IMG/VR virus record: IMGVR_UViG_3300029957_000006
Span: 1-64,000 of that record
Length of the DNA: 64,000 bases
DNA from: a virus
Strand: one strand, 5' to 3'
Shown: piece by piece, positions 1-64,000 of the stretch
How the letters are laid out: every line of letters begins with the position of its first letter
How positions within the stretch are numbered: position 1 is the first letter of the stretch
Made by a program: the position numbers and the translations under genes
Notes under the pieces: model-generated
Database searches by the model: none
Seen by the model: only the letters and a program-made list of their open reading frames with translations
What the model was told of the DNA's origin: nothing

Positions 1-167
1 GCTACATTACCACATTTAAATTCAATGGTAACTGGCAACTTTGCTACATTGCTTTGATACTTTACGGTTGCGTTCCACCATTCTTTTCGTGGCTCAACTT
101 CCTCTTTTTTGCAAGAGGTAAATACAATACCAACAAGGATTGCAATAAGGATGATAAAGTTTTTCAT
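1..167 (-). CDS. Partial lipoprotein, unknown function
   Basis: The start codon (165-167) and first 55 residues are present; the C-terminus runs off the left edge. A Lys-Asn start, a hydrophobic run (residues 4-16) and a TSC lipobox with Cys19 mark a lipoprotein signal peptide. The Lys-Lys-Glu-Glu after the Cys is the kind of charged stretch that sends Bacteroidota lipoproteins to the cell surface. I do not recognise the mature domain. It has its own promoter at 206-237. Confidence 0.75.
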   Translation of the reverse strand, partial: MKNFIILIAILVGIVFTSCKKEEVEPRKEWWNATVKYQSNVAKLPVTIEFKCGNV

Positions 168-205
168 TTCTTTGGTTTTAAGTTTAACTATTCGTTTGAT
201 TGAGG

Positions 206-237
206 CAAAGATAAGTAAAATAATCCGAACCACCAAA
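206..237 (-). promoter_or_regulatory. Promoter of the lipoprotein gene at 1-167
   Basis: Minus-strand -33 TTTG (234-237), 20-bp spacer, -7 TATCTTTG (206-213). The -33 box is extended to TTTGGTGG as in many other promoters here. Confidence 0.85.
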
Positions 238-239
238 TA

Positions 240-340
240 AAAATGTGAAGTTCTGCAACTATTATCATATCTGATAATATTTAAACTTGTTATTCTCCGT
301 CAGAAGTATTATCACAAGTTATTGCAAAGCTTCACATTTT
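240..340 (-). ncRNA. Candidate structured RNA with three-way junction
   Basis: An 11-bp perfect inverted repeat (240-250 with 330-340) continues inward, through one mismatch and one G-U, to about 19 bp. It encloses two further hairpins: 8 bp with a 4-nt loop (260-279), and 7 bp (284-290 with 314-320) capped by TTCT/AGAA. On the minus strand a TACCTTTG -7 box (345-352) sits exactly 4 nt before the first base of the outer helix, the same spacing seen elsewhere in this genome. The outer helix ends in a T run, as a terminator would. No coding potential. Function unknown. Confidence 0.6.
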
Positions 341-344
341 AAAG

Positions 345-352
345 CAAAGGTA
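345..352 (-). promoter_or_regulatory. -7 box for the structured RNA at 240-340
   Basis: TACCTTTG on the minus strand. The -33 position 20 bp upstream does not read TTTG, so this promoter is weaker than the rest. It overlaps the end of the gene at 356-598. Confidence 0.5.
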
Positions 353-355
353 TCT

Positions 356-598
356 TTATTTATTATCAGCTCGATACATTGAGTCTAAAATTGGTAATGT
401 ATCAGCATACTCTACTTCATAAATGACATTCATACTAGTATCACCAATACTTTCACTTGTCTTTTTTTCATTAAAATACTTAGCATAAGCACGACTAATC
501 GCAAGTTGTTTTTCAAGCATTTTAGTTTTTTCGCTTTTGTATTCACCACAACTAGTTATTACTAATAAGGCAAAAAGGAGCATAGAAATTGTTTTCAT
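356..598 (-). CDS. Small lipoprotein, unknown function
   Basis: 80 residues. Signal: Lys2, hydrophobic residues 4-14 and a TSC lipobox with Cys17, then Gly-Glu. The mature part is charged (Lys/Glu) and matches no family I know. It has its own promoter (617-648) with a leader of about 14 nt. Its 3' end overlaps the -7 box of the structured RNA downstream. Confidence 0.75.
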   Translation of the reverse strand: MKTISMLLFALLVITSCGEYKSEKTKMLEKQLAISRAYAKYFNEKKTSESIGDTSMNVIYEVEYADTLPILDSMYRADNK

Positions 599-616
599 AA
601 TTATTTGTTTAGTTTA

Positions 617-648
617 CAAAGGTATATAAAATTATTGAATTTACCAAG
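617..648 (-). promoter_or_regulatory. Promoter of the lipoprotein gene at 356-598
   Basis: CTTG (645-648), N20, TACCTTTG (617-624). Confidence 0.8.
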
Positions 649-924
649 TTAAAGTCTAAATTTCTTTTCTATTTGATCATCTGTAAATCTGTCACTACCT
701 TGCACTTTTAAATCTAATCTTCCTTTTGTATTAGGATGACATTTATGGCGAAATTCGTGAATGATTCGTTTATCCTCTCTAAAACTTCCCATATATGCCC
801 AAGATTCTCCTTCATTAGTAGCAATTGAAGGTTCTATTAATTTCTCATTTATTGGATGAGAACTCAACCAATTCCACGCATATTCCCATTCAATAGAACC
901 TATTTTCAACAATATTAATTCCAT
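649..924 (-). CDS. Hypothetical protein
   Basis: 91 residues from the ATG at 922-924. That start is chosen because the -7 box (928-935) ends only 3 nt before it, which would make the mRNA leaderless; an in-frame TTG further up lies inside the promoter. Trp-rich N-terminal part (EWEYAWNWL), no known domain. Its last codons overlap the -33 box of the next promoter. Confidence 0.65.
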   Translation of the reverse strand: MELILLKIGSIEWEYAWNWLSSHPINEKLIEPSIATNEGESWAYMGSFREDKRIIHEFRHKCHPNTKGRLDLKVQGSDRFTDDQIEKKFRL

Positions 925-927
925 AAA

Positions 928-959
928 CAAATATACTATTTTAATTCAAACAAATCAAA
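928..959 (-). promoter_or_regulatory. Promoter of the gene at 649-924
   Basis: TTTG (956-959), N20, TATATTTG (928-935). Divergent from the HNH promoter at 966-996. Confidence 0.8.
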
Positions 960-965
960 TAAAAC

Positions 966-996
966 TTGAAATATTTCTTACTTATTAGTATATTTG
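966..996 (+). promoter_or_regulatory. Promoter of HNH gene 1
   Basis: Plus strand: TTG (966-968), N20, TATATTTG (989-996). It decides the start at 1002 over the in-frame TTG at 966. Confidence 0.75.
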
Positions 997-1001
997 TAAT
1001 A

Positions 1002-1535
1002 ATGAGAGACAAAATCAAAGCTAGTATAACCAATGCTTTACATCATGAAAAACATAAAGCTGAGATTAAAGAACGTAAACGTTTATGGTATTTAGCAAAT
1101 AAAAAAGACGTAAAAATTAAGAATAAAATTTGGCGTAATGCAAACAAGACACATCTAAACTCTTATCAGATAGAATATTCTAATAAGCAGTATAAAACTA
1201 ATAGTACCTATAAACTTAAAACTAGAATTCGTAAAGCTATTAGAGAATCGTTTAATAGTCATGGATTTAAAAAAACGTCAAAAACTCAAATAATATTGGG
1301 ATGTTCATTTGATGAATTTAAAATACATATTGAAAATCAGTTTGAATCATGGATGACTTGGGAAAATCATGGTTTATTTAATTCTCAACCTAATTACGGA
1401 TGGGATATTGACCATATCATTCCATTAGCAAGTAGTAAATGTAAAGAAGATATAATAAAACTAAATCATTATACCAATCTCAGACCACTTTGTAGTTATA
1501 CTAATAGAATTGTTAAACGAGACAAATTATTTTGA
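1002..1535 (+). CDS. HNH homing endonuclease (copy 1)
   Basis: 177 residues. A basic N-terminal half is followed by an HNH nuclease core near residues 134-172: WDIDHIIPL supplies the Asp-His pair and HYTNLRPLCSYTNR the Asn/His end. A free-standing phage HNH gene of this kind cuts phage DNA at a target site and spreads by repair. It is close to the gene at 19275-19895 (shared LGCSF.EFK, FESWMTW.NHGL and GWDIDHI segments). It runs against the surrounding minus-strand genes and its 3' end overlaps the gene at 1527-1685 by 9 nt. The -7 box lies 5 nt before the ATG, so the mRNA is nearly leaderless. Confidence 0.85.
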   Translation: MRDKIKASITNALHHEKHKAEIKERKRLWYLANKKDVKIKNKIWRNANKTHLNSYQIEYSNKQYKTNSTYKLKTRIRKAIRESFNSHGFKKTSKTQIILGCSFDEFKIHIENQFESWMTWENHGLFNSQPNYGWDIDHIIPLASSKCKEDIIKLNHYTNLRPLCSYTNRIVKRDKLF

Positions 1536-1685
1536 TTTGATAAACTTTTCCTTAAGAGACTTCTCAAGAGTTTGAGCAAAATCATTAAAGTCACCTCTAT
1601 TTGGTGGCATATAAGTTGATCGTATTTGCAACCCTTTTTGAGGTTCGCAAACTTGTTTTTCTTTTTTAAATAAAAAGTATCTCAT
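1527..1685 (-). CDS. Hypothetical small protein
   Basis: 52 residues, beginning MRYFLFKKEKQVCE, basic, no known family. It follows the gene at 1692-1973 by 6 nt, so the two are probably one unit. Its 3' end overlaps HNH gene 1 tail to tail, suggesting the endonuclease landed right at its stop codon. Confidence 0.6.
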   Translation of the reverse strand: MRYFLFKKEKQVCEPQKGLQIRSTYMPPNRGDFNDFAQTLEKSLKEKFIKSK

Positions 1686-1691
1686 AAAAAT

Positions 1692-1973
1692 TTAATTAGG
1701 ATAATTACCAAGACTAAAGATACAAATTTCTTCCAAAGCTTCTATTTTACCATCTCTATAATCTTCTTCTTCCAATATTGCATAAATCCGTATGTTTTCG
1801 TTTTTAGTTTTAATCAATTCGTCTTTTTTAGCATAAGCTTGTTTTTTAGCTTCACCATATCCGAGTTTCTTAATATCAAAATGGTAATCTTGATTATCAG
1901 TAAAAACATGGAGATAATGATAGTCTTTAACCTTTAAATATTTTTTAGGCACATTGTTATAAGTTGCAGACAT
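1692..1973 (-). CDS. Hypothetical protein
   Basis: 93 residues, Tyr- and Lys-rich (KKYLKVKDYHYLHVF near the N-terminus), acidic towards the C-terminus. No recognisable domain. First gene of a two-gene unit with 1527-1685, under the promoter at 1997-2028. Confidence 0.65.
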   Translation of the reverse strand: MSATYNNVPKKYLKVKDYHYLHVFTDNQDYHFDIKKLGYGEAKKQAYAKKDELIKTKNENIRIYAILEEEDYRDGKIEALEEICIFSLGNYPN

Positions 1974-1996
1974 ATTAAGTGTTTTATTAGTTAAAG

Positions 1997-2028
1997 CAAA
2001 GATAAGTTAAATAAATGAAACCACCAAA
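1997..2028 (-). promoter_or_regulatory. Promoter of the gene at 1692-1973
   Basis: TTTG (2025-2028), N20, TATCTTTG (1997-2004). The extended -33 box TTTGGTGG is one arm of the hairpin at 2021-2038. Confidence 0.85.
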
Positions 2029-2038
2029 TAAATGGTGG
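2021..2038 (-). terminator. Terminator hairpin merged with the next promoter
   Basis: CCACC (2021-2025) pairs with GGTGG (2034-2038); on the minus strand it follows the stop of 2045-2383 and is followed by TTTCATTTATTT. The descending arm is the -33 box of the next gene. Confidence 0.6.
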
Positions 2039-2044
2039 ATTAAT

Positions 2045-2383
2045 TTATCCTTCGAGTATAATATTCTCTAAAAATTCAAATTGTTTATCTGTAAAATTTC
2101 CAACTGTATGTATTTCATATTTGATATTTTCAAATATTTCTCCTTCAATTTCAACAGTAGTAATTGTTGCTACATCTAACATAGCACCAATAAGACTTTC
2201 ATAGCCCATACCACTATCTAAGCTACCGTTTTCCACTCGATTTTCAGCTTCTTTTAATAGTTCATCAATGGTATTAGCTTTAAGTGTTAGAGCTTTATAA
2301 GCACCTTCACCACCACCCCAATAATTGCCATATACTAAACCAGTGGATTGGTATTTAATTTTTTTGTTTGTTGCTTTTAACAT
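2045..2383 (-). CDS. Hypothetical protein
   Basis: 112 residues. A Gly-rich turn (YGNYWGGGEGAYKA) near residues 19-32 and a regular alpha/beta pattern, but no family I can name. Single-gene unit: own promoter (2411-2442), terminator hairpin just after the stop. Confidence 0.65.
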   Translation of the reverse strand: MLKATNKKIKYQSTGLVYGNYWGGGEGAYKALTLKANTIDELLKEAENRVENGSLDSGMGYESLIGAMLDVATITTVEIEGEIFENIKYEIHTVGNFTDKQFEFLENIILEG

Positions 2384-2410
2384 TGTATATATGTTTTAAT
2401 TAGTATAAGG

Positions 2411-2442
2411 CAAAGATAAGTAAAAGATTTGAGACCACCAAA
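2411..2442 (-). promoter_or_regulatory. Promoter of the gene at 2045-2383
   Basis: TTTG (2439-2442), N20, TATCTTTG (2411-2418). Confidence 0.85.
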
Positions 2443-2443
2443 T

Positions 2444-2761
2444 TTATTTGATAATTAAATAATCTTCAATCGTTCCGTTAAGGATAGCATCAAGATGTTC
2501 GTCACTTCCAAGTACCAGTAAAATTTCAACACCTGTAAGTGGTATCATAAAGAGACTCTTCCAATAAACAAGTCCTTCAAGTGTTACGTCAATTTCAGAT
2601 AACTCAGGAGTATCAATATAATCAAGATTAATGTCATCTACTTGACACTCCAACTCCTCAGCAATGATACCTTTCATCTTTTCGATTCCATTAATTTCTA
2701 GGTCTCGATCTTCGATGTAAACTACCTCACCATTGATTTTAAATAATATCTTCTTATTCAT
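2444..2761 (-). CDS. Hypothetical protein
   Basis: 105 residues, strongly acidic, repeated hydrophobic/acidic pattern. No known motif. Its start overlaps the end of 2754-2981 by 8 nt, so it is the second gene of a pair. Confidence 0.65.
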   Translation of the reverse strand: MNKKILFKINGEVVYIEDRDLEINGIEKMKGIIAEELECQVDDINLDYIDTPELSEIDVTLEGLVYWKSLFMIPLTGVEILLVLGSDEHLDAILNGTIEDYLIIK

Positions 2762-2981
2762 AATTAAATTTTAATACTAATTCAACTCTACCTTTATTCT
2801 TTTTGATTGGTTTACCCGACTTATTCCATTGAGCGCAAATGTACCCTTCATGCAAATTTTCACTGCCAAATAGAGGGTCTTTAACCAAGCCGACAAATAT
2901 ATTATCAACTGGGAGCCAACGTAAATCCTTTACTGGATAGCCTTCAATCGTTTCTGTGATATTGGTTATGTTTTCTGCCAT
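2754..2981 (-). CDS. Hypothetical protein (leaderless mRNA)
   Basis: 75 residues, unknown family. The -7 box (2986-2993) ends exactly 4 nt before the ATG, so transcription should begin at the start codon. First gene of the pair with 2444-2761. Confidence 0.65.
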   Translation of the reverse strand: MAENITNITETIEGYPVKDLRWLPVDNIFVGLVKDPLFGSENLHEGYICAQWNKSGKPIKKNKGRVELVLKFNYE

Positions 2982-2985
2982 GGGG

Positions 2986-3017
2986 TAAAGATAGATATAA
3001 AAAATGAATCCCCCAAA
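2986..3017 (-). promoter_or_regulatory. Promoter of 2754-2981
   Basis: TTTG (3014-3017), N20, TATCTTTA (2986-2993). The -33 box is embedded in the hairpin at 3010-3027. Confidence 0.8.
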
Positions 3018-3027
3018 TATTTGGAGG
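3010..3027 (-). terminator. Terminator hairpin merged with promoter
   Basis: Near-perfect palindrome CCCCCAAAT/ATTTGGAGG just after the stop of the gene at 3035-3814; followed on the minus strand by an AT-rich run. Confidence 0.55.
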
Positions 3028-3034
3028 ATTATTT

Positions 3035-3814
3035 TTATGCTACCTTTTCTTTTTTCATTCGGCTAAACATCTTTTCAATTTCTGCCTTTGTAAGGACTTC
3101 AAATTTATCAAATCCCTTGCTTGCTTTAAGATTGGTTTTGATATTGCTGTTTACGATCTTTTGTTGATCTTCAACACTCATTTTAACCTTGCTTCGGTCA
3201 TGGTCACCAAAATAATACGGGTTTGTACTTTCAATGGTTTCACCGTAATAAGCAGATACATATTCCTTTGCACTTACTGGAGTAAGACTTGGCAAACGAC
3301 TTGCACTATAAGAGTCTTTAAGGTCTTGCTCATAAATATTCATATAGCAATACTTGTTTTCCACCAAGTCAATAATGGTAATTCCATCGTTATTATCACC
3401 AAGTGTATAATCAAAATTGATACCCTCATCTTCTTTACCGATGTACCAAGCACTACCTATCCCTGCATCCAAAGAGGTTGTCGCTTTTGGTCTGTAATTA
3501 AGGATAAAAGCAATAGCACTGATAATACGATCTTTGCTGTTAAAATTACCCTCCATACCTCTTACACTAAAAGGACAATCGTAAGCTTCTTTACTTTCTG
3601 TTTTTTGTTCACGTGTAAATTGCTTACCAAATTGCAATAGTCCTAATGCTGTGTGCAAGGCACTACGACCATAAAGCCATTGGTGGTGATATGCAAGGAT
3701 TGCAAATTCTCCAGTGCCAAACTCCTTTTCGAGTTCTTTACGTTCTTTTGGTTGTGCTGACAAATGTTTTGCAGGGTTTGCAATTTTGATAAAAAGTTGG
3801 TGTCTTTGTCCCAT
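3035..3814 (-). CDS. Conserved phage protein, unknown function
   Basis: 259 residues, opening MGQRHQLFIKIANP. The His-rich segment AYHHQWLYGRSALHTALGLLQF (residues about 41-62) looks like a conserved core. I have a vague memory of MGQRHQ-type openings in phage hypothetical proteins but cannot assign a fold or reaction. Single-gene unit with its own promoter. Confidence 0.65.
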   Translation of the reverse strand: MGQRHQLFIKIANPAKHLSAQPKERKELEKEFGTGEFAILAYHHQWLYGRSALHTALGLLQFGKQFTREQKTESKEAYDCPFSVRGMEGNFNSKDRIISAIAFILNYRPKATTSLDAGIGSAWYIGKEDEGINFDYTLGDNNDGITIIDLVENKYCYMNIYEQDLKDSYSASRLPSLTPVSAKEYVSAYYGETIESTNPYYFGDHDRSKVKMSVEDQQKIVNSNIKTNLKASKGFDKFEVLTKAEIEKMFSRMKKEKVA

Positions 3815-3840
3815 GTTGTTTTTTTTTTAATTGGTATGTG

Positions 3841-3872
3841 CAAATATAGATAATAAAAACTAATCCACCAAA
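3841..3872 (-). promoter_or_regulatory. Promoter of 3035-3814
   Basis: TTTG (3869-3872), N20, TATATTTG (3841-3848). Confidence 0.85.
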
Positions 3873-4430
3873 TTAATGGCTATTTTCTTTTATTAATTCT
3901 TTTATTCTAGTTGTGTAGGTTGAGTCCCCTGCATACGTTTGTGCAAGATAATCAAATAATTCATCCTTAGTTTTAATATCCGATAAATATTGTGCTGAGT
4001 AAAAAGCATAATCCACCACACACTCACGCCAATTGTCATAATAAGCAAATCCATTCTCCTCTCCCTTATTGGTAGTTGGTCGCTTAGTCGCAACCCTCAT
4101 ACCAAACATATTGTTATTCTCCTTAAAAATAGGACTGGTAAAGTTTCCGCTTTCCAATTCAGCTTGTGCCAATACAACCTCAGGATATTTGATATTCAAT
4201 TCTAGGATATAAGCTTTCAATTTTTCACGGCTAAATTCATTTTGCTTATCAGCTTCCTTAAGGATAATTTGCTTGGTTTCTTCACTGATAAAACGTACAT
4301 CGTTTACATGATTCAAAGCTACCAATACAATAGCCAGTGTAAATAGGATAACAAATCCAAACATTACCAATACCATTCTACCTGTGATCTTTTTGTAGGT
4401 AAGACTGATTTTATCAAACTTGTATATCAT
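3873..4430 (-). CDS. Membrane-anchored glucosaminidase-type lysin
   Basis: 185 residues. One membrane segment (about residues 19-40) follows a short basic tail, then a glucosaminidase (FlgJ/Bax-like, lysozyme-superfamily) domain: PEVVLAQAELESGNFTSPIF (the Glu in ELESGNF is the expected catalytic acid), NNMFGMR, and the later FAYYDNW and YAGDSTYTTRI segments. Such domains cut the sugar backbone of peptidoglycan. The N-terminal anchor suggests it acts from the cytoplasmic membrane on the wall, as a lysis or wall-remodelling enzyme. No holin or spanin is next to it. Own promoter at 4450-4481. Confidence 0.8.
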   Translation of the reverse strand: MIYKFDKISLTYKKITGRMVLVMFGFVILFTLAIVLVALNHVNDVRFISEETKQIILKEADKQNEFSREKLKAYILELNIKYPEVVLAQAELESGNFTSPIFKENNNMFGMRVATKRPTTNKGEENGFAYYDNWRECVVDYAFYSAQYLSDIKTKDELFDYLAQTYAGDSTYTTRIKELIKENSH

Positions 4431-4449
4431 AGTCGTTTAGTTTAGATGG

Positions 4450-4481
4450 CAAAGATAGTAATAAAAAACGAAACCTCCAAA
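4450..4481 (-). promoter_or_regulatory. Promoter of the glucosaminidase gene
   Basis: TTTG (4478-4481), N20, TATCTTTG (4450-4457). The -33 box lies in the hairpin at 4472-4493. Confidence 0.85.
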
Positions 4482-4493
4482 CTTATGGAGGTT
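4472..4493 (-). terminator. Terminator hairpin merged with promoter
   Basis: AACCTCC (4472-4478) pairs with GGAGGTT (4487-4493); T runs follow on both strands. Ends the gene at 4500-4928 and carries the next -33 box. Confidence 0.7.
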
Positions 4494-4499
4494 TTATTT

Positions 4500-4928
4500 T
4501 TAACTCTGTGTGACCATTATATAATCACTTTCGATCATTTCTGCCAACTCATCCAATTGGTCAAGGACTTTTTTAGGTACTTGTTCATCATTGGGATATT
4601 CTGCCAATTCACTACTGATTTCTTCAAAGATACCACCATGATAAATCTTTTCACTTACTCGTGTAGCATCATCAAACGCTTCACGACCTTTCAACAACTT
4701 CACAACACCATCCAATAAAGCATTCTCAGGGATAGCAACCATACTCAAAGGAGCAAGGACGGTTGAGAGTTTAACCAATTCAATCTTCCCCTCAAACATA
4801 CGGGCTTTCTTAAGTGCTTCGCCTCGTGTATAGGTTTGTATTACACCAAACCCTGCAAGATACCCATCTTTAATTTGATCGGGTTGTGCATAGTGTTTAG
4901 CATTAAGTTTTACTCTGTATCGTTTCAT
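4500..4928 (-). CDS. Hypothetical protein
   Basis: 142 residues, soluble, mixed alpha/beta, acidic C-terminal half. Segment AQPDQIKDGYLAGFGVIQTYTRGEALKKA (about residues 15-43) may be a conserved core, but I recognise no family. Single-gene unit. Confidence 0.65.
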   Translation of the reverse strand: MKRYRVKLNAKHYAQPDQIKDGYLAGFGVIQTYTRGEALKKARMFEGKIELVKLSTVLAPLSMVAIPENALLDGVVKLLKGREAFDDATRVSEKIYHGGIFEEISSELAEYPNDEQVPKKVLDQLDELAEMIESDYIMVTQS

Positions 4929-4950
4929 GGCTTTGTTTATTGGTATGGTG

Positions 4951-4982
4951 CAAAGATAGATAATGTTTTTGAATCCACCAAA
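4951..4982 (-). promoter_or_regulatory. Promoter of 4500-4928
   Basis: TTTG (4979-4982), N20, TATCTTTG (4951-4958). Confidence 0.85.
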
Positions 4983-4999
4983 TAAATCTAGGATTATTT

Positions 5000-5293
5000 T
5001 TAATCAGCTAATATTTGTTCCCATAAGGCTTTGCGTACTGGTGACCAAATTTTATACTCAGCATTGGCAAAGGCTTTTTTCGTTGCATACATTCTAGCAT
5101 ACTTAGGGTTATCTTTATCATTCTCATGTTTTGTAACACTCCCAAGACCAATAACAAGTCCATTGCGTTTAACCACGCATTGAGTCGTTTTAGCCCAATG
5201 CTTTCCCTTATGGGTTATTTGCATAGGATGACCAACTAAAAACTCAATACTAAAGATTAACCCTTCAAACGTATATGTAATTTCTTTTGTCAT
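5000..5293 (-). CDS. Hypothetical protein (leaderless mRNA)
   Basis: 97 residues, basic, no known family. The -7 box ends exactly 4 nt before the ATG. Its promoter lies inside the 3' end of the upstream gene (5311-5562), so it can be read alone or by read-through. Confidence 0.65.
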   Translation of the reverse strand: MTKEITYTFEGLIFSIEFLVGHPMQITHKGKHWAKTTQCVVKRNGLVIGLGSVTKHENDKDNPKYARMYATKKAFANAEYKIWSPVRKALWEQILAD

Positions 5294-5297
5294 GGTG

Positions 5298-5329
5298 CAA
5301 AGATAAGTATTTATTTTGACTCTACCAAA
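5298..5329 (-). promoter_or_regulatory. Promoter of 5000-5293, inside upstream gene
   Basis: TTTG (5326-5329), N20, TATCTTTG (5298-5305); overlaps codons of 5311-5562. Confidence 0.85.
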
Positions 5330-5562
5330 TGTTTTTTCATTTTTTCACTCATCCATGTATAACCCTTTTCTAGGTCTTCCATTAAACTAAGATAAGCTGA
5401 GTATTCATTGCTTACCATTTTCATTTTCCGATTAAGCATGATAACACTACCATTCTCATCACCATCGACAAAATTCACATAGTAAATATGCTTAGGAGTT
5501 TCCATCGCTCTCTCAAAGCTTCCCATGATGGATTTCAACCTCGTTTGTTTTCTCAGATTCAT
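5311..5562 (-). CDS. Hypothetical protein
   Basis: 83 residues, Lys/Met-rich, no known motif. It sits 6 nt after 5569-5766 and belongs to that unit. An internal Met13 could be an alternative start. Confidence 0.6.
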   Translation of the reverse strand: MNLRKQTRLKSIMGSFERAMETPKHIYYVNFVDGDENGSVIMLNRKMKMVSNEYSAYLSLMEDLEKGYTWMSEKMKKHLVESK

Positions 5563-5568
5563 AAAAGA

Positions 5569-5766
5569 TTATTTAGGGTTTTTAAGATTGTAATCAGCAA
5601 CAACTTTTTTATACTCTCCCATCAACTCCTCATACATTCCCTCATTGAGTGGCTTGAGCTTGGTAAATTGTGAGCCAACATTTGCTTCTTGTGGTGTCCT
5701 CGTTCCTAAACGAATTCCACGTATGCCATTCTTAATATTTTTGATATACAAGTCTTCGCTTCCCAT
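5569..5766 (-). CDS. Hypothetical small protein
   Basis: 65 residues, basic N-terminal half (IKNGIRGIRLGTRTPQ), unknown family. No promoter of its own; preceded by the hairpin at 5782-5796. Confidence 0.6.
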   Translation of the reverse strand: MGSEDLYIKNIKNGIRGIRLGTRTPQEANVGSQFTKLKPLNEGMYEELMGEYKKVVADYNLKNPK

Positions 5767-5781
5767 ATAGATTATTTGTGA

Positions 5782-5796
5782 AAGGGCTTAGCCCTT
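5782..5796 (-). promoter_or_regulatory. Intercistronic hairpin
   Basis: AAGGGC, 3-nt loop, GCCCTT, between the stop of 5804-6058 and the start of 5569-5766. A sister hairpin with the same AAGGG/CCCTTTCA outline lies at 6079-6095. Could be an RNA-processing or attenuation site. Confidence 0.5.
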
Positions 5797-5803
5797 AAAT
5801 TTA

Positions 5804-6058
5804 TCATTGTACAAATACACGTGCCATCCAATAATTACTGAGGCTCTCAAACTCTTGCTCATTACAAGCATTTGCAAACCCTTCCACTGAGTAAACCAAT
5901 ACACGTTCAGCTTCGTCATCATCTTCACCAATTAATTCGGCTGTAATTCTCTCAGCAACATCACCAAGTTTTACAAATACTTCACCTTTGTTTTTTTGAG
6001 CAACTTCTTTTGAGTTTTCAAAATCAACAGGGATCAATACAATATATTCTCTTAACAT
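5804..6058 (-). CDS. Hypothetical acidic protein
   Basis: 84 residues with an acidic patch (GEDDDEAE) in the middle. No family recognised. Middle gene of the 6446-to-5311 unit. Confidence 0.65.
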   Translation of the reverse strand: MLREYIVLIPVDFENSKEVAQKNKGEVFVKLGDVAERITAELIGEDDDEAERVLVYSVEGFANACNEQEFESLSNYWMARVFVQ

Positions 6059-6078
6059 GGTTATTTGTTTTTATATGA

Positions 6079-6095
6079 AAGGGTTATTAACCCTT
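6079..6095 (-). promoter_or_regulatory. Intercistronic hairpin
   Basis: AAGGGTTA/TTAACCCTT, 8-bp stem with a 1-nt loop, right after the stop of 6099-6446. Confidence 0.5.
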
Positions 6096-6098
6096 AGA

Positions 6099-6446
6099 TT
6101 ATTTTGTTCGTTCAATGATAGATAGGATTTCTAAAGCATCTGTTATTCCAAGTTCTTTTAATGGATATAACAAACCATCTTCACCAAGATCAGGGTCGGT
6201 ACAATATACCCCATCTTTACAAACAGCTTCCAAGTCATTGTTTGCTTCGTCTTCAAAGACTTCAAACTTTATAACCCGTCCACCTAGTGCTTTTTTAATA
6301 GCATCAATAACACTTTTATGGAGTTGATTATATTGTTTTCTAAAACCAATTGATTGTCTAACCTTTTTAGTCAATCGCTTAGCCTTTTCTTCTTTGCTTT
6401 CAGCATATTGATTGCGACCTTTTTGTGTTGATAAATCGTGTATCAT
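6099..6446 (-). CDS. Hypothetical protein
   Basis: 115 residues from MIHDLSTQKG. The promoter at 6469-6500 rules out the longer in-frame start upstream. Basic, helical N-terminal half (ESKEEKAKRLTKKVRQ), acidic C-terminal half. Unknown family. Confidence 0.65.
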   Translation of the reverse strand: MIHDLSTQKGRNQYAESKEEKAKRLTKKVRQSIGFRKQYNQLHKSVIDAIKKALGGRVIKFEVFEDEANNDLEAVCKDGVYCTDPDLGEDGLLYPLKELGITDALEILSIIERTK

Positions 6447-6468
6447 ATTTAGTGTTTTAATGTGAATG

Positions 6469-6500
6469 CAAATATAGATATTAATATCCATATTTGCAAA
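6469..6500 (-). promoter_or_regulatory. Promoter of the 6099-6446 unit
   Basis: TTTG (6497-6500), N20, TATATTTG (6469-6476). It corrects the start of 6099-6446. Confidence 0.85.
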
Positions 6501-6504
6501 TTTA

Positions 6505-7026
6505 TTATCGGTAATAAATCTTTGCGTAAACCAATGGATAACCACTATTTCCCCAAACTATATACCCATCATCCACCACTTCATAATTTCCATTTACTAA
6601 TTCAGTGTAATAAGTATAACACTCTTTTAATACCTTTGGATTGGTTGTTTCAATTTCAGGATAAAAAGCAAAACAATTTTCTTTTGGGTGTCCAGTATAA
6701 AGGATTTTTCGTTTGGTACGACCACGACCATAATCGCTTATGCTTACAGCTTCATAAAATGCTCTAGCTGTTACTGGTTTTCCATCAATGATAAGTCCCA
6801 ATTCTTTTAATTTCTCATGCAAAAATGGGATATACAATTCAAAACACGCTTCAAAATCTTTCATGCTCATCCACTCACCAAACACAATACATCCATTACG
6901 ATCTTCGTCAAACGATACACGGTAAGGATTAAAGGGTTTAAATATGGAGTGCCCTATTGTTAAGGATAACATACCACGCTTCATCATACAAAGCGTATTT
7001 TCAGGATACTGGATAGTTGCTTTCAT
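6505..7026 (-). CDS. Hypothetical protein (leaderless mRNA)
   Basis: 173 residues, Tyr/Phe-rich, globular, no known domain. -7 box ends 4 nt before the ATG. Confidence 0.65.
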   Translation of the reverse strand: MKATIQYPENTLCMMKRGMLSLTIGHSIFKPFNPYRVSFDEDRNGCIVFGEWMSMKDFEACFELYIPFLHEKLKELGLIIDGKPVTARAFYEAVSISDYGRGRTKRKILYTGHPKENCFAFYPEIETTNPKVLKECYTYYTELVNGNYEVVDDGYIVWGNSGYPLVYAKIYYR

Positions 7027-7030
7027 GGGA

Positions 7031-7062
7031 CAAAGATAATACTATTTATCGACCTGTGCAAA
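7031..7062 (-). promoter_or_regulatory. Promoter of 6505-7026
   Basis: TTTG (7059-7062), N20, TATCTTTG (7031-7038). Confidence 0.85.
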
Positions 7063-7075
7063 TTTTTTGTAAACA

Positions 7076-7384
7076 TTATTGATCTTCATTGATAAACTCA
7101 CCATATTCCTTACGATCTTTATACATTCCTTTGTTATCAATCAAAACACCATCCACCTCAATCAATACATGACAAATATCAATATCATCTTCGTCAATGG
7201 TTTTGCCATCATTAAAAACCAATAACTCTTTAGGTTTCTCTGTGATAACATAAATCTTTGGGTTGAGTTCCAAATCATTCAATACCGTATATAATTCTTC
7301 GGCAAATACACAACATCCACCATATTCAATATATGGGACTTTAGTATTGAGTTTTGGGAGTTCGGCTACAACGTATTGGTACAT
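7076..7384 (-). CDS. Hypothetical protein
   Basis: 102 residues. A GGCCVFAEELYTVL segment followed by a DICHVLIEVDGVLIDNKG strand-turn resembles the Cys/His spacing of a papain-like fold, but this is only a hint. Single-gene unit. Confidence 0.6.
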   Translation of the reverse strand: MYQYVVAELPKLNTKVPYIEYGGCCVFAEELYTVLNDLELNPKIYVITEKPKELLVFNDGKTIDEDDIDICHVLIEVDGVLIDNKGMYKDRKEYGEFINEDQ

Positions 7385-7407
7385 AGTGTTTCTCTTTTGT
7401 TATGAGA

Positions 7408-7439
7408 CAAATGTAAACTAAATAATTGAAACCTCCAAA
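7408..7439 (-). promoter_or_regulatory. Promoter of 7076-7384
   Basis: TTTG (7436-7439), N20, TACATTTG (7408-7415). Confidence 0.85.
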
Positions 7440-7449
7440 TAAATGGAGG
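7432..7449 (-). terminator. Terminator hairpin merged with promoter
   Basis: CCTCC (7432-7436) pairs with GGAGG (7445-7449) just past the stop of 7457-7696; the arm forms the next -33 box. Confidence 0.65.
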
Positions 7450-7456
7450 ATTATTT

Positions 7457-7696
7457 TTACGGTTGGATTATTTCCAAAAATACACGTGCAATTTGTGTTA
7501 CACGGTTACGATTGTGCCACTCCACAAAATCATCAACATTTTGGTGATCAAGGTCTTCGTCATGTTCCTCTAACTTATTAAACTCTTCCCAAGATTCTTC
7601 AATCTCTTCTTTAGCATCAATAAGTTTATCAGCTTGGATTACAGATACAAGTCCAAGACTCTCTTCTGATTCGCTGTCATTTAATTGATAAAGCAT
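7457..7696 (-). CDS. Hypothetical acidic protein
   Basis: 79 residues, very acidic (runs of Glu/Asp around residues 28-50). Small acidic phage early proteins often bind nucleic-acid-binding host proteins, but no family is recognised here. Confidence 0.6.
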   Translation of the reverse strand: MLYQLNDSESEESLGLVSVIQADKLIDAKEEIEESWEEFNKLEEHDEDLDHQNVDDFVEWHNRNRVTQIARVFLEIIQP

Positions 7697-7721
7697 AGTA
7701 GTTTGTTTTAATTGGTTAAGG

Positions 7722-7753
7722 CAAAGATAAACTATTTTTCTGACTCTTCCAAA
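7722..7753 (-). promoter_or_regulatory. Promoter of 7457-7696
   Basis: TTTG (7750-7753), N20, TATCTTTG (7722-7729); overlaps the 3' end of 7732-7965. Confidence 0.85.
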
Positions 7754-7965
7754 TTTATTTTATGTAAATTAAATGGCTCAGCATCCAAATAATACTCACA
7801 GGTATAACCTACCTTTTCCAAATCTTCCACCAAGTCACGACAAGCCTTATACCCGTCTTTCTTATCCCATGTCTTCTCATGCTTCTTTAATACCTTTTGC
7901 ACATCTTTCGGGAGGTCTTCGATATGCTCAAACATATCAATCTCGTTTGCTTCGTTATTATCCAT
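7732..7965 (-). CDS. Hypothetical acidic protein (leaderless mRNA)
   Basis: 77 residues, acidic, helix-rich. -7 box ends 4 nt before the ATG. Its promoter is back to back with that of RNA copy 1. Confidence 0.6.
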   Translation of the reverse strand: MDNNEANEIDMFEHIEDLPKDVQKVLKKHEKTWDKKDGYKACRDLVEDLEKVGYTCEYYLDAEPFNLHKINLEESEK

Positions 7966-7969
7966 GAGA

Positions 7970-8001
7970 CAAATATAAATAAGATAATTGAATCTACCAA
8001 A
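7970..8001 (-). promoter_or_regulatory. Promoter of 7732-7965
   Basis: TTTG (7998-8001), N20, TATATTTG (7970-7977). Confidence 0.85.
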
Positions 8002-8031
8002 TAAAATAAGAAAATAATTCCATCAAATAAA

Positions 8032-8063
8032 TTTGGTAGTCTCGAAAACATTCCCTACATTTG
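8032..8063 (+). promoter_or_regulatory. Promoter of RNA family copy 1
   Basis: Plus strand TTTG (8032-8035), N20, TACATTTG (8056-8063). Confidence 0.8.
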
Positions 8064-8067
8064 TCCT

Positions 8068-8187
8068 GTTGATTGAATGATCAACGTGACGTGGCTCGAA
8101 AGATGACGGGAGGTATACTCCGACCTACCTTATATTTTCATAGGACCAAAAAACGAAAAACCCTAACCGACAAAGATAGGGCTTTTC
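8068..8187 (+). ncRNA. Three-copy RNA family, copy 1
   Basis: Predicted to start at 8068, exactly the first base of a 5-bp hairpin (GTTGA 8068-8072 with TCAAC 8081-8085). Then GTGACG, a second CG-closed hairpin, and the conserved block AGGTATACTCC followed by ACC and TACCTTATATT (8111-8135), where AGGTA pairs with TACCT. A CCCTA/TAGGG hairpin (8161-8181) followed by CTTTTCT ends it. Sister copies lie at 9240-9322 (minus) and 11574-11670 (plus). Stems are kept while bases change, which supports a real structured RNA. Confidence 0.65.
8161..8187 (+). terminator. Terminator of RNA copy 1
   Basis: CCCTA (8161-8165) with TAGGG (8177-8181), then CTTTTCT. Confidence 0.55.
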
Positions 8188-8247
8188 TACCAATTAAACA
8201 AATTTACTTTTCAACAAATAATGAACAAGGGTTTTACCCCTTGTCAT

Positions 8248-9156
8248 TTATGCCATTTCCAATAATCCGCTTTTACGCATTGCAAACTTAAGTGAGGCTT
8301 GATTCATTTTGTAACCCCCACCAATCAACACACTTTCCATACGTGCATTATCACGTTTTGGGATGCTCATTTCATGAGTGGTAAAGCTTGTCACACCACT
8401 GTGCAGTCCCCAAACATTATCGCCTTTATCAGCCATTTCACGGTCAATATGGTTATAGAGTTTGTCCATCAAATTAATACTACGTGTTGACTTTTTGGAG
8501 ATTTCGTCAACACTAGTCAATACACGGTCATAACCCAATACATACTTCACCAATTCATGAGCCATTGCCTTAGATACTTCTGTACTTGCAAATCGGTTAT
8601 ATACTTCGATTTGACGTAAAGACTCATTTAAAGCAATTTCAATCAATTGTGGGATAGTACGCAACTTTTGCTCAAGAGTTGCTGTATGTCTAAATTTAGC
8701 ATCCCCTTTCGCATAAAATTTAGCAAACTGATTTGAGCAACTCATTGTCAAATCACCAATACCAATTGACAAACTGGTACTTCCATCATTGCTATCAATG
8801 ATCGTTACATAACGTTTGATAATGTCATTTGCAACCTTTCCAACTCCCTCAATTCCCAATTGCATAAACACCTTGCGACCACCATTAAGGCTACCCGCTT
8901 TTGTAACGGTCAAATCATTTCCAAAAAGTTCCATTCCACGCAAAACAAGCTCAACAATATCCTTGTTCTGAGATACGGTATAACCTTCTTTTACGGTATT
9001 GATAACTTCATTTGTCTTGCTGTTAATCAGCCCAAAATAAGGGCTAACAACTTGTTTACCATCTTTACTGAGGGCTACCATTGGAGCCTTCTCAATTGTA
9101 AAATCCAAACCATTTTCTGTAAGGATTGTGTCAACTTTGTTTTGGTTGTTTGTCAT
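8248..9156 (-). CDS. DUF932 family phage/plasmid protein
   Basis: 302 residues from MTNNQNKVDTIL; the promoter at 9186-9217 fixes this start. It matches the DUF932 (phage/plasmid-like TIGR03299) family: early VSPYFGLINSKTNEVINTVKEGYTVSQNKDI, then GGRKVFMQL, and the SCSNQ segment of the middle domain. Members are common in large phages and plasmids; their biochemical role is not settled. Single-gene unit. Confidence 0.8.
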   Translation of the reverse strand: MTNNQNKVDTILTENGLDFTIEKAPMVALSKDGKQVVSPYFGLINSKTNEVINTVKEGYTVSQNKDIVELVLRGMELFGNDLTVTKAGSLNGGRKVFMQLGIEGVGKVANDIIKRYVTIIDSNDGSTSLSIGIGDLTMSCSNQFAKFYAKGDAKFRHTATLEQKLRTIPQLIEIALNESLRQIEVYNRFASTEVSKAMAHELVKYVLGYDRVLTSVDEISKKSTRSINLMDKLYNHIDREMADKGDNVWGLHSGVTSFTTHEMSIPKRDNARMESVLIGGGYKMNQASLKFAMRKSGLLEMA

Positions 9157-9185
9157 AAGAGTAGTATTTGTTTGTTGGTATGGTG

Positions 9186-9217
9186 CAAAGATAGATAATG
9201 TTTTTGAATCTACCAAA
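9186..9217 (-). promoter_or_regulatory. Promoter of the DUF932 gene
   Basis: TTTG (9214-9217), N20, TATCTTTG (9186-9193). Confidence 0.85.
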
Positions 9218-9239
9218 TAAATCTAAGGTTATTTTAAAT

Positions 9240-9322
9240 TATTTTTGGACCATCCTAAATTCGCCTAAGGTGGAGTATACCTCCCGTTCTCCTCAAGAAA
9301 AACGTCCCGTTGAATTAACAAC
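9240..9322 (-). ncRNA. Three-copy RNA family, copy 2
   Basis: Minus strand. The -7 box (9327-9334) places the start at 9322, the first base of hairpin 1 (GTTG/CAAC, 9309-9322). Then GGGACG, a CGTT/AACG hairpin and the conserved GGGAGGTATACTCCACC block (9269-9285). The 3' end is uncertain; it reaches at least the T/A-rich stretch near 9240, just before the DUF932 promoter. Confidence 0.6.
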
Positions 9323-9326
9323 AGGA

Positions 9327-9358
9327 CGAAGGTAAGTAAAATATTTTAATCTACCAAA
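9327..9358 (-). promoter_or_regulatory. Promoter of RNA family copy 2
   Basis: TTTG (9355-9358), N20, TACCTTCG (9327-9334; one mismatch to TAnnTTTG). Confidence 0.7.
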
Positions 9359-9373
9359 TATTCTTACAGATTC

Positions 9374-9754
9374 TTACAGATTCTTTTCAATGTAACTGGC
9401 AATCATTTTAAACGACTTACCATCATCATTCATTGTTGATAATTTGTCAACGATTGGATTATAGTCCTCATCCATAGTATTGTTGCTACCTTTTAGGATG
9501 TTAGGTACTTTTATATTTTTCAATTTTTTTCCAAAATCATCTTTATCCATAAAACCTTTATTGATAATATCCATTTTTGGGTGTGCTACTCGGCAAGCTA
9601 CACCTAAACAACAATACCCACCACCATTGCTAAACAATACTCTTTTAGCTTGTTCAAATTTACCACTTCGCAATGCTTCAAGCCATTTCTTTTTAAATGC
9701 TTTAGGCAATCGCACATCACTTACTTTATTGGTTTTTGAATTTCTGATTTTCAT
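9374..9754 (-). CDS. Conserved phage protein (YCCLGV motif)
   Basis: 126 residues. The line KKKWLEALRSGKFEQAKRVL followed by GGYCCLGVACRV is a signature I know from many phage hypothetical proteins of about 100-130 residues; the function is unknown. The Cys pair could bind a metal. Single-gene unit with promoter 9776-9807. Confidence 0.7.
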   Translation of the reverse strand: MKIRNSKTNKVSDVRLPKAFKKKWLEALRSGKFEQAKRVLFSNGGGYCCLGVACRVAHPKMDIINKGFMDKDDFGKKLKNIKVPNILKGSNNTMDEDYNPIVDKLSTMNDDGKSFKMIASYIEKNL

Positions 9755-9775
9755 AGGTTGAGTTATTGATTAGGA

Positions 9776-9807
9776 CAAAGGTAATATAAATAATTAAGAC
9801 TACCAAA
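9776..9807 (-). promoter_or_regulatory. Promoter of 9374-9754
   Basis: TTTG (9804-9807), N20, TACCTTTG (9776-9783). Confidence 0.85.
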
Positions 9808-9813
9808 TTTATT

Positions 9814-9987
9814 TTAAAAATTCGTGGACTCCTTAAAGTCAGGGTTATTTCTGATCAGGTTTTTTATATCCATTTGTACGGGAGAGGGTTTTTCAATCTT
9901 CTCAATAGCACTGACAATAGCTAAGAGTTTACCAATACTAACCCCAGTCAAATCAAATGTACCTTGTTTATTTCGCTTAACGATCAT
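9814..9987 (-). CDS. Hypothetical small protein
   Basis: 57 residues beginning MIVKRNKQGTFDLTG. Basic start, helical middle, no known family. Second gene of a pair with 10030-10203, separated by a strong hairpin (10007-10024). Confidence 0.6.
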   Translation of the reverse strand: MIVKRNKQGTFDLTGVSIGKLLAIVSAIEKIEKPSPVQMDIKNLIRNNPDFKESTNF

Positions 9988-10006
9988 TGTAGTATAGTTT
10001 ATGTGA

Positions 10007-10024
10007 AACCACCATTCGGTGGTT
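10007..10024 (-). promoter_or_regulatory. Intercistronic hairpin
   Basis: AACCACC (10007-10013), loop ATTC, GGTGGTT (10018-10024): perfect 7-bp stem between two 57-residue genes. No T run after it, so attenuation or processing is more likely than full termination. Confidence 0.55.
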
Positions 10025-10029
10025 CGATG

Positions 10030-10203
10030 CTAACCTTGTGCGATTTCAAATCGGTAGGCTTTTTTGCCCTTAAGGTTGCATACACGGATAAAGGATTTTA
10101 CCTTGTGATCTTCCCCAGTTACAAACATTGTTGTAGTTGCACCTGAGTAATTTGCTTTAACACCATAAGCATTGGCGTTTCCGATAAATGTTGCTTTGTT
10201 CAT
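10030..10203 (-). CDS. Hypothetical small protein
   Basis: 57 residues beginning MNKATFIGNANAYGVKA; predicted mostly beta. It reads like a small single-stranded-DNA-binding-like barrel (alternating strands, basic KVKSFIRVCNLKGKKAYRF end), but this is a guess. Promoter 10235-10266. Confidence 0.6.
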   Translation of the reverse strand: MNKATFIGNANAYGVKANYSGATTTMFVTGEDHKVKSFIRVCNLKGKKAYRFEIAQG

Positions 10204-10234
10204 AGAGTGGTTTTTATTATTTAATTGAGTGAGG

Positions 10235-10266
10235 CAAAGATAAGTTATTTATTTGAGACTACCAAA
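10235..10266 (-). promoter_or_regulatory. Promoter of 10030-10203
   Basis: TTTG (10263-10266), N20, TATCTTTG (10235-10242). Confidence 0.85.
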
Positions 10267-10623
10267 TTAATTTTCAATATATAAAAATTTAATCTTTTTA
10301 ACTGTTTCTTCACCTAATGGGCTTAAGCCTGTTTCAGTCCAGTTATTATCAACATCGTGTAAGGTTTGCAAATGACTCAAAAAAGCTCGTCCCATTTCTT
10401 GTAATTCACTTGGGAGTTTATCAAATACTTTATCATTGGAGACACCACCTAATTTATCCAATTGCTTACAGAGTTCCTTTAAACGACCAACAGCACATCC
10501 TTCACTTACACCTTCAATTGGTGAGTATAAACAAGCAGTTACTAATTCAGCCCTATTTTTACTTGTAAAGTAATTGAGTGTTGATTCCAATACTGCTAGT
10601 CGTTTCTTTTGGATTTCATTCAT
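10267..10623 (-). CDS. Conserved phage protein (GCAVGR motif)
   Basis: 118 residues. ACLYSPIEGVSEGCAVGRLKELC (about 30-52), LPSELQEMG and FLSHLQTLHDVDNNWTETGLSPLGEE form a pattern I know from small phage proteins of unknown function. Helical, soluble. Confidence 0.65.
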   Translation of the reverse strand: MNEIQKKRLAVLESTLNYFTSKNRAELVTACLYSPIEGVSEGCAVGRLKELCKQLDKLGGVSNDKVFDKLPSELQEMGRAFLSHLQTLHDVDNNWTETGLSPLGEETVKKIKFLYIEN

Positions 10624-10649
10624 GGTAATGATGTTTTAATTGGTTAAGG

Positions 10650-10681
10650 CAAAGATAATAACTTATTTCGAGACTGCCAAA
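10650..10681 (-). promoter_or_regulatory. Promoter of 10267-10623
   Basis: TTTG (10678-10681), N20, TATCTTTG (10650-10657). The -33 box lies inside the 3' end of 10663-11448. Confidence 0.85.
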
Positions 10682-11448
10682 CTTTTCTTCACTTTTTTAT
10701 AAACCCCTTCCAATTTATTCTCAATAGCTAAGGTACGGATAGCAAAACCACTTTCAAACGCTTTAAGATTATTTGCACCCTTACCAGTCATTTTCTTATA
10801 ACGCAACCCACATATAACCCCCTTAGGGTCTAAAAAACGTAGGTCATCCTTATCAGCGTCAATAACTTCGTACCCTTCATATTCCTTTGGCGTAACATCA
10901 AATACCATTGCTACATTAATTCCACGACCTAACAACTCCATTGCTTTCTTATGGTTCGTTTCAGAGCGACTAAAAGTCAAATGATAGTTAGAGGGTAGAG
11001 CCTTGTCAAAACGTGTCCAGTTCTTTGTATAATCGTAAAACTGTACGTCAGGGTAAACTTCAAAAATATTCTTACCATTAAAAATTTTAAAGTTTTCGTA
11101 TGGCAAATCACTTGTACCATTCAAACGGATAGTAATATTTGCTTTACCTTCATTCTTTTTAACCGCTTTAGCAATTTCAGTTTTAACTTGATTCAAAAAC
11201 TCAATACGATCTTTCAAAAAATACTCCGTTTTATTCATTCGACCTTTCATTACAGCCGTATACATCCCACCAAAACCACTACCAACTAAACAACTTTCAG
11301 CACATCCCTTACTTGCATGACTGCAAACATTCTTACCTAAGCTATTAGACTTAAAAGGAGACATATAAAGGATATAGGTAATATAACCTAATTTTTCACC
11401 TTTAATTGTTTTCTTATTGTTGGTAGATAAAAGTGGTGTACGTTTCAT
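10663..11448 (-). CDS. gp88-like phage protein
   Basis: 261 residues. It resembles the phage gene-product-88 family: LGYITYILYMSPFKSNSLGKNVCSHASKGCAESCLVGSGFGG near residues 20-61 with a Cys-rich site (CxxxxxxxCxxxC), then TIRLNGTSDLPYENF, YDYTKNWTRF and VAMVFDVTPKEYEGYEVIDADKDDLRFLDPKG. The Cys triad suggests a metal or iron-sulphur site; no reaction is established that I know of. Own promoter 11476-11507. Confidence 0.75.
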   Translation of the reverse strand: MKRTPLLSTNNKKTIKGEKLGYITYILYMSPFKSNSLGKNVCSHASKGCAESCLVGSGFGGMYTAVMKGRMNKTEYFLKDRIEFLNQVKTEIAKAVKKNEGKANITIRLNGTSDLPYENFKIFNGKNIFEVYPDVQFYDYTKNWTRFDKALPSNYHLTFSRSETNHKKAMELLGRGINVAMVFDVTPKEYEGYEVIDADKDDLRFLDPKGVICGLRYKKMTGKGANNLKAFESGFAIRTLAIENKLEGVYKKVKKSLAVSK

Positions 11449-11475
11449 AAATAAGTAGTTTTAATTGGTATGGGA

Positions 11476-11507
11476 CAAATGTAGTCTATTTATTCCATTC
11501 CACCAAA
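11476..11507 (-). promoter_or_regulatory. Promoter of the gp88-like gene
   Basis: TTTG (11504-11507), N20, TACATTTG (11476-11483). Confidence 0.85.
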
Positions 11508-11537
11508 TTTATTTAATAAATTTATTCTACAAATTTA

Positions 11538-11569
11538 TTTGGTAGTCTCGTTTTTTATTCCTACATTTG
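11538..11569 (+). promoter_or_regulatory. Promoter of RNA family copy 3
   Basis: Plus strand TTTG (11538-11541), N20, TACATTTG (11562-11569). Confidence 0.8.
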
Positions 11570-11573
11570 TCTT

Positions 11574-11670
11574 GTCAATATGACGGGACGGTAGCCCACT
11601 CGCTAGCGGAAGGTATACTCCACCCTACCTTATATTAGCCTTATTAAGAATCAGTATAAATAAGGAAATA
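11574..11670 (+). ncRNA. Three-copy RNA family, copy 3
   Basis: Starts (4-nt rule) at 11574, first base of GTCA/TGAC (11574-11584). Then GGGACG, a TAGC/GCTA hairpin (closing CG pair) and the conserved GGAAGGTATACTCCACC block (11608-11624), in which AAGGTA (11610-11615) pairs with TACCTT (11626-11631). A CCTTATT/AATAAGG hairpin (11639-11665) follows. No coding potential. Confidence 0.65.
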
Positions 11671-11673
11671 AAC

Positions 11674-11704
11674 TTGCACAGGTCAAAAAGAATATCTACC
11701 TTTG
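11674..11704 (+). promoter_or_regulatory. Promoter of the leader and HNH gene 3
   Basis: TTG (11674-11676), N20, TACCTTTG (11697-11704). Confidence 0.7.
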
Positions 11705-11708
11705 CTTC

Positions 11709-11822
11709 ACATCAAAACAACACCCTTTAAATAGAAGTGGTGTTAGGAATCTACATCCAATTTTATATGGATTGTGGCGTAACTTTATTGTCTTATGTGT
11801 CGTATGACACATATTTATAGAC
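11709..11822 (+). promoter_or_regulatory. Structured 5' leader of HNH gene 3
   Basis: About 114 nt with three hairpins: AACACC/GGTGTT (11719-11744), ATCCA/TGGAT (11755-11772) and an 8-bp TATGTGTC/GACACATA stem (11794-11813) ending 9 nt before the ATG. Hairpins close to the start are known to restrain translation of phage homing-endonuclease genes; it might also be an independent RNA. Confidence 0.55.
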
Positions 11823-12239
11823 ATGAAGTACAACGAAAAAAAACGGCTACAAATAGCCATGAGAAGATTCTACTCTACAGCTAATAACAGTAAAGATATT
11901 GCTTTGTTAATAGGAATTGATAAACAAGGTTTTATTAATCATATTAACAAATATCTTGTAGAAGGAATGACATTAGAAACATTCGGTAAGACATGGGGAC
12001 TTGATCATATTGTTCCTGTAGAAATATTCGATTTTTCTAATGATGAGGATAAAAAGCTGTGTTATAACTACAATAACATAATGCCAATGTACAATTCAGA
12101 TAATCGTCTGAAAGGTGCTTCTGTGCATTTCAGTCTAGCCAAACTTGAGTCCATGTACACAAACGTGTATATAGATAGACTTAAAGCTAGATGTAATGAA
12201 GTAATTATTAGGGTATATCAAAAATATTTGTTACCTTAG
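11823..12239 (+). CDS. HNH homing endonuclease (copy 3, divergent)
   Basis: 138 residues. HNH core at about residues 60-105: WGLDHIVPVEIFDF, then LCYNYNNIMPMYNSDNRLKG. It lacks the FESWMTW segment of the other two HNH copies, so it is a different lineage. Plus strand, isolated among minus-strand genes, with a structured leader and a terminator (12294-12310). Confidence 0.8.
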   Translation: MKYNEKKRLQIAMRRFYSTANNSKDIALLIGIDKQGFINHINKYLVEGMTLETFGKTWGLDHIVPVEIFDFSNDEDKKLCYNYNNIMPMYNSDNRLKGASVHFSLAKLESMYTNVYIDRLKARCNEVIIRVYQKYLLP

Positions 12240-12293
12240 TGGAACATCGCATTCGAAAATTTGGGCTGAAAAATTCGGCTGACTTTGTTTAGA

Positions 12294-12310
12294 CCTTAAA
12301 GTTTTTAAGG
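12294..12310 (+). terminator. Terminator of HNH gene 3
   Basis: CCTTAAA (12294-12300), 3-nt loop, TTTAAGG (12304-12310), then GTTTTTGG. Confidence 0.6.
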
Positions 12311-12535
12311 GTTTTTGGTAGTGGATTTTATAGGTAGAAAGGCATTTCCCATTTTAGGGGTATGAATTCTAGTGGATTTCCCACATTCTACCACTTATTA
12401 CCACCTATACCCAAAAAGGCTTAAAAAAGGCAAACGTGCTAGACAAGGTACGTTTAGGAACCTGATTCTGATCTATTTTGGCTATATCCGTATGGCTGAG
12501 GCAGATAGCTTTTGTATGGCTTGGACCAGTGACTC

Positions 12536-12555
12536 ATGTACACAAATGTGTACAT
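12536..12555. repeat. 20-bp palindrome, copy 1
   Basis: 9-bp arms ATGTACACA/TGTGTACAT around AA. Identical arms recur at 12810-12829 and 27469-27488. Confidence 0.75.
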
Positions 12556-12809
12556 ATAGGGGTTATCATGTAGTTATATACTACGCCAATACTCTTATTC
12601 TTATGTATCTTTGGCGACTTATACATGATGGATAGGTACAGTAATATCATGCTCAAGAACACTTGCATACGAAGAACAATAGGATACAAGTTGCTAGGAT
12701 TAGGGTTTTCCAAAGGTCTCTGTTAGGCTTATTGTTATATAGGATTGGGCTTGACATCTTGTATTTGTTTATATGGCTGAGGCTTAAAGCTAGGGTTATT
12801 TTTAGTCTG

Positions 12810-12829
12810 ATGTACACATTTGTGTACAT
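12810..12829. repeat. 20-bp palindrome, copy 2
   Basis: ATGTACACA, TT, TGTGTACAT; it lies 6 nt beyond the stop codon of the last gene of the 18.5-12.8 kb operon. Confidence 0.75.
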
Positions 12830-12835
12830 GAGTTG

Positions 12836-13144
12836 TTAATCGATGGCTTCAAATTCGTAACCTATATACATTACATATCTTATATCTATTACTTGTCCAA
12901 GATGATCCATTACGTTAACTGAATCGGGGCTTACAATGATATCAAGGACTTGAAACTTATCGCCTCTAGAGAATGGAGCTTCAGCGTTTATACACTCCAC
13001 TATATCATCTATTCGGATTTCATTTAATTTGTCTAGGTAGTCAATGACTCGTTCAATTCGATTAAAGTCTATTTCCATGCCATTGCAAGTATCATGGGAA
13101 TTTTTATATAGGACTTCAGTTATCAGGTCTCTTAGTTCTTTCAT
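12836..13144 (-). CDS. Hypothetical protein, last of the tiny-gene operon
   Basis: 102 residues: helical N-terminal half, then a beta-rich end (GDKFQVLDIIVSPDSVNVMDHLGQVIDI) that resembles a small SH3-like barrel. Overlaps 13141-13323 by 4 nt (ATGA). Followed by the palindrome at 12810. Confidence 0.65.
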   Translation of the reverse strand: MKELRDLITEVLYKNSHDTCNGMEIDFNRIERVIDYLDKLNEIRIDDIVECINAEAPFSRGDKFQVLDIIVSPDSVNVMDHLGQVIDIRYVMYIGYEFEAID

Positions 13145-13323
13145 TTGGATTGATCTTTGTCAGGGTTATAGTTTTTACTGGATTCAAGGGTATCATTACC
13201 TTTAAGGGGTAGGATTCCTTTCTTATACATCTTTCCTATTACGCCACAGATTTCGCATTTGCATCTATAAGGGAATTCTTGAATGAGTTCCCATATATGA
13301 TCTTTCTGTTTACATATCTTCAT
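13141..13323 (-). CDS. Small zinc-ribbon-like protein
   Basis: 60 residues; His9, Cys21, Cys23 and Cys26 (HIWELIQEFPYRCKCEICG) make a likely metal site. Function unknown. Translationally coupled to the next gene. Confidence 0.6.
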   Translation of the reverse strand: MKICKQKDHIWELIQEFPYRCKCEICGVIGKMYKKGILPLKGNDTLESSKNYNPDKDQSK

Positions 13324-13343
13324 TTGGGTTGAGTGTTTAGTGT

Positions 13344-13499
13344 TTAGTCTTTAAGGGATTTTACTAGTTGTTTAACTGATTTGTCTATTACTTTGATTTC
13401 GACCTTATCACTGCCTATTTCTCTCCAAAAGATGTTACCATCGAGATGGGATTTGATCTTCATGAATTCTTTTTTATCTTTGATATAGGTCTTGGGCAT
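13344..13499 (-). CDS. Hypothetical small protein
   Basis: 51 residues, Lys-rich (MPKTYIKDKKEFMKIKSHL start), unknown family; 3 nt after the stop of 13503-13667. Confidence 0.55.
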   Translation of the reverse strand: MPKTYIKDKKEFMKIKSHLDGNIFWREIGSDKVEIKVIDKSVKQLVKSLKD

Positions 13500-13502
13500 T
13501 AA

Positions 13503-13667
13503 TTATGCTTTCCTTTCTAACACGAAGCAGAAGTTAGAATGATAGGAAGCTGAATATGCTCCTGTTGTTGCTATGTGACCTGAAGTTACAGAAATGACTT
13601 TCCAGCCTCTATCAATCCAATCGTTTATAATTTTATCGTTATTGGTTATTACTACTTTTTGTTCCAT
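13503..13667 (-). CDS. Hypothetical small protein
   Basis: 54 residues. NDWIDRGWKVISVTSG then FCFVLERK resembles the short one-sheet proteins (DUF4177-like) with a GWEVVSV-type strand; unproven. Tiny-gene operon. Confidence 0.55.
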   Translation of the reverse strand: MEQKVVITNNDKIINDWIDRGWKVISVTSGHIATTGAYSASYHSNFCFVLERKA

Positions 13668-13687
13668 TGGTTGAAGTGTTTTGTTTA

Positions 13688-13963
13688 TTAAATCTTATGC
13701 AGATACTCCAAAACGCTTTCAAATTCGTTCCATTCGTATCTTGTGTTTTCTAGCCAAAATGTTCTTGTTTTTGAAAGATAATCAGGGGCAGTTCCAATTT
13801 CTTTTATTCGTTGTTGTTGATCACTTGTTAGGAAGTCATTAAAACCCAATACAGGGTGTTTATTTACGTTTAACGGGTTTATATCAGCATTTAGGGTAAT
13901 TACACTGGCTAGGTATTCGGCATAGAGATTACAAGCTGTAATGAAGTCAATTCGGTATTTCAT
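13688..13963 (-). CDS. Hypothetical protein
   Basis: 91 residues, helical, no known domain. Overlaps 13960-14235 by 4 nt (ATGA). Confidence 0.65.
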   Translation of the reverse strand: MKYRIDFITACNLYAEYLASVITLNADINPLNVNKHPVLGFNDFLTSDQQQRIKEIGTAPDYLSKTRTFWLENTRYEWNEFESVLEYLHKI

Positions 13964-14235
13964 TCTGCTTTTTGGGCAAATGCTGTTAGGAATATTTTAA
14001 GATTTTCTGCTTCGATTTCGGTACTACAATCAGCGATACATTCCAGTCCACCTATTTCTTTCATATTAGATTTAGGGTTGTATCGGATATAAACTGACCA
14101 AAACTGGGCTTCTGATGGTTCACACTGTTCCACAAATGACTTAGCTGTTTCTTTCTTTACTTCACGGCAAGGATGGATTTCTATTGCATCAAAGTTATGC
14201 TGAGGAATTGCTTTTGTTATTAATCTAATTGCCAT
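13960..14235 (-). CDS. Hypothetical protein
   Basis: 91 residues; a Cys-containing core (QCEPSEAQFWSVYIRY, GGLECIADCST). It reads like a small protein whose strand SVYIRYNPKSNM precedes a helix, but I cannot place it. Confidence 0.6.
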   Translation of the reverse strand: MAIRLITKAIPQHNFDAIEIHPCREVKKETAKSFVEQCEPSEAQFWSVYIRYNPKSNMKEIGGLECIADCSTEIEAENLKIFLTAFAQKAE

Positions 14236-14283
14236 GTTATTCTTCTTTTGTTTTATTTATCAGTGATTTCAAATCAATGTCGT

Positions 14284-14505
14284 TTACAAGACACTTACGT
14301 TTTTCCATTTGGATTTCCCACCATGATTTATAGCTTCTACCTGAGCGACCATTTCTTTTTCTATTGCTATCCAGTTCTTAGTATTAAATGCCCATAAGTA
14401 TATTATACCATTAATGAACAATATACCACAAAACAAAATACTTGTTCCTACACACCAAAAGATTAATTGAAGAATTCTAGATAGTATTATAAGTAAAAAT
14501 TTCAT
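14284..14505 (-). CDS. Small membrane protein
   Basis: 73 residues with one or two membrane segments (residues about 2-20 and 22-40), then a basic cytoplasmic-looking tail. Overlaps 14502-14792 by 4 nt. Confidence 0.65.
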   Translation of the reverse strand: MKFLLIILSRILQLIFWCVGTSILFCGILFINGIIYLWAFNTKNWIAIEKEMVAQVEAINHGGKSKWKNVSVL

Positions 14506-14792
14506 AATGAGAATTGATTAAATGCTGTTTTATCTTTTCGCTTTGATAACTGTGTTGCCTTTTGCAAGTCTTTCATTAATTGTTCGTAATCACGACCATT
14601 TAGCATTTCCTTGAACTTTCGTCTATTATCAGTAAGACCTTCTATCGCTTTAATGATAGCCAGTCTATGTGATCCATTTTTATCAAATCTAGTAAGTTGT
14701 CTTACATAGCTTTCGTTTAATGAAATCTGACCCTTAATCCAACCTATTTGTTTAAATTCTTTCTTATGTTCAAGAAGTTCTTGTGGTGTCAT
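14502..14792 (-). CDS. Hypothetical helical protein
   Basis: 96 residues, basic and helix-rich, likely coiled coil in KDLQKATQLSKRK. No family recognised. Its start lies 23 nt inside the end of 14770-15294. Confidence 0.65.
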   Translation of the reverse strand: MTPQELLEHKKEFKQIGWIKGQISLNESYVRQLTRFDKNGSHRLAIIKAIEGLTDNRRKFKEMLNGRDYEQLMKDLQKATQLSKRKDKTAFNQFSL

Positions 14793-15294
14793 GAGCGTTC
14801 TTTTGATCAGTGAATTGTTTAATGGCAGTATCTAAAGCTTTCTCGAAGCCTTCGGATACTGGAGTTAAAACCCATTTGTCTTCTCTATACTTTGTATATT
14901 CATTAAGAATCTTATACATATCACAATGAGTATGTGGATAGAATTCAATGAATGGAAAATTGCTTGTAAGTGTTGAGAGTTCTTCAATCTTAATATCAAG
15001 TCCTTTATACTTAGCTTCAAACTCATCACGTTCTTTAGCTATTTCCAAAGCACGATTAGCATTATGTTCAGCATCATTCTTAAGTTGAGATAACCAACTC
15101 AGATCAATTTCATGTTTGTTATCCAATGGACGATTCAAATCATTATAACCATCATCTATCTTTGGTTGAAATGATGCTTTGATTTCTTCCAATAAGTCTT
15201 TACCAATTTCAGTATCAAGCAAAGGAATCATCATACCTCTTGTATTGGTAATTTGATACTTGCTGAAAATTTCTTCTAATGAATTATTTTTCAT
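14770..15294 (-). CDS. Hypothetical protein with coiled coil
   Basis: 174 residues. A coiled-coil stretch (about 75-108, DAEHNANRALEIAKERDEFEAKY) precedes a C-terminal domain containing FPFIEFYPHTHCDMYKIL, whose His/Cys cluster might bind metal. Not recognised. Confidence 0.6.
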   Translation of the reverse strand: MKNNSLEEIFSKYQITNTRGMMIPLLDTEIGKDLLEEIKASFQPKIDDGYNDLNRPLDNKHEIDLSWLSQLKNDAEHNANRALEIAKERDEFEAKYKGLDIKIEELSTLTSNFPFIEFYPHTHCDMYKILNEYTKYREDKWVLTPVSEGFEKALDTAIKQFTDQKNAHDTTRTS

Positions 15295-15613
15295 TGAACA
15301 GGTGTTTTAAATCTTTAAATTTATGATATAGGATATGTCCTATAATACTTCCAGTTGATCCCTGCCAGTCTCTAATGTAATTGCTAAGGGTTTCTTCTTC
15401 ATGTTTCCTTCCTAGATCATAGGCTTCACGTTCACGTGGTGTTTTAAATCCAGTGATCAATTCATGTTGTTCTGTTTGCTTACGAGCATCTTCTTTAGAA
15501 GCAAATACACTGATATTACAAACACCACAAACATCAGTATGATTAAGATCAACTGATGCACTACAATGAATACACTTGACGTGGTTATATTCTTCTTTAA
15601 GTGATTCTTGCAT
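15284..15613 (-). CDS. Zinc-ribbon protein
   Basis: 109 residues. Two CxxC knuckles, CIHC (residues 14-17) and CGVC (29-32), form a zinc ribbon; the rest is helical. Its end overlaps the next gene and its start overlaps 15613-16083 by 1 nt. Role unknown. Confidence 0.65.
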   Translation of the reverse strand: MQESLKEEYNHVKCIHCSASVDLNHTDVCGVCNISVFASKEDARKQTEQHELITGFKTPREREAYDLGRKHEEETLSNYIRDWQGSTGSIIGHILYHKFKDLKHLFNEK

Positions 15614-16083
15614 TAGAAATCTCTAGATAAAAACATGAATACTACAACAATAATAATTATCACAATCAGTACTGTTAACCATATAGCACCTGAAGATGAA
15701 TCTTCACTGGTTGCTGTATCAACTTGATTGATTAAGTCTTCTTTAGTCTGTGATTTAATTGTATCATAGGTATTATGATTGCGATTAAACAGCAAATAAT
15801 AGTACAAATATTTATTACTGGATATTGATGGATAAGAATGGATTTCAGATTCACTTACATGGCTAACACGAGAATAAGGATGACTATAAGAATGAGTTGT
15901 CTCAGTATAGTGACCCTCTGAAATGTGAGTGGTTGTTGTATGACCACTGTAATGACTTTCACTCATGTGGCTCTCGCTCATGTGAGAAGTTGAATGGCTA
16001 CTGGAAGAATGACTACCACCAAATCTAGCATAAGAGATAGTTGATAATGCAATGGAAAATAGAATTGTGAATAGCTTTTTCAT
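15613..16083 (-). CDS. Ser/His-rich membrane protein with signal peptide
   Basis: 156 residues: signal peptide (1-19, ending YARF), then a 60-residue low-complexity stretch of Ser, His, Thr and Tyr with repeats of the type SHMSE and GHYT, then a C-terminal membrane segment (about 133-152) and a short basic tail. The His clusters could bind metal outside the cytoplasmic membrane. I know no family like it. Confidence 0.65.
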   Translation of the reverse strand: MKKLFTILFSIALSTISYARFGGSHSSSSHSTSHMSESHMSESHYSGHTTTTHISEGHYTETTHSYSHPYSRVSHVSESEIHSYPSISSNKYLYYYLLFNRNHNTYDTIKSQTKEDLINQVDTATSEDSSSGAIWLTVLIVIIIIVVVFMFLSRDF

Positions 16084-16271
16084 AATGGGTTTGGTTCTAC
16101 TTTTGGTTCAACATGGTTTTTAATAGTTTCAATAACAGTTATAGCAGTTGGACATACTGAAATTAAAATACTATTTTTATAAAAGAATGTTTGTGATGGT
16201 CCAAAAACTACTTCATCAGCAATAACAGTATAACTGCCAATTCGCTGAACATAAATCTTATATTCTTTCAT
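16080..16271 (-). CDS. Hypothetical protein
   Basis: 63 residues from MKEYKIYVQRIG. This ATG overlaps the stop of 16268-16459 in the ATGA style used throughout the operon, so I prefer it over an in-frame start 72 nt upstream. Beta-rich, unknown. Confidence 0.6.
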   Translation of the reverse strand: MKEYKIYVQRIGSYTVIADEVVFGPSQTFFYKNSILISVCPTAITVIETIKNHVEPKVEPNPL

Positions 16272-16459
16272 GGTAAATAGCTTATACAAATATAAATAAA
16301 AGAAACGGTTAATGTTATAAGTCCAAAACAAAATCCCATCCAATTGAAAAGACTGGACTCAACTGGATTAAATGGAACACCTGACTTCAAGCAGTCTTGT
16401 TTAATTCTTAAGGTACAAATAATACCCCATAGAATAAGTAATAAAATCATTGTTATCAT
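16268..16459 (-). CDS. Small two-helix membrane protein
   Basis: 63 residues with membrane segments at about 2-17 and 39-60. Unknown role; holin-like size but nothing specific. Confidence 0.6.
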   Translation of the reverse strand: MITMILLLILWGIICTLRIKQDCLKSGVPFNPVESSLFNWMGFCFGLITLTVSFIYICISYLP

Positions 16460-16479
16460 ATTTGTTTTTCCAGTTTAAT

Positions 16480-16950
16480 TTATACAACAAAATGTGTTAG
16501 TAGTTTTTTATCTGTAATTCCGTTTTTTCGTGGCAGACCTTTTTCATAATTAGGCATTGGTAGTCTTCCACCTTCACCACAGAGTGTTTTAATATCACTC
16601 GTTGAAATGTTGCTTAAGCAATATCTAGCAATAGCTTCTAGATAATCATATTCAGGTAATTTATCGCTATCTCGTACCCAATTAGCACCTTTGGTATAAT
16701 ATCCGTATTTCCAACAATAGTCTTTAGATATTCCATTTGCAAAGATAGCAAGGTCACTAAATGCACGTGTGTTAAGACGTTGGCAGTGCATTAATAAAAT
16801 GCTTACAATGTCACCATTTGACATATACTGACCATTATAGTCATCCAGTGTCAGAATCACTTTAAGGTCTTCCCAAATGGTTTTACGATTCTCACGCTTG
16901 TACCATCCTTTGGAATAAAGTGCTGTATGAAATAAAGTAAACTTTTCCAT
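16480..16950 (-). CDS. Hypothetical protein
   Basis: 156 residues, soluble, Trp/Tyr-rich (YYTKGANWVRD). No domain recognised. Its start shares 1 nt with the stop of 16950-17483. Confidence 0.65.
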   Translation of the reverse strand: MEKFTLFHTALYSKGWYKRENRKTIWEDLKVILTLDDYNGQYMSNGDIVSILLMHCQRLNTRAFSDLAIFANGISKDYCWKYGYYTKGANWVRDSDKLPEYDYLEAIARYCLSNISTSDIKTLCGEGGRLPMPNYEKGLPRKNGITDKKLLTHFVV

Positions 16951-17483
16951 TACTCGATGTTATATTTTTTTAATCGTTTATTGATTTCGTTCAATTCTAT
17001 TTGATCACGATATTTTTTTCTTTTTTCAATGATTCTATCATAAATATCCACAACAACTGAGGATTCAAGAACATATTCAAAGCTACCACATTTCATTATG
17101 TATTGAAATGGAGTATTCTCGATAATCAAATCAAATTCAATATCCTTACTCCAAAGAAATAAATGCTTTTTACCTATCTTATGTTCTGTTGTATATGTTT
17201 TTTCATTTCTTTTTTCAATAAAAGAAATATTTATACTTGGTTCTTTCTCAAATATAAATTCAAGATCAATTGATGTTGTAAATTTCTTTGTATCATTGAT
17301 ACTGCATTTATATCGATCATTAAAATATACATTTTCACCTTTATACTTGAGTTCGTATAAAGAAGATGAAACAACACTTGATTTAGATGCACGAATGAAT
17401 TCAGTTTGGTTATTAGAATTAGTATTGACGAATTTCCCATCTTCAATACAAGCATCAATTAGTTTAAGCAGTTTTTCTTTCAT
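16950..17483 (-). CDS. Hypothetical protein
   Basis: 177 residues, strongly beta with many Lys/Tyr (for example KKHLFLWSKDIEFDLII), ending in a basic helix. Unknown family. Confidence 0.65.
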   Translation of the reverse strand: MKEKLLKLIDACIEDGKFVNTNSNNQTEFIRASKSSVVSSSLYELKYKGENVYFNDRYKCSINDTKKFTTSIDLEFIFEKEPSINISFIEKRNEKTYTTEHKIGKKHLFLWSKDIEFDLIIENTPFQYIMKCGSFEYVLESSVVVDIYDRIIEKRKKYRDQIELNEINKRLKKYNIE

Positions 17484-17486
17484 AAT

Positions 17487-17699
17487 TTATTCCTCCTCAT
17501 CTAATGCAGCATCAACACTCATACTTGTTTGTCGGTAATTATCAATGCTTATGGTTGCATAGGGTTCTTTTTCTGCAATGTCTTCAGCAATCATCATAAG
17601 TACATCACTAATAGCAGTACCTAGATTATCCAGTTCCTCATTTGAGATGAAGATTCCGTTATCTTCAAAAATCTTTTTAGCACGTTCTTTCTTGGTCAT
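17487..17699 (-). CDS. Hypothetical acidic protein
   Basis: 70 residues, acidic, helical. Shares the GDMEPYAST-like phrase (here EKEPYATISID) with the gene at 20829-21029, hinting at a distant relation. Overlaps 17696-18025 by 4 nt. Confidence 0.6.
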   Translation of the reverse strand: MTKKERAKKIFEDNGIFISNEELDNLGTAISDVLMMIAEDIAEKEPYATISIDNYRQTSMSVDAALDEEE

Positions 17700-18025
17700 T
17701 TCACATTATTTTTGATTTGCCATTTAACCTTTTTAGGATCAAGATACTTAGGGAAATTATTTGTAATAAGATTTACAATATCTTGACTTACCGAGTCACT
17801 GATTTTAATATTTATCACTTCAATTTCAACTAGGTTGTCATAGATTTCAACAGCACGTATCTTTGCATAGATATCATAGGTTAATCCATGATTATTATCA
17901 TTAAGCGTATCAAATGAAGCTACGTTATGATATATACCTAAGTCACCTATTGTTATAGCATGTCGTTTTTTGAATCGTCTTTTCCACCATTCAAGAAATG
18001 GCACTTCTCCACTATGTGGTTGCAT
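17696..18025 (-). CDS. Hypothetical protein
   Basis: 109 residues from MQPHSGEVPF, the first ATG after the stop of 18039-18128 (13 nt). An in-frame TTG at 18070 is possible but would overlap that gene. Basic patch WWKRRFKKRHAIT. Unknown. Confidence 0.6.
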   Translation of the reverse strand: MQPHSGEVPFLEWWKRRFKKRHAITIGDLGIYHNVASFDTLNDNNHGLTYDIYAKIRAVEIYDNLVEIEVINIKISDSVSQDIVNLITNNFPKYLDPKKVKWQIKNNVK

Positions 18026-18038
18026 ATTAGTTATTAGA

Positions 18039-18128
18039 TTAATCGTTTCGAGTGATGATGGCAAAAGCAATAATACAACCTATCATCACCAGTTCAATAA
18101 TTGCAAAGCATGGCTCTAAATACTCCAT
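18039..18128 (-). CDS. 29-residue membrane peptide
   Basis: MEYLEPCFAIIELVMIGCII and a short basic tail: one membrane helix. Its ATG overlaps the stop of 18128-18295 (TAATG), supporting real coupled translation. Confidence 0.5.
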   Translation of the reverse strand: MEYLEPCFAIIELVMIGCIIAFAIITRND

Positions 18129-18295
18129 TATTTTTGCTTTATATAAGGAAGAAATTTAGCATAGAATAAACATACCGCTAGTCTAACTGGTATAATTGAT
18201 GTATCGTGTCCACTAATTAGTGAAACGAGATATACACCAATAGTAATAACTGTAAAATGAATACAGAAGTTTAACCAATATTCTTTAGTTCTCAT
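18128..18295 (-). CDS. Small membrane protein
   Basis: 55 residues with a membrane segment (about 10-27) and a second weak one. Overlaps 18292-18537 by 4 nt (ATGA). Confidence 0.6.
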   Translation of the reverse strand: MRTKEYWLNFCIHFTVITIGVYLVSLISGHDTSIIPVRLAVCLFYAKFLPYIKQK

Positions 18296-18537
18296 TGTAA
18301 TGTATCTTTTTGTAATTTATGGATTGGATTGTTGCAGTTTCCTTTATGGGTACACCAGTCACAATTACTTCCATGTAAATAACCGATATATTGGCATCCA
18401 TCAATAGTGTATTCTTCTATTGTAAGACCAGTTCCATTACGAGCATAAATAACGCTTGTTGGGGTTGATTTAAGATTTGATTCAGTACATGATACCAAAA
18501 CTAAAGCTGAGAGGAAGATAAATAAAAGTTTTTTCAT
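18292..18537 (-). CDS. Cys-rich lipoprotein (leaderless mRNA)
   Basis: 81 residues, lipobox LVSC with Cys17, then a Cys-rich end (DGCQYIGY, NCDWCTHKGNC) that probably forms disulphides in the envelope. First gene of the about 20-gene operon that runs to 12836; -7 box ends 4 nt before the ATG. The GCQYIGY...CTHKGNC layout recalls small phage/Bacteroides lipoproteins of unknown role. Confidence 0.7.
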   Translation of the reverse strand: MKKLLFIFLSALVLVSCTESNLKSTPTSVIYARNGTGLTIEEYTIDGCQYIGYLHGSNCDWCTHKGNCNNPIHKLQKDTLQ

Positions 18538-18541
18538 AGCA

Positions 18542-18573
18542 CAAAGGTAAGTAATTAAATTGAGATAAACAAA
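18542..18573 (-). promoter_or_regulatory. Promoter of the tiny-gene operon
   Basis: TTTG (18570-18573), N20, TACCTTTG (18542-18549). Confidence 0.85.
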
Positions 18574-18891
18574 TTAAATTTCAAATAAAACCTTATCTTC
18601 AATGATCTTATGTTTAATCTTGTTCATTGGGTTGTCATCAATTTCACGATCAAAATTAATCAGGAGTCTCAGACATTCAAGGTCATCCCAAGCTAATGAT
18701 TTGATTGGTGTATTAAACTTGATACCATCATCAGTGCTAGTTATGGACATGATAAACTCACCTGGCTGATGCCAGTTAGCAGATTTAGAGCGATAAATTG
18801 AGTATTTGGTATTGTCTTTTTTGGTCTTCTTAACCACAATATTATACTCATGTTCTCCTTCATGGTCAATGACCATATACGTCTTTGTCAT
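18574..18891 (-). CDS. Hypothetical protein
   Basis: 105 residues; beta-rich start with Lys-rich turns, unknown family. It follows 18893-19099 by 1 nt. Confidence 0.65.
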   Translation of the reverse strand: MTKTYMVIDHEGEHEYNIVVKKTKKDNTKYSIYRSKSANWHQPGEFIMSITSTDDGIKFNTPIKSLAWDDLECLRLLINFDREIDDNPMNKIKHKIIEDKVLFEI

Positions 18892-18892
18892 A

Positions 18893-19099
18893 TTAATTTT
18901 TTAACAGTGTTTCAAGATTGGTAAAATCGACATCACGATCTCCTTGTTTCTTGTAATAAGGATAACTACCAATGTCTTCTGATGTACGTGTATTAACTAC
19001 GTCAATAGATGATCCACTGATCTTACCTTTGCTGATTGAGATATCAGCTTTGTTTTTAAGGATCGTTTCTAAGTCCCCATCTAGTGTTTGATTTTTCAT
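18893..19099 (-). CDS. Hypothetical small protein
   Basis: 68 residues, with a duplicated LETILKN/LETLLKN phrase near both ends (DGDLETILKNK and FTNLETLLKN). Unknown. Its leader carries the hairpin at 19136-19174. Confidence 0.6.
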   Translation of the reverse strand: MKNQTLDGDLETILKNKADISISKGKISGSSIDVVNTRTSEDIGSYPYYKKQGDRDVDFTNLETLLKN

Positions 19100-19135
19100 A
19101 ATCGACTTGGCTTTAGTTATTAATTTAAATACCTA

Positions 19136-19174
19136 GTCACATTGGCTGATGTAGTAATTACTACTACTGGTGAC
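19136..19174 (-). promoter_or_regulatory. Palindromic leader element
   Basis: GTCAC (19136-19140) with GTGAC (19170-19174) enclose a 14-bp perfect palindrome GTAGTAATTACTAC (19151-19164), at the predicted transcript start of 18893-19099. Could be an operator or leader hairpin. Confidence 0.5.
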
Positions 19175-19175
19175 A

Positions 19176-19207
19176 CAAAGGTAGATATTATTTCTGATAT
19201 AACCTAA
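19176..19207 (-). promoter_or_regulatory. Promoter of 18893-19099
   Basis: TTAG (19204-19207; imperfect), N20, TACCTTTG (19176-19183). Confidence 0.6.
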
Positions 19208-19228
19208 TTATTTTAAATTATTTTCATA

Positions 19229-19259
19229 TTTGACCTTTTTCGTTTTTAGTTTATATTTA
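19229..19259 (+). promoter_or_regulatory. Promoter of HNH gene 2
   Basis: TTTG (19229-19232), N19, TATATTTA (19252-19259). Confidence 0.6.
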
Positions 19260-19274
19260 TAATAAACTTAGATT

Positions 19275-19895
19275 ATGACTAACAAACAAGAATATCAAAA
19301 AATGTGGCGTGAAGCCAATAAAGAACGAATTAAAATATGGCGTAAGACTAATAAGGCTAAAATAAAGAAAGTTACAAAAAAATATTATAACAAAAACAAA
19401 GAAAAAATATTAAACTATGGTAAAAAATATAATATTGATAATAGAGTAATTTTGAAAAACCAAAAGAAAGAATACAGAGCTAAAAATAAAACAAAAATTT
19501 CTAAATATAATAAGACTTATCTTAAATCATATCTTAAAAGTTATGAAAAAAAACGTATGTTATCCGACCCTTTGTTTAAACTTAAGAAAAATTTAAGAAC
19601 AATGATTTGTAATTCACTAAAACAAAAAGGTTATCTAAAAATTAGTAAAACAAATGAAATATTAGGGTGTTCTTTCGAGGAATTTAAATTACATCTTGAA
19701 TCTAAGTTTGAATCATGGATGACATGGAATAATCATGGTTTATATAATGGAGAGTTAAATTATGGATGGGATATTGACCATATTAAACCACTAATTAGTG
19801 CCACTTGTGAAAATGATCTCATTCAACTTAATCATTACACAAACCTACAACCTTTGTGTAGTTATACAAATCGATATATTAAAAAAAATAATTAG
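19275..19895 (+). CDS. HNH homing endonuclease (copy 2)
   Basis: 206 residues. Very basic first 100 residues with repeated K-x-x-x-Y/N phrases, then the same core as copy 1: LGCSFEEFKLHLESKFESWMTWNNHGL and the HNH motif GWDIDHIKPL...HYTNLQPLCSYTNR. It sits between a minus-strand promoter (19942-19973) and the gene that promoter probably once served (18893-19099), so it looks inserted. Preceded by the 16-nt ATATTTATAATAAACT element. Confidence 0.85.
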   Translation: MTNKQEYQKMWREANKERIKIWRKTNKAKIKKVTKKYYNKNKEKILNYGKKYNIDNRVILKNQKKEYRAKNKTKISKYNKTYLKSYLKSYEKKRMLSDPLFKLKKNLRTMICNSLKQKGYLKISKTNEILGCSFEEFKLHLESKFESWMTWNNHGLYNGELNYGWDIDHIKPLISATCENDLIQLNHYTNLQPLCSYTNRYIKKNN

Positions 19896-19941
19896 TTAGT
19901 TAGTAATGACTTTCCTAGATCGCATGGCTATTGGTTGCGAA

Positions 19942-19973
19942 CAAAGGTAAGTAAAAGATTTCAATCTACCAAA
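19942..19973 (-). promoter_or_regulatory. Orphan promoter facing HNH gene 2
   Basis: TTTG (19970-19973), N20, TACCTTTG (19942-19949). No gene follows on the minus strand; transcription would run antisense through HNH gene 2. Confidence 0.75.
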
Positions 19974-19977
19974 TTTA

Positions 19978-20163
19978 TTATATGATACCACAGTGTTTAA
20001 ATAATTGTACCACAGCAAATGCAATACAAAAGATAGGTACTACTTTGCCAAGCAATTTTAAGATTAGTTCTAAAAAATCATTTGGTGCTGTAATCTTCAT
20101 AAAAAAGATCACAATTGCTATCAGGATAACCGATAGATGATAAATTACATTTGCTGTTTCCAT
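19978..20163 (-). CDS. Small two-helix membrane protein
   Basis: 61 residues, membrane segments about 5-22 and 31-54. Last gene of the 21649-to-19978 unit. Confidence 0.65.
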   Translation of the reverse strand: METANVIYHLSVILIAIVIFFMKITAPNDFLELILKLLGKVVPIFCIAFAVVQLFKHCGII

Positions 20164-20164
20164 G

Positions 20165-20365
20165 TTATAGATGTATTGTTTCTTTTTTCAATGATTTACA
20201 GTATTCACATTCTTTCACATGAGCATATCCCACTAGCTTATCGTCTGACTTTCGCATGATTTCATAACGTTGTATTACTTTCCATGAGTGAGGGCAAGCA
20301 GTTAAGTACCAAATCAGCCATATTGCAAATGCAATGATACCAAGTATAATTAAGATTTGTTCCAT
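20165..20365 (-). CDS. Small membrane protein with metal-site-like Cys/His
   Basis: 66 residues: membrane helix 4-22, then CPHSW and a later CEYCK, a Cys/His set that could bind zinc on the far side. Unknown role. One nt from the next gene. Confidence 0.6.
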   Translation of the reverse strand: MEQILIILGIIAFAIWLIWYLTACPHSWKVIQRYEIMRKSDDKLVGYAHVKECEYCKSLKKETIHL

Positions 20366-20367
20366 GT

Positions 20368-20832
20368 TTATTTCCTTTTACTTGCTAAAAATTCCATAAA
20401 GAGATTGATTCTAGCCAAGTCTTTATCAATATGATTAAGGTCTTGTTTATTGATTGCTTGGTTTTTTTCATACCATTCACTACTACCAAATGTTTCTCTT
20501 AAATACTCAGAGTAAACGCAAATTATATGTTGGATCATTTCTACATTTGGTAGATCAATAACTTTTTCTTTAAAATATTTTTCAAGATAACCACTATTAT
20601 AATTATCGGCTACTTGTTTTGTAAGATGTTGGTTTTTTCGTTCTGAGAGGATATATTTGGCTGTTATACTTTTTAAATCACTTGCATCAACCAATTGATA
20701 TTTTTCATCTGTAACAAATGGTAAATTGATTTGAGAGTTGGGTACACGATAAAATACGTTACCTTCTTCATCAACCATTACTTGTAAGACCCAATTACCA
20801 CTATAAGCGAGTTGATTCTTCATTTGTTTCAT
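20368..20832 (-). CDS. Hypothetical protein
   Basis: 154 residues, soluble; LQVMVDEEGNVFYRVPN near the start looks like a beta hairpin, the rest helical. Unknown. Overlaps the start region of 20829-21029 by 4 nt. Confidence 0.65.
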   Translation of the reverse strand: MKQMKNQLAYSGNWVLQVMVDEEGNVFYRVPNSQINLPFVTDEKYQLVDASDLKSITAKYILSERKNQHLTKQVADNYNSGYLEKYFKEKVIDLPNVEMIQHIICVYSEYLRETFGSSEWYEKNQAINKQDLNHIDKDLARINLFMEFLASKRK

Positions 20833-21029
20833 TTTATTTTTTTTGTTTTACCGTATTTCCAAATCTTATTACACCATTCTTTAAAACCGTAATCTATTTC
20901 AGTGCTAGCATAAGGTTCCATATCTCCAAAATTTTCATACTTGATAATACCTGATACCGATTTTCGACCACCTTCAAAAGCGTTCTTCAAATCTTCTTCG
21001 GTATATTTCTTATCAGTGGTATTTTCCAT
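20829..21029 (-). CDS. Hypothetical protein
   Basis: 66 residues from MENTTDKKYTEED; this ATG lies 1 nt after the stop of 21031-21330, so I prefer it to the TTG 24 nt up. EEDLKNAFEGGRKSV and WCNKIWKYGK are common phrases in small phage early proteins of unknown role. Confidence 0.65.
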   Translation of the reverse strand: MENTTDKKYTEEDLKNAFEGGRKSVSGIIKYENFGDMEPYASTEIDYGFKEWCNKIWKYGKTKKIK

Positions 21030-21030
21030 T

Positions 21031-21330
21031 TTAATTGTAGAGTATTTTACCAACCCATTTTCGATTTACAATGATGTCAGCGTTGTTTTCGCCTGTGGTG
21101 TAACCTTTCCTTACCAATTCATTTATTTCAGCTCTAAAGCTAACCGTTGGATGATATGGCAATTGTATTCCACCAAATCTACGATTCAATTCAGCACGTA
21201 TCGGATGCAAGTCTCCCATATTCAATACAAGATTAAAATAATGGAGAATATTTGATAAATGTTGGTGAGATAACTCAGACACTTTTATTCGTGTTCCATA
21301 CCAAGTTCCCCAAATAGTTTCGTTTGTCAT
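21031..21330 (-). CDS. Hypothetical protein
   Basis: 99 residues. LSHQHLSNILHYFNLVLNMGDLHPIRAELNRRFGG resembles helix-rich phage proteins; no function known. Confidence 0.65.
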   Translation of the reverse strand: MTNETIWGTWYGTRIKVSELSHQHLSNILHYFNLVLNMGDLHPIRAELNRRFGGIQLPYHPTVSFRAEINELVRKGYTTGENNADIIVNRKWVGKILYN

Positions 21331-21331
21331 A

Positions 21332-21649
21332 TTAATCTATTTTAACTTCAAAATCAATGTCACATGGCTGATCCAATATTAAATAACCAAGACGATTAAC
21401 ATGATGCATACCACTTGAGTAATACATTGTTGGTATTAAAAACCCTTCTTCATCTTCTTCCTCGCCTTCACCTTCAATGATGGTAACAACACGATGTTCC
21501 TTAGCCATTTCGATAACAAAATCCAGTTCTTCACCATAGGTTTCAAACATCTTTCCACTAAAGGAAGCGTTATTATCTAAGTGATTGGTAATAGTGTTAA
21601 ATTTCTCGTAAAATTCGTATTCAGTTAAATTTACTATTTTGTTATCCAT
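21332..21649 (-). CDS. Hypothetical acidic protein (leaderless mRNA)
   Basis: 105 residues with a Glu-rich loop (EGEGEEEDEEG). -7 box ends 4 nt before the ATG; first gene of a six-gene unit. Confidence 0.65.
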   Translation of the reverse strand: MDNKIVNLTEYEFYEKFNTITNHLDNNASFSGKMFETYGEELDFVIEMAKEHRVVTIIEGEGEEEDEEGFLIPTMYYSSGMHHVNRLGYLILDQPCDIDFEVKID

Positions 21650-21653
21650 AAGA

Positions 21654-21685
21654 CAAAGGTAAACAATTTATTTCAAAATAACAAA
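21654..21685 (-). promoter_or_regulatory. Promoter of the 21649-to-19978 unit
   Basis: TTTG (21682-21685), N20, TACCTTTG (21654-21661). Confidence 0.85.
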
Positions 21686-22177
21686 TTAATCTAATCTTTT
21701 TGTTGCACCATTTGAGTCTGTTACTATCATGTATGGCTTACCACCATTAATTGTTAAGTTTGACTTGGTGTCACTGGCTTTATTTCCACGTTTCGTTTTC
21801 AATACCAACTCATCATTTTCGTCAAATACAGTAAAAACTAATGGTAACAATGGATTAAAGACATATTTAAATCGATCTTCTTTAAAATAGATATTTCTAT
21901 CAGATTTACCGATTTTGATTGAGGTCTCCTTGTTATAATCAATGTTCAATTCACCTTTACCATTTTTTTTGAGACCATAAACAGCAAATGATGGCTTCTC
22001 TCCTTTTTCATCTTCCCAACTAAAATTAACATCCCACATTACACCATTTTTATCAGTGATTGTATTCCAACTATCTTGGATATCACCTTCTTTAAGGTCT
22101 ACAGTAAACTCTTCATTCAAGTATTTAAACTTAATGATCTTAGTTTCACAATTAAGTATTGCTGTATTATTTTTCAT
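21686..22177 (-). CDS. Hypothetical beta-rich protein
   Basis: 163 residues, repeated beta-hairpin pattern (KGELNIDYNKETSIKIG, LVFTVFDENDELVLKTK). Single-gene unit; unknown. Confidence 0.65.
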   Translation of the reverse strand: MKNNTAILNCETKIIKFKYLNEEFTVDLKEGDIQDSWNTITDKNGVMWDVNFSWEDEKGEKPSFAVYGLKKNGKGELNIDYNKETSIKIGKSDRNIYFKEDRFKYVFNPLLPLVFTVFDENDELVLKTKRGNKASDTKSNLTINGGKPYMIVTDSNGATKRLD

Positions 22178-22202
22178 GGCTGTTTAGTTTATTAGTGTGA
22201 AG

Positions 22203-22234
22203 CAAAGGTAAGTAAAACTTTTCAATCCACCAAA
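22203..22234 (-). promoter_or_regulatory. Promoter of 21686-22177
   Basis: TTTG (22231-22234), N20, TACCTTTG (22203-22210). Confidence 0.85.
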
Positions 22235-22235
22235 T

Positions 22236-22589
22236 TTATCGTGGAGAAAAACGCTTATCATCAACAAATAAAATTACATCATGCTTATTATTTTCTTTAT
22301 CACTCCCTTCAGGTAAATGATAAATCATCACATTCAATCCTTTTTCAAATATACTCTGTGCTATTTCAAATACCTTATCATAAGGGATATAGGAGTTATG
22401 ATCATAACCAGTAATTGATTTAAAATCTTGCCCTGCAAAATTATAAATACTGGCTTTTTTATCAGCACATGCAATAACTTTATTCTTCGGTTCATATAAA
22501 CCAATAATCTTATCCACAGCAAATCCAACACTCTGTGGATTGACTAGTACCAGTGTTTCCCGTATAGCTTTTTCTATTGCTTTTCTCAT
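22236..22589 (-). CDS. Hypothetical protein
   Basis: 117 residues, mixed alpha/beta. Third gene of the 23193-22870-22586-22236 unit; 4-nt overlap with 22586-22870. No domain recognised. Confidence 0.65.
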   Translation of the reverse strand: MRKAIEKAIRETLVLVNPQSVGFAVDKIIGLYEPKNKVIACADKKASIYNFAGQDFKSITGYDHNSYIPYDKVFEIAQSIFEKGLNVMIYHLPEGSDKENNKHDVILFVDDKRFSPR

Positions 22590-22870
22590 GATGTTATTTC
22601 TCCTTTACAATGTGGACATAAGCAAATGGTTAAAACTTTTCCAGTCTCTTGTTTCCTAGCAATCAATCTTTCAGGTGGTAATCCACAATTCAACAAATGT
22701 GGCGACTTCTCATATCTTCCATGTAACATTCTAACAAGACCTGTTTTCTCATCCTTATCAATTCGATCAACAGTAAATTTATCATCTGCTATGATTTTGG
22801 TAAAGTATGTCTCACCAACTTCAAATGGTAAATCAACAGTTTCAGGTTTAGTATTACAAATGAGTTTCAT
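22586..22870 (-). CDS. Hypothetical protein with CPHC knuckle
   Basis: 94 residues. A barrel-like middle (GETYFTKIIADDKFTVDRI) and a C-terminal CLCPHCKGE that could bind metal. Unknown. Confidence 0.6.
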   Translation of the reverse strand: MKLICNTKPETVDLPFEVGETYFTKIIADDKFTVDRIDKDEKTGLVRMLHGRYEKSPHLLNCGLPPERLIARKQETGKVLTICLCPHCKGEITS

Positions 22871-23193
22871 CAGTTCAATCCAAATACTTGGACACCTTTA
22901 AGATTGGTGGATTTTTCAAAATTGATTCGCTTTTCAAAACACTTTGTTTCATGAGCCATCAATGCTTCTTCAACAGTTTTGATATTGCGATTCAAAAAAC
23001 CTAGTTGTTGTTCTAGGGTAATAACTTCCAGTATCTTCTTATCAAAATCAACTGGCATCACCATTAAATCCTTCTTGCATGATTCTAATTCAGCTTTAAT
23101 TTCACGTAACTCATTAATAAACTGCCACGTTTGTGAGTGGTTTAGGTTATTAAACACATCAGCTAAATTCAATAGGGTTGGATTAATTTTCAT
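22870..23193 (-). CDS. Hypothetical coiled-coil protein (leaderless mRNA)
   Basis: 107 residues, helical with heptad-like pattern over residues 28-85. -7 box ends 4 nt before the ATG. Confidence 0.65.
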   Translation of the reverse strand: MKINPTLLNLADVFNNLNHSQTWQFINELREIKAELESCKKDLMVMPVDFDKKILEVITLEQQLGFLNRNIKTVEEALMAHETKCFEKRINFEKSTNLKGVQVFGLN

Positions 23194-23197
23194 GGGA

Positions 23198-23229
23198 TAA
23201 AGGTAAACAAAATATCTGAGATAACCAAA
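23198..23229 (-). promoter_or_regulatory. Promoter of 22870-23193
   Basis: TTTG (23226-23229), N20, TACCTTTA (23198-23205). Confidence 0.8.
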
Positions 23230-23231
23230 TA

Positions 23232-23690
23232 TTAAAACTCTTCTGATACAAATTCCATTTCAATATCCAAATAATCTTTGCAGATTTCTTCTGCATCAAT
23301 TCCGATCACTTCATCTTCAACATAGTAATAAATGGATTGATCAATTGCTTCTTCAGCATCACCAAGTGTTCCTTCATATTCATCATTGATCCCAATTGCT
23401 TCTGATAGTGATTCACTTGCAATTGTAATTGTATGTTCAACACCTTCCATTATAACATTAAAAGTACGGACAGGATACTCTTTACCATTATACTTGATGC
23501 TGTCAGTTTGACGAGCAATAAAAATGTCTTCACCAGTTGGTGTTTCAGCAAGTGCAATCCAACTCATGTCAAATAGATGAGAGGCAATCAAGCCTTTTTC
23601 AGTTGCTACTTTGTGGATAGTATCAATGTTGATACCTGTACGGATATCCTTAAGGATATCACTGTTGTTGTCGTGGAGTACGATTATCAT
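23232..23690 (-). CDS. Hypothetical acidic protein
   Basis: 152 residues, acidic (GDAEEAIDQS, DAEEICKDYLDIEMEF). Predicted beta then helical. Single-gene unit; unknown. Confidence 0.65.
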   Translation of the reverse strand: MIIVLHDNNSDILKDIRTGINIDTIHKVATEKGLIASHLFDMSWIALAETPTGEDIFIARQTDSIKYNGKEYPVRTFNVIMEGVEHTITIASESLSEAIGINDEYEGTLGDAEEAIDQSIYYYVEDEVIGIDAEEICKDYLDIEMEFVSEEF

Positions 23691-23714
23691 GGCTATTGGT
23701 TTTTTGGTATGGTG

Positions 23715-23746
23715 TAAAGGTAATAAAAAGAAATGAGACTACCAAA
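23715..23746 (-). promoter_or_regulatory. Promoter of 23232-23690
   Basis: TTTG (23743-23746), N20, TACCTTTA (23715-23722). Confidence 0.8.
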
Positions 23747-23759
23747 TAAATAACTAGAT

Positions 23760-23972
23760 TTATTCTATTTTAATCCATTCAAGATGCCAATATTCAGCAT
23801 CAGGATGTGCAACAAATATTGGATAGCTTCTTGTTCTTCCTTCTTTTTTCAATCGTTTTAATTCTCGTTTTAAACCAATAATACCTTCTCTATTTCCCAT
23901 AATCAATTCTTTTTTATTTATTCTATGTTTAAGGTCTTCTATTGTTATTGGATTATGTTCAGTGCTTCGCAT
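23760..23972 (-). CDS. Hypothetical basic protein
   Basis: 70 residues, Arg/Lys-rich helix (LKRELKRLKKEGRTRS) then a beta end. It may bind nucleic acid; unknown family. Follows 23984-24697 by 11 nt. Confidence 0.6.
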   Translation of the reverse strand: MRSTEHNPITIEDLKHRINKKELIMGNREGIIGLKRELKRLKKEGRTRSYPIFVAHPDAEYWHLEWIKIE

Positions 23973-23983
23973 TTTAATTATAT

Positions 23984-24697
23984 TTAGTTTCCAAACTCTT
24001 TTTGCAAGCTATCAAAATGTGCATCTCGTGCTTCTTTGGTTGGATAATTGCCAATAGCATCACGATCTTCTTGTTCTTTTTGATCCTTCTTTTGCGCTTC
24101 AACATTTTCAATATTGGACTCAACCCACCCCTTATGCTTTTTAGTTACACTCACACCTACACTAAATCCAATCAATCCAATGATAAAGATAATCACAGCA
24201 AACCCAATCAATCGTTTAGTAAGCTGTCCATTCAAATTAGTTCGCTCTGTTGTTGTCAAGTACTGAGCATCTAACTCATTGATATCCTTAACTGGTGAGT
24301 TGATGATACCATAGATGGTTCCTCCAAACAAGATCAAGATAAGACTAATCAGTAATGATGCAGTATTAATACTGACTAGTAAATTGATTGTAGGTTCAGT
24401 AAAAAAGATATTGATCGCTGATATTGTGATCCAACCATTGTGGCAATCCAACAAAAAATAACCACTGATTAATGCTGAGAGGATAAATCCCATATTAAGC
24501 CTACCATTAAAGGCTAAAAGGCTAAACAATAATATAACTGGGGATGCAATTGATGATGTGATGAGACCGACCACCAATCCAACCAACAAACCAGTTGTTT
24601 GCATATTGGAGATAGTGTTAAAATCCCATTGGGCAACACTAAAACTACTACCATCACTGTTTCTCCCTTTGAGTATGCTTCTTGGTGTAATATTCAT
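23984..24697 (-). CDS. Multi-pass membrane protein
   Basis: 237 residues with about five membrane segments (roughly 35-52, 54-70, 73-85, 108-128, 162-183) and a charged cytoplasmic tail ending in NYPTKEARDAHFDSLQKEFGN. Unknown role; the tail may recruit a partner. Confidence 0.65.
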   Translation of the reverse strand: MNITPRSILKGRNSDGSSFSVAQWDFNTISNMQTTGLLVGLVVGLITSSIASPVILLFSLLAFNGRLNMGFILSALISGYFLLDCHNGWITISAINIFFTEPTINLLVSINTASLLISLILILFGGTIYGIINSPVKDINELDAQYLTTTERTNLNGQLTKRLIGFAVIIFIIGLIGFSVGVSVTKKHKGWVESNIENVEAQKKDQKEQEDRDAIGNYPTKEARDAHFDSLQKEFGN

Positions 24698-24720
24698 GAT
24701 TAGTGTTTTTGATTATGATC

Positions 24721-24752
24721 CAAAGGTAAACAAAAAAAACGAAACCACCAAA
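24721..24752 (-). promoter_or_regulatory. Promoter of the membrane-protein gene
   Basis: TTTG (24749-24752), N20, TACCTTTG (24721-24728). Confidence 0.85.
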
Positions 24753-24764
24753 TTACTGGTGGTT
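24743..24764 (-). terminator. Terminator hairpin merged with promoter
   Basis: AACCACC (24743-24749) pairs with GGTGGTT (24758-24764); ends 24773-25072 and supplies the next -33 box. Confidence 0.7.
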
Positions 24765-24772
24765 TTATTTTA

Positions 24773-25072
24773 TTATTTTTTAGCACCAAAAAATTCATTG
24801 GATGCATTAATCACCCACATTGGTACATCTTCCCAATCACTATCCAATTCTTCTGCTCTTTTTCGCAAAAACTTCTCAAGTGGAGTAGCATTAACTTGTT
24901 CCACATTTAGTGTCGATAAACACTGTTCGACTACTAAATTCCATGTACCACTTGGATCAGATTCTTGCTCTGATGGATACATTTCAAGTACTTCATTGAT
25001 TTGGGCTTCAGTTGGTTTATAACCTAATTGGTTCGCAACTTGTAATACATCTTCTCTAGATATTTTTGTCAT
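24773..25072 (-). CDS. Hypothetical protein
   Basis: 99 residues from MTKISREDVLQVA; the promoter at 25096-25127 excludes the longer frame. An N-terminal helix-turn-helix-like stretch (VANQLGYKPTEAQINEVLEMYP) is the common pattern of small phage proteins. Unknown. Confidence 0.65.
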   Translation of the reverse strand: MTKISREDVLQVANQLGYKPTEAQINEVLEMYPSEQESDPSGTWNLVVEQCLSTLNVEQVNATPLEKFLRKRAEELDSDWEDVPMWVINASNEFFGAKK

Positions 25073-25095
25073 GGCTATTGGTTTTTGGTATGATG

Positions 25096-25127
25096 TAAAG
25101 GTAGATATTATAATTGATAAATGCAAA
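25096..25127 (-). promoter_or_regulatory. Promoter of 24773-25072
   Basis: TTTG (25124-25127), N20, TACCTTTA (25096-25103). Confidence 0.8.
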
Positions 25128-25658
25128 TTATAGATCAATTATTTTCCAGTATTTTTTATTGCGTTTTAAGGTAAATTTAGCAGGGGATTCATCCCAATCC
25201 AAAAATTTTTGGATTCCTTTTTTCACATCACCTTCACTAAATTCAAGATTAATTTTAACCTTGTCATACATTTCTCCACTTACAACGTCAGCTTTTGCAT
25301 ATTCACTCACCAATTGAGCATATACTTCCTCAGATCGATCACCATCAATATCAAAACTTGATTGACATTTAGGGCAAGTGCAATGCTTACCAAGAGCATC
25401 TGTGTGAGTATTTAATTTGGTTGAGATAAAATCAAACCCACAATTAAGGCAAACTACTTCAGCTCCATCAAATTCAGGATCATAAGGACACTCAGTATCA
25501 TCTTCAATTGAGGTAATATTTTCACCAACTTCTCGGTTATCTAAGCTTGCTTGTAATTTTGGATATGTAGCTTCGATGATTTGATCTTCTGTTGCCTCAC
25601 TATCAATGATGATTCTCACCATTAAAGATACTTCAACAAGTTTTGCAATTTTTGTCAT
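25128..25658 (-). CDS. Zinc-ribbon protein
   Basis: 176 residues. A central zinc ribbon, CLNCGF (about 70-75) and CTCPKC (about 93-98), sits between an acidic N-terminal part and a C-terminal domain ending KRNKKYWKIIDL. The N-terminal Val-Arg-Ile-Ile strand resembles small host-takeover proteins, but no family is recognised. Confidence 0.65.
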   Translation of the reverse strand: MTKIAKLVEVSLMVRIIIDSEATEDQIIEATYPKLQASLDNREVGENITSIEDDTECPYDPEFDGAEVVCLNCGFDFISTKLNTHTDALGKHCTCPKCQSSFDIDGDRSEEVYAQLVSEYAKADVVSGEMYDKVKINLEFSEGDVKKGIQKFLDWDESPAKFTLKRNKKYWKIIDL

Positions 25659-25700
25659 GGCTGTTTGGTTTTATGTAACTGATTAGGTTACTGGTTAAGG

Positions 25701-25732
25701 CAAAGGTAGAAAAAAAAAGTCGATCTACCAAA
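25701..25732 (-). promoter_or_regulatory. Promoter of 25128-25658
   Basis: TTTG (25729-25732), N20, TACCTTTG (25701-25708). Confidence 0.85.
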
Positions 25733-25745
25733 TTATAGACCGACT
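25718..25745 (-). terminator. Terminator hairpin merged with promoter
   Basis: AGTCG (25718-25722) with CGACT (25741-25745) and TCTA with TAGA inside; T runs on both sides. The loop arm carries the -33 box. Confidence 0.75.
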
Positions 25746-25763
25746 TTTTTAAAATTATTTTTT

Positions 25764-26102
25764 TTACTTTTTGATCTTCACAATCCATTCAACTGACATC
25801 TCACCAAAGTTGACCAATTTAGTATCAACATTGTGGAGACACAACAGTTTTTTGTATGCGTCAAGATACTTTGGTTTCAAATCACTTACACCCCAACCAG
25901 TAGTACTGACGTTTGCTTTGTGATGACTACGGTTTGTTGTAAATACAACAACACTCTTATCACCATTCTTAGTTGCAGTCTTGATAACGGCTAGCATTTT
26001 ATCCAGTTCTTTATTGCCACTGGATTTTACAGAAGTAGTCTTTGCTACTGCCTTTTTGGTAGCCACTTTTTTAGAATTTGCTTTTTTAATCGTTTTTGCC
26101 AT
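25764..26102 (-). CDS. Basic protein with Lys/Ala-rich tail
   Basis: 112 residues from MAKTIKKANSKK (the promoter at 26136 excludes the longer frame). The first 30 residues are Lys/Ala/Thr-rich like a histone-type tail; the rest is a small alpha/beta domain. May bind DNA or RNA; family unknown. Confidence 0.6.
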   Translation of the reverse strand: MAKTIKKANSKKVATKKAVAKTTSVKSSGNKELDKMLAVIKTATKNGDKSVVVFTTNRSHHKANVSTTGWGVSDLKPKYLDAYKKLLCLHNVDTKLVNFGEMSVEWIVKIKK

Positions 26103-26135
26103 TTTAGTTTTTATTAATGAATATCTATTGCCTAA

Positions 26136-26167
26136 CAAAGGTAAGGAAAAAATACCATACATCCAAA
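26136..26167 (-). promoter_or_regulatory. Promoter of 25764-26102
   Basis: TTTG (26164-26167), N20, TACCTTTG (26136-26143). Confidence 0.85.
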
Positions 26168-26173
26168 TTTATC

Positions 26174-26761
26174 TTATTTTTTCTTAAGTATCATTTTTAA
26201 CTTGTTCTTCACCAGTGTAATGGTTGATCGAATTTCACGATAATCTTCATCTGTGAGCGTGTTTTTATCAGTAAGCATATCTTTTATCAATCTAGCATTT
26301 AAGTTCACGTAAACGTTCTTTAAATCGTTTAGGGCTAATGCTGTTATCTGAGCATTGGTTGGTTTACCACCTTGCTTCTGAATATCTTTTTGAATTAAAG
26401 CTTTTCCATATCTTCTTGGTAAAACTTTTTCTTTTTTTGTTGTCTTATTAATTTGAACTTCTTCAATGATTACTGGAATATCATCTAGAACTTTAATCGT
26501 TTTACCAATGGATTGTGCTAGATTGGTATACTTGTTTATAAGATCGGTTTTAGTTAATATTACCTTATCAAATAAAGTTCTCATTAGTGATTTTGTATTA
26601 TCACTTAGTTTATTTTCCTTTGCTAGAGTTCTTAAGACATTGAAAGATAGGTTTATCTCTTCTTTGAAGATGGTAGATAAATCTTCATCTTTCTCAATAA
26701 CACCTAAAGTAATAAGTTCATCATACTCTAGTTCTTTCAATTTTTTTACTTCTGTCGCCAT
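26174..26761 (-). CDS. Hypothetical helical protein
   Basis: 195 residues from MATEVKKLKELEYDE; the -7 box (26767-26774) ends 5 nt before this ATG. Helical, Lys/Leu-rich, may be coiled. Unknown. Confidence 0.65.
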   Translation of the reverse strand: MATEVKKLKELEYDELITLGVIEKDEDLSTIFKEEINLSFNVLRTLAKENKLSDNTKSLMRTLFDKVILTKTDLINKYTNLAQSIGKTIKVLDDIPVIIEEVQINKTTKKEKVLPRRYGKALIQKDIQKQGGKPTNAQITALALNDLKNVYVNLNARLIKDMLTDKNTLTDEDYREIRSTITLVKNKLKMILKKK

Positions 26762-26766
26762 ATTTA

Positions 26767-26798
26767 CAAATCTACGAAAATGTTTCAATAACACCAAG
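26767..26798 (-). promoter_or_regulatory. Promoter of 26174-26761
   Basis: CTTG (26795-26798), N20, TAGATTTG (26767-26774). Confidence 0.8.
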
Positions 26799-26817
26799 TG
26801 ATTTTTATCTTAATATA

Positions 26818-26849
26818 TTTGGTTAAGTCAAAATGATTCATTACCTTTA
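26818..26849 (+). promoter_or_regulatory. Promoter of the small RNA at 26854
   Basis: Plus strand TTTG (26818-26821), N20, TACCTTTA (26842-26849). Confidence 0.7.
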
Positions 26850-26853
26850 CTTC

Positions 26854-26932
26854 AATAATCAAACCTGTGGTCTAACCAACTACATTGAAGCCATGCGACC
26901 CAACCACTGTTAAAGTGTTGGGCTTTCGTTAT
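26854..26932 (+). ncRNA. Candidate small RNA, about 80 nt
   Basis: Promoter on the plus strand, a CTTCAAT/ATTGAAG helix (26850-26856 with 26884-26890; the predicted start trims its first 4 bases) around a 27-nt loop, then a good terminator (26899-26922) followed by CTTTCGTTATTATTTT. No coding potential. Read on the opposite strand, the loop contains D-loop-like AGTTGGTTAGA and T-loop-like GGTTTGATT, so the RNA could pair with tRNA elements or be a tRNA relic in antisense. Confidence 0.55.
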
Positions 26933-26935
26933 TAT
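26899..26935 (+). terminator. Terminator of the small RNA
   Basis: CCCAA (26899-26903), bulge C, CACT (26905-26908), loop, AGTG (26914-26917), TTGGG (26918-26922), then CTTTCGTT. Confidence 0.7.
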
Positions 26936-27038
26936 TTTCATCTCAAAAAAAGATGTTAATAACTTTTGAATAAAATATCGGAAAAAATTTGGAAAATAAA
27001 ATTTTTTTATTTATCTTCCCAGATTTTTGCATAAATGG

Positions 27039-27064
27039 AAATCCCCAACACTAGTCGGGGATTT
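27039..27064 (-). terminator. Terminator of 27070-27417
   Basis: AAATCCCC (27039-27046) with GGGGATTT (27057-27064), 8-bp stem, 5 nt past the stop codon. Confidence 0.7.
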
Positions 27065-27069
27065 GGGAG

Positions 27070-27417
27070 TTATTGTTTTTTAACGTTTAGATAAGCTGCT
27101 GGGTTATTCAATACCTTGATAACAGCTGCTAGCTCCTTGTCATCGAACATATAGGTGCCACCTTCATCGTTGGTGTCCTTACGAACTTTTTTGCTAAACA
27201 AAGACCTATCAGTAGCGTCTTTTGGATTTCCCAACCCAGCAGCTGCCATAACCTGGCTTTGTTTCAACATTGTATCTTGAAGTTTCGTCTGAACTTCAGA
27301 ATACTCTTTGTCATAATCTCTCTCATTTCTCTGTGCAGATGGCTCTTTTGGGGCCTTTTCTTGTATTGGGATCGAAAGTGATTCACGTAGTTTCTTTTTG
27401 ATGTCGTTCTTGTTCAT
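27070..27417 (-). CDS. Hypothetical protein
   Basis: 115 residues. N-terminal half charged and disordered-looking (KAPKEPSAQRNERDYDKEYSEV), then a helical C-terminal half. No TTTG-N20-TAnnTTTG promoter upstream, unlike its neighbours; it may be read from the sigma-factor operon or by another promoter type. It could be a structural or scaffold protein, but that is a guess. Confidence 0.6.
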   Translation of the reverse strand: MNKNDIKKKLRESLSIPIQEKAPKEPSAQRNERDYDKEYSEVQTKLQDTMLKQSQVMAAAGLGNPKDATDRSLFSKKVRKDTNDEGGTYMFDDKELAAVIKVLNNPAAYLNVKKQ

Positions 27418-27447
27418 AACCTATTGGTTTCCTAATAAATATCCTAA

Positions 27448-27468
27448 AAAAGCCAAAAATCAGCTTTT
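27448..27468 (-). terminator. Terminator after 27503-27835
   Basis: AAAAGC (27448-27453) with GCTTTT (27463-27468); on the minus strand it ends in TTTTTT. Next to palindrome copy 3. Confidence 0.5.
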
Positions 27469-27488
27469 ATGTACACAAATGTGTACAT
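27469..27488. repeat. 20-bp palindrome, copy 3
   Basis: ATGTACACA, AA, TGTGTACAT; 14 nt past the stop of 27503-27835 on the minus strand, as copy 2 follows an operon end. Confidence 0.75.
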
Positions 27489-27502
27489 GAATCACTTGTT
27501 GT

Positions 27503-27835
27503 TCAGATACCTCTTTCATAATATGCTTCTTCCTCACTAATAAAAGTATTTACTTCAACTGGAGATAGCCGTATTGCTCTCCCTGTTTCTATAAATATTT
27601 TTGTTTGTATATCTACAATTCTATTGTTTAATTCAATTTCTTTTTGTTCAGCCCATTCAACATAGATACGTTCTATTTCTGACTTATCTAATTCAAATAT
27701 TGATTCTAGTGATGATAATACATCAAGTGATCTAACTTCACATTTTTGAATGCGATCAAACAAGAAATATGAAACGTATGTTGAAAGAGTTATACGATAG
27801 TTTTTATCTAAGTATTTAACTACAATGTCTTTCAT
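27503..27835 (-). CDS. Phage paralogue family, member 1
   Basis: 110 residues from ATG 27833-27835 (TGATG overlap with the gene before). It opens KDIVVKYLDKNYRITLS and has a conserved LSSLESIFELDKSEIERIYVEWAEQ segment. The same layout (hydrophobic strand, YL.+.Y.V.LS, L..IF, acidic, W) recurs in 27835-28050, 35081-35512 and 44375-44872. Function unknown. Confidence 0.6.
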   Translation of the reverse strand: MKDIVVKYLDKNYRITLSTYVSYFLFDRIQKCEVRSLDVLSSLESIFELDKSEIERIYVEWAEQKEIELNNRIVDIQTKIFIETGRAIRLSPVEVNTFISEEEAYYERGI

Positions 27836-28050
27836 CACTTAACATAATAATCATTAAACTGCTTATCAATCCACTCATTATAAATTGATAGAGTATCCTC
27901 TTCTGTAATATTGAAGATGAGTTGTAGACTAGCAAATAGTGTTTTAATACCAACTGGTTCTCTATTAAAACGATCAATTAACGTATATGAAACAGTTGAA
28001 AGAGGGACATAATAATTTTTATCCAAATATCTTATAACTATTGTTTTCAT
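27835..28050 (-). CDS. Phage paralogue family, member 2
   Basis: 71 residues: KTIVIRYLDKNYYVPLS, then LFASLQLIFNITEEDTLSIYNEWIDKQ. Shortest member, only the shared N-terminal module, so this module is probably a domain. Confidence 0.6.
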   Translation of the reverse strand: MKTIVIRYLDKNYYVPLSTVSYTLIDRFNREPVGIKTLFASLQLIFNITEEDTLSIYNEWIDKQFNDYYVK

Positions 28051-28064
28051 TTGAACAATAGGAT

Positions 28065-28187
28065 TTAAAACGCATTGAATATCTTCAATGACATAAAAAT
28101 TAAAAGTCCTAGAACAATAAACTTAAGCCATCTCCAGTTTTTTGTAATAAGATAAATCATATAAAGTTTTAAGTCACCTCTATTCAT
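28065..28187 (-). CDS. Small membrane protein
   Basis: 40 residues beginning MNRGDLKLYMIYLITKNWRW with a membrane helix (about 22-39). Two nt after the sigma-factor stop; co-transcribed with it. Confidence 0.55.
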   Translation of the reverse strand: MNRGDLKLYMIYLITKNWRWLKFIVLGLLIFMSLKIFNAF

Positions 28188-28189
28188 AA

Positions 28190-29098
28190 TTAAGAATTTC
28201 TAATATTAGAATGGAGAAGTCTTTTTTTCAATTTCAATAAATTCTTCTCTCTTATTTGACGAATCATTTCACGTGTTACGCCAATTTCATCACCTAGGTC
28301 TTTTAATGATCTTGGAATATTGCCATCCAATCCATACAAAGCAATCATGATGTATTTATCTCTTGGTTTAAGAGCATCTAACATCTTGGCCACTTCAGAT
28401 TTAATACTAGATTCCATCACACCATGATCAGTAGCTTTAAATGTTGTATCATCTGAAAGTGTATCACCTAAACAAGTGCTATTGCCATTATCATTGCTGA
28501 TTTCTCGATCCAATGAGTCAACACTATATCCATTCAACACATCCAAGAATTCAAATTCATCACTTAATTTTTTATATGGTGATTCATCAGATGCTAATCC
28601 AAGCTCTTCTCCATACACATCAATGATTTCTTGAATATCAACATTACGACCTAGCTTTTGTTCTAGTTCATTGATCTTTTTATCAAGCTTGTTTAAGCTG
28701 TTAATTTTATTGGATGGAAGACGGACCAAACGGCCATTTTTAGCCAAGTATTCTAAAATGATCTTTCTTATCCACCATACAGCATAAGAAATGAATTTAT
28801 ATCCAGTAGCTGGATCAAATCGTTTAGAGGCAATGATTAAGCCAATGTTACCTTCATTTACTAAGTCTTCCAATGGATTTAATGAAGTAGCATATTGTTT
28901 AGCTACTGATACAACAAAGCGTAGATTTCTTTGGACCAATTCATCCATCGCTTTTTTATCACCACGACTAGCTTTTTCTGCACAAATCATTTCTTCTTTT
29001 GGAGTAAAAATCGCAATCTCTGAAATATCCTTAAGATATTGATTGAAGGAAACCGTCTCTCTATTCGTAACTCTGTTGGTGATGACTAACTGCTTCAT
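28190..29098 (-). CDS. RNA polymerase sigma factor, RpoD-like (group 1/2)
   Basis: 302 residues. It aligns from the first residue with the Bacteroidota primary sigma factor: RQL-type opening (QLVITNRVTNRETVSFNQYLKDIS), region 1.2, region 2 with NLRFVVSVAKQY (2.1/2.2) and FISYAVWWIRKIILEYL (2.3/2.4), RLPSNKINSLNKLDKKI (region 3) and region 4 ending GVTREMIRQIREKNLLKLKKRL (helix-turn-helix). It binds host core polymerase and reads -33/-7 promoters. The promoters in this window are of the type it should recognise. Own promoter 29138-29169. Confidence 0.9.
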   Translation of the reverse strand: MKQLVITNRVTNRETVSFNQYLKDISEIAIFTPKEEMICAEKASRGDKKAMDELVQRNLRFVVSVAKQYATSLNPLEDLVNEGNIGLIIASKRFDPATGYKFISYAVWWIRKIILEYLAKNGRLVRLPSNKINSLNKLDKKINELEQKLGRNVDIQEIIDVYGEELGLASDESPYKKLSDEFEFLDVLNGYSVDSLDREISNDNGNSTCLGDTLSDDTTFKATDHGVMESSIKSEVAKMLDALKPRDKYIMIALYGLDGNIPRSLKDLGDEIGVTREMIRQIREKNLLKLKKRLLHSNIRNS

Positions 29099-29137
29099 AA
29101 ATTGGTATTAGGTGGGTATTATTGAAAGGGGTGTCTG

Positions 29138-29169
29138 CGAAGATACTACTTAATTGTTATTGATGCAAG
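29138..29169 (-). promoter_or_regulatory. Promoter of the sigma-factor operon
   Basis: CTTG (29166-29169), N20, TATCTTCG (29138-29145). About 40-nt leader. Confidence 0.7.
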
Positions 29170-29176
29170 TAAAATT

Positions 29177-29398
29177 TTAGGTATATAATGGTATATCTTT
29201 TGATACCTTAACTGCTTCATCTAATTTTAATGTTGTTCCACAATGAAGATATAAAATTACACCTTGAAATACAGAAGCATCTTTTCTTTCAACACGATAA
29301 ACCATTTTAGTCATGTGTTGTTTAAAAGAACCAGTAAATTCTGATAATGCTTTTTCTGATAATTTTACATGATCACCTTCTTCTATTTTTTCTAACAT
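29177..29398 (-). CDS. Hypothetical protein, possible KOW/SH3-like barrel
   Basis: 73 residues: EEGDHVKLSEKALSEF, then MVYRVERKDASVFQGVILYLH, the spacing of a small barrel domain as in many phage proteins. Last gene of the CoaE-SmpB unit. Confidence 0.55.
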   Translation of the reverse strand: MLEKIEEGDHVKLSEKALSEFTGSFKQHMTKMVYRVERKDASVFQGVILYLHCGTTLKLDEAVKVSKDIPLYT

Positions 29399-29409
29399 TA
29401 GTTGTTGGG

Positions 29410-29850
29410 TTATATGTTTCCTTCTAATTCTCGTTTAAGGTCCTTATCCTTTAACGAAGTCCGTTTATCGTATAGGTTTTTGCCTCTAGCAAGACCAATT
29501 TCCAGTTTAATAAAACCAGTGGGAGATAAGATAATCTCTAAAGGTACAATAGTCAAGCCCTTTTGTGACATTTTTTCCTCTAATTTAATTATTTCTTTTT
29601 TCTTAAGAAGAAGCTTTCTATCTCTAGTCGGCACATGATTGTTGTGTGTTCCACCTTCTTTATGCTCAGTAACATGCATTCCCTTAATGAATATTTCACC
29701 ATCTGTAATAAAACAATAAGCTTCAGATATTGAAACCTTGCTATCTTTTATAGATTTAACTTCTGATCCTTGTAATTTAATTCCAGCAATATATCTCTCT
29801 AGAATTGAGTATTCAAAAGTCGCTTTTTTATTCTTAACTAATGATTTCAT
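29410..29850 (-). CDS. smpB: SmpB, SsrA (tmRNA)-binding protein
   Basis: 146 residues, close to the usual 150-160. Canonical SmpB blocks: NKKATFEYSILERYIAGIKLQGSEVKSIKDSKVSISEAYC, PTRDRKLLLKKKEI, KGLTIVPLEIILS, KLEIGLARGKNLYDKR. SmpB brings tmRNA to stalled ribosomes. The C-terminal tail is short (RTSLKDKDLKRELEGNI), a region that in the host protein enters the mRNA channel. No tmRNA gene is seen in this window, so it would have to use the host tmRNA. Overlaps the ferritin-like gene by 17 nt. Confidence 0.95.
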   Translation of the reverse strand: MKSLVKNKKATFEYSILERYIAGIKLQGSEVKSIKDSKVSISEAYCFITDGEIFIKGMHVTEHKEGGTHNNHVPTRDRKLLLKKKEIIKLEEKMSQKGLTIVPLEIILSPTGFIKLEIGLARGKNLYDKRTSLKDKDLKRELEGNI

Positions 29851-30388
29851 TATTTTTTATTTTTAACCCTAAAGCTTCTAATCCCTTATCATGACAATCT
29901 TTAACTTTTTTCATTCCATATTTAGTAGCAATAGATTCAAGTGCTTTTGCATGATAAGCTTCTTCTGGTTCAATTATTTTAAATAATTCTTTTAAATCTT
30001 CTGGTGTATTTTGGTCCTTAATGATTACTCTCATACGTTTGAGAGAAAGTCCTTCAGCATAAGCTCCAATTGCTGCTGCTGTTTGCATATCACATACACA
30101 AGGAAGAGTGTTTCTCCAATATCTTCCATTGTTAGAAGATTTTTCATATAATGTAATATTACGCTTTTTTAGTATTTCGTCAACTAAGATAGCGTGATGT
30201 CTTTCTTGTTCTGCAATCAACATGAAAATCTTATAACTTTCTTTATCATTATAACAATAATCAATTCCAAAAGATGTAAATCTAAATTCAGCATCTTTTT
30301 CATTATTATATAATGCTACAAGCCAATGCTCTAATTTTTCTTTATCATTAAGACATTTTGTCCACCATGATTCAGTTATTTTTTTCAT
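29834..30388 (-). CDS. Ferritin-like diiron protein
   Basis: 184 residues, four-helix diiron protein: Glu62/His65 (EQERHH), Glu112 (AYAEGLS) and Glu143/His146 (PEEAYHAKAL) give the two ExxH motifs of the ferritin-like/rubrerythrin/MiaE superfamily. The layout recalls phage and bacterial MiaE-like tRNA hydroxylases or iron-storage types; the reaction cannot be told. Between SmpB and a kinase-like gene. Confidence 0.7.
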   Translation of the reverse strand: MKKITESWWTKCLNDKEKLEHWLVALYNNEKDAEFRFTSFGIDYCYNDKESYKIFMLIAEQERHHAILVDEILKKRNITLYEKSSNNGRYWRNTLPCVCDMQTAAAIGAYAEGLSLKRMRVIIKDQNTPEDLKELFKIIEPEEAYHAKALESIATKYGMKKVKDCHDKGLEALGLKIKNNEIIS

Positions 30389-30390
30389 TT

Positions 30391-30804
30391 TTAGCGATGT
30401 TTAAATATGAAATCACAATCCTCACACATAAATGGGCTATCTCCATAATCAACCAAAACAATTTTACCATCTAGTTTACCAAAATTTTGAATCTTGTTAT
30501 CTAGTGGTAATGCTTTAAATTCATTTGCAAATGCTTCTTTGTTATACTCCTCAATACTTAATGATTCAGCCCTCTTCATAATTATTACCACACTAAGTGG
30601 TAATCTAAATAACACAGGACATAATTTATCTTTTTGATGGGAATGCTTATACCAATAAACTTCATCGATGTTACTAAGAATTCCCCTAAGAAAAGACTTC
30701 CAACGATAACCAGAATTTGAATGCCAGAATCTAGCTATTTTAATAGCGTATGGACCAATAAGAATAACGCTTCGACATGTTCCCTTCTTGATTTGTAATC
30801 CCAT
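30391..30804 (-). CDS. Minimal kinase-fold-like protein
   Basis: 137 residues. Phage proteins of this kind keep a Lys strand (GPYAIKIARF, like the VAIK Lys) and a late LVDYGD (DFG-like) with a hinge-like IIMKRAE, but the HRD loop is not obvious. Either a reduced, perhaps non-catalytic kinase fold or a chance likeness. Confidence 0.5.
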   Translation of the reverse strand: MGLQIKKGTCRSVILIGPYAIKIARFWHSNSGYRWKSFLRGILSNIDEVYWYKHSHQKDKLCPVLFRLPLSVVIIMKRAESLSIEEYNKEAFANEFKALPLDNKIQNFGKLDGKIVLVDYGDSPFMCEDCDFIFKHR

Positions 30805-30807
30805 TAT

Positions 30808-31419
30808 TTATGATGTATACCAATCCCACATGATAGCCTTATCTAATGCTTTTACTTGCTTGGTTAATACATCCAAGCTATCAATTAAATCTGTTCCATT
30901 GTTGAAAATGATATAATCAGATGCAGCTATTTTTTTGTCTTCTGGCCATTGATTACGAAGCTTGCCTTCAACATCTTCTAGTGTTGAATTATCACGAGTC
31001 ATAGCCCTTTTAATTCTGGTATCTGTGTCAGCTGTAACTGTTATGATAATATCAAAACCATCATTAGCTCCAGTTTCAAATAAGATTGCTGATTCAAGAA
31101 TTACATATCGTTTATGTTTATTCTCAATACAGAATTCTTCAAAACGTGCTTTGATGTAAGGTGTTATTACTTTATTGATTCGAATAAGCTTATCCTTATC
31201 GTTGAATATGATCTTTCTCATTTCAGCTCTATCAAGCTTTCCATCAACAAAGATATTTTCATGAATGATTTCTTGAATGGCTTTTTGAATTTCTGGATCA
31301 CTCTCAGATTCTCTAGCACAAAGATCACTGTTAAATACAGGAACACCTAATTCCTTGAATAATTTAGAAACGGTGGTTTTACCAACCCCAATACCGCCTG
31401 TGAGACCAACTCTAATCAT
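30808..31419 (-). CDS. coaE: Dephospho-CoA kinase
   Basis: 203 residues, full length for CoaE. P-loop GLTGGIGVGKTT (5-16), FNSD, the lid region and YVILESAILFE match the family. It phosphorylates dephospho-CoA to CoA, the last step of CoA synthesis. Together with CoaD at 55031-55471 the phage encodes the last two steps. First gene of a unit with promoter 31440-31471. Confidence 0.92.
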   Translation of the reverse strand: MIRVGLTGGIGVGKTTVSKLFKELGVPVFNSDLCARESESDPEIQKAIQEIIHENIFVDGKLDRAEMRKIIFNDKDKLIRINKVITPYIKARFEEFCIENKHKRYVILESAILFETGANDGFDIIITVTADTDTRIKRAMTRDNSTLEDVEGKLRNQWPEDKKIAASDYIIFNNGTDLIDSLDVLTKQVKALDKAIMWDWYTS

Positions 31420-31439
31420 TTTAGTTTTTATTTAACGTA

Positions 31440-31471
31440 CAAAGGTAAGAAGAATAATCTAAATAAACAAA
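31440..31471 (-). promoter_or_regulatory. Promoter of the coaE-smpB unit
   Basis: TTTG (31468-31471), N20, TACCTTTG (31440-31447). Confidence 0.85.
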
Positions 31472-32191
31472 CTATTTTGCAACTCTTAGGACATTATTTT
31501 CAATGACCAAATACTCCCCACTGGTTCCAAGACAATCAATTAAAATTAAATTAGGGAATTCTTCATTCAAATCTAATCTTTTTACTGTTGTATGTCCAAC
31601 AACACATGTGATTCCATCAACCATATCTTTCAATAATGATACTGGTCTAACCCAAATAGGTCCTTGTGTTACATCATTACCTGTTTGACTTAAATTATTA
31701 CCCATTCTAAATTTAAACACATTTGGAGTGTATTTAAATAGGTCATTAATACCTTGAACTAATACTTCGTTTATCATAGGATTAGAATTACCTATGAATT
31801 TTTCAGCCCATGTCTTTGTTAATCCAGCATGACTAAAGAAAAACTTATCATGTAAATAGCACATTTGAACCAAGTCTTCTTTGATTACCAAATCAATCAA
31901 TTCTCCAATATCATGTGCATATCCAGCACTATATCCGCTATATGTTTCACCAATATTACGAATGTAATGAAAATCATGGTTGCCAAATAATAAAATAACC
32001 TTATTTGGATTAGCTTTTTTATATGCTAAAATATCTTTAAAATTTTCAATCTGACGATTAGGACTATGACCTTGATCATGGGTATCAAAATAATCACCAA
32101 TGAAGATTACCTTATCGGCATCATCTTCTTTAGCAGTTATTTCTTTCCATTTATTTCTTCCGTGGGTATCTCCAAGAGCAATTATTTTCAT
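31472..32191 (-). CDS. Calcineurin-like metallophosphoesterase
   Basis: 239 residues. All metal-binding motifs are present: GDTHG (7-11), GDYFD (32-36), GNHD (about 69), HAG and GHT. Close in layout to phage PP1/PP2A-type (ApaH-like) phosphatases such as that of phage lambda. Substrate (protein phosphate or dinucleoside polyphosphate) cannot be told. Start overlaps the LAGLIDADG stop by 4 nt. Confidence 0.85.
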   Translation of the reverse strand: MKIIALGDTHGRNKWKEITAKEDDADKVIFIGDYFDTHDQGHSPNRQIENFKDILAYKKANPNKVILLFGNHDFHYIRNIGETYSGYSAGYAHDIGELIDLVIKEDLVQMCYLHDKFFFSHAGLTKTWAEKFIGNSNPMINEVLVQGINDLFKYTPNVFKFRMGNNLSQTGNDVTQGPIWVRPVSLLKDMVDGITCVVGHTTVKRLDLNEEFPNLILIDCLGTSGEYLVIENNVLRVAK

Positions 32192-32775
32192 TTTTGTTTA
32201 TGTTTTAAAATAGCAACAGATAATTTCTTATATTCCATACATTTAGGAATGAACCTACTTATTTTTTTCATAAATAATTCACAATCTTTTCTGTTAACTA
32301 ATCGTATTGATTTTCTAGATACTCTAAAAATTATTGAGAATTTCTTTTTGAAATAGTTAATGATAAGTTTTCGTTCATTATCCGTAAAACTATCTACAGA
32401 TAATGAAATATGACAATTATTTCCATTATAATATACACTACCATCATCTAAATACCAAAGACAAATTCCTTTATTTGTTAATTTATTTAATATTTCTGTG
32501 GTAACAATTTTATTCGGTTTATAAAATTTATCATATATTCTTTTTCGTTTACTTAATGGAATTTTAACAACTATTGTTAAATTTGTATAATATTTTTTAG
32601 TTCTAATGTCATATCTTTTTCTATTATACTCTCCATATGGATATCCCAATATATTTGCTTTCCACTTGGCATATTCTTTATTTTTTTGAGAAAAAGAAAA
32701 CACATAATCTCCTTTTTCATTCTTAAAAATCCAAGAATCACCTAATAATGTTCCATATATAAGTGAATCTTTCAT
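32188..32775 (-). CDS. LAGLIDADG homing endonuclease
   Basis: 195 residues with two dodecapeptide-like motifs: LIYGTLLGDSWI (5-16) and ICLWYLDDGSVYY (about 103-115). The Asp residues at the ends are the expected metal ligands. It lies between two phosphoesterase genes and overlaps both by 4 nt, so it is expressed by coupled translation instead of from its own promoter. Free-standing, with no intron remains visible. Confidence 0.85.
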   Translation of the reverse strand: MKDSLIYGTLLGDSWIFKNEKGDYVFSFSQKNKEYAKWKANILGYPYGEYNRKRYDIRTKKYYTNLTIVVKIPLSKRKRIYDKFYKPNKIVTTEILNKLTNKGICLWYLDDGSVYYNGNNCHISLSVDSFTDNERKLIINYFKKKFSIIFRVSRKSIRLVNRKDCELFMKKISRFIPKCMEYKKLSVAILKHKQK

Positions 32776-33434
32776 AGAACTACTTCTATTATGATTGGTT
32801 TATTTTGCATTACATAATTATGATTCAATACACTAGCATTTACAAATGTACCTCCATCTGGAAAATCAACACGTCCATAACCTTCATGTATATGTCCACA
32901 TACATGAAGTTTTAAATTAACCAACTCACTTATCTTTTCCAATAAATAAGGACAACCAGTTATATCACCTTGCATAGTCATATCCAAATATCCCTTAACT
33001 GGTCCGTGTGTGATCAATATATTTGTATCCAAAGGAATGAGGTCCCAATGTTTACAAATCGCAGGGCCTACACGATTAAATGCCCAATTATAAAACCAAG
33101 GTTGAACTGGACTTCCCCATATCTTTATTCCATCAATCTCACATCCTGTATCATTAAGATAAATGATATTTGGATATTTAGCTAATAGTGTTTTAATATC
33201 TTCTGGTTTAGCTTGTTCAAAATAAAAATCATGATTACCAGCTATGAGTATTTTATTCTTAAATGGCAAATCATTATACCATCGTAAAAAAGCGACTACT
33301 TCATCAATATATCCACGACCAGTCATATCACCAGAATGGATGATAGTCTCAATACTTCCATCAGTATTTTCCAAATACTTATTTGGTATTTTATTGTGTT
33401 GATTGTGTGTATCACTAATGCAAATTACTTTCAT
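32772..33434 (-). CDS. Metallophosphoesterase
   Basis: 220 residues from MKVICISDTHNQH. Motifs SDTH (7-10), HSGD, GNHD, THGP and CGHIH are complete: a calcineurin-like phosphoesterase of the MPPED type. Substrate unknown. An in-frame TTG lies 12 nt upstream, but the ATG fits better after the stop at 33439. Confidence 0.85.
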   Translation of the reverse strand: MKVICISDTHNQHNKIPNKYLENTDGSIETIIHSGDMTGRGYIDEVVAFLRWYNDLPFKNKILIAGNHDFYFEQAKPEDIKTLLAKYPNIIYLNDTGCEIDGIKIWGSPVQPWFYNWAFNRVGPAICKHWDLIPLDTNILITHGPVKGYLDMTMQGDITGCPYLLEKISELVNLKLHVCGHIHEGYGRVDFPDGGTFVNASVLNHNYVMQNKPIIIEVVL

Positions 33435-33438
33435 AATC

Positions 33439-33726
33439 TTAATCAATCATTGTTGTATAATTATCCCACGCTTGTTGTGGTGTCATTTTTTTATCATAAT
33501 AAACTTCTTTCCAGAACTCTATCATCCATTTACTATTTAGTGGATACTGATGTGGTGAGAATTTAAAAGCAATCATTTTTAATTCATCCATCCAATTATT
33601 AAATAGATTGAACTTTAATACCACACCTAGTGTTGGTAGTGGAAAGAAATATAGCCATTTGTTTTTTCTATCCCATAAAAATCCAATCCAAATGTCATAC
33701 CAAGCAAATAAAAATTCCAGTTTCAT
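33439..33726 (-). CDS. Hypothetical protein
   Basis: 95 residues. Trp/Phe-rich hydrophobic N-terminal half (FAWYDIWIGFLWDRKNKWLYFF) recalls phage proteins sometimes found beside glycosyltransferases. Immediately follows 33727-35028. Confidence 0.65.
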   Translation of the reverse strand: MKLEFLFAWYDIWIGFLWDRKNKWLYFFPLPTLGVVLKFNLFNNWMDELKMIAFKFSPHQYPLNSKWMIEFWKEVYYDKKMTPQQAWDNYTTMID

Positions 33727-35028
33727 TTATGAGAAATTTTCGCTATGTGTGTAATCAGTTGAATCTGTTGGAGCAGCATCAAATCCACCAAGACTTGCAT
33801 TACCTTGAACTCCAAGATCAAGTGGTGTATCTACTTGTTGTATGGTTTGTTGATCATCATTGTTTAAAGCATCTCCAATCATTGCACCCATCATATTACC
33901 ACCCATCATGGTTCCCATAAGAGTTGAATTAGTTACATAACCCCAAATCAGTGATTCAATGAATGAATCATCACCATTTGGATACTGTTGTTGAAGTTGT
34001 GAACGTTTTTCATAATATGATGAATCCTTTACTCGTTCAGTTTTAACTTCACGATGATTAAAGTAATCTCTTACATAGGTATCATCCTTTGTTATATGTA
34101 AGCCATTTGAATCTCTTTCAGTTATAGTTTTAACTGTTGGTGTGAATTCTTGAACTCGTTTCAAATACTGACGTTTAGCTATGTCACCATGCCAAATATG
34201 ATACAAGTCACCTTTAGCATATCCAATTTTACCTTTTACTACATTATAAAATTGCTTGGACCAAGCATTGATCTCATCCAGATTTTCAGTAAATGATTTT
34301 TGAATGCAAGAATGATCAAAGTGACCAGCAGCTGCATGTGCAATGACATGATCAGCACCACCAACCAAAGCACGATCATACAATGGAACAGCATCTAAAA
34401 CTTCACGTCTTGCACCCCATGCAAATCCGACATGACCATGCTTATCATAATTGGAATTACATGAAAGAATACCATGAGTATCAGCATGATTTGCTGAGAA
34501 GCTTCTCCACATTTTTGGATGTCTTGTTTTTGGATCACTTACATATTCATATTCATGTGTTACATCAAAGTCTGGTTCCATTTGATCTTGATCCAAATGG
34601 ATACAGTATTCAAATGGTTGAACTATGTTGTTTGTCTGTAAGGATTTAACACTATCAACCAACCAATTCTTATTGGTAAAGATGACATCTGCATCAACCC
34701 AGAACACATATTTGTATTTAGGGTCCAATCGTTTAACAATAAGATTCAATAGGGTTTCTTTATGCCAGAGTAAATTTTCTGTTTTTATTGTCGTAATATG
34801 CGGATTCTCAGGCCAATTAGGTAATAATTGTGGTTGAGCACCATCAATCAAGCACTCAATAATCTCATGATTAAGATGCTTGATTGAATCATAAAACTTG
34901 TTGAATGCCTTTAAACGATAAGGATTGTTTTGCGGATTGAAGTAGCAAGAAATGATTATTGCTTCTGAATGCGTTTTGTATTTATTTCCGAATAGGAAAT
35001 TGTTTTTGAAAGCGTCTATAAGTGTCAT
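33727..35028 (-). CDS. GT-A-fold glycosyltransferase-like protein with glycine-zipper tail
   Basis: 433 residues. GT-A core: AIIISCYFNP start, KYVFWVDADVIFTN (DxD-type Asp pair near residues 113-119) and GFAWGARREVLDAVPLYDRALVGGADHVIAH. It should move a sugar to DNA, protein or the cell surface. The C-terminal 70 residues hold GTMMGGNMMGAMIGDAL, a glycine-zipper-type membrane-seeking stretch unusual for a glycosyltransferase. Own promoter (35043-35074). Confidence 0.8.
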   Translation of the reverse strand: MTLIDAFKNNFLFGNKYKTHSEAIIISCYFNPQNNPYRLKAFNKFYDSIKHLNHEIIECLIDGAQPQLLPNWPENPHITTIKTENLLWHKETLLNLIVKRLDPKYKYVFWVDADVIFTNKNWLVDSVKSLQTNNIVQPFEYCIHLDQDQMEPDFDVTHEYEYVSDPKTRHPKMWRSFSANHADTHGILSCNSNYDKHGHVGFAWGARREVLDAVPLYDRALVGGADHVIAHAAAGHFDHSCIQKSFTENLDEINAWSKQFYNVVKGKIGYAKGDLYHIWHGDIAKRQYLKRVQEFTPTVKTITERDSNGLHITKDDTYVRDYFNHREVKTERVKDSSYYEKRSQLQQQYPNGDDSFIESLIWGYVTNSTLMGTMMGGNMMGAMIGDALNNDDQQTIQQVDTPLDLGVQGNASLGGFDAAPTDSTDYTHSENFS

Positions 35029-35042
35029 TTGATTATTTTTTA

Positions 35043-35074
35043 CAAAGGTACAACATTAATGTGATCCATACAAG
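35043..35074 (-). promoter_or_regulatory. Promoter of the glycosyltransferase unit
   Basis: CTTG (35071-35074), N20, TACCTTTG (35043-35050). Confidence 0.8.
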
Positions 35075-35080
35075 ATATTT

Positions 35081-35512
35081 TTAACTATATCCCATCATTT
35101 TTTCTGAAGCTTCAATTACTTTATCATCATACCATTGATTAAAAAGTTTATTCAAAGCTGATTTATGCTTCAATATTTCATCATTTTCCACAATATAATT
35201 AGCTAAAAAATTGGGATTTATTTTTCCATAAACAACATGATTTACACTCCAATTTGTTTGTCCAAGTTGTACACTACATTTAGATAAAAAATCACTAAAA
35301 TTAGCTGCAAAAACTTTAACTCCATTTGCAAACCAATCATCATAAACCTTATTTAAACATGGTAAATGTCCAAATATAATTCTAAGATTAACTTTTAATA
35401 AGTTAAAATCCAATTTTGAATTATAAATAACATCAATGATTATAATATCATCAGCTAATGTGACTTTATAATTTCTGTTTAAAAAGTTACTAACTAATAA
35501 TTCATCACTCAT
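35081..35512 (-). CDS. Phage paralogue family, member 3
   Basis: 143 residues. LVSNFLNRNYKVTLADDI and LKVNLRIIFGHLPCLNKVYDDWF match the family module of 27503-27835. The C-terminal part repeats the pattern (ALNKLFNQWYDDK), suggesting an internal duplication. Follows glnS by 1 nt. Confidence 0.6.
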   Translation of the reverse strand: MSDELLVSNFLNRNYKVTLADDIIIIDVIYNSKLDFNLLKVNLRIIFGHLPCLNKVYDDWFANGVKVFAANFSDFLSKCSVQLGQTNWSVNHVVYGKINPNFLANYIVENDEILKHKSALNKLFNQWYDDKVIEASEKMMGYS

Positions 35513-35513
35513 C

Positions 35514-37130
35514 TTACTTTTTGTCTTTAGACCATGAATCCTTAAGTGTAACAGTCCGATTGAAAATCAATTTATTTGGACCTGATTCCTTATCAGCACA
35601 GAAATATCCCAAGCGAATAAATTGAAACTTATCACCAGCATTTGCATTAATCAAATCTGGTTCACCATAAGCTGTGTCGATTATCTTTAAACTATTTGGG
35701 TTAATATCTGCAAGTCCTTCTGGTTCTTCTACATTAAATAATCGATCATATAAATTTACTTGCACAGGAATTGCATGCTCAGCACTAACAAAATGAATAG
35801 TACCTTTTGCCTTAATACCACTTACATCATTTCCACTTTTACTATCAGGATAATATGTGCAATGAACTTCTGTTACATTTCCATTATCATCCTTCAAGAA
35901 GGATTCACATTTTACAATATAAGCACTTTTCAATCGTACATTTAATCCAACAGCAAGACGAAAAAAACCTTTGATTGGTTCTTCCATAAAGTCATCTCGT
36001 TCAATCCATAATTCTCGACCAAATGGAATATTTCGTTCTCCACTACCTTCCAATTCTGGATTATTTTCACTAGATAAATTTTCTGTTTTTCCTTCTTCGT
36101 AATTATCAATGATTAACTTCAAAGGATTAACAACAACCATTCTACGTGTAGCAGTTTTGTTTAATTCTTCACGAATACAAAATTCCAAAAGACTCACATC
36201 AATGATATTTTCTCTTCGAGCAACACCAACTAGATCACAGAATTTACGAATGCTATCTGATGTATATCCACGTCTCCTTAACCCACTGATTGTTGGCATA
36301 CGAGGATCATCCCATCCATTAACATGTTTATCATTAACCAATTCAAGTAGTTTACGCTTACTCATTATGGTATAGTTCATATTCAAACGAGCAAACTCAT
36401 ATTGAGTTGATGGATAGATTTCCAGCTTATCAATAAACCAATCATAAAGAGGTCTGTGTGGTTCAAACTCTAGTGTGCAAATTGAATGTGTAATTTTTTC
36501 AATTGAATCACTTTGTCCATGAGCAAAATCATACATTGGATAAATGCACCAACGATCACCTGTACGATAATGATTTATGTGTTTGATTCGATAAAGCAAT
36601 GGATCACGCATTAGCATATTTGGTGATGCCATATCAATTCTAGCTCGGAGAGTTTTTTCACCATCACCAAATTCTCTGTTTTTCATTCGAAAGAACAAGT
36701 CTAAATTTTCTGATATAGTACGATTTCTATATGGAGAATCAATACCAGCACTTGTAGGTGTTCCTTTCATTGCTGCTATTTCTTCAGCACTGGAATCATC
36801 AACATAAGCTAACCCATTAAAAATTAATTTTAATGCGTATCTAAATAAATGATCAAAATAATCACTAGTGTATGTTTCTTTGTTCCATTTAAATCCTAAC
36901 CAAGTAATATCTTCTTTGATACTATTTACATAGGTTAAATCTTCAGTCGTTGGATTTGTATCATCAAAACGAAGATTTGTTTTTCCACCAAATTTTTCAG
37001 CCAAGCCAAAATTAAGTACAATGCTTTTAGCATGTCCTATGTGTAGATAGCCATTTGGTTCTGGTGGAAATCTTGTGATTAATCCTTCACCTATATTTTC
37101 TTCTGTTATGATTTCTTCTAAAAAATTCAT
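35514..37130 (-). CDS. glnS: Glutaminyl-tRNA synthetase
   Basis: 538 residues, nearly the length of the E. coli enzyme. Class I signatures PPEPNGYLHIGH (22-33) and MSKRK (256-260); RFDDTNP and the C-terminal anticodon-binding barrels are also present. It charges tRNA-Gln with glutamine. No deletion or frameshift is seen. Many Bacteroidota also have their own GlnRS, so this copy may resist a host defence that targets the enzyme or tRNA, or suit phage tRNAs. Confidence 0.95.
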   Translation of the reverse strand: MNFLEEIITEENIGEGLITRFPPEPNGYLHIGHAKSIVLNFGLAEKFGGKTNLRFDDTNPTTEDLTYVNSIKEDITWLGFKWNKETYTSDYFDHLFRYALKLIFNGLAYVDDSSAEEIAAMKGTPTSAGIDSPYRNRTISENLDLFFRMKNREFGDGEKTLRARIDMASPNMLMRDPLLYRIKHINHYRTGDRWCIYPMYDFAHGQSDSIEKITHSICTLEFEPHRPLYDWFIDKLEIYPSTQYEFARLNMNYTIMSKRKLLELVNDKHVNGWDDPRMPTISGLRRRGYTSDSIRKFCDLVGVARRENIIDVSLLEFCIREELNKTATRRMVVVNPLKLIIDNYEEGKTENLSSENNPELEGSGERNIPFGRELWIERDDFMEEPIKGFFRLAVGLNVRLKSAYIVKCESFLKDDNGNVTEVHCTYYPDSKSGNDVSGIKAKGTIHFVSAEHAIPVQVNLYDRLFNVEEPEGLADINPNSLKIIDTAYGEPDLINANAGDKFQFIRLGYFCADKESGPNKLIFNRTVTLKDSWSKDKK

Positions 37131-37135
37131 AAATA

Positions 37136-37594
37136 TTATTTTAAGTCACAGTTAATTAATGTTTGTTCGTGAAATTCTTCTGGTGTGTATTTCACATAAC
37201 CTTCTGATTGATATAACCACATATATTTAAGTCCAGCAGCTAGAATAAGCTTAGAACACTGCCAACAACTAGGTTTCTCACTTGTAACCGCTTTCCCATC
37301 AACAACCTTTACATGAAGCATTTCACATTCACCAATACCTCCAGCTGCTTCTATAATAAAAGGAACCATTGGTAATTTCATCAGAGCTGATTGTTCAGCA
37401 TGTACAGCAGTTTTAGCACAATTAGCTCTACATTTTTCACTACCATCACAAACATGTGGTAATGGTGGTGCATTCCAACCATAACTAACCAATCCTACTT
37501 TACGATTCCAAATAACTACACCACGCTGGCTTTTACATTTAGAGTTATTGGCTGAATCAACTGCCATTTTTAATGCCCATTGTTCATCAAACAT
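37136..37594 (-). CDS. Zinc-dependent cytidine/deoxycytidylate deaminase-like protein
   Basis: 152 residues. HAEQ (about 67-70) and PSCWQCSK (about 109-116) form the deaminase zinc site; an extra Cys cluster (CDGSEKCRANC) lies before it, as in some phage dCMP deaminases. Substrate not certain. It is more diverged than the gene at 58526. Confidence 0.8.
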   Translation of the reverse strand: MFDEQWALKMAVDSANNSKCKSQRGVVIWNRKVGLVSYGWNAPPLPHVCDGSEKCRANCAKTAVHAEQSALMKLPMVPFIIEAAGGIGECEMLHVKVVDGKAVTSEKPSCWQCSKLILAAGLKYMWLYQSEGYVKYTPEEFHEQTLINCDLK

Positions 37595-37596
37595 AA

Positions 37597-39543
37597 TTAT
37601 AGTCTTATAAGTGTTAAATTAATATTCTTTCTTTCAACATCAACTGATTTAACTACGATCATTACTTCATCACCAAGTCTAATACGTTCACCTGTATTAA
37701 TTCCTTTCACACAATAGTTACTTGTATCAGCTGTGAAGGTATCACCACCAATTTCTGATAATCTCACAAGCCCTTCGCATTTGTTTTCTAGGATTTCAAC
37801 AAAGACACCATAATCAGCTACTGATGTAATGATTCCTTTGTAAACTTTTCCTACACGTTCTGACATGTAAATACACTGCATGTATTTGATTGATTCACGT
37901 TCAGCTTTTTGTGCTTTCTTTTCTCTTTCAGACAAGTATAAACATCTTCCTTCAAGTCGTTCCAATTTAGGTGTTGGTTTATTATCAAGATATCTTCCTA
38001 ATAATCTATGAACCATTACATCTGGATAACGTCTGATAGGACTTGTGAAGTGTGTGTAGTCTTTAAATCCAAGACCATAATGACCAATATTTGCTGTTCG
38101 ATAATCAGCTTTTTGCATTGTACGAACAACCAAGTTACTAATGATATCTTCTTCTGACGTTCCTTTAACATCAGTAAGAAGCTTATTAAGTGTAGTTGTA
38201 ATTTCAACTGGGTCTTGTGTTTTGATATCGTAACCAAATTGCTTAATGAAGTCTTTAAGGTTTTCCAATTTTTCTTCATTAGGTTTATCATGGGCACGAT
38301 TAACCATTGGCAATTTCTTGTCATTGATGAACTTTGCAACACGTCTATTTGCCAACAACATGTATTCTTCAATCAACTTGTTTGAATCTTTTCCAACCTT
38401 GAAAATAATTCCTGTTGGTTTATTGTTCTCATCCAATTTGAAACGAACTTCTTGTTTATCAAAAGAAATAGAACCCTTAGCTAATCGAGCTTTACGCATT
38501 CTCTTAGCTATTTGATCTAGGGTGATAATTGCATTTTTCAAATCAATTTCTTCTGCCAATGAAAAGAATGATTTTTTCACAAGTTCAGCTTCAATTATTT
38601 CTTGAGCTTCTTCATACGAATATCTATGATTTGAATTGATAACTGTTCTTCCAAACCATTCTTCAAGTACATGACCATTTTCATTAAGCTTAAATATTGC
38701 TGAGAAGCATAATTTATCTTCATGTGGTCTTAGACTACACAATCCATTTGAAAGTCGCTCTGGAAGCATAGGAACACATCTATCAACAAGATAAACGCTG
38801 GTTCCTCTCATGTATGCTTCTTTATCTAATGCAGTATCTGGACGCAAATAATGGCTTACATCGGCAATGTGAACACCAACAATATAAACTCGTTCCATTG
38901 TCTCACCATCAATAATGCTTTCAAACGATAACGCATCATCAAAGTCTTTTGCATCAACTGGATCAATGGTAAAGGTTAATACATCACGCATATCTCTACG
39001 CTTATCAATCTCTGATTGAGGGATGATATCTGAAATAGCTTCTGCTTCTGCAATCACATCACCATCAAAATCATAAGGAAGACCATATTCTTCTAGGATG
39101 CTATGTATTTCTGTTTCATGTTCACCAGCATCACCGATTACTCGAATGATCTCACCATTAGGATTTTTAGCATCATCTTTCCATTCAGTTAAACGAGCAA
39201 TAACCTTTTGTCCATCCTTAGCACCAAGTATCTTGGTGATTGGAATGAAGAAATCTATTGGTAATTTATTGCTATCTGGAACAAAGAAAGCATAACGTGG
39301 TGATACTTGTATCACACCAACAAATTCTGTCCTAAATCGTTCAAGTATTACTAATACTTCACCTTCAAGTGCTCGTCCATTACCTGGTATAACCTTGATC
39401 CTAACTGTATCTAAATGTAATGCTTTATTCGTATTGTTTTTGTGGATATAAATATCCTTTGGTAAATCATTACTTACCAAGTATGCTGAGCCACTAGCAT
39501 TCATTGCTATCTTCCCCTCTAAAATGTCTCCTATATTAATCAT
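37597..39543 (-). CDS. rnr: Ribonuclease R / RNase II-family exonuclease
   Basis: 648 residues. Cold-shock-like domains at the start, RNB catalytic domain with TIDPVDAKDFDDAL (192-205; the four Asp chelate magnesium), DVSHYL, YLVDRCVPMLPERLSNGLCSL and a C-terminal S1 domain (about 570-645). It is shorter than E. coli RNase R (813) because it lacks the N-terminal helix-turn-helix and the basic tail. RNase R degrades structured RNA and helps SmpB-tmRNA quality control, which fits the SmpB gene in this genome. Confidence 0.93.
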   Translation of the reverse strand: MINIGDILEGKIAMNASGSAYLVSNDLPKDIYIHKNNTNKALHLDTVRIKVIPGNGRALEGEVLVILERFRTEFVGVIQVSPRYAFFVPDSNKLPIDFFIPITKILGAKDGQKVIARLTEWKDDAKNPNGEIIRVIGDAGEHETEIHSILEEYGLPYDFDGDVIAEAEAISDIIPQSEIDKRRDMRDVLTFTIDPVDAKDFDDALSFESIIDGETMERVYIVGVHIADVSHYLRPDTALDKEAYMRGTSVYLVDRCVPMLPERLSNGLCSLRPHEDKLCFSAIFKLNENGHVLEEWFGRTVINSNHRYSYEEAQEIIEAELVKKSFFSLAEEIDLKNAIITLDQIAKRMRKARLAKGSISFDKQEVRFKLDENNKPTGIIFKVGKDSNKLIEEYMLLANRRVAKFINDKKLPMVNRAHDKPNEEKLENLKDFIKQFGYDIKTQDPVEITTTLNKLLTDVKGTSEEDIISNLVVRTMQKADYRTANIGHYGLGFKDYTHFTSPIRRYPDVMVHRLLGRYLDNKPTPKLERLEGRCLYLSEREKKAQKAERESIKYMQCIYMSERVGKVYKGIITSVADYGVFVEILENKCEGLVRLSEIGGDTFTADTSNYCVKGINTGERIRLGDEVMIVVKSVDVERKNINLTLIRL

Positions 39544-39561
39544 ATTTTTGTTTTTATTTTA

Positions 39562-40527
39562 TTAAATTTCTTTCATTATAACGTAATCATCTCCATCTTC
39601 AAAATCATCTCCATCAATATTTTTCAATCCATTTGATTTACAGTATTCAGATACTGTTCCAATAATTGTAAACCCTTCTCTTTTGTAAAAAGATAATGGA
39701 GCACCACCTTTATCAACATAAGATAATATTTTACTACAACCAAAATCTTTAGCTTTTTCATATAAATGCATCATGATTTGCTTGCCAAATCCCATATTTC
39801 TTAATTCTGGTATTACACCAAGCCATCCAAGCCAAAGTTCATTTGTATCTTTAGCTTCATTCAGTGTATATAATCCACAAATACCAATTGGTTTATTACC
39901 TAATTTCACCAGCCATACTTCCCATAGTCTATCTGTTTTGCCATGAGTAGAAGGAATTACTTTACACCATACCAATGATGTTTGATAAAATACTAAATCG
40001 AAATCTTCAACTAAAGGTTTTAATATGGGACCAAACTCATAAATGTTTCGTGTTTGATTGAATGAGAGCTTATCATCAAGTATTAATTGCATGATAGTAA
40101 ATTCTTCATCTTCATAGATTAGATGTTTGACAATCTTCCAACCATATTTATCATGATATTTTGCAGCATCCAATGTATCCAGATAAATTATTTGATATCC
40201 TTTGGATAAGGCCCAATCAAATCTTAATTTTGACATTATTCTTCCATATCCATTACCACGATATTCTGGTTCTATCCATAATAATGTATTATATGGTGAA
40301 ATATCCATTCCATCTTCATCTCTTACTGTGTCAAATACCCCAGTACCAATTGGTTTATCACCATCTAATGCTATAAAACAAATAGAGTCTTTATCATGAA
40401 TCAACCATCTGTCAAATTCTGAATTTGCTTCTTCCAATGATATACCCCATCTTTTTAAAATGATAGATATAACATATCCTCGATAAAATTCAATTGCTTG
40501 TATTGTTTTGAAATTTGAATTGATCAT
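39562..40527 (-). CDS. Tandem GNAT acetyltransferase
   Basis: 321 residues, two GNAT domains in one chain: acetyl-CoA loops YRGNGYGRIM (about 90-99) and LRNMGFGKQIM (about 246-256), each with its own beta-alpha core (second ends DKGGAPLSFYKREGF). Substrate unknown. Depends on acetyl-CoA, which links loosely to the CoA genes. Confidence 0.82.
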   Translation of the reverse strand: MINSNFKTIQAIEFYRGYVISIILKRWGISLEEANSEFDRWLIHDKDSICFIALDGDKPIGTGVFDTVRDEDGMDISPYNTLLWIEPEYRGNGYGRIMSKLRFDWALSKGYQIIYLDTLDAAKYHDKYGWKIVKHLIYEDEEFTIMQLILDDKLSFNQTRNIYEFGPILKPLVEDFDLVFYQTSLVWCKVIPSTHGKTDRLWEVWLVKLGNKPIGICGLYTLNEAKDTNELWLGWLGVIPELRNMGFGKQIMMHLYEKAKDFGCSKILSYVDKGGAPLSFYKREGFTIIGTVSEYCKSNGLKNIDGDDFEDGDDYVIMKEI

Positions 40528-40528
40528 A

Positions 40529-40912
40529 TTAACACATATTTTCTATTTCATCTTCAAATAAGAAGACTTGTTCTTTGAACCACATAATATTTTTCCAATT
40601 ATTACCTCTATTAGTGGTAAAATTTTCAATTAATTTATAAACTCGTTGTCTTTGATAAAAACCAGAATTTGCAACTCCATCTGGATAGCCTAAAGCAATC
40701 TCTTCTTCTGTCCAAGACTCACTCATATTAGGTTCTTCTTGTTTAGTATTGAAGATATCTGGATGCCAATAATCCATATAACATGTTGCATAATCAATCT
40801 CACGAAGCATTCGATTATTCAAATCTTCAACGTTATCTGGTAAATGCTTATAGATTTCTGGATCATCTAGATCAACTTTTTCCCTACTAAAGCTTTCAGT
40901 GTGTTCTCTCAT
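40529..40912 (-). CDS. Hypothetical protein
   Basis: 127 residues. The end NNWKNIMWFKEQVFLFEDEIENMC resembles HRNIKWFEGQLYSNEKFLSKIE in 63562-63933, hinting at a shared small module. Unknown. Confidence 0.6.
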   Translation of the reverse strand: MREHTESFSREKVDLDDPEIYKHLPDNVEDLNNRMLREIDYATCYMDYWHPDIFNTKQEEPNMSESWTEEEIALGYPDGVANSGFYQRQRVYKLIENFTTNRGNNWKNIMWFKEQVFLFEDEIENMC

Positions 40913-41665
40913 TTATTTTAATGTATTTGGGTATTCCATTTTCAGTGCTTCTAATTTTGCAACTAGAATTTTTGCAATCCAAAAATCTCTATACCATTTA
41001 TTATCAGCTGGAACAACATTCCATTTTATCTTTGATTCATTGAAAATTCTCTCGTAGACTTTCATGTAATCATCCCAAAGCTTCGATTCAATCAAGTCAT
41101 TGGCATTATACTTCCATTTCTTCTCAAGTGATGTTGCACGTTCTTTAAATCTAGCTACTTGTTCCTTCTTGGAAATATGGAGATAAAATTTGATAACATG
41201 TGTATTGTTATCTTCAAGCATTTCTTCAAAATTATTGATATGTTTATAACGTTTTTCAATAACTTTCTCTGGGAAGGTTTTATGAACACTAGGATAAAGA
41301 ATATCTTCGTAATGTGATCTATTGAATATTTCAATATTACCCTTTGAAGGCATGAGATTATGAATACGCCATAAGTAATCTTTTGATGCTTCAAAATCAT
41401 TTGGAGCCTTGAATGAATGGACATTTACTGCCATTGGATATAACCCATGATAAAGCTTATCAACTGTACTATCTTTACCAGCTGCATCAACACCTTGTAA
41501 CACAATTAGAATTGAATGTTTAGATTCAGCTCTCATTGTTTTATGAAGTTGTTCCAGCTTGATGTAAAGCTTTGCTGTCTCAGCCTTAATAGTTTCTTTA
41601 TCAAGTGCTTTTGGTGCTTTTGTGGAAATCTTATTTAGCATTTTATAATTTTTTATACCCATCAT
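40913..41665 (-). CDS. ppk2: Polyphosphate kinase 2 family protein
   Basis: 250 residues. PPK2 signatures: Walker A GVDAAGKDST (58-67), FNRSHYED (114-121) and the lid region with RFKERATSLEKKWKYNANDL. These enzymes use polyphosphate to phosphorylate NDP or NMP (or the reverse). It could refill nucleoside triphosphates from host polyphosphate. An ATG at 41639-41641 (MLNKIS) is an alternative start just after the previous stop. Confidence 0.9.
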   Translation of the reverse strand: MMGIKNYKMLNKISTKAPKALDKETIKAETAKLYIKLEQLHKTMRAESKHSILIVLQGVDAAGKDSTVDKLYHGLYPMAVNVHSFKAPNDFEASKDYLWRIHNLMPSKGNIEIFNRSHYEDILYPSVHKTFPEKVIEKRYKHINNFEEMLEDNNTHVIKFYLHISKKEQVARFKERATSLEKKWKYNANDLIESKLWDDYMKVYERIFNESKIKWNVVPADNKWYRDFWIAKILVAKLEALKMEYPNTLK

Positions 41666-42131
41666 TAAATAAATTGATAGCCAGTTCAGTTGTTAATTCA
41701 ATAGTAATCATTTTAATTTGGGATTCAAATTCTGGTACTGGTTCATATTCTTTTATTTCAATGTATGATTTATATATAAGTTTTAATTTAGGGTTAGCCT
41801 TATCTGTCATTACAAATAAATGAACAATAATATTATCTGGTTTTACATGGTTAGATTCATTTGGTGAATTCCCAAAAAGACCATTTAATTGATTATAAGA
41901 GTGAATGCTTGTTGATCCACTCATGAATGACATTTTATTATTATCTCTATCACCTTTGGATGCATTTACTACTTTATCCCAAACTTGTCCATCAAACAAT
42001 TCCATTGCAATCATCATAGCATCTAATTCAGTATAGCTTGCTAATTTGAAATAATCAAATGCTTCCCAAAAACAAGAGAATTTCCTACGTTCATGAATTG
42101 CTAATATCGTTTCGTTAACTTTTTTGGTCAT
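41643..42131 (-). CDS. Hypothetical protein
   Basis: 162 residues, soluble, possible DNA-binding or structural type; no family recognised. Overlaps 42128-42643 by 4 nt. Confidence 0.65.
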   Translation of the reverse strand: MTKKVNETILAIHERRKFSCFWEAFDYFKLASYTELDAMMIAMELFDGQVWDKVVNASKGDRDNNKMSFMSGSTSIHSYNQLNGLFGNSPNESNHVKPDNIIVHLFVMTDKANPKLKLIYKSYIEIKEYEPVPEFESQIKMITIELTTELAINLFNDGYKKL

Positions 42132-42643
42132 ACTAAAAAACTCTCCAATAAATTTTTGTAATTTTCTTCATCATTTTTTATCACACCAAATAAACGAGCA
42201 GCTATTGGTCTATAATTGTTTCGTTTATCCTCTTTAAATAATTCTTGGGTCCATATTGATGGAAATGTTTCTTTATTAAACCATAAATAAAGCAATGACG
42301 CATATCTATCAGCTATTATTTCTTCGCCAACGACATGCTCAAAAAAGGTTTCAAAATTTTCAGCTGATAATGCTTTGATTAAAGCTTCTTTACCCATCTT
42401 CTGTATGCGTTTATAATGGGCAATCTCGTGTAAAATAACATAGAATATTATACTATCATTATAGCGATTCAATTCCTCAGAATTAATGAATAGACCATAC
42501 ATTGTTGCAACACCAAGAGTATTGAATTTAATCTTTCTGTCTTTAAAATCAATCCCTGAAGCTTCCATAAATTCAAGTAACTTCTTGAAATTATGCCTTC
42601 CATTCTTTTTTGTCAATGCTATTTTCAAGGATTTATCAATCAT
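42128..42643 (-). CDS. Zinc metallopeptidase-like protein (leaderless mRNA)
   Basis: 171 residues from the ATG at 42641-42643, which lies 4 nt after the -7 box (an adjacent ATG at 42644-42646 is also possible). IIFYVILHEIAHYKR holds HExxH and GEEIIADRYA has the downstream acidic helix, the layout of zincin (ImmA/M48-like) peptidases. Target unknown. Confidence 0.65.
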   Translation of the reverse strand: MIDKSLKIALTKKNGRHNFKKLLEFMEASGIDFKDRKIKFNTLGVATMYGLFINSEELNRYNDSIIFYVILHEIAHYKRIQKMGKEALIKALSAENFETFFEHVVGEEIIADRYASLLYLWFNKETFPSIWTQELFKEDKRNNYRPIAARLFGVIKNDEENYKNLLESFLV

Positions 42644-42647
42644 CATA

Positions 42648-42679
42648 CAAAGGTACAAATAAAAAAGCAATTATCCAAA
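42648..42679 (-). promoter_or_regulatory. Promoter of the ppk2-rnr-glnS operon
   Basis: TTTG (42676-42679), N20, TACCTTTG (42648-42655). Likely drives nine genes down to 35081. Confidence 0.85.
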
Positions 42680-42704
42680 TGTAATCCTTTGATGAAATTA
42701 AAGA

Positions 42705-42731
42705 ATAACCACGGTTATTTGCCGTGGTTAT
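42705..42731 (-). terminator. Terminator of the HAD gene
   Basis: ATAACCACGG (42705-42714) pairs with CCGTGGTTAT (42722-42731); the stop codon of 42715-43260 lies in the loop. Confidence 0.75.
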
Positions 42732-43260
42732 CACTTAGTACAAAATTGATTTTAAAATCAGTGAGTCTCCCACTTAGACATTTCTCTTTGCCCCAAGCTT
42801 CAAACACTGGGATATGTTCTAAACGATCATCCCACATTTCAACACTAGTAACTGATTGATGTTCGTCCAATAGCTTGTTAAGTGTTTTAACCTTAGCTAT
42901 TTCAGTTGCACCACCTTTGTTAAAATGATGACCATCAAAGGTCAAGCCTTTAATTTCAAGGATATCCCTAACATGATCAGCCAAGTGTTGTAGACGACCA
43001 GTCAACATAATAACACCTGTTTCAGGTAATGCTCGTTCTTTCTCGTAATCTGCAATGACAAGTGGATTGGATGGCATATCAAAGATTCTATGATCAAGTG
43101 ATTCCTCTCGACCCCACCAACCTTTATGTGGCCATTCTTTGCCAGTCTTTTTCTGAAAGTGCAGCTTTCCCGTCTCAGGCAATGGTGTATTAATAAGCGT
43201 TCCATCAAAGTCGAAGATGGCCAATTTAGTTATTTTTCTTGTATTTCCAAAGGTATCCAT
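42715..43260 (-). CDS. HAD-superfamily phosphatase with endonuclease-donated start
   Basis: 181 residues. FDFDGT (17-22; first Asp nucleophile) and MLTGRLQHL, then a late WDDRLEHIP match a Swiss-army-knife type HAD (PNKP-like C-terminal) phosphatase. Its first 11 residues (MDTFGNTRKIT) are coded by the 3' end of the GIY-YIG gene in another frame; the original start region survives at 43957-44010. Overlaps the endonuclease by 35 nt. Confidence 0.8.
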   Translation of the reverse strand: MDTFGNTRKITKLAIFDFDGTLINTPLPETGKLHFQKKTGKEWPHKGWWGREESLDHRIFDMPSNPLVIADYEKERALPETGVIMLTGRLQHLADHVRDILEIKGLTFDGHHFNKGGATEIAKVKTLNKLLDEHQSVTSVEMWDDRLEHIPVFEAWGKEKCLSGRLTDFKINFVLSDNHGK

Positions 43261-43918
43261 AAGCTGTTTTTGATTTTTTTGTTAAATTCATACTAATATT
43301 TTTTCTAGAAAAACCTAATTCTTCCTCCACATCTTTAGCACTTTTCCATTCTTTAATTTGTTCACCATCTAAATTATATTGAATTATGGGTTTTTTAATA
43401 CTTTCAGCGTTATTACTAATCCAAATTTCATTTTTTATTATTTTTCTTCCTTTAGATTTTTCACAAGCTAATTTATGTGCTGATGTGCTACCTGTTTTTT
43501 TTCTAGTTTCTGAAATTAATTTTTTTGTTTCTTCAGTGTGTTTTTTATAAACCTTTGTTTTATTATAAGCTATTATTTTCTTACGATGTTCATCACTTAT
43601 TTTTCTACCAAATCCACCATCACCACCTAAAGTTAAATTAATACCATTTTCATTACTCCCATGAAATGAATTGAAAAATCCAATATAAAAAATTTCTAAC
43701 TCATTTAATTCGATTAATGTATTTTCGCCTTCATATATTATTTCAAATGTATGACCACTAAAACCATGCTTTGATAATGAATTAAATAAAAGTGGTTGTT
43801 TTTTACATTTTAATCGTCTATAATAATCAATCCTAAGAGTTAAGTTAGTTGTTTTTCCAATATAAATTCGACCAGTTGGTGATGTTATTTTGTAAATGTA
43901 TCCATATTTCTTTTCCAT
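43226..43918 (-). CDS. GIY-YIG homing endonuclease (NUMOD C-terminal)
   Basis: 230 residues from MEKKYGYIYKIT. GIY-YIG domain: YGYIYKITSPTGRIYIGKT (4-22), with Arg later; Gly-rich NLTLGGDGGFGRK; C-terminal NUMOD-type DNA-binding repeat (QYNLDGEQIKEWKSAKDVEEELGFSRKNI). It interrupted the HAD phosphatase gene after its DFDGTL codons. The ATG sits at the foot of a hairpin (AAACGAG 43919-43925 / CTCGTTT 43940-43946) that also carries the ATATTTATAATAAACT element. Confidence 0.88.
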   Translation of the reverse strand: MEKKYGYIYKITSPTGRIYIGKTTNLTLRIDYYRRLKCKKQPLLFNSLSKHGFSGHTFEIIYEGENTLIELNELEIFYIGFFNSFHGSNENGINLTLGGDGGFGRKISDEHRKKIIAYNKTKVYKKHTEETKKLISETRKKTGSTSAHKLACEKSKGRKIIKNEIWISNNAESIKKPIIQYNLDGEQIKEWKSAKDVEEELGFSRKNISMNLTKKSKTAYGYLWKYKKNN

Positions 43919-43946
43919 AAACGAGTTTATTATAAATATCTCGTTT
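43919..43946 (-). promoter_or_regulatory. Hairpin at the GIY-YIG start codon
   Basis: 7-bp stem immediately before the ATG, loop side contains the 16-nt element 43924-43939 shared with HNH gene 2. Probably limits translation. Confidence 0.55.
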
Positions 43947-43956
43947 TTTATCAAAA

Positions 43957-44010
43957 TCAAAATAATGTGCCATCAAAATCAAATATCGCTAGTTTTGTAA
44001 AGGTTGTCAT
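43957..44010 (-). pseudogene. Remnant of the original HAD phosphatase start
   Basis: 17 codons, MTTFTKLAIFDFDGTLF then stop. TKLAIFDFDGTL is identical at protein level to residues 11-23 of the HAD protein at 42715-43260 but differs in many third positions. The ATG overlaps the stop of 44007-44333 as ATGA, so this was the native start before the GIY-YIG gene arrived. Confidence 0.8.
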
Positions 44011-44333
44011 TTTATATGTAATTTTTTTAATATTCTTTGCATTAATGTTAATGGTGGTGGTTCCAATAAAGAACCATATATACGCTTTGTTGCACTTCCT
44101 ATGAGGATTTTAGTTATTGGACCATGAGCATTTATTGCATTCTTTAATGCACCATTAATCTTTGTTGTTGTTACTACTTTTATCTTTTTTAACTGTTCAA
44201 TGGTAGCTAAATTATCTTTCTCATATTCATCAACAAACATCAGTATTGCTTCAATATCAGTTGAACTAACCTTATTTTTTAAAGCTTGTTCCAGTTTATT
44301 TTGTAATTTGCCACGTCTTGTTTTAAATTTCAT
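44007..44333 (-). CDS. Hypothetical basic protein
   Basis: 108 residues from MKFKTRRGKLQNK (ATG 44331-44333). Helical and basic; unknown family. Leader 6 nt after the -7 box. Confidence 0.6.
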   Translation of the reverse strand: MKFKTRRGKLQNKLEQALKNKVSSTDIEAILMFVDEYEKDNLATIEQLKKIKVVTTTKINGALKNAINAHGPITKILIGSATKRIYGSLLEPPPLTLMQRILKKLHIK

Positions 44334-44339
44334 CTTTGA

Positions 44340-44371
44340 CAAAGGTAGTGATTTATTTTCATTTTTCCAAA
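44340..44371 (-). promoter_or_regulatory. Promoter of 44007-44333
   Basis: TTTG (44368-44371), N20, TACCTTTG (44340-44347). Confidence 0.85.
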
Positions 44372-44374
44372 TTT

Positions 44375-44872
44375 TTAATATAAACGATTAAACCAAGATT
44401 GTCTTGATCTTTCTTCATTTATTTGATGTATTTCTCGTTGAATTCTGTCTTCCTGTTCCTCATGTAATCTTCTGATCATGTCATTTCTATTTGGTGAAGG
44501 ATTTCCAGAATATATATAATCCATGTAAACAAGTTGACCTGTTGGACCATCCATTGGTTGAACTGAAATTAAATCATTTGAAAATGTATTAGGAACAAAA
44601 TTTGAAATTAATGGAAAAAAGGCTTCAATGGTTTTCCAATAAAATTCAAGATCGATATCTCCTTTTATCCAAACAGCCCAATCATTTATTATTTTCTTGA
44701 CGATTTCAGCATCAAGAAAAAATATTATAGAAAGTTCATTAACTAATCTTTCTGCATATATTGGTGCTTTATGTCTTCTGGTATCACTTAATTCATAGAT
44801 ACCATCATTTCCTATGTCACTAATTCCAACATAGTAGTGTCTGGTGAGGTATGATCGTACAAGGTTTTCCAT
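44375..44872 (-). CDS. Phage paralogue family, member 4
   Basis: 165 residues from ATG 44870-44872. LVRSYLTRHYYVGISD and LVNELSIIFFLDAEIVKKIINDWAVW match the family module; a long charged C-terminal helix (RRLHEEQEDRIQREIHQINEERS) is unique to it. Unknown function. Confidence 0.6.
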   Translation of the reverse strand: MENLVRSYLTRHYYVGISDIGNDGIYELSDTRRHKAPIYAERLVNELSIIFFLDAEIVKKIINDWAVWIKGDIDLEFYWKTIEAFFPLISNFVPNTFSNDLISVQPMDGPTGQLVYMDYIYSGNPSPNRNDMIRRLHEEQEDRIQREIHQINEERSRQSWFNRLY

Positions 44873-44908
44873 GTACAATCATAGCGATTTTCAATAAATA
44901 TGTAAAGT

Positions 44909-45403
44909 TTATTTGTTACTTTTAGGCTTAAGAGTAACAAACATTTTTTTACCTTCCATTGAAGGCATTGCTTCTGGAACACCATACTCTTCTACTGATA
45001 CGATAACCTTTAATAAAAGAGCTTTACCATTATCAATATAAGACATTTCACGTCCTTTGAATTGCATGCTAATCTTTACCTTATGACCTTTTTGAAGGAA
45101 TTCTATCATGTGTTTGAGACGATAACTCAAATCATTTTCAGAAGTATTTGGACCAAGTTTTATCTCTTTCATTTCAAGAGTTTTATTCTTTGGCTTTTTA
45201 CCCAATTCATAAATGAATTTTTCATAATTCATAATCTTACAAACTGGTGGTACAGAATGTTCATTGATTAAAACCAAATCCATTTCTTTTGATTCAGCTA
45301 ATGCAATTGCAGAATCCAAGGACATGATTCCACCTTCTGTTACTCGTACTTCATTTGCTCTGATTTCTCTATTAAGCAAATGTTGTTTTTTCTTTTTGTT
45401 CAT
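44909..45403 (-). CDS. infC: Translation initiation factor IF-3
   Basis: 164 residues. Full two-domain IF-3: LLNREIRANEVRV...GGIMSLDSAIALAESKEMDLVLI...PPVCKIMNYEKF (N-domain), linker, then KEIKLGPNTSENDLSYRLKHMIEFLQKGHKVKISMQFKGREM and the C-domain. IF-3 checks start codons and blocks 30S-50S joining. Bacterial IF-3 works against leaderless mRNAs, so a phage-encoded version in a genome rich in leaderless mRNAs may alter that choice (inference). Confidence 0.93.
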   Translation of the reverse strand: MNKKKKQHLLNREIRANEVRVTEGGIMSLDSAIALAESKEMDLVLINEHSVPPVCKIMNYEKFIYELGKKPKNKTLEMKEIKLGPNTSENDLSYRLKHMIEFLQKGHKVKISMQFKGREMSYIDNGKALLLKVIVSVEEYGVPEAMPSMEGKKMFVTLKPKSNK

Positions 45404-45874
45404 TTATTTCACTTTGTTTTTTAAGTATTCAACTAATTCATCGTAAGTCTTAACTTGATCAACACCATATTTCTTACAAACGATATCAACGTTTCCTTTT
45501 CTCCAAAATCCTTCTGGACAAAGAACAACCATCTTTTTAGTTCTAGCATATAATCCTAATTCCAATAATGAAATAGGTGATTCGGTTTCTGGATCAAAAT
45601 ACATAACAACAATGTCACACATTTCAAGTCCATCCAATTCCCATGTTACTTGTCCATTAAAGTTTTTGTCTGTGATCTTTTGTTTCCAGCTAGAATCCCA
45701 ATCTTTTCGTCTTGGATTTAAGAAAACAAATGGTTTACTCTGCAATTCTTTTATTATTTTTTTCTGCCAGTTTTCAGCTAGGCCCATTTCAATGGAACCA
45801 GCTAGGAATACAGATGTGAATCCTTTTTCTACTTTCACCTCATTAGGTGGTTGTATTTCTATTGCTTTACTCAT
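45404..45874 (-). CDS. Nucleoside 2-deoxyribosyltransferase-like (SLOG-type) protein
   Basis: 156 residues from ATG 45872-45874. VFLAGSIEMG (about 22-31), then VFLNPRR, CDIVVMYFDPETESPISLLELGL match the nucleoside 2-deoxyribosyltransferase fold, which also covers NAD/ADP-ribose-sensing SLOG proteins. Reaction not proven. Confidence 0.7.
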   Translation of the reverse strand: MSKAIEIQPPNEVKVEKGFTSVFLAGSIEMGLAENWQKKIIKELQSKPFVFLNPRRKDWDSSWKQKITDKNFNGQVTWELDGLEMCDIVVMYFDPETESPISLLELGLYARTKKMVVLCPEGFWRKGNVDIVCKKYGVDQVKTYDELVEYLKNKVK

Positions 45875-46050
45875 CAATTTAAATTTGGATTGATATCGTT
45901 ATTATTTTCTTCTTCATTAATTATTTCAATATGCTCCACTTCATCGTGAAGCTCATCCAACACAGATACTTTTAAATATCCATTACCATTATCATTGTAT
46001 GTTATACGAATGATATATTCACCCAAATCAATTTCTTTTTTTACCTTCAT
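45874..46050 (-). CDS. Hypothetical small acidic protein
   Basis: 58 residues, MKVKKEIDLGEYIIRI start, acidic C-terminal half. Stop overlaps the next ATG (TGATG); start shares 1 nt with 46050-46259. Unknown. Confidence 0.6.
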   Translation of the reverse strand: MKVKKEIDLGEYIIRITYNDNGNGYLKVSVLDELHDEVEHIEIINEEENNNDINPNLN

Positions 46051-46259
46051 TAAATTAATGGTAATGCAGCAGCAAACATTATTTCATTCATGATAGTTGC
46101 TTCATAAGCATCTTCCAATTCAACTTGAAAATCTTGATCATAAATTTCTTTATCAAAACCATTTTTGGAATAGAACCATTTGATAAAGTGAACATCACCC
46201 ATCATCTCCACATCTCTACGATATGTCTTTCCATTGTAAACAAAATACATTTCTTTCAT
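46050..46259 (-). CDS. Hypothetical protein
   Basis: 69 residues, aromatic-rich start; unknown. Part of the long operon from 49494. Confidence 0.6.
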   Translation of the reverse strand: MKEMYFVYNGKTYRRDVEMMGDVHFIKWFYSKNGFDKEIYDQDFQVELEDAYEATIMNEIMFAAALPLI

Positions 46260-46261
46260 AA

Positions 46262-46729
46262 TTATTTGGTTGGTATTGTTAAGAAGTCAGTTTCAATTAT
46301 TTCTTGAAGTAATGCTACATTTTCATAAAGATCATCACCATCTTTATCAGTGGCATTTGCCATTAAGAAAGCATGAATTTCTTCATCAGTTGGCTCTTTA
46401 TGGTGATTAATAAAATAAGTATAATGATCACCACTTTCACTTGTTGTATTCAAAAGGAATTTTTTCATCTTCACTTTTGTTGCATCAAGATGAGCAGCAA
46501 GTAAAGCAGCTGCTTTGATTATGTTTTCTCTTCGACTACGTTTGAATCGTTTTTCCTTCCATTCAATATCCCAACCATTTGGAAAATAATGAACATCACC
46601 AGTTAATAAAAACATGGCATATTCTTCCAATTCATTATTTTTATAAGCTAAATCATGTTTTTCACTAAATCCTTCTTTTTCTATTTGACGATTTCGTTCT
46701 TCAGCTATTAAATCAATTCCTGTTTTCAT
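46262..46729 (-). CDS. Conserved phage protein (ERxRQxEKEG motif)
   Basis: 155 residues. LIAEERNRQIEKEGFSEKHD (8-27) followed by NELEEYA is a widespread phage signature, usually helical, often near nucleotide-metabolism genes; function unsettled. Overlaps the GIY-YIG-like gene by 17 nt. Confidence 0.7.
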   Translation of the reverse strand: MKTGIDLIAEERNRQIEKEGFSEKHDLAYKNNELEEYAMFLLTGDVHYFPNGWDIEWKEKRFKRSRRENIIKAAALLAAHLDATKVKMKKFLLNTTSESGDHYTYFINHHKEPTDEEIHAFLMANATDKDGDDLYENVALLQEIIETDFLTIPTK

Positions 46730-46961
46730 TTATCAATTTTAATTTTTGCACTCTTGTTAGTTGTTTTATTCGATATTCTTCTTTACTAGCTTTGCTTCTA
46801 TTTTCAGCTTCAAATTCTGCTACTAGAATCACTGGTCTTCTAGTACGAGTATATTTGGCACCTTTACCATCATTATGTGCTTTAACTCTTTTATTTACAT
46901 CTGTTGTTATTCCAGTGTAAAGAGTCTCATCAATACATCTTACAATATAAACATACCACAT
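46713..46961 (-). CDS. GIY-YIG domain protein (UPF0213-type)
   Basis: 82 residues, WYVYIVRCIDETLYTGITTDVNKRVKAHN (2-30) and GAKYTRTRRPV, the single-domain SLX1/YhbQ type, not a homing enzyme. Role in DNA repair is possible. Confidence 0.8.
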   Translation of the reverse strand: MWYVYIVRCIDETLYTGITTDVNKRVKAHNDGKGAKYTRTRRPVILVAEFEAENRSKASKEEYRIKQLTRVQKLKLINENRN

Positions 46962-47179
46962 TATACAAGATTAATCATTACTTGTCCATTAGGTGAAAAC
47001 TCATCAGAAACATCAAAGCCATATTCAGCAACTACATTTTTTACTATTTGTTTCATTGTTGAACTATTACCAGTTACAACTTGAATGTAGGTTGATTTCT
47101 TTTGCATGTGTTCCCAAATAAATGCATCCATCAATCTAGGAACATCTTCATGCTTGATTCCGTGTAAGTCCAGCTTCAT
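46961..47179 (-). CDS. Smr-domain protein
   Basis: 72 residues from ATG 47177-47179. LDLHGIKHEDV (3-13) and TYIQVVTGNSSTMKQIV fit the Smr domain, which includes nucleases that act on mRNA in ribosome-collision rescue, as well as MutS2 tails. With SmpB and RNase R this suggests a translation-rescue theme. Confidence 0.75.
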   Translation of the reverse strand: MKLDLHGIKHEDVPRLMDAFIWEHMQKKSTYIQVVTGNSSTMKQIVKNVVAEYGFDVSDEFSPNGQVMINLV

Positions 47180-47651
47180 AATCAATTTTTGATGCTATTA
47201 TCTTTTCAATAAAAGGTAAACAAGCTGCTTGTGTTTCATGTACAAGAGGTTTAGCTTCTTCAAGACTTACCCATTTATAATCATCCATTTCTGGAAAACC
47301 ACCACGTTCAACTGGAACATTTGAATTACACTTGATCTCAAGATTATCCCAATCCATTTCAGTTAAATCATGCTCGATATAAATAAAAGGATAAATCATC
47401 TTTTTATTATGACCATAATTAACTGGTTCTAGGTAATGAACATTGAAAGATGCAACAGCCATTTGATGATTCAAATCAATGTTACTTTCTTCGAATGTTT
47501 CACGAATAGCTGCATCCATTATTCCTTCACCTTCTTCTACCTTCCCTTTAGGGATGGACCAAAAGTCTGGCTTATGATTTGTTGGATGACAAATCAATAG
47601 TTTCCTATCTCGTCTTATAATAAAAATTCCAGCTGCGATTGTCTTTGCCAT
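47148..47651 (-). CDS. Nudix hydrolase
   Basis: 167 residues; Nudix box GKVEEGEGIMDAAIRETFEESNI (36-58), with all expected Glu residues. The fold hydrolyses nucleoside-diphosphate-linked compounds (for example ADP-ribose, dinucleoside polyphosphates); the substrate here is unknown. Overlaps the Smr gene by 32 nt. Confidence 0.88.
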   Translation of the reverse strand: MAKTIAAGIFIIRRDRKLLICHPTNHKPDFWSIPKGKVEEGEGIMDAAIRETFEESNIDLNHQMAVASFNVHYLEPVNYGHNKKMIYPFIYIEHDLTEMDWDNLEIKCNSNVPVERGGFPEMDDYKWVSLEEAKPLVHETQAACLPFIEKIIASKIDYEAGLTRNQA

Positions 47652-47652
47652 A

Positions 47653-48030
47653 TTATATTACTTCTATTTTACAAGGGATTAGTATATCTTCATTATAACG
47701 ATACACAGCACATAGTCTGTGATAACCATCAGCAATGATTACTTTACCATTGACTGAATCAACAACTAATAGTATTGGTGAAAGTTTTTCTCCTTTATCA
47801 ATCTTCTTGCAATTCTTTTTAACATGTGAATTGCTAACACCCAATAAAGATAAACCAGATGCTCTGAAAACGTCTTTAGCCTTAAATGTGGACATTGGAG
47901 CCTTCTTAAGTCTAGCTATGATTCCATCAACTCTAGATGGATGAATAACCAACCTTAAATATGATTTAGCAGCTGGGTAATCATGCTCTTCTGGTTTAAC
48001 AAACCATTTTATCTTAACCTTCTTGTCCAT
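47653..48030 (-). CDS. ParB/sulfiredoxin-like domain protein
   Basis: 125 residues. KLSPILLVVDSVNGKVIIADGYHRLCAVYRYNED (about 82-115) is the ParB-N/sulfiredoxin motif with GxHR. In such small proteins it is often an NTP-binding or nuclease domain. Function uncertain. Confidence 0.7.
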   Translation of the reverse strand: MDKKVKIKWFVKPEEHDYPAAKSYLRLVIHPSRVDGIIARLKKAPMSTFKAKDVFRASGLSLLGVSNSHVKKNCKKIDKGEKLSPILLVVDSVNGKVIIADGYHRLCAVYRYNEDILIPCKIEVI

Positions 48031-48383
48031 TAGATTAATTGTGTTCCAACAGAATAATCTTCGAATTGATCCTTACCATCAAGTGATTTACCAACCATTA
48101 TCATAACTTCACTTTTAACACCTTTGATTTCTGTTGGTGTTAAATTGGTAATGAATGGAACTTTAAGTGTAATTAAATTCTCTGGTTCATATTGTTTACC
48201 AAGATTGGTAAACGCTGTTTTTTCATCTTCTTGGTTTGGTCCAAAGATAACAGTCAATTTGATTCCATAACTCTTAGGAACACGTTCAGCTGCTATGATT
48301 TGACCAATACGAATTTCCAACTTGGATTCAATAGCCAAGAACTCATCAAATGATATTTGTGGTTTAGTCGATGTAGTATTCAT
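48030..48383 (-). CDS. tRNA-binding domain protein (CsaA/EMAP-type)
   Basis: 117 residues. ISFDEFLAIESKLEIRIGQIIAAERVPKS, AFTNLGKQYEPENLITLKVPFITNLTPTEIKGVKSEVMIM match the OB-fold tRNA-binding domain of CsaA and MetRS C-termini. Probably binds tRNA or assists translation. Confidence 0.85.
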   Translation of the reverse strand: MNTTSTKPQISFDEFLAIESKLEIRIGQIIAAERVPKSYGIKLTVIFGPNQEDEKTAFTNLGKQYEPENLITLKVPFITNLTPTEIKGVKSEVMIMVGKSLDGKDQFEDYSVGTQLI

Positions 48384-48558
48384 TCTTCAAAAGATTAATT
48401 TGTTTTGTGTTTTTGACAATTTGATTTTGAATTGTTTTATCTGTAACAATTACAGGTTTTCCCCCCATTTTAGAAACACGTATTTTTGCCAATAAATTAT
48501 TACTAGCTTCTAATTGTGATTTTAAAGACTTTAAGTCTTGTGTTCTTACTTTATACAT
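48364..48558 (-). CDS. Hypothetical small basic protein
   Basis: 64 residues, helical and basic; unknown. Overlaps both neighbours. Confidence 0.55.
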   Translation of the reverse strand: MYKVRTQDLKSLKSQLEASNNLLAKIRVSKMGGKPVIVTDKTIQNQIVKNTKQINLLKNEYYID

Positions 48559-49018
48559 TTTCGTCTGGATTAAATTTTTTCCCTTTTACTTTTGAAAAAT
48601 CAATATCTTTTACTTCTATTTCTGGCTTCCAAGCAATTAAACCTAAATCCAGCATCAGTATACTCTCAACTCTAGCCCAATCAACAAATGGTCGATCAGA
48701 TAAGGTTGAATCTACTTTTAATGGACATCCCAATGCTGCATCATCAATGATTAATTGACCGTAAGCTTTAGGACTTTTAGTCCAATATGATTGAGTTGGA
48801 TTCGATTGAATACCAAATAATGTTATATCATTTATCTTAAACCAATTAACAGCTTCATCTAAAGTATTACCTTTAAAATTACTTCTCATAGTAAATAAGA
48901 TAAGCCTATGACCATTTTCCACAAGCTTTTTCAAAACTGGAATAGCACCAATATCTTTTCCTATACGTGGAAAATCATGTGTAGTGACAGTTCCATCAAA
49001 ATCAATAACAATATCCAT
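48551..49018 (-). CDS. HAD-like phosphatase
   Basis: 155 residues. VIDFDGT (4-10) with the nucleophile Asp, ILFTMRS (Thr) and IIDDAALG (late Asp pair) match the HAD fold (BT0820-like). Substrate unknown. Confidence 0.8.
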   Translation of the reverse strand: MDIVIDFDGTVTTHDFPRIGKDIGAIPVLKKLVENGHRLILFTMRSNFKGNTLDEAVNWFKINDITLFGIQSNPTQSYWTKSPKAYGQLIIDDAALGCPLKVDSTLSDRPFVDWARVESILMLDLGLIAWKPEIEVKDIDFSKVKGKKFNPDENV

Positions 49019-49494
49019 TACTTTTTAAACTTCAAATTTTTCTTAGCAAGTGCAATATTAGAGAACTTGCTGATTCCTGTTATTTCTTGACCAAGCCATT
49101 TAGGTTTGATCCATTTCTTCATATCTTTTATGGACTTGAATTCCACTTCGATAACAACCATCCCATTTGGATAAGTATCAATATCGTAGTGTTCTTTTCC
49201 AATACTAAAACTAAGTCGTTTCTTTTCTAGAGTCCATTTGCATTTTTTGTATAAATCCTTAGCCTCTTTAAGCTCAGTAACTCTGAATTCAAATTCATCA
49301 CGAACCAGTTTAGCTGTATATTTTATACATACATTGGCAAATTCCTTATCATGCCATTTGGTTAATCTAATTCGAACTTGCTTGCCCTTCTCAACGTGAA
49401 TATACCCTTGTTTGATACGCATTTTTTCATGTGCATCAGGTATTGGTATTGGGGAATTCCCCATTAAAAATCTACGTTCTATTTCTTTTCCCAT
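49018..49494 (-). CDS. CYTH-domain protein (leaderless mRNA)
   Basis: 158 residues. EIERRFLM (4-11; ExExK-type start), GYI...VRIR, RDEFEFRV, LEKKR and VIEVEF are CYTH (triphosphate tunnel) motifs. These proteins cleave inorganic triphosphate or thiamine triphosphate or make cAMP. Paired with PPK2 in this genome it may handle polyphosphate products. -7 box 4 nt before the ATG. Confidence 0.85.
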   Translation of the reverse strand: MGKEIERRFLMGNSPIPIPDAHEKMRIKQGYIHVEKGKQVRIRLTKWHDKEFANVCIKYTAKLVRDEFEFRVTELKEAKDLYKKCKWTLEKKRLSFSIGKEHYDIDTYPNGMVVIEVEFKSIKDMKKWIKPKWLGQEITGISKFSNIALAKKNLKFKK

Positions 49495-49498
49495 TTTA

Positions 49499-49530
49499 CA
49501 AAGGTACAGCTTTTTTCTTAAATTAACAAC
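49499..49530 (-). promoter_or_regulatory. Promoter of the CYTH-to-44375 operon
   Basis: GTTG (49527-49530), N20, TACCTTTG (49499-49506). Drives about 14 genes including infC and the Nudix gene. Confidence 0.8.
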
Positions 49531-49534
49531 TTAT

Positions 49535-50029
49535 TTAATAAATTTCACGAGTCACTTTAACAAGAGATGGGTCTGAAAAATCATCATATGCTATCATTTC
49601 AAGTATTTCAACTTTGCTAGGTAAAGGTAAATTAATTGGTAACATTAATTTATTACCTTCATATATTCCATCAAAAAAATTTTCAACTTTAATATTTTTT
49701 GTTACATCATCATAAGATGACATATTTCTAAATATGTTTTGCACTTCATCTTCAGTAAATATTTTATTTCCATATTCATACGGTTCTTCGAATTTTTCTA
49801 AGTATGTTATAAATAGTTGATTACACGCTCTTTTATATGCCTCAACTGCTGTAAAGTATTTCATTTCTGTATAATCAGAAGCTGAATTATTATACCATTT
49901 AATTAATTCTTCTTTATTTTTGAAAGTTTTAGCATAGAAAACAACATCATTATGTTTTTCAACATATACTATTCTATTTCCTAAAATAGCTTCAGTTATC
50001 ATTTTCTCATAATTAATTTTAGTTGTCAT
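49535..50029 (-). CDS. Hypothetical protein
   Basis: 164 residues, Asn/Tyr-rich, soluble. Some phrases (KNKEELIKWYNNSASDY) look helical; no family recognised. Follows the A1-like gene. Confidence 0.6.
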   Translation of the reverse strand: MTTKINYEKMITEAILGNRIVYVEKHNDVVFYAKTFKNKEELIKWYNNSASDYTEMKYFTAVEAYKRACNQLFITYLEKFEEPYEYGNKIFTEDEVQNIFRNMSSYDDVTKNIKVENFFDGIYEGNKLMLPINLPLPSKVEILEMIAYDDFSDPSLVKVTREIY

Positions 50030-50039
50030 TTCTTTTATA

Positions 50040-51626
50040 TTATTTAAATGTAGTAAATTCTCCGTTTATGAAGTTGATGTGTTGTGCTCTACCATCTTCA
50101 TGGATAATGATGTGCGATTGTAACCATGAACTAGGTCCAAGATTGTAACCAACACGCATTGTTGTAGAAGTTCCGACAGCTAAGGCTCCATCCTTACGAC
50201 CTGGTGTGTGATAATGGCCAACAACTATCTTGGTATTAAGTCTTCTGAATTGAAGCAATGAACCTCTACTTCCATTAGAACCAATATCACCATGCTGTCC
50301 TAATTCCCATCCACCTTTAACTTTATATGATGAACTTCGATCTAGTGTAATAAACTTCGGATAACGTTGTTTAATCAACGCTGGAATTACGCCAGCAACT
50401 CTATGTGTATCTTTACTATATTGTTCCAATAACGTGTCAGAGAGCTGCATATAAAGCCTAGAATTCTTGTATGTTGGTTGTTTCTTCCAATCTTCATTGA
50501 TAAGCCATCTATCTAGGAAATCATCATGATTGCTTCTTACTATAACAACATTTTTGAATTTCTCAAATGCTTTTAATCCACCCATCATCACATCAAGTTC
50601 CTTCCCTAAATCATTGGTACCAGCGATCTCTTTACCATATTGAATGAATGGATTTTTCATTTCATGGTGTGAAATGGAATTACCATCAAACACATCGTGT
50701 AATACAACATGATTTGGTTTTATCTTTTCAAGCATCTTCATTGTAGAAGATAATACTTTTTCATCATGATGACCATAGTGAATATCACCAAAGATAACTG
50801 CTTCAATACTTTCAATCTTATTTACTTTTCCATCTTCTACACGATAATAAAGATCACTGAAATTTCCTGTTTTATCATCAGCTGTTACTTGACGAACAAA
50901 GAATACTTCATTGTCTTTAATTTCAATAATACAAAAACCAAGTGTATGGTGGAATTCACCTTTTTTACCAGACTTTGAATCACTGTAATTTAAAACGGTA
51001 ACAGCTCCTGTTGATAACATCATCTTTGGCTTATTACCATCAAGTACTGGAATCATTTCCAATTGAACCTTAGGACTACCAAAGATACATGAATTAATTC
51101 CACTCATACCTTGCATACCACTCATAGGATTGGTTGCAGTTGGTTGAATCTTGATATCTGACATGATAGAACAATACTTGTGAATATTGTGTCTGCTAGC
51201 ATCAGAATATTTAAGTACTTCTTCAACCCAATAATCTTCACCATTACCAGCTTCTTCTACTGTTGTTGGATTTCGATATCGGCCCAATACAATATGAATA
51301 TCAGCATCTATCTTTTTAGCATAGGCTTCCATATTGTTATAGAATTTCTTGTGAACCTTTGTTTTATTTTGTCCCCAAGTTATAATAAATCTATTTTTTG
51401 TTTTATCGAACTTACGTTGTTTTGCTTGTTCGTATTGTTCTGGTTCAACATCCACTTTCTCTTTCAATCCAAGTTTTTTAGAACACCAGTTTCTAATCGT
51501 TCTTTCACTTACTCCGAATTTTTCTCCCAACATGAAAGCTTTTTTTTCCCAAGATATATCGGTTATTTCTTGGTATACTTTTTTAATATACTCTTTTTGC
51601 TCTTCTGATAAATTTTTAAAGGTCAT
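50040..51626 (-). CDS. Metallophosphoesterase with N-terminal HTH, A1-like
   Basis: 528 residues. An N-terminal helix-turn-helix (GEKFGVSERTIRNWC, about 34-48), a middle domain, and a C-terminal metallophosphoesterase: AVIFGDIHYGHHDEK, LHDVFDG (D, H ligands), VIVRSNHDDFLDR, QHGD and VVGHYHTPG. The layout is like the phage T5 A1 pre-early protein (linked to host DNA degradation and second-step DNA transfer) and related phage proteins; homology would need a search. Likely nucleic-acid-directed. Confidence 0.75.
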   Translation of the reverse strand: MTFKNLSEEQKEYIKKVYQEITDISWEKKAFMLGEKFGVSERTIRNWCSKKLGLKEKVDVEPEQYEQAKQRKFDKTKNRFIITWGQNKTKVHKKFYNNMEAYAKKIDADIHIVLGRYRNPTTVEEAGNGEDYWVEEVLKYSDASRHNIHKYCSIMSDIKIQPTATNPMSGMQGMSGINSCIFGSPKVQLEMIPVLDGNKPKMMLSTGAVTVLNYSDSKSGKKGEFHHTLGFCIIEIKDNEVFFVRQVTADDKTGNFSDLYYRVEDGKVNKIESIEAVIFGDIHYGHHDEKVLSSTMKMLEKIKPNHVVLHDVFDGNSISHHEMKNPFIQYGKEIAGTNDLGKELDVMMGGLKAFEKFKNVVIVRSNHDDFLDRWLINEDWKKQPTYKNSRLYMQLSDTLLEQYSKDTHRVAGVIPALIKQRYPKFITLDRSSSYKVKGGWELGQHGDIGSNGSRGSLLQFRRLNTKIVVGHYHTPGRKDGALAVGTSTTMRVGYNLGPSSWLQSHIIIHEDGRAQHINFINGEFTTFK

Positions 51627-51655
51627 CTGTTAAGTTTAAATCCCTGTTATTTTTA

Positions 51656-51687
51656 CAAATTTACGAATTAATACTCTAGGATGCAAG
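51656..51687 (-). promoter_or_regulatory. Promoter of the A1-like gene
   Basis: CTTG (51684-51687), N20, TAAATTTG (51656-51663). Confidence 0.75.
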
Positions 51688-51691
51688 TAAA

Positions 51692-51718
51692 AATCCCAAC
51701 TATTTGATAGTCGGGATT
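51692..51718 (-). terminator. Terminator of the prs-thg1 operon
   Basis: AATCCC (51692-51697) with GGGATT (51713-51718), inner ACTA/TAGT; overlaps the thg1 stop codon; TTTTTAC follows on the minus strand. Confidence 0.7.
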
Positions 51719-52512
51719 AGATTGTAAAGATATTCTTTTTCTTTTGTAAATATCGGAGAATTATAATCTGGTAACCATTTGGCTCGTTGTACTGGAATGC
51801 CATTTTCACCATCTAATGTTACAATATTTCGTTTGATGATCGTTCCACGTTTATACTTCGTCTTATAGTCATTCCAATTGATACCCTTTTGAGAAAATAA
51901 CATCTCTTGCTTTTGACTACTTGATTTTCCTTCAAGTTGCTTGTGTGGGAAATATGCATCACTAGCCATGCTTACACTATTACGTGTACAGTCTTGTTGT
52001 CTCCAGATAAAATAATTGGATACTTCACGGAAGTCTGGGATGATATAAACACGTGAATCAAATACAGCATCAATCTCAGCAAAATCACCACTAATAAGCT
52101 TGCTTGCAAGTTCTTCTTTGCTATATTTAAACATAGCCATTAATTGAAGCATTTTCTTATTGAAAGCAGCTGTTACTTTTGATGCTGAAATACTACATAG
52201 CTTTTGAATCTTACCATCAAAGATAAGCTCTGATTCAATGTTTTCAATATCTGTAAACATCAAGCTGATTTCATCAGATTGAGTATAAGCAAACTTAGGA
52301 TTTAAGTATTTACATAATTCGATTGTAGCAAAATCCATTACATTTGATAAATTATCATCAAATGGTTTATTGAACATCTGTGTGTATTTGCTAAATCCTT
52401 TACCATCAAGTCTCATTATGACATAAGTTCTAGCTGGTACCTTTATATCATAACATGCTTCATACGCTCTCATGCGTGAAGACAAGTCAGTTTTATTTGT
52501 TTTCTTTTTCAT
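51700..52512 (-). CDS. thg1: Thg1-like 3'-5' polymerase
   Basis: 270 residues, full length. RLDGKGFSKYT (34-44) and YTQSDEISL (76-84) hold the metal Asp residues; FDSRVY (151-156) and YFIWRQQDCTRN (167-178) complete the family signature. Thg1 adds G to the 5' end of tRNA-His; Thg1-like proteins repair 5'-truncated tRNAs by reverse-direction polymerisation. Could mend tRNAs cut by host anticodon nucleases (inference). Last gene of the MgtC-prs unit. Confidence 0.93.
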   Translation of the reverse strand: MKKKTNKTDLSSRMRAYEACYDIKVPARTYVIMRLDGKGFSKYTQMFNKPFDDNLSNVMDFATIELCKYLNPKFAYTQSDEISLMFTDIENIESELIFDGKIQKLCSISASKVTAAFNKKMLQLMAMFKYSKEELASKLISGDFAEIDAVFDSRVYIIPDFREVSNYFIWRQQDCTRNSVSMASDAYFPHKQLEGKSSSQKQEMLFSQKGINWNDYKTKYKRGTIIKRNIVTLDGENGIPVQRAKWLPDYNSPIFTKEKEYLYNLIPTIK

Positions 52513-52903
52513 TTTGAATATTTAACCAAGTTATAAATCTTTGCATCCCTGCCCATATTTCTGCTTCATGATGGAATGGTTCTTCAGCATCAGGTAATTC
52601 TTCTGATTTGAATTTATCTATCAAAGTTTTTATATGTAGTGTTGGATGTGATTCCTTTTTTACCTTTTCATTCATTGCATCAGCAATGAATTTACCAAGA
52701 TCATCTTGAAATTTCTCCGCTTTTTCGAAATCAATTTCTCCTTTTGAATTCTTGAATAGATTTTGAATGGCACCCCATGCTCTTACATCAGCTAACATTT
52801 GGTGATCACCTTTTTTATCAATACCCCAAATATATCCTGATCCATGTTCATCAAACTTTGTTGTTCCGATGAATTCAATTAGTGTTGGTATTTTAGATTC
52901 CAT
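52493..52903 (-). CDS. Hypothetical protein
   Basis: 136 residues. IWGIDKKGDHQMLADVRAWGAIQNLF resembles phage hypothetical proteins with a DHQMLADVRAWG phrase; no known function. Overlaps thg1 by 20 nt. Confidence 0.65.
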   Translation of the reverse strand: MESKIPTLIEFIGTTKFDEHGSGYIWGIDKKGDHQMLADVRAWGAIQNLFKNSKGEIDFEKAEKFQDDLGKFIADAMNEKVKKESHPTLHIKTLIDKFKSEELPDAEEPFHHEAEIWAGMQRFITWLNIQNEKENK

Positions 52904-52922
52904 TGTTATTCCTTTGTTTAGT

Positions 52923-53123
52923 TTATTTAACCGCCTCTACACTCTTATTTTCATTTTCATGCTTCTCAAATTTATCCCATACTTCAACTTCTGTTTCTCC
53001 GTATTCATTTTCAAACCATTCCCAAAAATCATCATACCTCGCTAATCTGTATTTCAGTTCATCTCGCTCCTCTCTCAAATGAGAAGCTATATCTAATTGT
53101 TCACTTTTAATTCCTTCCAACAT
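52923..53123 (-). CDS. Hypothetical coiled-coil protein
   Basis: 66 residues from ATG 53121-53123 (longer TTG starts overlap the upstream gene). Helical, charged, DIASHLREERDELKYRL. Unknown. Confidence 0.55.
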   Translation of the reverse strand: MLEGIKSEQLDIASHLREERDELKYRLARYDDFWEWFENEYGETEVEVWDKFEKHENENKSVEAVK

Positions 53124-53155
53124 CTTTATCAATTTATGCCATCGCTGACGGTTAA

Positions 53156-53290
53156 TTACAGTGTTATTATTAAAGCAAACATTAACCAACCCCAACCATC
53201 CATGTTATTGGAAGCCAGAATGATTATCCCCACAATTAAAGAGAATTGAATGAATCTTAATCCTCGTGTGTTATCAAAAAAATCTTTCAT
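53156..53290 (-). CDS. Small membrane protein
   Basis: 44 residues beginning MKDFFDNTRGLRFIQF, two short hydrophobic segments. Three nt after prs stop. Unknown. Confidence 0.55.
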   Translation of the reverse strand: MKDFFDNTRGLRFIQFSLIVGIIILASNNMDGWGWLMFALIITL

Positions 53291-53293
53291 AGT

Positions 53294-54346
53294 TTATTTG
53301 TTGTGAGACCTTAATGCCTCGTAACTTAAATTGTTATTTAATGCTGCCATTGCAAATCCAATTTGTTTAGCAACACTTATCACTCTAATCTTATCACAGC
53401 CTTTTTTAATACTTATACAAGCTGATTCATTATAATTACGTCCACATAATTGAAGATAATTTGGCTTAATCAATGAATCACTGATTATTAATTCAGTTAA
53501 TACTGACTCACCAATATTTTCAAAAGCATGACCAGATAACACACCATGACTGATAATTGCTCTTACACTTGTTGCACCAGCAGTCATAAGAACTTCAGCT
53601 GCTTTACACAATGTTCCTCCAGTATCAACCATATCATCAAGAATGATTACATCTTTACCAGTTACATCACCAATGATGATCATCTCATCAATTACATTTG
53701 CTGCTTTTCTTGTCTTATCCAACATGACATAATTGAATGCAAGATTATGATATTTCATCATTTGATCTTTCATACGTTTAACACGTTTTCCAGAACCAGC
53801 ATCTGGTCCACAGAAAACAAAGTTATGGGTTTCACCAGTAACTAGTGATTCAATATAGTCATCAAAAACAGTTTTTCCTTCAATATGTGTTACTGGAATA
53901 TTGAAGAATCCTTGAATTTGATCAGCATGCAAATCATACGTAATCACAGAAGTTGCACCACGTTGTTCAAGCATTTCAGCCATCACCTTAGCACCAATAG
54001 GACCACGTGATTGATCTTTCTTATCTTGACGTGCATAAGGAAAGTAAGGAAGGATTGGAATGATTTCTTTTGCAGCTGCACGTTTAGCAGCATCAATAGC
54101 CAATAATAGCTTCATGATTTCATCAGAAGTATTAGGACTTGATAAAATGTAAACACGTTTACCACGAACTGAATCAGTGAAATCAACACAAAGCTCTCCA
54201 TCAGAGAATTTTTGTGAATTCAAAATACCAAGTTCTACTCGTCCTTCTTTAGTAGGAGATTCTGGTTGACAAAATTGATTAGTATTATTGACAATTTCAT
54301 TTGCCAAATCAATTCTACCGTCTAATGAAAACAATAAAGAGTCCAT
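53294..54346 (-). CDS. prs: Ribose-phosphate pyrophosphokinase (PRPP synthetase) family
   Basis: 350 residues, longer than the usual 310-320. FPYARQDKK (102-110, catalytic loop), DLHADQIQGFF (138-148) and the PRPP loop DDMVDTGGT (237-245) are intact, so it should be active. Classic Prs makes PRPP from ribose-5-phosphate and ATP. In phage NAD+-rebuilding (NARP1) systems a Prs-like enzyme instead makes ADP-ribose pyrophosphate for a NAMPT-like partner, which also exists here (60664-62325). Which substrate it uses cannot be told from sequence alone. Confidence 0.9.
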   Translation of the reverse strand: MDSLLFSLDGRIDLANEIVNNTNQFCQPESPTKEGRVELGILNSQKFSDGELCVDFTDSVRGKRVYILSSPNTSDEIMKLLLAIDAAKRAAAKEIIPILPYFPYARQDKKDQSRGPIGAKVMAEMLEQRGATSVITYDLHADQIQGFFNIPVTHIEGKTVFDDYIESLVTGETHNFVFCGPDAGSGKRVKRMKDQMMKYHNLAFNYVMLDKTRKAANVIDEMIIIGDVTGKDVIILDDMVDTGGTLCKAAEVLMTAGATSVRAIISHGVLSGHAFENIGESVLTELIISDSLIKPNYLQLCGRNYNESACISIKKGCDKIRVISVAKQIGFAMAALNNNLSYEALRSHNK

Positions 54347-54349
54347 GTT

Positions 54350-54571
54350 TTAGTTTTTATATGCGATTACTTTGTAAATTCCACATCCGAAAATTTTTCT
54401 CCAAAGAGATGTTTCAAATTTTATTGTAAAACCATTCTTTTCATAATTTGAAATAGTATTTAAGAAAAGTTCAGTAGTTGCACCCCACCCACCATTTGAT
54501 TCACCAGACTCCATTTGTTTTCTGGTATAATCCGATCTTCCTATTAAAAATCCTTTAGTAGTATTTTCCAT
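54350..54571 (-). CDS. Hypothetical protein
   Basis: 73 residues. GWGATTELFLNTISNYEKNGFTIKFETSLWRKIFGCGIYKVIAYKN is beta-rich; unknown. Three nt before prs. Confidence 0.6.
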   Translation of the reverse strand: MENTTKGFLIGRSDYTRKQMESGESNGGWGATTELFLNTISNYEKNGFTIKFETSLWRKIFGCGIYKVIAYKN

Positions 54572-54573
54572 TA

Positions 54574-54993
54574 CTATTTTAATTTGTTTTCTAGTGTTTT
54601 TAATATAATAGAAACACCTAGTAATCCAATTGTTATGATTAAGCTTGAAAATAAATAACCAATTCCGACCAATACACCAACACTAGCTATAAACCAAATA
54701 AAAGCTGCTGATGTTACTCCAACAACCTTATCTTCATGTTTAAAAATAACTCCACCACCAAGAAATCCAATTCCTGTAATTATTTGACCAATAACTCGTG
54801 TCGGATCAACATTGTGATTGACTAAGATAAAACTTGTAGTGGTAAATAAACAAGACCCTACACAGACTAATACATGTGTTCTTATACCAGCAACCTTATT
54901 CTTCATTTCTCGTTCCCAACCAATAATAATTCCACATAAGGTGGCTACTATTAGTTTTGGAAATAAATATAAGATCAATTCTATTTCAGTCAT
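54574..54993 (-). CDS. MgtC/SapB-family membrane protein (leaderless mRNA)
   Basis: 139 residues from MTEIELILYLFPK (ATG 54991-54993, 5 nt after the -7 box). MgtC N-terminal domain: LCGIIIGWEREMKNKVAGIRTHVLVCVGS and GIGFLGGGVIF..VVGVTSAAFIWFIASVG, four membrane helices. Host MgtC tunes ATP synthase and magnesium or phosphate balance. Heads the prs-thg1 unit. Confidence 0.85.
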   Translation of the reverse strand: MTEIELILYLFPKLIVATLCGIIIGWEREMKNKVAGIRTHVLVCVGSCLFTTTSFILVNHNVDPTRVIGQIITGIGFLGGGVIFKHEDKVVGVTSAAFIWFIASVGVLVGIGYLFSSLIITIGLLGVSIILKTLENKLK

Positions 54994-54998
54994 CGACA

Positions 54999-55030
54999 CA
55001 AAGGTATGAATAATTTATCGAAATAACAAA
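54999..55030 (-). promoter_or_regulatory. Promoter of the MgtC-prs-thg1 operon
   Basis: TTTG (55027-55030), N20, TACCTTTG (54999-55006). Confidence 0.85.
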
Positions 55031-55471
55031 TTATTCAATCAAATAATCTTTATATGTCTCATTACCATATTTCACGAAACTTCTAACCAGACTACTTGAA
55101 ATATGTGGTAAAAGCCTATCAGTAAAGATACTAACCATTTGAATATCTGGCATGAGGTCTTGAAGAATATAATAATAATTGATCTCTGCTTGAAGATCAT
55201 GAGTATTTCTAAGGCCACGAATCAATGTGACTTTATTTTCACCATCACCTTGTAATTTCTTAACAACATCTGTAATCAATTCTAACTCAGTTAAAATGAT
55301 TACTTCTCTGTTCATTAAGGTTTTAGGTAGGACCCAAGAACTAGCAGCTTTATCTGGATTAACACCTCGTACTATGATGACCTTATCAAAGATTTTTTCA
55401 GCCTTTAATAATATATCGTAGTGTCCTTTATGAAAAGGATTAAAGCTTCCAGCATATATGCCTATTGTCAT
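55031..55471 (-). CDS. coaD: Phosphopantetheine adenylyltransferase
   Basis: 146 residues (family about 160). GSFNPFHKGH (8-17, nucleotidyltransferase motif), IRGLRNTHDLQAE (84-96) and ISSSLVR (124-130) are CoaD hallmarks. It joins ATP and 4'-phosphopantetheine to make dephospho-CoA, the substrate of CoaE (30808-31419). The GSFNPFH start is also seen in NMN adenylyltransferases, so a role in NAD+ synthesis cannot be fully excluded, though the IRGLR block favours CoaD. Confidence 0.87.
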   Translation of the reverse strand: MTIGIYAGSFNPFHKGHYDILLKAEKIFDKVIIVRGVNPDKAASSWVLPKTLMNREVIILTELELITDVVKKLQGDGENKVTLIRGLRNTHDLQAEINYYYILQDLMPDIQMVSIFTDRLLPHISSSLVRSFVKYGNETYKDYLIE

Positions 55472-55638
55472 TTTCTTATGAATTTAAAGTAGAGATAAAT
55501 AAGTCCAGTGATAAGTCCAGCGATAAACGCAAGCTTCAACCAAAAGAAGAAGAACATGAATCCTAATATCATTCCTTTGATCATGAATACTACCAGTAAT
55601 ACTAGTAAAAATATTCCAATAATTTTAATTGTTTTCAT
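55468..55638 (-). CDS. Small two-helix membrane protein
   Basis: 56 residues from MKTIKIIGIFLL (ATG 55636-55638), almost entirely membrane-seeking (two helices, Phe-rich turn). Overlaps coaD by 4 nt. Unknown. Confidence 0.6.
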   Translation of the reverse strand: MKTIKIIGIFLLVLLVVFMIKGMILGFMFFFFWLKLAFIAGLITGLIYLYFKFIRK

Positions 55639-55645
55639 AGTTAGT

Positions 55646-56011
55646 TTATTGTTTAAGTTTTTTCCAAATTCTATCATGATACTTTGTCTTGAACTTACCT
55701 AATTCAAAACTTCCATTAAATAATATTACTTCCAAAGCTATTGGTAATTCGTTATAAAGCTTATCCCATTCTGATTTTTGTTCATCTGAATAAATTTTAA
55801 TCTCACTAGTATTCAATGGGTCAAAATCAGCTGGCTGTCCATTAAGAATAAGGTCCATAGCATCATAGATATTATTTTCACCAAATGGTGGCGCAATATC
55901 ATCACCATCATCAGCAACTCCGCTAATGATCTTTTCCTTATTCATACTCCAACGTAAGTATTTTAAAAGCTTTACGTGTTGTTCTGTTAGTTCAAATATA
56001 ATTACACTCAT
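55646..56011 (-). CDS. Hypothetical protein
   Basis: 121 residues, acidic middle (VADDGDDIAPPFGENNIYDAMDLILNG); phrase recalls phage proteins with an ADDGDDIAPPFG stretch. Function unknown. 4-nt overlap with the SET gene. Confidence 0.6.
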   Translation of the reverse strand: MSVIIFELTEQHVKLLKYLRWSMNKEKIISGVADDGDDIAPPFGENNIYDAMDLILNGQPADFDPLNTSEIKIYSDEQKSEWDKLYNELPIALEVILFNGSFELGKFKTKYHDRIWKKLKQ

Positions 56012-56304
56012 TTTTGTGGATCGTATAATGTGTAGCTGGCTGTTATTTCTTCACCAGCTTTTATTTCTCTTAATGAAATCAATCTAATAAAATCACCTTC
56101 TATTTCAACATAACAGTTTGGTTCAGTTGAATGATTGAAGAAGCCACCTAATGGTGTTCTGATATAACCATCTTGAAATCTATCATCACGAACATGTGTT
56201 ATCCCCAATAGATGTTGTGCATCTATATTATCATTTGTGAATAACCCTAGTCCATCAATTTTAGATGGTTTAATTGTCAGATATGTTGGTAATGGCTTAT
56301 ACAT
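56008..56304 (-). CDS. SET-domain protein
   Basis: 98 residues. SKIDGLGLFTNDNI (14-27), GGFFNHSTEPNCYVE (about 53-67) and LREIKAGEEITASYTLY (about 78-94) are the SET-domain motifs (SAM-binding, NHS, catalytic Tyr). Small phage SET proteins may methylate a host or phage protein; target unknown. 1 nt after the sirtuin stop. Confidence 0.82.
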   Translation of the reverse strand: MYKPLPTYLTIKPSKIDGLGLFTNDNIDAQHLLGITHVRDDRFQDGYIRTPLGGFFNHSTEPNCYVEIEGDFIRLISLREIKAGEEITASYTLYDPQK

Positions 56305-56305
56305 T

Positions 56306-57049
56306 TTAATTAGTGATTGATTCTCTGCTCATTATTTCTTTTACTACTTCAGCAACACCTTCAACTGCTTTTTTATTCACATATTGTACTTTGATCCCAT
56401 AATTATCCAAGTATTTCATTGGCGATGGATCAATGTAATAAACCTCACATTGTTCTGGAACACGTTTTACGTTATTCAGCATTGGAAGTGTATAACCAAT
56501 TTGTAGACTGGTTCCAATAATAAGTAAGATATCAGCATCAAGTATTGCTCGTGTTGCTTCAGATACACCAAATGGATATTCACCAAACCATACAATATGT
56601 GGACGTAATTGTGAACCTGTCGTAGGACACTTATCACCTAGATTGATATCATTGTAACCAATATCAATGATCGTGTCAGCTGGGCTAGATTTATGTGCAT
56701 ATAAACAACCTCTAGCCTTGGTTAGATCACCATGCAAATGAATTATGTTTGTTGATCCAGCTCGTTCATGAAGGTTATCAACATTCTGTGTTATGATTGT
56801 TACATCATAATTCTTTTCCAATTCAACAAGTGATATGTGTGCTAGGTTAGGTTCAACATCTGGTAATTGCTTTCTACGTTCATTGTAGAAATTCAACACC
56901 ATTTCACGATTCTTCTTCCAACCTTCTGGTGTTGCGACATCTTCAATTCTATAGTTATTCCATAGACCATCCTTAACATCTCTAAATGTAAGGATACCGC
57001 TTTCTGCTGAAATTCCAGCACCAGTAAAAATTGCTATTTTCTTTTTCAT
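56306..57049 (-). CDS. Sir2 family NAD-dependent deacylase (CobB-like)
   Basis: 247 residues. GAGISAESG (10-18), TQNVDNLHERAG (87-98), catalytic His in HLHG (104-107) and GSQLRPHIVWFGE (145-157) are complete. FYNERR (54-59) supplies the Tyr/Arg of class III (desuccinylase-type) sirtuins. The usual zinc CxxC pairs are not complete (GC at 114-115, KC at 140-141 only), as in sirtuins of some Bacteroidota. It consumes NAD+. Within a unit that also has CoaD and a SET protein. Confidence 0.92.
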   Translation of the reverse strand: MKKKIAIFTGAGISAESGILTFRDVKDGLWNNYRIEDVATPEGWKKNREMVLNFYNERRKQLPDVEPNLAHISLVELEKNYDVTIITQNVDNLHERAGSTNIIHLHGDLTKARGCLYAHKSSPADTIIDIGYNDINLGDKCPTTGSQLRPHIVWFGEYPFGVSEATRAILDADILLIIGTSLQIGYTLPMLNNVKRVPEQCEVYYIDPSPMKYLDNYGIKVQYVNKKAVEGVAEVVKEIMSRESITN

Positions 57050-57474
57050 AATTTCGTTGTTTCGTCTCCACTTTTCTTTTCAAGGACCTTTCGGCCCCAA
57101 CCATACTTTACCCAAGTTTTTGTATCTGCAAAATATTCCCACCAGTGTGGTATCCATTTACCAAAGAAAACAATAGTCCAAGTACTAGGATCAGCTTTTA
57201 GTATTCTATGACAGTAATTCTTTGGTAGATATCTAGGCTTAAGCCATTGATGAACTACCTTGAATTTTATCTGACCATCTTCAATTACTTCTTCTGTGTA
57301 TTTTCCGTTTAAAAGAAACGCTATACTACTAAATGCGTGTGTATGAAATCTGTTTTGTTTAATGGTTTTCCAATTATACAACCAAATACCACCTAGATAC
57401 TTGCTTTCAAATATTGTATATTGAATGATATGACCATCGCCTAACTCAACTCGTTTCTTTTTAAAGAAGATCAT
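57046..57474 (-). CDS. Cupin-like protein
   Basis: 142 residues. FHTHAFSSIAFLLNGKYTEEV (about 43-63) and a late His (NYCHRI) match the metal site of a small cupin. Reaction unknown. Overlaps sirtuin by 4 nt. Confidence 0.65.
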   Translation of the reverse strand: MIFFKKKRVELGDGHIIQYTIFESKYLGGIWLYNWKTIKQNRFHTHAFSSIAFLLNGKYTEEVIEDGQIKFKVVHQWLKPRYLPKNYCHRILKADPSTWTIVFFGKWIPHWWEYFADTKTWVKYGWGRKVLEKKSGDETTKL

Positions 57475-57770
57475 TATTTCTTGCTTCCTTTTATAATAAG
57501 ATTAAGCATTCTTAATAAGAACCAAAGACCACCAACGAATCCGAAGTTATACCAACCTCCATTATTATTCACAGCATAGACAGCAATATCATCACTGAAT
57601 AAGCTACCAATAAATGAGAATTGACAAATCATTCCATGCCATACACCACCCCAGAATCCATAAGTATGTTCAGATGCTAATAAGCAAGGTTGAATATGTG
57701 ATACGTCAGCACAGCCAGTTGCAAGTGCGATAACTAGCAATGCTAGTCCTAATAGTGTTAAATTTTTCAT
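57474..57770 (-). CDS. Conserved lipoprotein
   Basis: 98 residues. Lipobox LATGC (Cys20), then ADVSHIQPCLLASEHTYGFWGGVWHGMICQFSFIGSLFSDDIAVYA, a signature seen in Bacteroidota and their phages; then a membrane segment. Function unknown. Confidence 0.65.
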   Translation of the reverse strand: MKNLTLLGLALLVIALATGCADVSHIQPCLLASEHTYGFWGGVWHGMICQFSFIGSLFSDDIAVYAVNNNGGWYNFGFVGGLWFLLRMLNLIIKGSKK

Positions 57771-57780
57771 GTTTTTTTAT

Positions 57781-57912
57781 TTATTTTTTATTTGTTATTC
57801 TAAATCCAGCAATCCATAAGTCTATTCTAAAAAACCATGAGCCATTATGTTTACCAAATCCTATTCGAAGCATTCGGTTATCTTTATCTAATGGTATTTT
57901 ATTGATTACCAT
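57781..57912 (-). CDS. Small conserved protein
   Basis: 43 residues beginning MVINKIPLDKDNRMLRIGF. The pattern FGKHNGSWFFRIDLWIAGFRI is a known short phage/host family (GKY.G.WF.RIDLW). Overlaps the end of 57899-58339 by 14 nt. Confidence 0.6.
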   Translation of the reverse strand: MVINKIPLDKDNRMLRIGFGKHNGSWFFRIDLWIAGFRITNKK

Positions 57913-58339
57913 ATTTAGTTTTCATAAACTCCAAAACCTCAAGCCATTCAGTTTCTGGATCGAAACCAGCCTTGTCTTCAAATAAGACATTCATGTAAGG
58001 TTTTTTATCATAGCATCCATAACCATTGGGTTGTGTTTCAACTTCTGGATTCTCATTAATGAATTTGAATTTAATATCAAATTGTTTAAATAATTCAACA
58101 TATTGTTGAATTTCATGTGGATGAGAACAAGTATAAATTACCATTTCAACATCAGGTAATTTGGTCAAAAATTGAAGACACTCAATAGCATAAGGATAAA
58201 AATCCTTTGGTGTATTACCATATTCATAATTTGGTTTAAGTATGGTTCCATGTATGTCAAAGAACCAATAAGTTTTATCCCAATTACGTTTTTCTTTATA
58301 TTCGAAGTGATTAACTTCTATTGCCTTGATGATTCCCAT
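57899..58339 (-). CDS. HAD-like phosphatase
   Basis: 146 residues. FFDIHGTIL (27-35) has the DxxGT nucleophile loop with His in place of Asp at the +2 position, VIYTCSH a Thr/Cys, and LFEDKAGFD a late Asp. Function may differ from a classic phosphatase because of the DIHGT change. Confidence 0.65.
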   Translation of the reverse strand: MGIIKAIEVNHFEYKEKRNWDKTYWFFDIHGTILKPNYEYGNTPKDFYPYAIECLQFLTKLPDVEMVIYTCSHPHEIQQYVELFKQFDIKFKFINENPEVETQPNGYGCYDKKPYMNVLFEDKAGFDPETEWLEVLEFMKTKYGNQ

Positions 58340-58340
58340 G

Positions 58341-58526
58341 TTATTTTATTTCAAAAAATTTTACAAAATCAGTTCTTTTCATTGATACAAATGTCGTATC
58401 ATTTCTGAAAAAGACAGTATCACCAAATGCATTTACTTCTTTTGGGACCCATGCCTTTACAACATCAATATCCAAATTTAATTCTCCTTCGTTGGCAATA
58501 CCAACACTTACAGTTTCTTTTGTCAT
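58341..58526 (-). CDS. Hypothetical small protein
   Basis: 61 residues, beta-rich; unknown. Between the HAD and deaminase genes. Confidence 0.6.
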   Translation of the reverse strand: MTKETVSVGIANEGELNLDIDVVKAWVPKEVNAFGDTVFFRNDTTFVSMKRTDFVKFFEIK

Positions 58527-58966
58527 TAGTCAATTAGAATTACTTCTACATTAGATTCTTCCAGCATTTGAAGAGCTGCTCGAAAATGCTCTCCCCATGT
58601 TTCATGTTCAACATCTGGTGTTGGTGAATAAAGTTTAATTATACCAGATTGAATAATACCTCTAGCACAATCGCTACAAGGGAACATTGTTACATACATG
58701 CTACAACCTTTTAGTGTAACACCATGTCTTGCAGCATGAAATATAGCATTTCGTTCTGCATGTTCGGTAAATAAGTATTTATGGGGTTTCACATAACGAG
58801 ATTCAACTGAATCATCACAACCTCTTGGGAAGCCATTATATCCAACTGAAATTACTATATGATCTGGATCAACAATTACAGCACCATTCTTGCGATTGGT
58901 ATCTTTACTCCATTGAGCAATATGTTTAGATAATTCAATAAATTTTAAATCCCAATGGTTTGTCAT
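58526..58966 (-). CDS. dCMP deaminase
   Basis: 146 residues. HAERNAI (about 71-77; Glu is the proton shuttle) and PCSDCARGII (about 98-107; zinc Cys pair) identify a dCMP-type deaminase making dUMP for dTMP synthesis. GYNGFPRGCDD is typical of the phage T4 type. Near-leaderless: -7 box 5 nt before the ATG. Confidence 0.9.
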   Translation of the reverse strand: MTNHWDLKFIELSKHIAQWSKDTNRKNGAVIVDPDHIVISVGYNGFPRGCDDSVESRYVKPHKYLFTEHAERNAIFHAARHGVTLKGCSMYVTMFPCSDCARGIIQSGIIKLYSPTPDVEHETWGEHFRAALQMLEESNVEVILID

Positions 58967-58971
58967 CTGTA

Positions 58972-59002
58972 CAAAGGTACTAAAAATTTTCGAATAATCA
59001 AA
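58972..59002 (-). promoter_or_regulatory. Promoter of the dCMP deaminase-to-coaD operon
   Basis: TTTG (58999-59002), N19, TACCTTTG (58972-58979). One nt shorter than the usual spacer. Confidence 0.75.
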
Positions 59003-59453
59003 TGTTTTTTTCGTAATTTACGATAGTAACATATTCACCAGCAAATTCTTCTTGAAGGATACGTTCAATAACAGTCCAATCACCTCCAGCTAATCCAGCA
59101 CCAAGCTTGGGTAGTGCAAAACGTTTACCAGTGAATTTCTGCTTCATTAAACGAAGTCCAGATCGCAATGCATTATAGTCTAGGTCCATTTCATTACGTC
59201 TACGTCCAGTATAATCATATTGGCCATAAATATTAACAATGATTGGAGTAGTGTTTTCAGTATAGGTAATGGTTCCAAGCTTTGATTTATCTCCTTTTAC
59301 CGTAGCATTATCTACAGCATAAGCTTCTGGAAATTTAGCTTTTATTTGTGGGGCAATGCCAGAACCCATCGTATTAAAGCAATTGCAACAGTGACCTATT
59401 ACGTCAAATTGTTCGGCATCTCTTACAAGATCACCAGTTATGTATGTTATCAT
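58998..59453 (-). CDS. Macro-domain protein
   Basis: 151 residues. GDLVRDAEQFDVIGHCCNCFNTMGSGIA (7-34) and LPKLGAGLAGGDW are the ADP-ribose-binding loops of the Poa1p/TARG1-like branch. These proteins remove ADP-ribose from proteins or nucleic acids or dephosphorylate ADP-ribose phosphate. The Cys-rich first loop is unusual. Same operon as NADAR and NAMPT. Confidence 0.88.
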   Translation of the reverse strand: MITYITGDLVRDAEQFDVIGHCCNCFNTMGSGIAPQIKAKFPEAYAVDNATVKGDKSKLGTITYTENTTPIIVNIYGQYDYTGRRRNEMDLDYNALRSGLRLMKQKFTGKRFALPKLGAGLAGGDWTVIERILQEEFAGEYVTIVNYEKNI

Positions 59454-59458
59454 AAATC

Positions 59459-59647
59459 TTAATTATCAAAGGCTTTTAATTGTCGTTTAATTTCATCTAT
59501 TTTAGCATTCGTAACTAGAATTAAATCACCAATATTATTTGTATCATATTGTGCTCTTGCTTCAATTAATCGATTTAATACTGCTGTTTCAATATTTAAT
59601 TGAGACTTCAAGATAATTTCTAATACGTCTTTTTGTAATCCTGTCAT
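59459..59647 (-). CDS. Hypothetical helical protein
   Basis: 62 residues, helical; overlaps the NADAR gene by 4 nt. Unknown. Confidence 0.55.
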   Translation of the reverse strand: MTGLQKDVLEIILKSQLNIETAVLNRLIEARAQYDTNNIGDLILVTNAKIDEIKRQLKAFDN

Positions 59648-60141
59648 AATAATTTTTTAATTAAAATTTCTTGTTTTATTTTCTCTCTGACTTGCATGAT
59701 TGCTTCGCCAAGCCAATTAGTTCCTTGCCATTTAGATTTATCTAAAATATCTGGATGATTTTCGTCCATACCAATTCCCCAAATACGATCTTCAGGACTA
59801 GCTTCAACGATTTCTCTATCATCGCTTTTTAATAATTCAAGTTTCATTTTTGGGTTTTGAATAAACTTAGCAAGATTTGCATCATAAACAATCTTACGAC
59901 ATACTCGATTCCAAATATCAGCATTAAAGCCTTTTATTTGACGACCATAAGCTTTTTGTTCATTTGGCTGATCAGTATTCATTATGTTGTTCAAAGCTTC
60001 ATAATCACCGAAGACTAGAGCTTTTTTAGCCATCATGTACTGTTCAGTACAATTGTATTCCACACCATCTATTGTAAATGGCGAAGGGCACCATTGACTA
60101 AAGGTGCCTCCCCAAAAGAATATGAATTTTTCTGTTGTCAT
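59644..60141 (-). CDS. NADAR-domain protein (YbiA-like)
   Basis: 165 residues. FFWGGTFSQWCPSPF (8-22), CTEQYMMAKKAL (31-42), and WGIGM (about 121) match the NADAR family. YbiA members cleave riboflavin intermediates; others remove ADP-ribose from guanine in DNA or RNA, acting as antitoxins of DarT-like enzymes. With the macro domain next door, ADP-ribose removal is likely. Confidence 0.87.
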   Translation of the reverse strand: MTTEKFIFFWGGTFSQWCPSPFTIDGVEYNCTEQYMMAKKALVFGDYEALNNIMNTDQPNEQKAYGRQIKGFNADIWNRVCRKIVYDANLAKFIQNPKMKLELLKSDDREIVEASPEDRIWGIGMDENHPDILDKSKWQGTNWLGEAIMQVREKIKQEILIKKLL

Positions 60142-60142
60142 T

Positions 60143-60658
60143 TTATTTACGTCTTAAATTAGCTTTTCTTATTGATGCTGATATCGTTTCTTCCATTGTA
60201 GAAAAGATATATGGAATGTAATTATTTCCATTTTTTTCTATTGATACCGCTTTCCACATGATATCTAAATAACCAATACGATAAGCATCATCTGGTCGGC
60301 CATAGATCATTTTTTCTGGTTCTCTACCTTGCCAAAAACCAAATTCCATATTGGTTGTTAATGCAATAAGCTCTCGTGTTCGTGGAATCCAGAACATTAT
60401 ACAATCAGCTTTTTTCAAGCCATTAAATTCCCATAATGGAATCCATGCCTTATTTTTATCCGATTCTGTTTTGCTGGTAAATTCTGGAACAATCAAGTCA
60501 CCAGTAAAACCTTGCTTTTCAAATTCTTCAATAGCTGCAAATCTCCAAGAAGTTAAATGTGGTTGATGACCTCTAACTGTTGGACCAGCAAGAAAAATTG
60601 ATGGTTTTGAAATAGTATTTATTTCAGTTTCTGATTCTTCGTATCTATGAACCTTCAT
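60143..60658 (-). CDS. Nucleoside 2-deoxyribosyltransferase-like protein
   Basis: 171 residues. IFLAGPTVRG (21-30), DCIMFWIPRTRELIALTTNMEFG (about 86-108) are deoxyribosyltransferase-fold motifs with the expected Glu in NMEFG. May act on nucleosides or NAD-like ligands. Directly downstream of NAMPT. Confidence 0.75.
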   Translation of the reverse strand: MKVHRYEESETEINTISKPSIFLAGPTVRGHQPHLTSWRFAAIEEFEKQGFTGDLIVPEFTSKTESDKNKAWIPLWEFNGLKKADCIMFWIPRTRELIALTTNMEFGFWQGREPEKMIYGRPDDAYRIGYLDIMWKAVSIEKNGNNYIPYIFSTMEETISASIRKANLRRK

Positions 60659-60663
60659 ACAAA

Positions 60664-62325
60664 TTATTGTTTTGCTGGTGCATACTCAATCAACAATGCT
60701 TGTTTAGTTGACATGATTTCAGCACTTGCTGGATAATTGTGATTTTCTGTTGTTCCAAGACTCAAAGGCATACTTGCCATTTGAGATTTAATATTTGCTT
60801 TGATAATCAAGAAGTCATCATCTTGTCCTTCACCAAATGGTTTATAAATGTTGGTACCATCGAAATAAGTAACCATTGCATCTTCACCTGATTCATGTTC
60901 AAAACAAATGGTTTTCTTAGCTCCCAATGCTTCTTTACTTCTGAGCAATTTGAAAGGACCTGGTAATGTTCCTTTACCAATTGTTTCGCTGAATTTCACA
61001 ACTGGACGATCTTCAGAACCAACAGATGATAAAGCATATTTTGCTGATAAGTTATCACGTTTCAAATTATTACGCAACCCACCACCTTGTCCGAATAATC
61101 CCCAAGTGTAGAATGCATATCCTTTTGCAATGAGTGCATCGATTTCTTCAAGAATATCTTCGCAAGATTTTCCATCACCGTCCAAGAAGTGAAATAATGT
61201 ACCACATTTCCAAGAACCAGTCTTGGTTGTCATTTCTGTGAACAGACCATTTGCAACTGAAAGATCGCAAATTTCAATGATTTGATCAAGTGTTGTATAT
61301 CCTTCTTTTGAAGAATCAGGACGAGCAACAACTACTTTACCATTACCTTCTTTGAGACTTCTCAAAGCTAGTGGCAATAACATATTTTTTACGGAGTTTT
61401 TAGCATCATAACAATCATCAACCATTGATACAATTTCATGGTTCTTACATGAGTTATAGATCGCTTCGTAACAATCATTTTCTTTTGTATATGATTGTAC
61501 GTTTCTGTGAGCAAGAGCATTTACACTTGAGAAGATGCCAATTGCTTCACCAGAATTTTTCCATGCTTGGTAAGCACCAGAAAACGTATCTGTACCACCA
61601 AAGGTGTATAAGTGAACCATTCCAAGTTCTTCTGATTCTTCAAGTGTCATACCAGCTCTGTCACCAAAGTCAGTAATCGTAATGCTGGCCCAGAAATTAA
61701 GCATTTCTTCTGACATATCTGGATCAACTTTAAGAATGCGTTCTTTGATACGCAATAAGAAGTGTTCATCTTGTGTAACACGTTCAGTAGTACTCCAAGT
61801 TTGGAGAATTTTAGATTCAAACCAAGCACCCAACACACCAAGTCCATCAACATCAGAGATGATTTCAATAGCTGGTTCATTTGGATAAATGACGCTTCCT
61901 TCACGCACAGCACGAATTTTAATTGGGGGACGGCCACCGAATTCATCAACAACTCTGCGCCAGATTTCTTCTGGGAATTCATATTCTTTGAATCCTTCCA
62001 TTGTAACCTTAGCATGAGCTAGGAAACGGATTGTTTCATCGATCTCAGCGTGTGTGATTGGTTCGTAGAATAATTTTTCAAGAATACGTTGGAGACCAAT
62101 AAAGATGATACGATTGTCAGCTTTACTGTAAATATGAGGATTAATCGTATTGAGATTTTTTCTGAATGTTACATAATAAACCGATTTTTCTTTAGCCTCT
62201 GGGCTTTCGAATTTATTAGAACCAATGGTATAAGCATCACCAAGCAATAGACGTGGTGTTTTATAAACTTTACGTTTTGGCAATACAACCGTTTTAACTT
62301 GTTCTGTTGTTGAGACTTCGTTCAT
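60664..62325 (-). CDS. nadV: Nicotinamide phosphoribosyltransferase family (NadV/NAMPT-like)
   Basis: 553 residues. Motifs: LLLGDAYTIG (27-36), ITDFGDRAG (217-225), GGTDTFSG (243-250), VDDCYD (302-307), RPDS (335-338), GDG (383-385) and GQGGGLRNNLKRD (412-424). It joins nicotinamide to PRPP giving NMN; in the phage NARP1 route a relative (Namat) joins nicotinamide to ADP-ribose pyrophosphate and gives NAD+ directly. A Prs-like partner is at 53294-54346. The sequence is diverged from human NAMPT, so either is possible. Confidence 0.9.
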   Translation of the reverse strand: MNEVSTTEQVKTVVLPKRKVYKTPRLLLGDAYTIGSNKFESPEAKEKSVYYVTFRKNLNTINPHIYSKADNRIIFIGLQRILEKLFYEPITHAEIDETIRFLAHAKVTMEGFKEYEFPEEIWRRVVDEFGGRPPIKIRAVREGSVIYPNEPAIEIISDVDGLGVLGAWFESKILQTWSTTERVTQDEHFLLRIKERILKVDPDMSEEMLNFWASITITDFGDRAGMTLEESEELGMVHLYTFGGTDTFSGAYQAWKNSGEAIGIFSSVNALAHRNVQSYTKENDCYEAIYNSCKNHEIVSMVDDCYDAKNSVKNMLLPLALRSLKEGNGKVVVARPDSSKEGYTTLDQIIEICDLSVANGLFTEMTTKTGSWKCGTLFHFLDGDGKSCEDILEEIDALIAKGYAFYTWGLFGQGGGLRNNLKRDNLSAKYALSSVGSEDRPVVKFSETIGKGTLPGPFKLLRSKEALGAKKTICFEHESGEDAMVTYFDGTNIYKPFGEGQDDDFLIIKANIKSQMASMPLSLGTTENHNYPASAEIMSTKQALLIEYAPAKQ

Positions 62326-62327
62326 GG

Positions 62328-62660
62328 TTATTGATTTTTAAAATTAATATACGTGATTTTGATATTGTGTTCTTGTGCAAATTTAATTTCTTCTTGTACC
62401 CCAAGTGATCCTTCCCAACCATCAACCATTAAGACATGCATTTCATTACATAGTATAAGTAAGTCAAAACTTAATTTACACCAGAAATTAAAGTCACTTG
62501 GAAGTTCAGCATGTTGAAGGATTGTTACACCACTAGTTACTGGTGATATACAACTGATACCATCTTTTAAAAGCTTAGCTGAGTATTGAGATATAGATTT
62601 GACTCTGTATTCAATTACAGCCTTGTTTTTATCAGAATATGGTATTGATAGAAATATCAT
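62328..62660 (-). CDS. DUF1937-like (SLOG/deoxyribosyltransferase fold) protein
   Basis: 110 residues. IFLSIPYSDKNKAVIEYRV start, LCNEMHVLMVDGWEGSLGVQEEIKFA (about 71-96) matches the DUF1937-type nucleotide-binding fold (Glu in the GVQEEI helix). Heads the NAMPT unit. Confidence 0.7.
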   Translation of the reverse strand: MIFLSIPYSDKNKAVIEYRVKSISQYSAKLLKDGISCISPVTSGVTILQHAELPSDFNFWCKLSFDLLILCNEMHVLMVDGWEGSLGVQEEIKFAQEHNIKITYINFKNQ

Positions 62661-62678
62661 TTATACTTAATTACGACA

Positions 62679-62710
62679 CAAAGGTACTAAATAAATTTTA
62701 ATTAAACAAG
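62679..62710 (-). promoter_or_regulatory. Promoter of the NAMPT/NADAR/macro unit
   Basis: CTTG (62707-62710), N20, TACCTTTG (62679-62686). Confidence 0.8.
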
Positions 62711-62716
62711 TTTAGT

Positions 62717-62911
62717 TTAACTTTTCTGTTTTGATCCTCTATTGTTATAATATACCACCCTTAATTCTTCTATTTTTTCTATAACTTCCGTTAACTTTTC
62801 CTTTTCATTTTTTGATAAAAGACTTGATTTACTTAATTTAATAAGATTGCCTTTTGTACCATTAATGGAAGCATAAATATGTTTTCGATGATCTGTATAT
62901 GTTTTATTCAT
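62717..62911 (-). CDS. Hypothetical helical protein
   Basis: 64 residues, basic helical; unknown. Overlaps the SLOG gene by 8 nt. Confidence 0.6.
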   Translation of the reverse strand: MNKTYTDHRKHIYASINGTKGNLIKLSKSSLLSKNEKEKLTEVIEKIEELRVVYYNNRGSKQKS

Positions 62912-63362
62912 ATGCGTTTACCATTCTTTTATTCTGTGATTCAGCATATTGGATGCAATTCTTGGTTCCACCACTACTCCCATCAAACATTGCCAGTAAA
63001 ATATCACAATTATCAACCATCCAAATATTTCTTTTTTGCATGTATTCTACACTATAATCATCCATACCAGACACATTAACAACCTCTTGTGCCTTATCTA
63101 AAAGGTATTGATTATAAGCTTTGCTTTTATCGCTCCAAACCTTAGCTTGATCAGTGAATGGAATTGCTGCAATGAGGGGGATTTCTAAATTGATAGCTGC
63201 TTGAGCTAGTGCTTGATCCCAACCTAAAGCCATCCCTGAGATAACCTTACTGGCTTTGAGACCCTTTAACCATTTCTCGGCTATTGTGACTAAGCGATCA
63301 AAATTGGCTTCAGTATAACCACCCAATTTATCAGGTCTATGTCCAGTGCCAGCTATTATCAT
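62904..63362 (-). CDS. SLOG-family (DprA/YpsA-like) nucleotide-binding protein
   Basis: 152 residues. GTGHRPDKLGG (5-15), VISGMALGWDQALAQAA (about 40-56), and CDILLAMFDGSSGGTKNCIQYA (about 117-138) form the SLOG Rossmann site. Such proteins bind nucleotide-derived ligands, including NAD-linked signals. Function unknown. Confidence 0.8.
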   Translation of the reverse strand: MIIAGTGHRPDKLGGYTEANFDRLVTIAEKWLKGLKASKVISGMALGWDQALAQAAINLEIPLIAAIPFTDQAKVWSDKSKAYNQYLLDKAQEVVNVSGMDDYSVEYMQKRNIWMVDNCDILLAMFDGSSGGTKNCIQYAESQNKRMVNAYE

Positions 63363-63565
63363 TCCTCACTTGAATTATATTTGAGAGAATTCTTTTCTAA
63401 CAACTCAGTCATGTCACATAATTCATTTTGAATACTAGCTCTAATCGTTCCTAATTGAAGATATTCATCCTTAGACAACTTATCAATTCCTTTTAATTCA
63501 TCTCTATTTGTATGAGCAATTGCAAGACATAATTTTAAAAATGATTTTGTTGTTTTTGGTTTCAT
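63359..63565 (-). CDS. Hypothetical protein
   Basis: 68 residues, helical; 4-nt overlaps with both neighbours. Unknown. Confidence 0.6.
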   Translation of the reverse strand: MKPKTTKSFLKLCLAIAHTNRDELKGIDKLSKDEYLQLGTIRASIQNELCDMTELLEKNSLKYNSSEE

Positions 63566-63933
63566 CTTAACTTCTCTATTTTACTCAAAAATTTTTCATT
63601 GGAATACAATTGTCCCTCAAACCATTTAATATTTCTATGATTTGGTGTATGTTCTTTCATATATTCAATTTTCTTATTTAAATGAAGAACATTACCTTCT
63701 ATATCTGTTTTAAGTTGATCAATTAAATTTTGTTTTGAATACCAATGATTAAAATCATCTTCAGTAGGGACACTGTTTTCAAAAAATTTTTCGAAAGAAT
63801 CTTTCAAAATTAATGGTATTATCTTTTCTTCTATTTTTAATTTTTGTTCTGTTATATCAGAATTAAAATTTGATATTATTGGCTCACCTACTTTTTTTAA
63901 GTAATGAACAATATATCCTACTGAGTTTTCCAT
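63562..63933 (-). CDS. Hypothetical protein
   Basis: 123 residues, helical. C-terminal HRNIKWFEGQLYSNEKFLSKIE is similar to the end of 40529-40912. Unknown. Confidence 0.6.
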   Translation of the reverse strand: MENSVGYIVHYLKKVGEPIISNFNSDITEQKLKIEEKIIPLILKDSFEKFFENSVPTEDDFNHWYSKQNLIDQLKTDIEGNVLHLNKKIEYMKEHTPNHRNIKWFEGQLYSNEKFLSKIEKLR

Positions 63934-63935
63934 AT

Positions 63936-64000
63936 TTATGCAATTCTAATTAAGTCCAACAATAAAGTGGTTATGTAATTTACAGCTTTTGATGTTCCCA
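63936..64000 (-). CDS. Partial gene, C-terminal 20 codons
   Basis: Only the end is present (GTSKAVNYITTLLLDLIRIA then stop); the rest lies beyond the right edge. It lies 2 nt before the start of 63562-63933, so the operon continues. No identification possible. Confidence 0.5.
   Translation of the reverse strand, partial: GTSKAVNYITTLLLDLIRIA

Follow-up and report, generated by a model that had tools for sequence, protein, structure and literature searches.

Homing elements are known to tolerate coding genes as targets mainly through splicing or by taking up an intergenic position. In the WHO elements of Torulaspora and Lachancea yeasts, termed a third structural class of homing element, homing exchanges the 3′ end of FBA1 for one that is divergent and resistant, and the native end stays behind as a fragment that serves as a homology arm, with no splicing involved (Coughlan et al., 2020; PMC7282813). 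The mechanism has been proposed and partly proven, allele-specific cutting having been shown for a WHO protein (PMC7282813). Mobile ORFs of fungal mitochondria form gene hybrids, in atp6, atp9, cox2 and nad3 of Glomus and in atp6 of Allomyces, and an end-replacement mechanism has been inferred for them (PMC3630166). Free-standing homing endonuclease genes (HEGs) of the T4 type split genes, as mobE does in nrdA of phage Aeh1 and mobA in gene 60/39 of T4 (PMC2988022).

The element described here lies in a stretch of 64,000 nucleotides (the window) from a 124-kb record of a bacterial virus. Like a WHO element, it consists of a stand-alone endonuclease beside an intact chimeric target and a fragment of the same gene end; unlike the yeast elements, which act on the 3′ end of a nuclear gene, it replaces a 5′ end, and most copies have the new start codon overprinted within the endonuclease gene. 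The enzymes also differ: WHO elements encode a fusion of an intein-like endonuclease with a zinc finger, the phage element a GIY-YIG/NUMOD protein. The phage element thus operates in the manner of a WHO element, yet falls outside that family. With the mitochondrial mobile ORFs it shares an endonuclease ORF that brings a foreign host-gene end, the native end being kept as a separate copy, and copies that are low in nucleotide and high in protein identity; the mitochondrial cases differ in that C-terminal ends are replaced, and the atp6 case involves a LAGLIDADG enzyme (PMC3630166). MobE and mobA are likewise free-standing phage genes within a functional gene whose function is kept, but the two halves are made as separate polypeptides and there is no duplicated replacement end, and the T4 genes SegF and SegG also encode stand-alone GIY-YIG enzymes adjoining their target genes, but are inserted between genes, with no stub or replacement start described (PMC2988022). 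An engineered home-and-rescue gene drive also homes into an essential gene while carrying a rescue; it is a synthetic CRISPR construct in flies and serves as an analogy only (PMC7968924). A search of the open-access literature found no phage example of end replacement. We argue that at this locus a homing element has very probably put a divergent copy, one that probably resists cutting, in place of the 5′ end of its target, leaving the native 5′ end behind.

The interrupted phosphatase gene

An earlier note on this DNA had described a surviving gene start followed by a stop, a GIY-YIG gene next to it, and a HAD-family gene that repeats the stub segment after 11 codons taken in another frame from the end of the endonuclease gene. 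Each of these features was confirmed at its coordinates (Table 1). The ATGA at the start of the stub overlaps the stop codon of the 111-aa gene upstream. At the other side of the element the HAD and endonuclease ORFs overlap by 35 nt in different frames, and the HAD protein begins MDTFGNTRKIT-KLAIFDFDGTL. Over the 12 codons common to stub and tail, all 12 amino acids are identical and 25 of 36 nucleotides match; the synonymous differences noted earlier affect nine of these codons. The repeat is well beyond chance: when the peptides of the two flanks were scanned against each other it scored 62, and none of 80 mismatched pairs exceeded 43.

Table 1. Features of the interrupted HAD locus in the window, with the endonuclease gene of the IF3 element
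Feature	Position	Strand	Description and basis
Conserved 111-aa gene	44007–44342	-	Function not assigned; adjoins the HAD gene in many uninterrupted relatives
Stub, orphan native HAD 5′ end	43957–44010	-	17 codons, ATGACAACC...TTTTGA, reading MTTFTKLAIFDFDGTLF then stop; from the sequence and uninterrupted relatives
Element left end	43947–43962	-	TTTTGATTTTGATAAA; from the sequence
Small hairpin	43921–43944	-	ACGAG...CTCGT, loop GATATTTATAATAAA; directly 5′ of the endonuclease start
GIY-YIG homing endonuclease ORF, 230 aa	43226–43918	-	ATG at 43918, TAA at 43226; Pfam and PHROG
Overlap of endonuclease end and new HAD start	43226–43260	-	NUMOD1-region end, AYGYLWKYKKNN then stop, overprinted by MDTFGNTRKIT; from the sequence
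Rescue tail	43195–43230	-	Divergent second copy of TKLAIFDFDGTL; sequence comparison with the stub
Full HAD-family phosphatase, 181 aa	42715–43260	-	New start; Pfam, PHROG and structure model
IF3-element GIY-YIG gene	L195 2001–2882		

The putative left end resembles the FDFD codons of the target, out of frame, and related elements carry a TTTTGATTTYGAKAAA-like version of it. Pairing in the adjacent hairpin is preserved in several relatives though the stem sequence varies; folding is strong in some of these (z -4.9 and -6.8) and weak in the window (z -1.6). The loop sequence or near variants of it also occur 5′ of GIY-YIG genes that belong to different subfamilies (window 43926–43940; L005, L007, L024, L103, L132 and L197), where a hairpin often presents it in its loop, and it is possibly a shared promoter or translational control element. 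A role as a phage-wide promoter was rejected, as the window shows no enrichment of the sequence. Just beyond the window, the same virus record has a second GIY-YIG gene, a distant one (G000:C1:64246–64863).

The endonuclease matches the Pfam GIY-YIG family above its cut-off (PF01541, 2.6e-5, 24.9 bits against 22.6) and the PHROG homing endonuclease family at 9e-28. Its NUMOD1 and NUMOD3 matches both fall under the Pfam cut-off; NUMOD1 is over the cut-off in the related endonucleases of L025, L029 and L041. Residues Y9, Y19-I20-G21, R29, E75 and N94, whose catalytic roles we take to be those of their counterparts in I-TevI, are invariant across three homologues. No relatives of this endonuclease were found in bacterial genome contigs, and megablast found no close named phage for the window. 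The HAD protein matches Pfam HAD_SAK_1 (PF10307, 9.6e-9, 35.7 bits against a cut-off of 25.6) and PHROG polynucleotide kinase (5.7e-8). Its DxDGT, TGR, lysine and acidic motifs are all intact, with D17, D19, T21, T87-G88-R89, K123 and D145 invariant, and the catalytic residues are invariant in genes both with and without the interruption. The structure model has a mean pLDDT of 92 and is confident from residue 12 on; the leader derived from the endonuclease (the first ten residues) is of low confidence and precedes the first beta strand. With the displaced piece supplied again in another spelling, the HAD gene should still work.

Recurrence and uninterrupted relatives

The arrangement of stub, left end, endonuclease and new start is present at eight distinct HAD loci in viral contigs (the window, L005, L007, L022, L024, L025, L027 and L144), and a different HAD family shows it in L030 and, partly or less clearly, in L029. 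The stubs vary between phages, for example MDKITKLAVFDFDSTLVVK and MINIKKISVFDFDGTLF, each followed by a stop, and the motif glycine is gone from that of L005. Related HAD genes without the interruption contributed at least 33 distinct start sequences. In these relatives a single HAD gene starts exactly where the stub starts; the upstream gene and the ATGA overlap or start context are those of the stub in L103, L113/L114, L018 and L006, the same upstream gene immediately precedes HAD in L103, L107, L127 and others, and the context in L113/L114 (uninterrupted) matches that of L025. The relatives support the earlier reading that an endonuclease split the HAD gene. The leader peptide MDTFGNTRK, whose occurrence without a GIY-YIG gene the earlier note had held to count against its reading, is found in three contigs across all of IMG/VR, and a GIY-YIG gene is present in 3/3. 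Among eight GIY-YIG loci of annotated crAss-like, Streptococcus and Flavobacterium phages, no stub/tail duplication was found.

L022 can be set beside the empty allele of L018, to which its stub is 80% and its tail 72% identical; the native upstream hairpin and start context are kept by the stub only and are absent from the downstream copy. The stub is nearer than the tail to the closest empty allele in 6/7 loci, a count that is not significant alone. A near-isogenic empty allele for the window was looked for and not found, the nearest empty-allele bodies being 67% identical to its HAD body, and we infer from the relatives that the window's own tail probably came from outside. Codon tests of tails against empty alleles were weak or post hoc (TTC against TTT, p=0.04; second Phe, p=0.12), and selection for a specific re-spelling of the FDFDGT codons was dropped as an explanation on that account.

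Two further observations concern the make-up of these elements. In L025 and L027 about 50 bp 5′ of the endonuclease start are identical and the endonucleases just 67% identical, which suggests mosaic recombination between elements. In L053 and L045 a GIY-YIG gene stands immediately 3′ of an apparent intein N-terminal half (CTPEHKILTKNRGW), judged by eye, which is possibly the remnant of a split intein.

What moves and what stays behind

The closest pair of occupied and empty HAD alleles is L005, with the element, and L006, without it. The 1,229 bp upstream, up to the insertion, are identical. Across the HAD gene 20/494 nt differ, the body being about 96% identical, and the changes are concentrated in the repeated segment (7/26 nt against 20/494; Fisher p=1.5e-4), where they affect nearly every KLAVFD codon and include TTT to CTA, ending at GATGG in the active-site codons. 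The L005 stub matches L006 at 32/36 positions and the L005 tail at 29/36. Given the clustering of the tail changes and the closer match of the stub, L005 looks like an L006-type gene in which the first codons were swapped for a diverged version up to the active-site motif, the old start being left in place. L005 also lacks an additional ORF, about 70 codons long, that in L006 separates the upstream gene from HAD (L006:3786–4000).

A different picture comes from L005 and L025. Their GIY-YIG proteins are 88% and their HAD proteins 56% identical in amino acids, which suggests that the endonuclease moves independently of the host. At the DNA level identity is about 90% over the left end and most of the endonuclease and drops to about 66% at the tail; the HAD bodies are about 66% identical, so that the tails differ as much as the bodies. 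Tails that have diverged beside a common endonuclease imply that they are at times exchanged, re-derived or fast-evolving after transfer, and it appears that the tail does not always travel unchanged with the endonuclease.

The block common to L005 and L025 runs from the end of the stub over the left end and the endonuclease and leaves out the tail. This is what would be expected if the endonuclease had inserted just 5′ of a native HAD gene that stayed intact, the stub being a foreign fragment brought along with it, with neither disruption nor rescue. Consistent with that account, a complete start lies after or near the endonuclease end in L022, L025, L030 and L195. However, the native start context is held by the stub and not by the downstream copy, and in L005 it is the stub that is nearer the empty allele, with the tail changes stopping at the motif. 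A foreign origin of the stub is therefore improbable, and it is contradicted at a second target gene, where the block held in common is the endonuclease with the new 5′ end and it is the stubs that differ.

At this second target, a different GIY-YIG/NUMOD3 enzyme splits a phage IF3 gene at PPV/CKIM (L103/L195 and L196), with stub and replacement start present; the window holds an uninterrupted counterpart of this gene at 44909–45403. L195 and L196 match at 1,128/1,132 nt over a stretch that opens with the PPV codons closing the stub, takes in the endonuclease and stops shortly beyond CKIM in the new IF3 copy. On either side the sequences diverge: identity is 89/154 (58%) in the left flank, where each has its own stub, and 198/264 (75%) in the right flank, where each has its own IF3 body. 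In L197, a third phage, the endonuclease is truncated, but the IF3 5′ end is identical and the right boundary falls at the same place. A near-identical block between divergent flanks identifies endonuclease and IF3 5′ end as a mobile unit, and the comparison shows the two moving as one while the 5′ end of the recipient is left as a stub, probably in a very recent transfer between phages. The proposal of the earlier note that the element brought its own tail of host-gene sequence therefore stands for the shared unit at IF3 and is suggested by L005 and L006; it does not extend to L005 and L025, which share the endonuclease and not the tail.

Flank-to-flank peptide scans of about 75 and 154 GIY-YIG loci gave further cases. 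In L041, L249 and L351 a 5′ stub and a new start surround a GIY-YIG gene, the functions of the targets being unassigned. At L132 (1300–2600) and L216/L220 (L220–L228) the 3′ end is affected, the upstream gene having a complete C-terminus and a second C-terminal fragment following the endonuclease or being fused to it in frame; these cases have the polarity of the yeast WHO elements.

The same 12 codons could also be present twice if the gene start had simply been duplicated in tandem, an endonuclease had happened to insert between the two copies, and these had then drifted neutrally. We regard this as very unlikely, as the arrangement recurs in at least eight HAD loci and, with different endonucleases, in other genes, the contexts of stub and tail differ, and the two copies in L005 differ at 10/36 nt, yet the body there has stayed so close to the empty allele.

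Phage introns often carry endonucleases of the GIY-YIG homing kind, and a group I intron or other splicing element carrying this one might restore the original start. There are, though, only about 40 nt between the stub stop and the endonuclease start and none before the new HAD start, so that an intron core could not fit outside the ORF. The locus gave no match to an intron family, Rfam at a permissive threshold giving chance hits only; moreover, the gene is complete unspliced, and the repeat would be redundant for an intron. Splicing, which the earlier note had named as evidence against its own reading, is a scarcely credible explanation. Nor do we give any real weight to a gene in pieces in which stub peptide and HAD product are both required, as for the split nrdA of phage Aeh1: insertion of HEGs into functional genes with function retained is known (PMC2988022), but here the downstream gene encodes the whole fold including the motif of the stub, modelled with confidence once past the leader, the stubs are short, and in L005 the stub is without the motif glycine. 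An intein is ruled out by the stop codon after the stub, the different frames and the lack of a Pfam splicing domain.

A proposed route of homing

Replacement of the 5′ end by a homing element thus remains the preferred reading. Its junctions are those that comparison shows; cleavage, expression and immunity would be as follows. The element would have three parts: a short left end, the GIY-YIG/NUMOD endonuclease, and a version of the target's 5′ end that is divergent but functional. In a mixed infection the endonuclease would cut an uninterrupted HAD gene at or beside the active-site FDFDGT codons. Repair from the donor would follow, the native 5′ end pairing with the donor stub and the body past the motif with the donor body. 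The recipient would be left with its own 5′ end as a dead stub, the endonuclease, and a chimeric target made up of the donor 5′ end and its own body; sequence comparison shows this product at IF3 and strongly suggests it at HAD. The re-spelled 5′ end would escape both recognition by the enzyme and recombination with the stub, so that the element would be neither cut nor excised, an immunity that we infer from the apparently foreign origin of the tail.

In most copies the new start codon lies inside the NUMOD1 coding sequence, which makes it probable that the target gene and the endonuclease are translated in a coupled way. Towards the NUMOD1 end, the Tyr-Gly codons TAT GGA include an ATG that is read in the other frame, which would explain the frequent MDxFGN-like leaders and suggests that the enzyme may be pre-adapted to supply a start codon.

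Taken more broadly, phages may carry a widespread, so far undescribed class of homing element, a generalisation that we hold with as much doubt as belief. Its members would be neither introns, inteins nor simple intergenic HEGs; their targets would be conserved coding motifs in many genes, and a divergent gene end of their own would make good the damage. Both 5′ and 3′ versions would exist, and in the 5′ version the rescued gene would take its start from a C-terminal motif of the endonuclease. With the near-isogenic alleles, cutting and resistance can be tested directly in vitro. A phage mirror image of the WHO elements suggests that end replacement arose more than once, and the phage element would be a natural counterpart of engineered home-and-rescue drives. 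End replacement would account for chimeric phage genes with two histories, and would show how a phage enzyme can have a new N-terminus forced on it by a selfish gene.

Follow-up and report, generated by a model that had tools for sequence, protein, structure and literature searches.

Why would a virus encode a macro-domain protein and a NADAR protein next to a nicotinamide phosphoribosyltransferase (NAMPT)? This question is raised by the window analysed here, a DNA stretch of 64,000 nucleotides that represents positions 1 to 64,000 of the 124,454-base record IMGVR_UViG_3300029957_000006. An initial annotation had placed the three genes in one operon and had proposed that the phage protects its nucleic acids from host ADP-ribosylating defences, while NAMPT and ribose-phosphate pyrophosphokinase (Prs) restore the spent NAD+. 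The macro and NADAR genes are indeed present according to Pfam, NCBIfam, PHROGs and predicted folds, which all concur.

On the minus strand, the genes are arranged in the order NAMPT (60664-62325), a nucleoside 2-deoxyribosyltransferase-like (NDT-like) gene (60143-60658; PF15891, 32.8 bits, cut-off 30), NADAR (59644-60141), an ORF of 62 aa termed orf62 (59459-59647) and macro (58998-59453). With just 1-5 nt or a small overlap between neighbours, they are likely to form a single operon from NAMPT to macro, so that the annotated operon is supported by packing. Macro and NADAR are neighbours and not strictly adjacent, as they are separated by orf62, which overlaps the NADAR stop by 4 nt, ends 5 nt short of the macro gene and gave no match in NCBIfam or PHROGs. 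Matches to promoter- and terminator-like patterns did not exceed the frequency seen in shuffled sequences.

Downstream of macro, the same strand carries genes for a dCMP/cytidine deaminase (58526-58966; PF00383, 81.4 bits), kept in part of the syntenic islands, a CobB-like sirtuin (SIR2, 56306-57049; PF02146, 149.6 bits), a SET-domain protein (56008-56304), a phosphopantetheine adenylyltransferase-like protein (CoaD-like, 55031-55471; TIGR01510, 89.2 bits, cut-off 103.3), an MgtC-family protein (54574-54999), Prs (53294-54346) and Thg1 of the tRNA-His guanylyltransferase family (51700-52512), which recurs in relatives. On the other side of NAMPT, also on the minus strand, lie genes for a DUF1937/DUF4406 protein (62328-62660; PF09152, 45.4 bits), a recurrent partner in NAD+ islands, and for a YpsA-type SLOG domain protein (62904-63362; PF06908, 37.5 bits, cut-off 27.7). 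The DUF1937 gene, here beside NAMPT, is found between NADAR and Namat in the distant NARP1-type loci L162, L173, L175 and L183.

The macro-domain protein (151 aa) matched PF01661 (27.9 bits, cut-off 22, E 2.5e-6) and PHROG 335, annotated as "phosphatase" (171.5 bits). The best fold matches of its predicted model (pLDDT 84) were TARG1, DarG, Poa1 and BT1257 (TM 0.64-0.70), and BT1257 was the closest PDB sequence. In the alignment, H21, N24 and Q78 were equivalent to His24, Asn27 and Gln85 of the SCO6735/BT1257 subclass, with Gln78 in the position of DarG Lys80 and TARG1 Lys84, and the long mobile loop aligned with BT1257 without gaps and at the same length. From these residues and the loop, and not from a tree, we assign the protein to the SCO6735/BT1257 subclass of the ALC1 class. 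Identity to the subclass is only about 26% (to a BT1257-like protein), compared to 54% between BT1257 and SCO6735 themselves (PMC9411070), and the phage NAD+ island context also sets the protein apart from them. Among the relatives, the L027 macro has Met in place of the Q and Gln in place of the H, and a PDB search with the L183 macro returned no match.

The NADAR protein (165 aa) matched PF08719 (174.1 bits, cut-off 35.1) and TIGR02464 (159.3 bits, cut-off 73.7), a riboflavin N-glycosidase model that also includes NADARs with other shown activities. Its model (pLDDT 96.7) best matched 8bau, a NADAR with ADP-ribose (TM 0.84). E33, K40, E113, D118 and W121 aligned with E43, K50, E125, D130 and W133 of the P. 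nicotianae protein, and the presence of Glu113 at the E125 position places the protein with the YbiA type (Glu), rather than with the DarT1-linked (Asp) or T4-type (His) NADARs. Both proteins thus look like intact ADP-ribosyl hydrolases, judging from their active sites and predicted folds. Phage NADAR genes (OQ504960.1, MT939486.1 and others) are often labelled "GTP cyclohydrolase (II)", apparently a mislabel that has been carried over.

Neither protein resembles the antitoxin of a known DarT system closely enough to be assigned to one. The macro protein scored 42.7 bits against the DarG model NF048014 (cut-off 250) and has Gln instead of the catalytic Lys80, and hence does not qualify as DarG. 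The NADAR protein shares the catalytic Glu/Lys set and the fold with the DarT1-linked NADAR of E. coli C7, and its Lys63, invariant in 14 sequences, equals the Lys115 that C7 NADAR needs against DarT1 in cells (PMC11543638). However, it differs from this NADAR by Glu instead of Asp at the key position, by the absence of the positively charged N-terminal DNA-binding extension of DarT1-linked NADARs (the 165 aa align from residue 12), and by the lack of a DarT partner anywhere in the record, and hence does not qualify as a DarT1-linked antitoxin.

Could the pair nevertheless remove the ADP-ribose that DarT-type defences of the host attach to phage DNA or RNA, with NADAR acting on guanine, macro on thymine, and the NAD+ genes only covering the loss? 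The initial annotation had taken both families to remove ADP-ribose from guanine or thymine, which is correct within limits: all tested NADARs hydrolyse guanine-ADPr only, in DNA or RNA in vitro (PMC11125620, PMC11833690), and only some ALC1-class macrodomains act on thymine-ADPr (PMC11125620, PMC11833690, PMC9411070). Hydrolases specific for G and T would be complementary, and Lys63 of NADAR fits such a role. The macro active-site set (Gln78, Asn24, His21, long loop) is that of SCO6735, in which the Gln is essential and which hydrolyses thymidine-ADPr both in vitro and in cells, saving the latter from DarT (PMC9411070). We have therefore dropped the idea that Gln at the catalytic-Lys position means no DNA activity, and consider a nucleic-acid activity of the macro protein possible on sequence grounds.

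Several observations point the other way. T4 gp30.3, a phage NADAR, and YbiA hydrolysed guanine-ADPr in vitro, but did not protect cells from DarT1 (PMC11125620), and the present NADAR is devoid of the DNA-binding extension. Ser occupies the macro position at which DarG Lys29 and SCO6735 Lys34 contact DNA, and the net charges are 0 (macro) and -2 (NADAR), with mostly negative orthologues, although Ser and the neutral-to-negative charge are weak arguments against a nucleic-acid target. Finally, macro and NADAR are paired mainly where NAD+-rebuilding genes occur (see below). Because NADARs act on guanine-ADPr and SCO6735 acts on thymine-ADPr, this explanation is a live rival, even if we regard it as rather unlikely.

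The NAD+-rebuilding genes themselves were characterized by alignment, motifs and trees. NAMPT (PF18127, PF04095) is divergent, with 143 bits against an NCBIfam cut-off of 405, but alignment to human and Xcc Nampt indicated that the catalytic His and the nicotinamide-binding residues are kept. Since NAMPT and Prs often mean Namat and Adps, we considered NARP1, which was refuted by motif and tree. The motif GGGLRNNLKRD is of the Nampt type, the selectivity-clamp motif GSX..TRD of Namat (PMC12774641) is absent, and the tree separates Prs (NF002320, 306.3 bits, cut-off 297; TIGR01251, 272 bits) with a support of 100 from the 15 Adps-like proteins encoded next to Namat.

The missing step would be provided by a gene just past the window, about 2.5 kb upstream of NAMPT (record 64847-65803, minus strand), which encodes a putative NMNAT-Nudix protein of 318 aa. 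PF01467 is above cut-off, HxGH (HEGH) and SGTEVR motifs are present, and the C-terminal Nudix core reads REFSEETGG, preceded by an atypical Nudix box. The best NCBIfam models were those for bifunctional NMNAT/Nudix proteins, even though the score of 41.7 bits is far below the cut-off of 397. Nearly all island relatives, including LR745206, a 634,780-base phage, have a homologue (46-65% identity) upstream of NAMPT. Together with Prs and NAMPT, this gene predicts a full nicotinamide-to-NAD+ route that is not NARP1 but of the NARP2 type, the salvage type with NAMPT (NadV) and NMNAT-Nudix (NadM). The annotated restoration of NAD+ by NAMPT and Prs is hence supported by sequence, and the case is stronger than it appeared within the window.

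The CoaD-like protein had been a candidate for the NMNAT; it was rejected on the basis of family scores, and its best PDB matches were all PPAT. The NMNAT-Nudix gene was found outside the window. The CoaD-like gene recurs, for example in the L015 island (L015:11647-12093), in which no NMNAT-Nudix gene was seen within 10 kb. A GIY-YIG endonuclease-like ORF on the opposite strand, possibly a homing gene (record 64237-64866, plus strand, equal to L030:2238-2867; assigned by eye), separates the NMNAT-Nudix gene from the remainder of the island. Further away (record about 73919-76732, L030:11920-14733), a reverse-transcriptase-like ORF, likewise assigned by eye, adjoins three paralogous ORFs and may be part of a diversity-generating retroelement.

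In several syntenic relatives (L009:8382-10001, L012, L013, L014 and L027), the NAMPT slot of the island is filled by a classic NAMPT (500-540 bits) that is only 22-25% identical to the one in the window. That one syntenic slot can hold NAMPT types of such low identity suggests that the function is selected for.

A set of 185 loci was reduced to 71 viral NADAR lineages (clusters at 90% identity). A NAMPT-family gene was located within 5 kb of NADAR in 29 of the 71 lineages and at 5-10 kb in none; the split for lineages with full flanks was 21 versus 1 (P 1e-5, like all P values given here only a guide, since lineages share ancestry and were best-scoring matches). For macro, NAMPT or Namat was within 5 kb in 31/69 lineages, and at 5-10 kb in one more. 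Among the 29 lineages with a NAMPT-family gene, 20 had macro within 5 kb of NADAR, compared to 4 of the 42 without (P 3e-7); in the Namat subset, this applied to 7/11 lineages (P 0.0005). As it recurs in many other viral contigs, the NADAR-macro neighbourhood is not due to chance.

The 29 lineages comprised 18 of Nampt type and 11 of Namat type. NMNAT-Nudix accompanied 17/18 of the former and 1/11 of the latter, and SIR2 11/18 and 0/11, respectively, supporting the split into two pathways. The same NADAR and macro families thus adjoin two different NAD+-rebuilding pathways, in varied gene orders such as NMNAT-NAMPT-NADAR-Macro-SIR2-Prs, Prs-Macro-NADAR-Namat, Prs-Namat-NADAR-Macro, Prs-Macro-Namat and Namat-Prs-NADAR-Macro. 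On the NADAR tree, the pathway label changed 12 times, but with low support, and well-supported branches force only 1-3 changes per label.

The association is not exclusive. No NAMPT-family gene was found within 5 kb in 42/71 NADAR and 38/69 macro lineages, and there was no NAD+ island around the NADAR or macro genes of three cultured phages (Staphylococcus G1, Erwinia pEa_SNUABM_12 and Shewanella 1/40), suggesting that both families have other roles as well. Conversely, NAMPT and NMNAT-Nudix occur without NADAR or macro nearby in LR745206 and L006.

The counts also bear on the sirtuin. If active, the CobB-like enzyme would release nicotinamide and O-acyl-ADP-ribose, which the macro protein might clear, with NADAR acting on another small molecule, such as a damaged riboflavin precursor, and neither protein on nucleic acid. 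A sirtuin gene was within 5 kb of macro in 16 of the 20 Nampt-type macro lineages, O-acyl-ADP-ribose is a substrate of TARG1, a member of this macro class (PMC9411070), and NADAR passes the riboflavin N-glycosidase model. However, this model spans NADARs of other activities, we noticed no genes for riboflavin in the examined region, and macro and NADAR are kept in the Namat-type lineages, where sirtuin was near in 0/11. The absence of sirtuin from all of these weakens a specific tie between macro and sirtuin, and we consider this explanation highly doubtful.

Other sources of ADP-ribosylated substrates were sought in 12 phage records, where absences are weak evidence because the records may be fragments. 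An ADP-ribosyltransferase of the phage itself was rejected as the adduct source, with DarT in 0/12 records (a count that covers phages and not hosts) and ART-PolyVal above cut-off in 1/12; the ADPrib_exo_Tox search matched nowhere and is hence uninformative on absence. Clean-up of KptA by-products was discarded as the main role, as KptA was found in just 1/12 records.

In a bacterial control set, a NAMPT-family gene was within 5 kb in 5/80 NADAR loci, all five of Namat type with an Adps-like neighbour. In Flavobacterium piscis (L273:2926-13489), one plus-strand cluster runs from an NrtR-type Nudix regulator through Adps-like, PARG, adenylosuccinate synthetase-like, NADAR, Macro-ARH fusion, Gln-type macro, KptA and phosphoesterase genes to Namat. 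The hydrolases of this cluster differ in their substrates, but have a common product, ADP-ribose, which is what Adps uses. Separately, an NMNAT-Nudix profile match lay within 5 kb in 27/80 bacterial NADAR loci, and a Nudix-type gene is often beside bacterial NADAR (L202, L207, L216 and other Paenibacillus loci), at some loci together with a TARG1-like macro with Lys.

We propose that macro and NADAR belong to an NAD+-rebuilding island of the phage, in which the ADP-ribose that they release is remade into NAD+, the best supported of the readings, to which we give an even chance. Defences of the host that act as NADase or by ADP-ribosylation, or else the sirtuin of the phage, would consume NAD+, so that nicotinamide and ADP-ribose adducts build up. 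Macro and NADAR would hydrolyse the adducts to free ADP-ribose, candidates being guanine-ADPr (NADAR), thymine-ADPr (macro), O-acyl-ADP-ribose, other soluble ADP-ribose compounds and protein-ADPr. The Nudix domain of NMNAT-Nudix would convert ADP-ribose to AMP and ribose-5-phosphate, Prs would turn the latter into PRPP, NAMPT would combine PRPP and nicotinamide to NMN, and the NMNAT domain would complete NAD+. In relatives with NARP1, ADP-ribose would be recovered into NAD+ directly. The scheme builds on what can be read from the sequences (the genes, their families, packing and catalytic residues, and the conservation of the surroundings), and adds the presumed enzyme activities, a preference of the Nudix domain for ADP-ribose and the feeding of the cycle by the hydrolases.

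If NADAR and macro formed a recycling set, one would expect to find them paired chiefly beside NAD+-rebuilding genes, as in the 20/29 versus 4/42 lineages above. There is also a precedent: RyDEP, encoded in the NARP1 operon of mycobacteriophage DyoEdafos, releases ADP-ribose, which Adps and Namat turn into NAD+, and so feeds its own operon (PMC13232231). RyDEP itself is unrelated, a glycosidase with an RyR domain and with cADPR isomers as its substrates, whereas the island described here would combine predicted NADAR and macro hydrolases with a NARP2-type route. The confidence given to recycling and that given to the other readings are not exclusive, because the readings overlap and hydrolysis of nucleic-acid adducts would also yield ADP-ribose.

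In a further explanation, recycling is an incidental effect and the pair destroys or soaks up the soluble immune signals (cADPR isomers, ADPR, IAD) of Thoeris-like defences, as RyDEP does beside NARP1 (PMC13232231). According to a proposal of Iyer et al. (PMC9503650), soluble ADP-ribose signals are what the Macro, NADAR and SLOG proteins of phages act against, and a SLOG gene lies inside the island. However, no macro or NADAR enzyme that cleaves cADPR isomers was found in the literature searched, and we judge this role to be improbable.

Compared to known systems, the parts of the proposed ADP-ribose recovery and several of their pairwise associations are not new. Iyer et al. (2022) already noted NADAR beside NadM/NadV in phages, and the clustering of NAMPT, NMNAT-Nudix and Prs with NADAR beside them resembles this salvage system (PMC9503650); it differs here in that the set regularly includes a Gln-type macro and a sirtuin and that two very different NAMPT types fill one slot. 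Like NARP1 (PMC12774641, PMC13232231), which NADAR and macro flank elsewhere in phages and bacteria, the island would rebuild NAD+ from nicotinamide, but it encodes an NMNAT, a NAMPT devoid of the Namat clamp and a Prs that does not belong to the Adps group. Two findings appear to be new, as we saw no mention of them in the NARP1 papers searched: NADAR and a Gln-type macro are common to NARP1 and NARP2-type islands, and a bacterial cluster joins NARP1 with several enzymes that release ADP-ribose. De Souza and Aravind (2012) may already have described some of this bacterial neighbourhood.

NADAR and macro proteins are common in phages, where their role is largely unexplained. Their presence beside two chemically different NAD+ pathways suggests a testable reason, namely that ADP-ribose, the product of both, serves as raw material for NAD+. 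If this is true, de-ADP-ribosylation and the restoration of NAD+ would be joined as means of counter-defence. Bacterial systems for testing it are available in the loci of Paenibacillus and Flavobacterium. More tentatively, phages and bacteria such as Flavobacterium may possess a general ADP-ribose recovery system that undoes defensive ADP-ribosylation and NAD+ depletion, in which swappable NADAR, Gln-type macro, PARG and ARH enzymes feed either NARP1 or a NARP2-type pathway, so that spent NAD+ is recovered from the damage.
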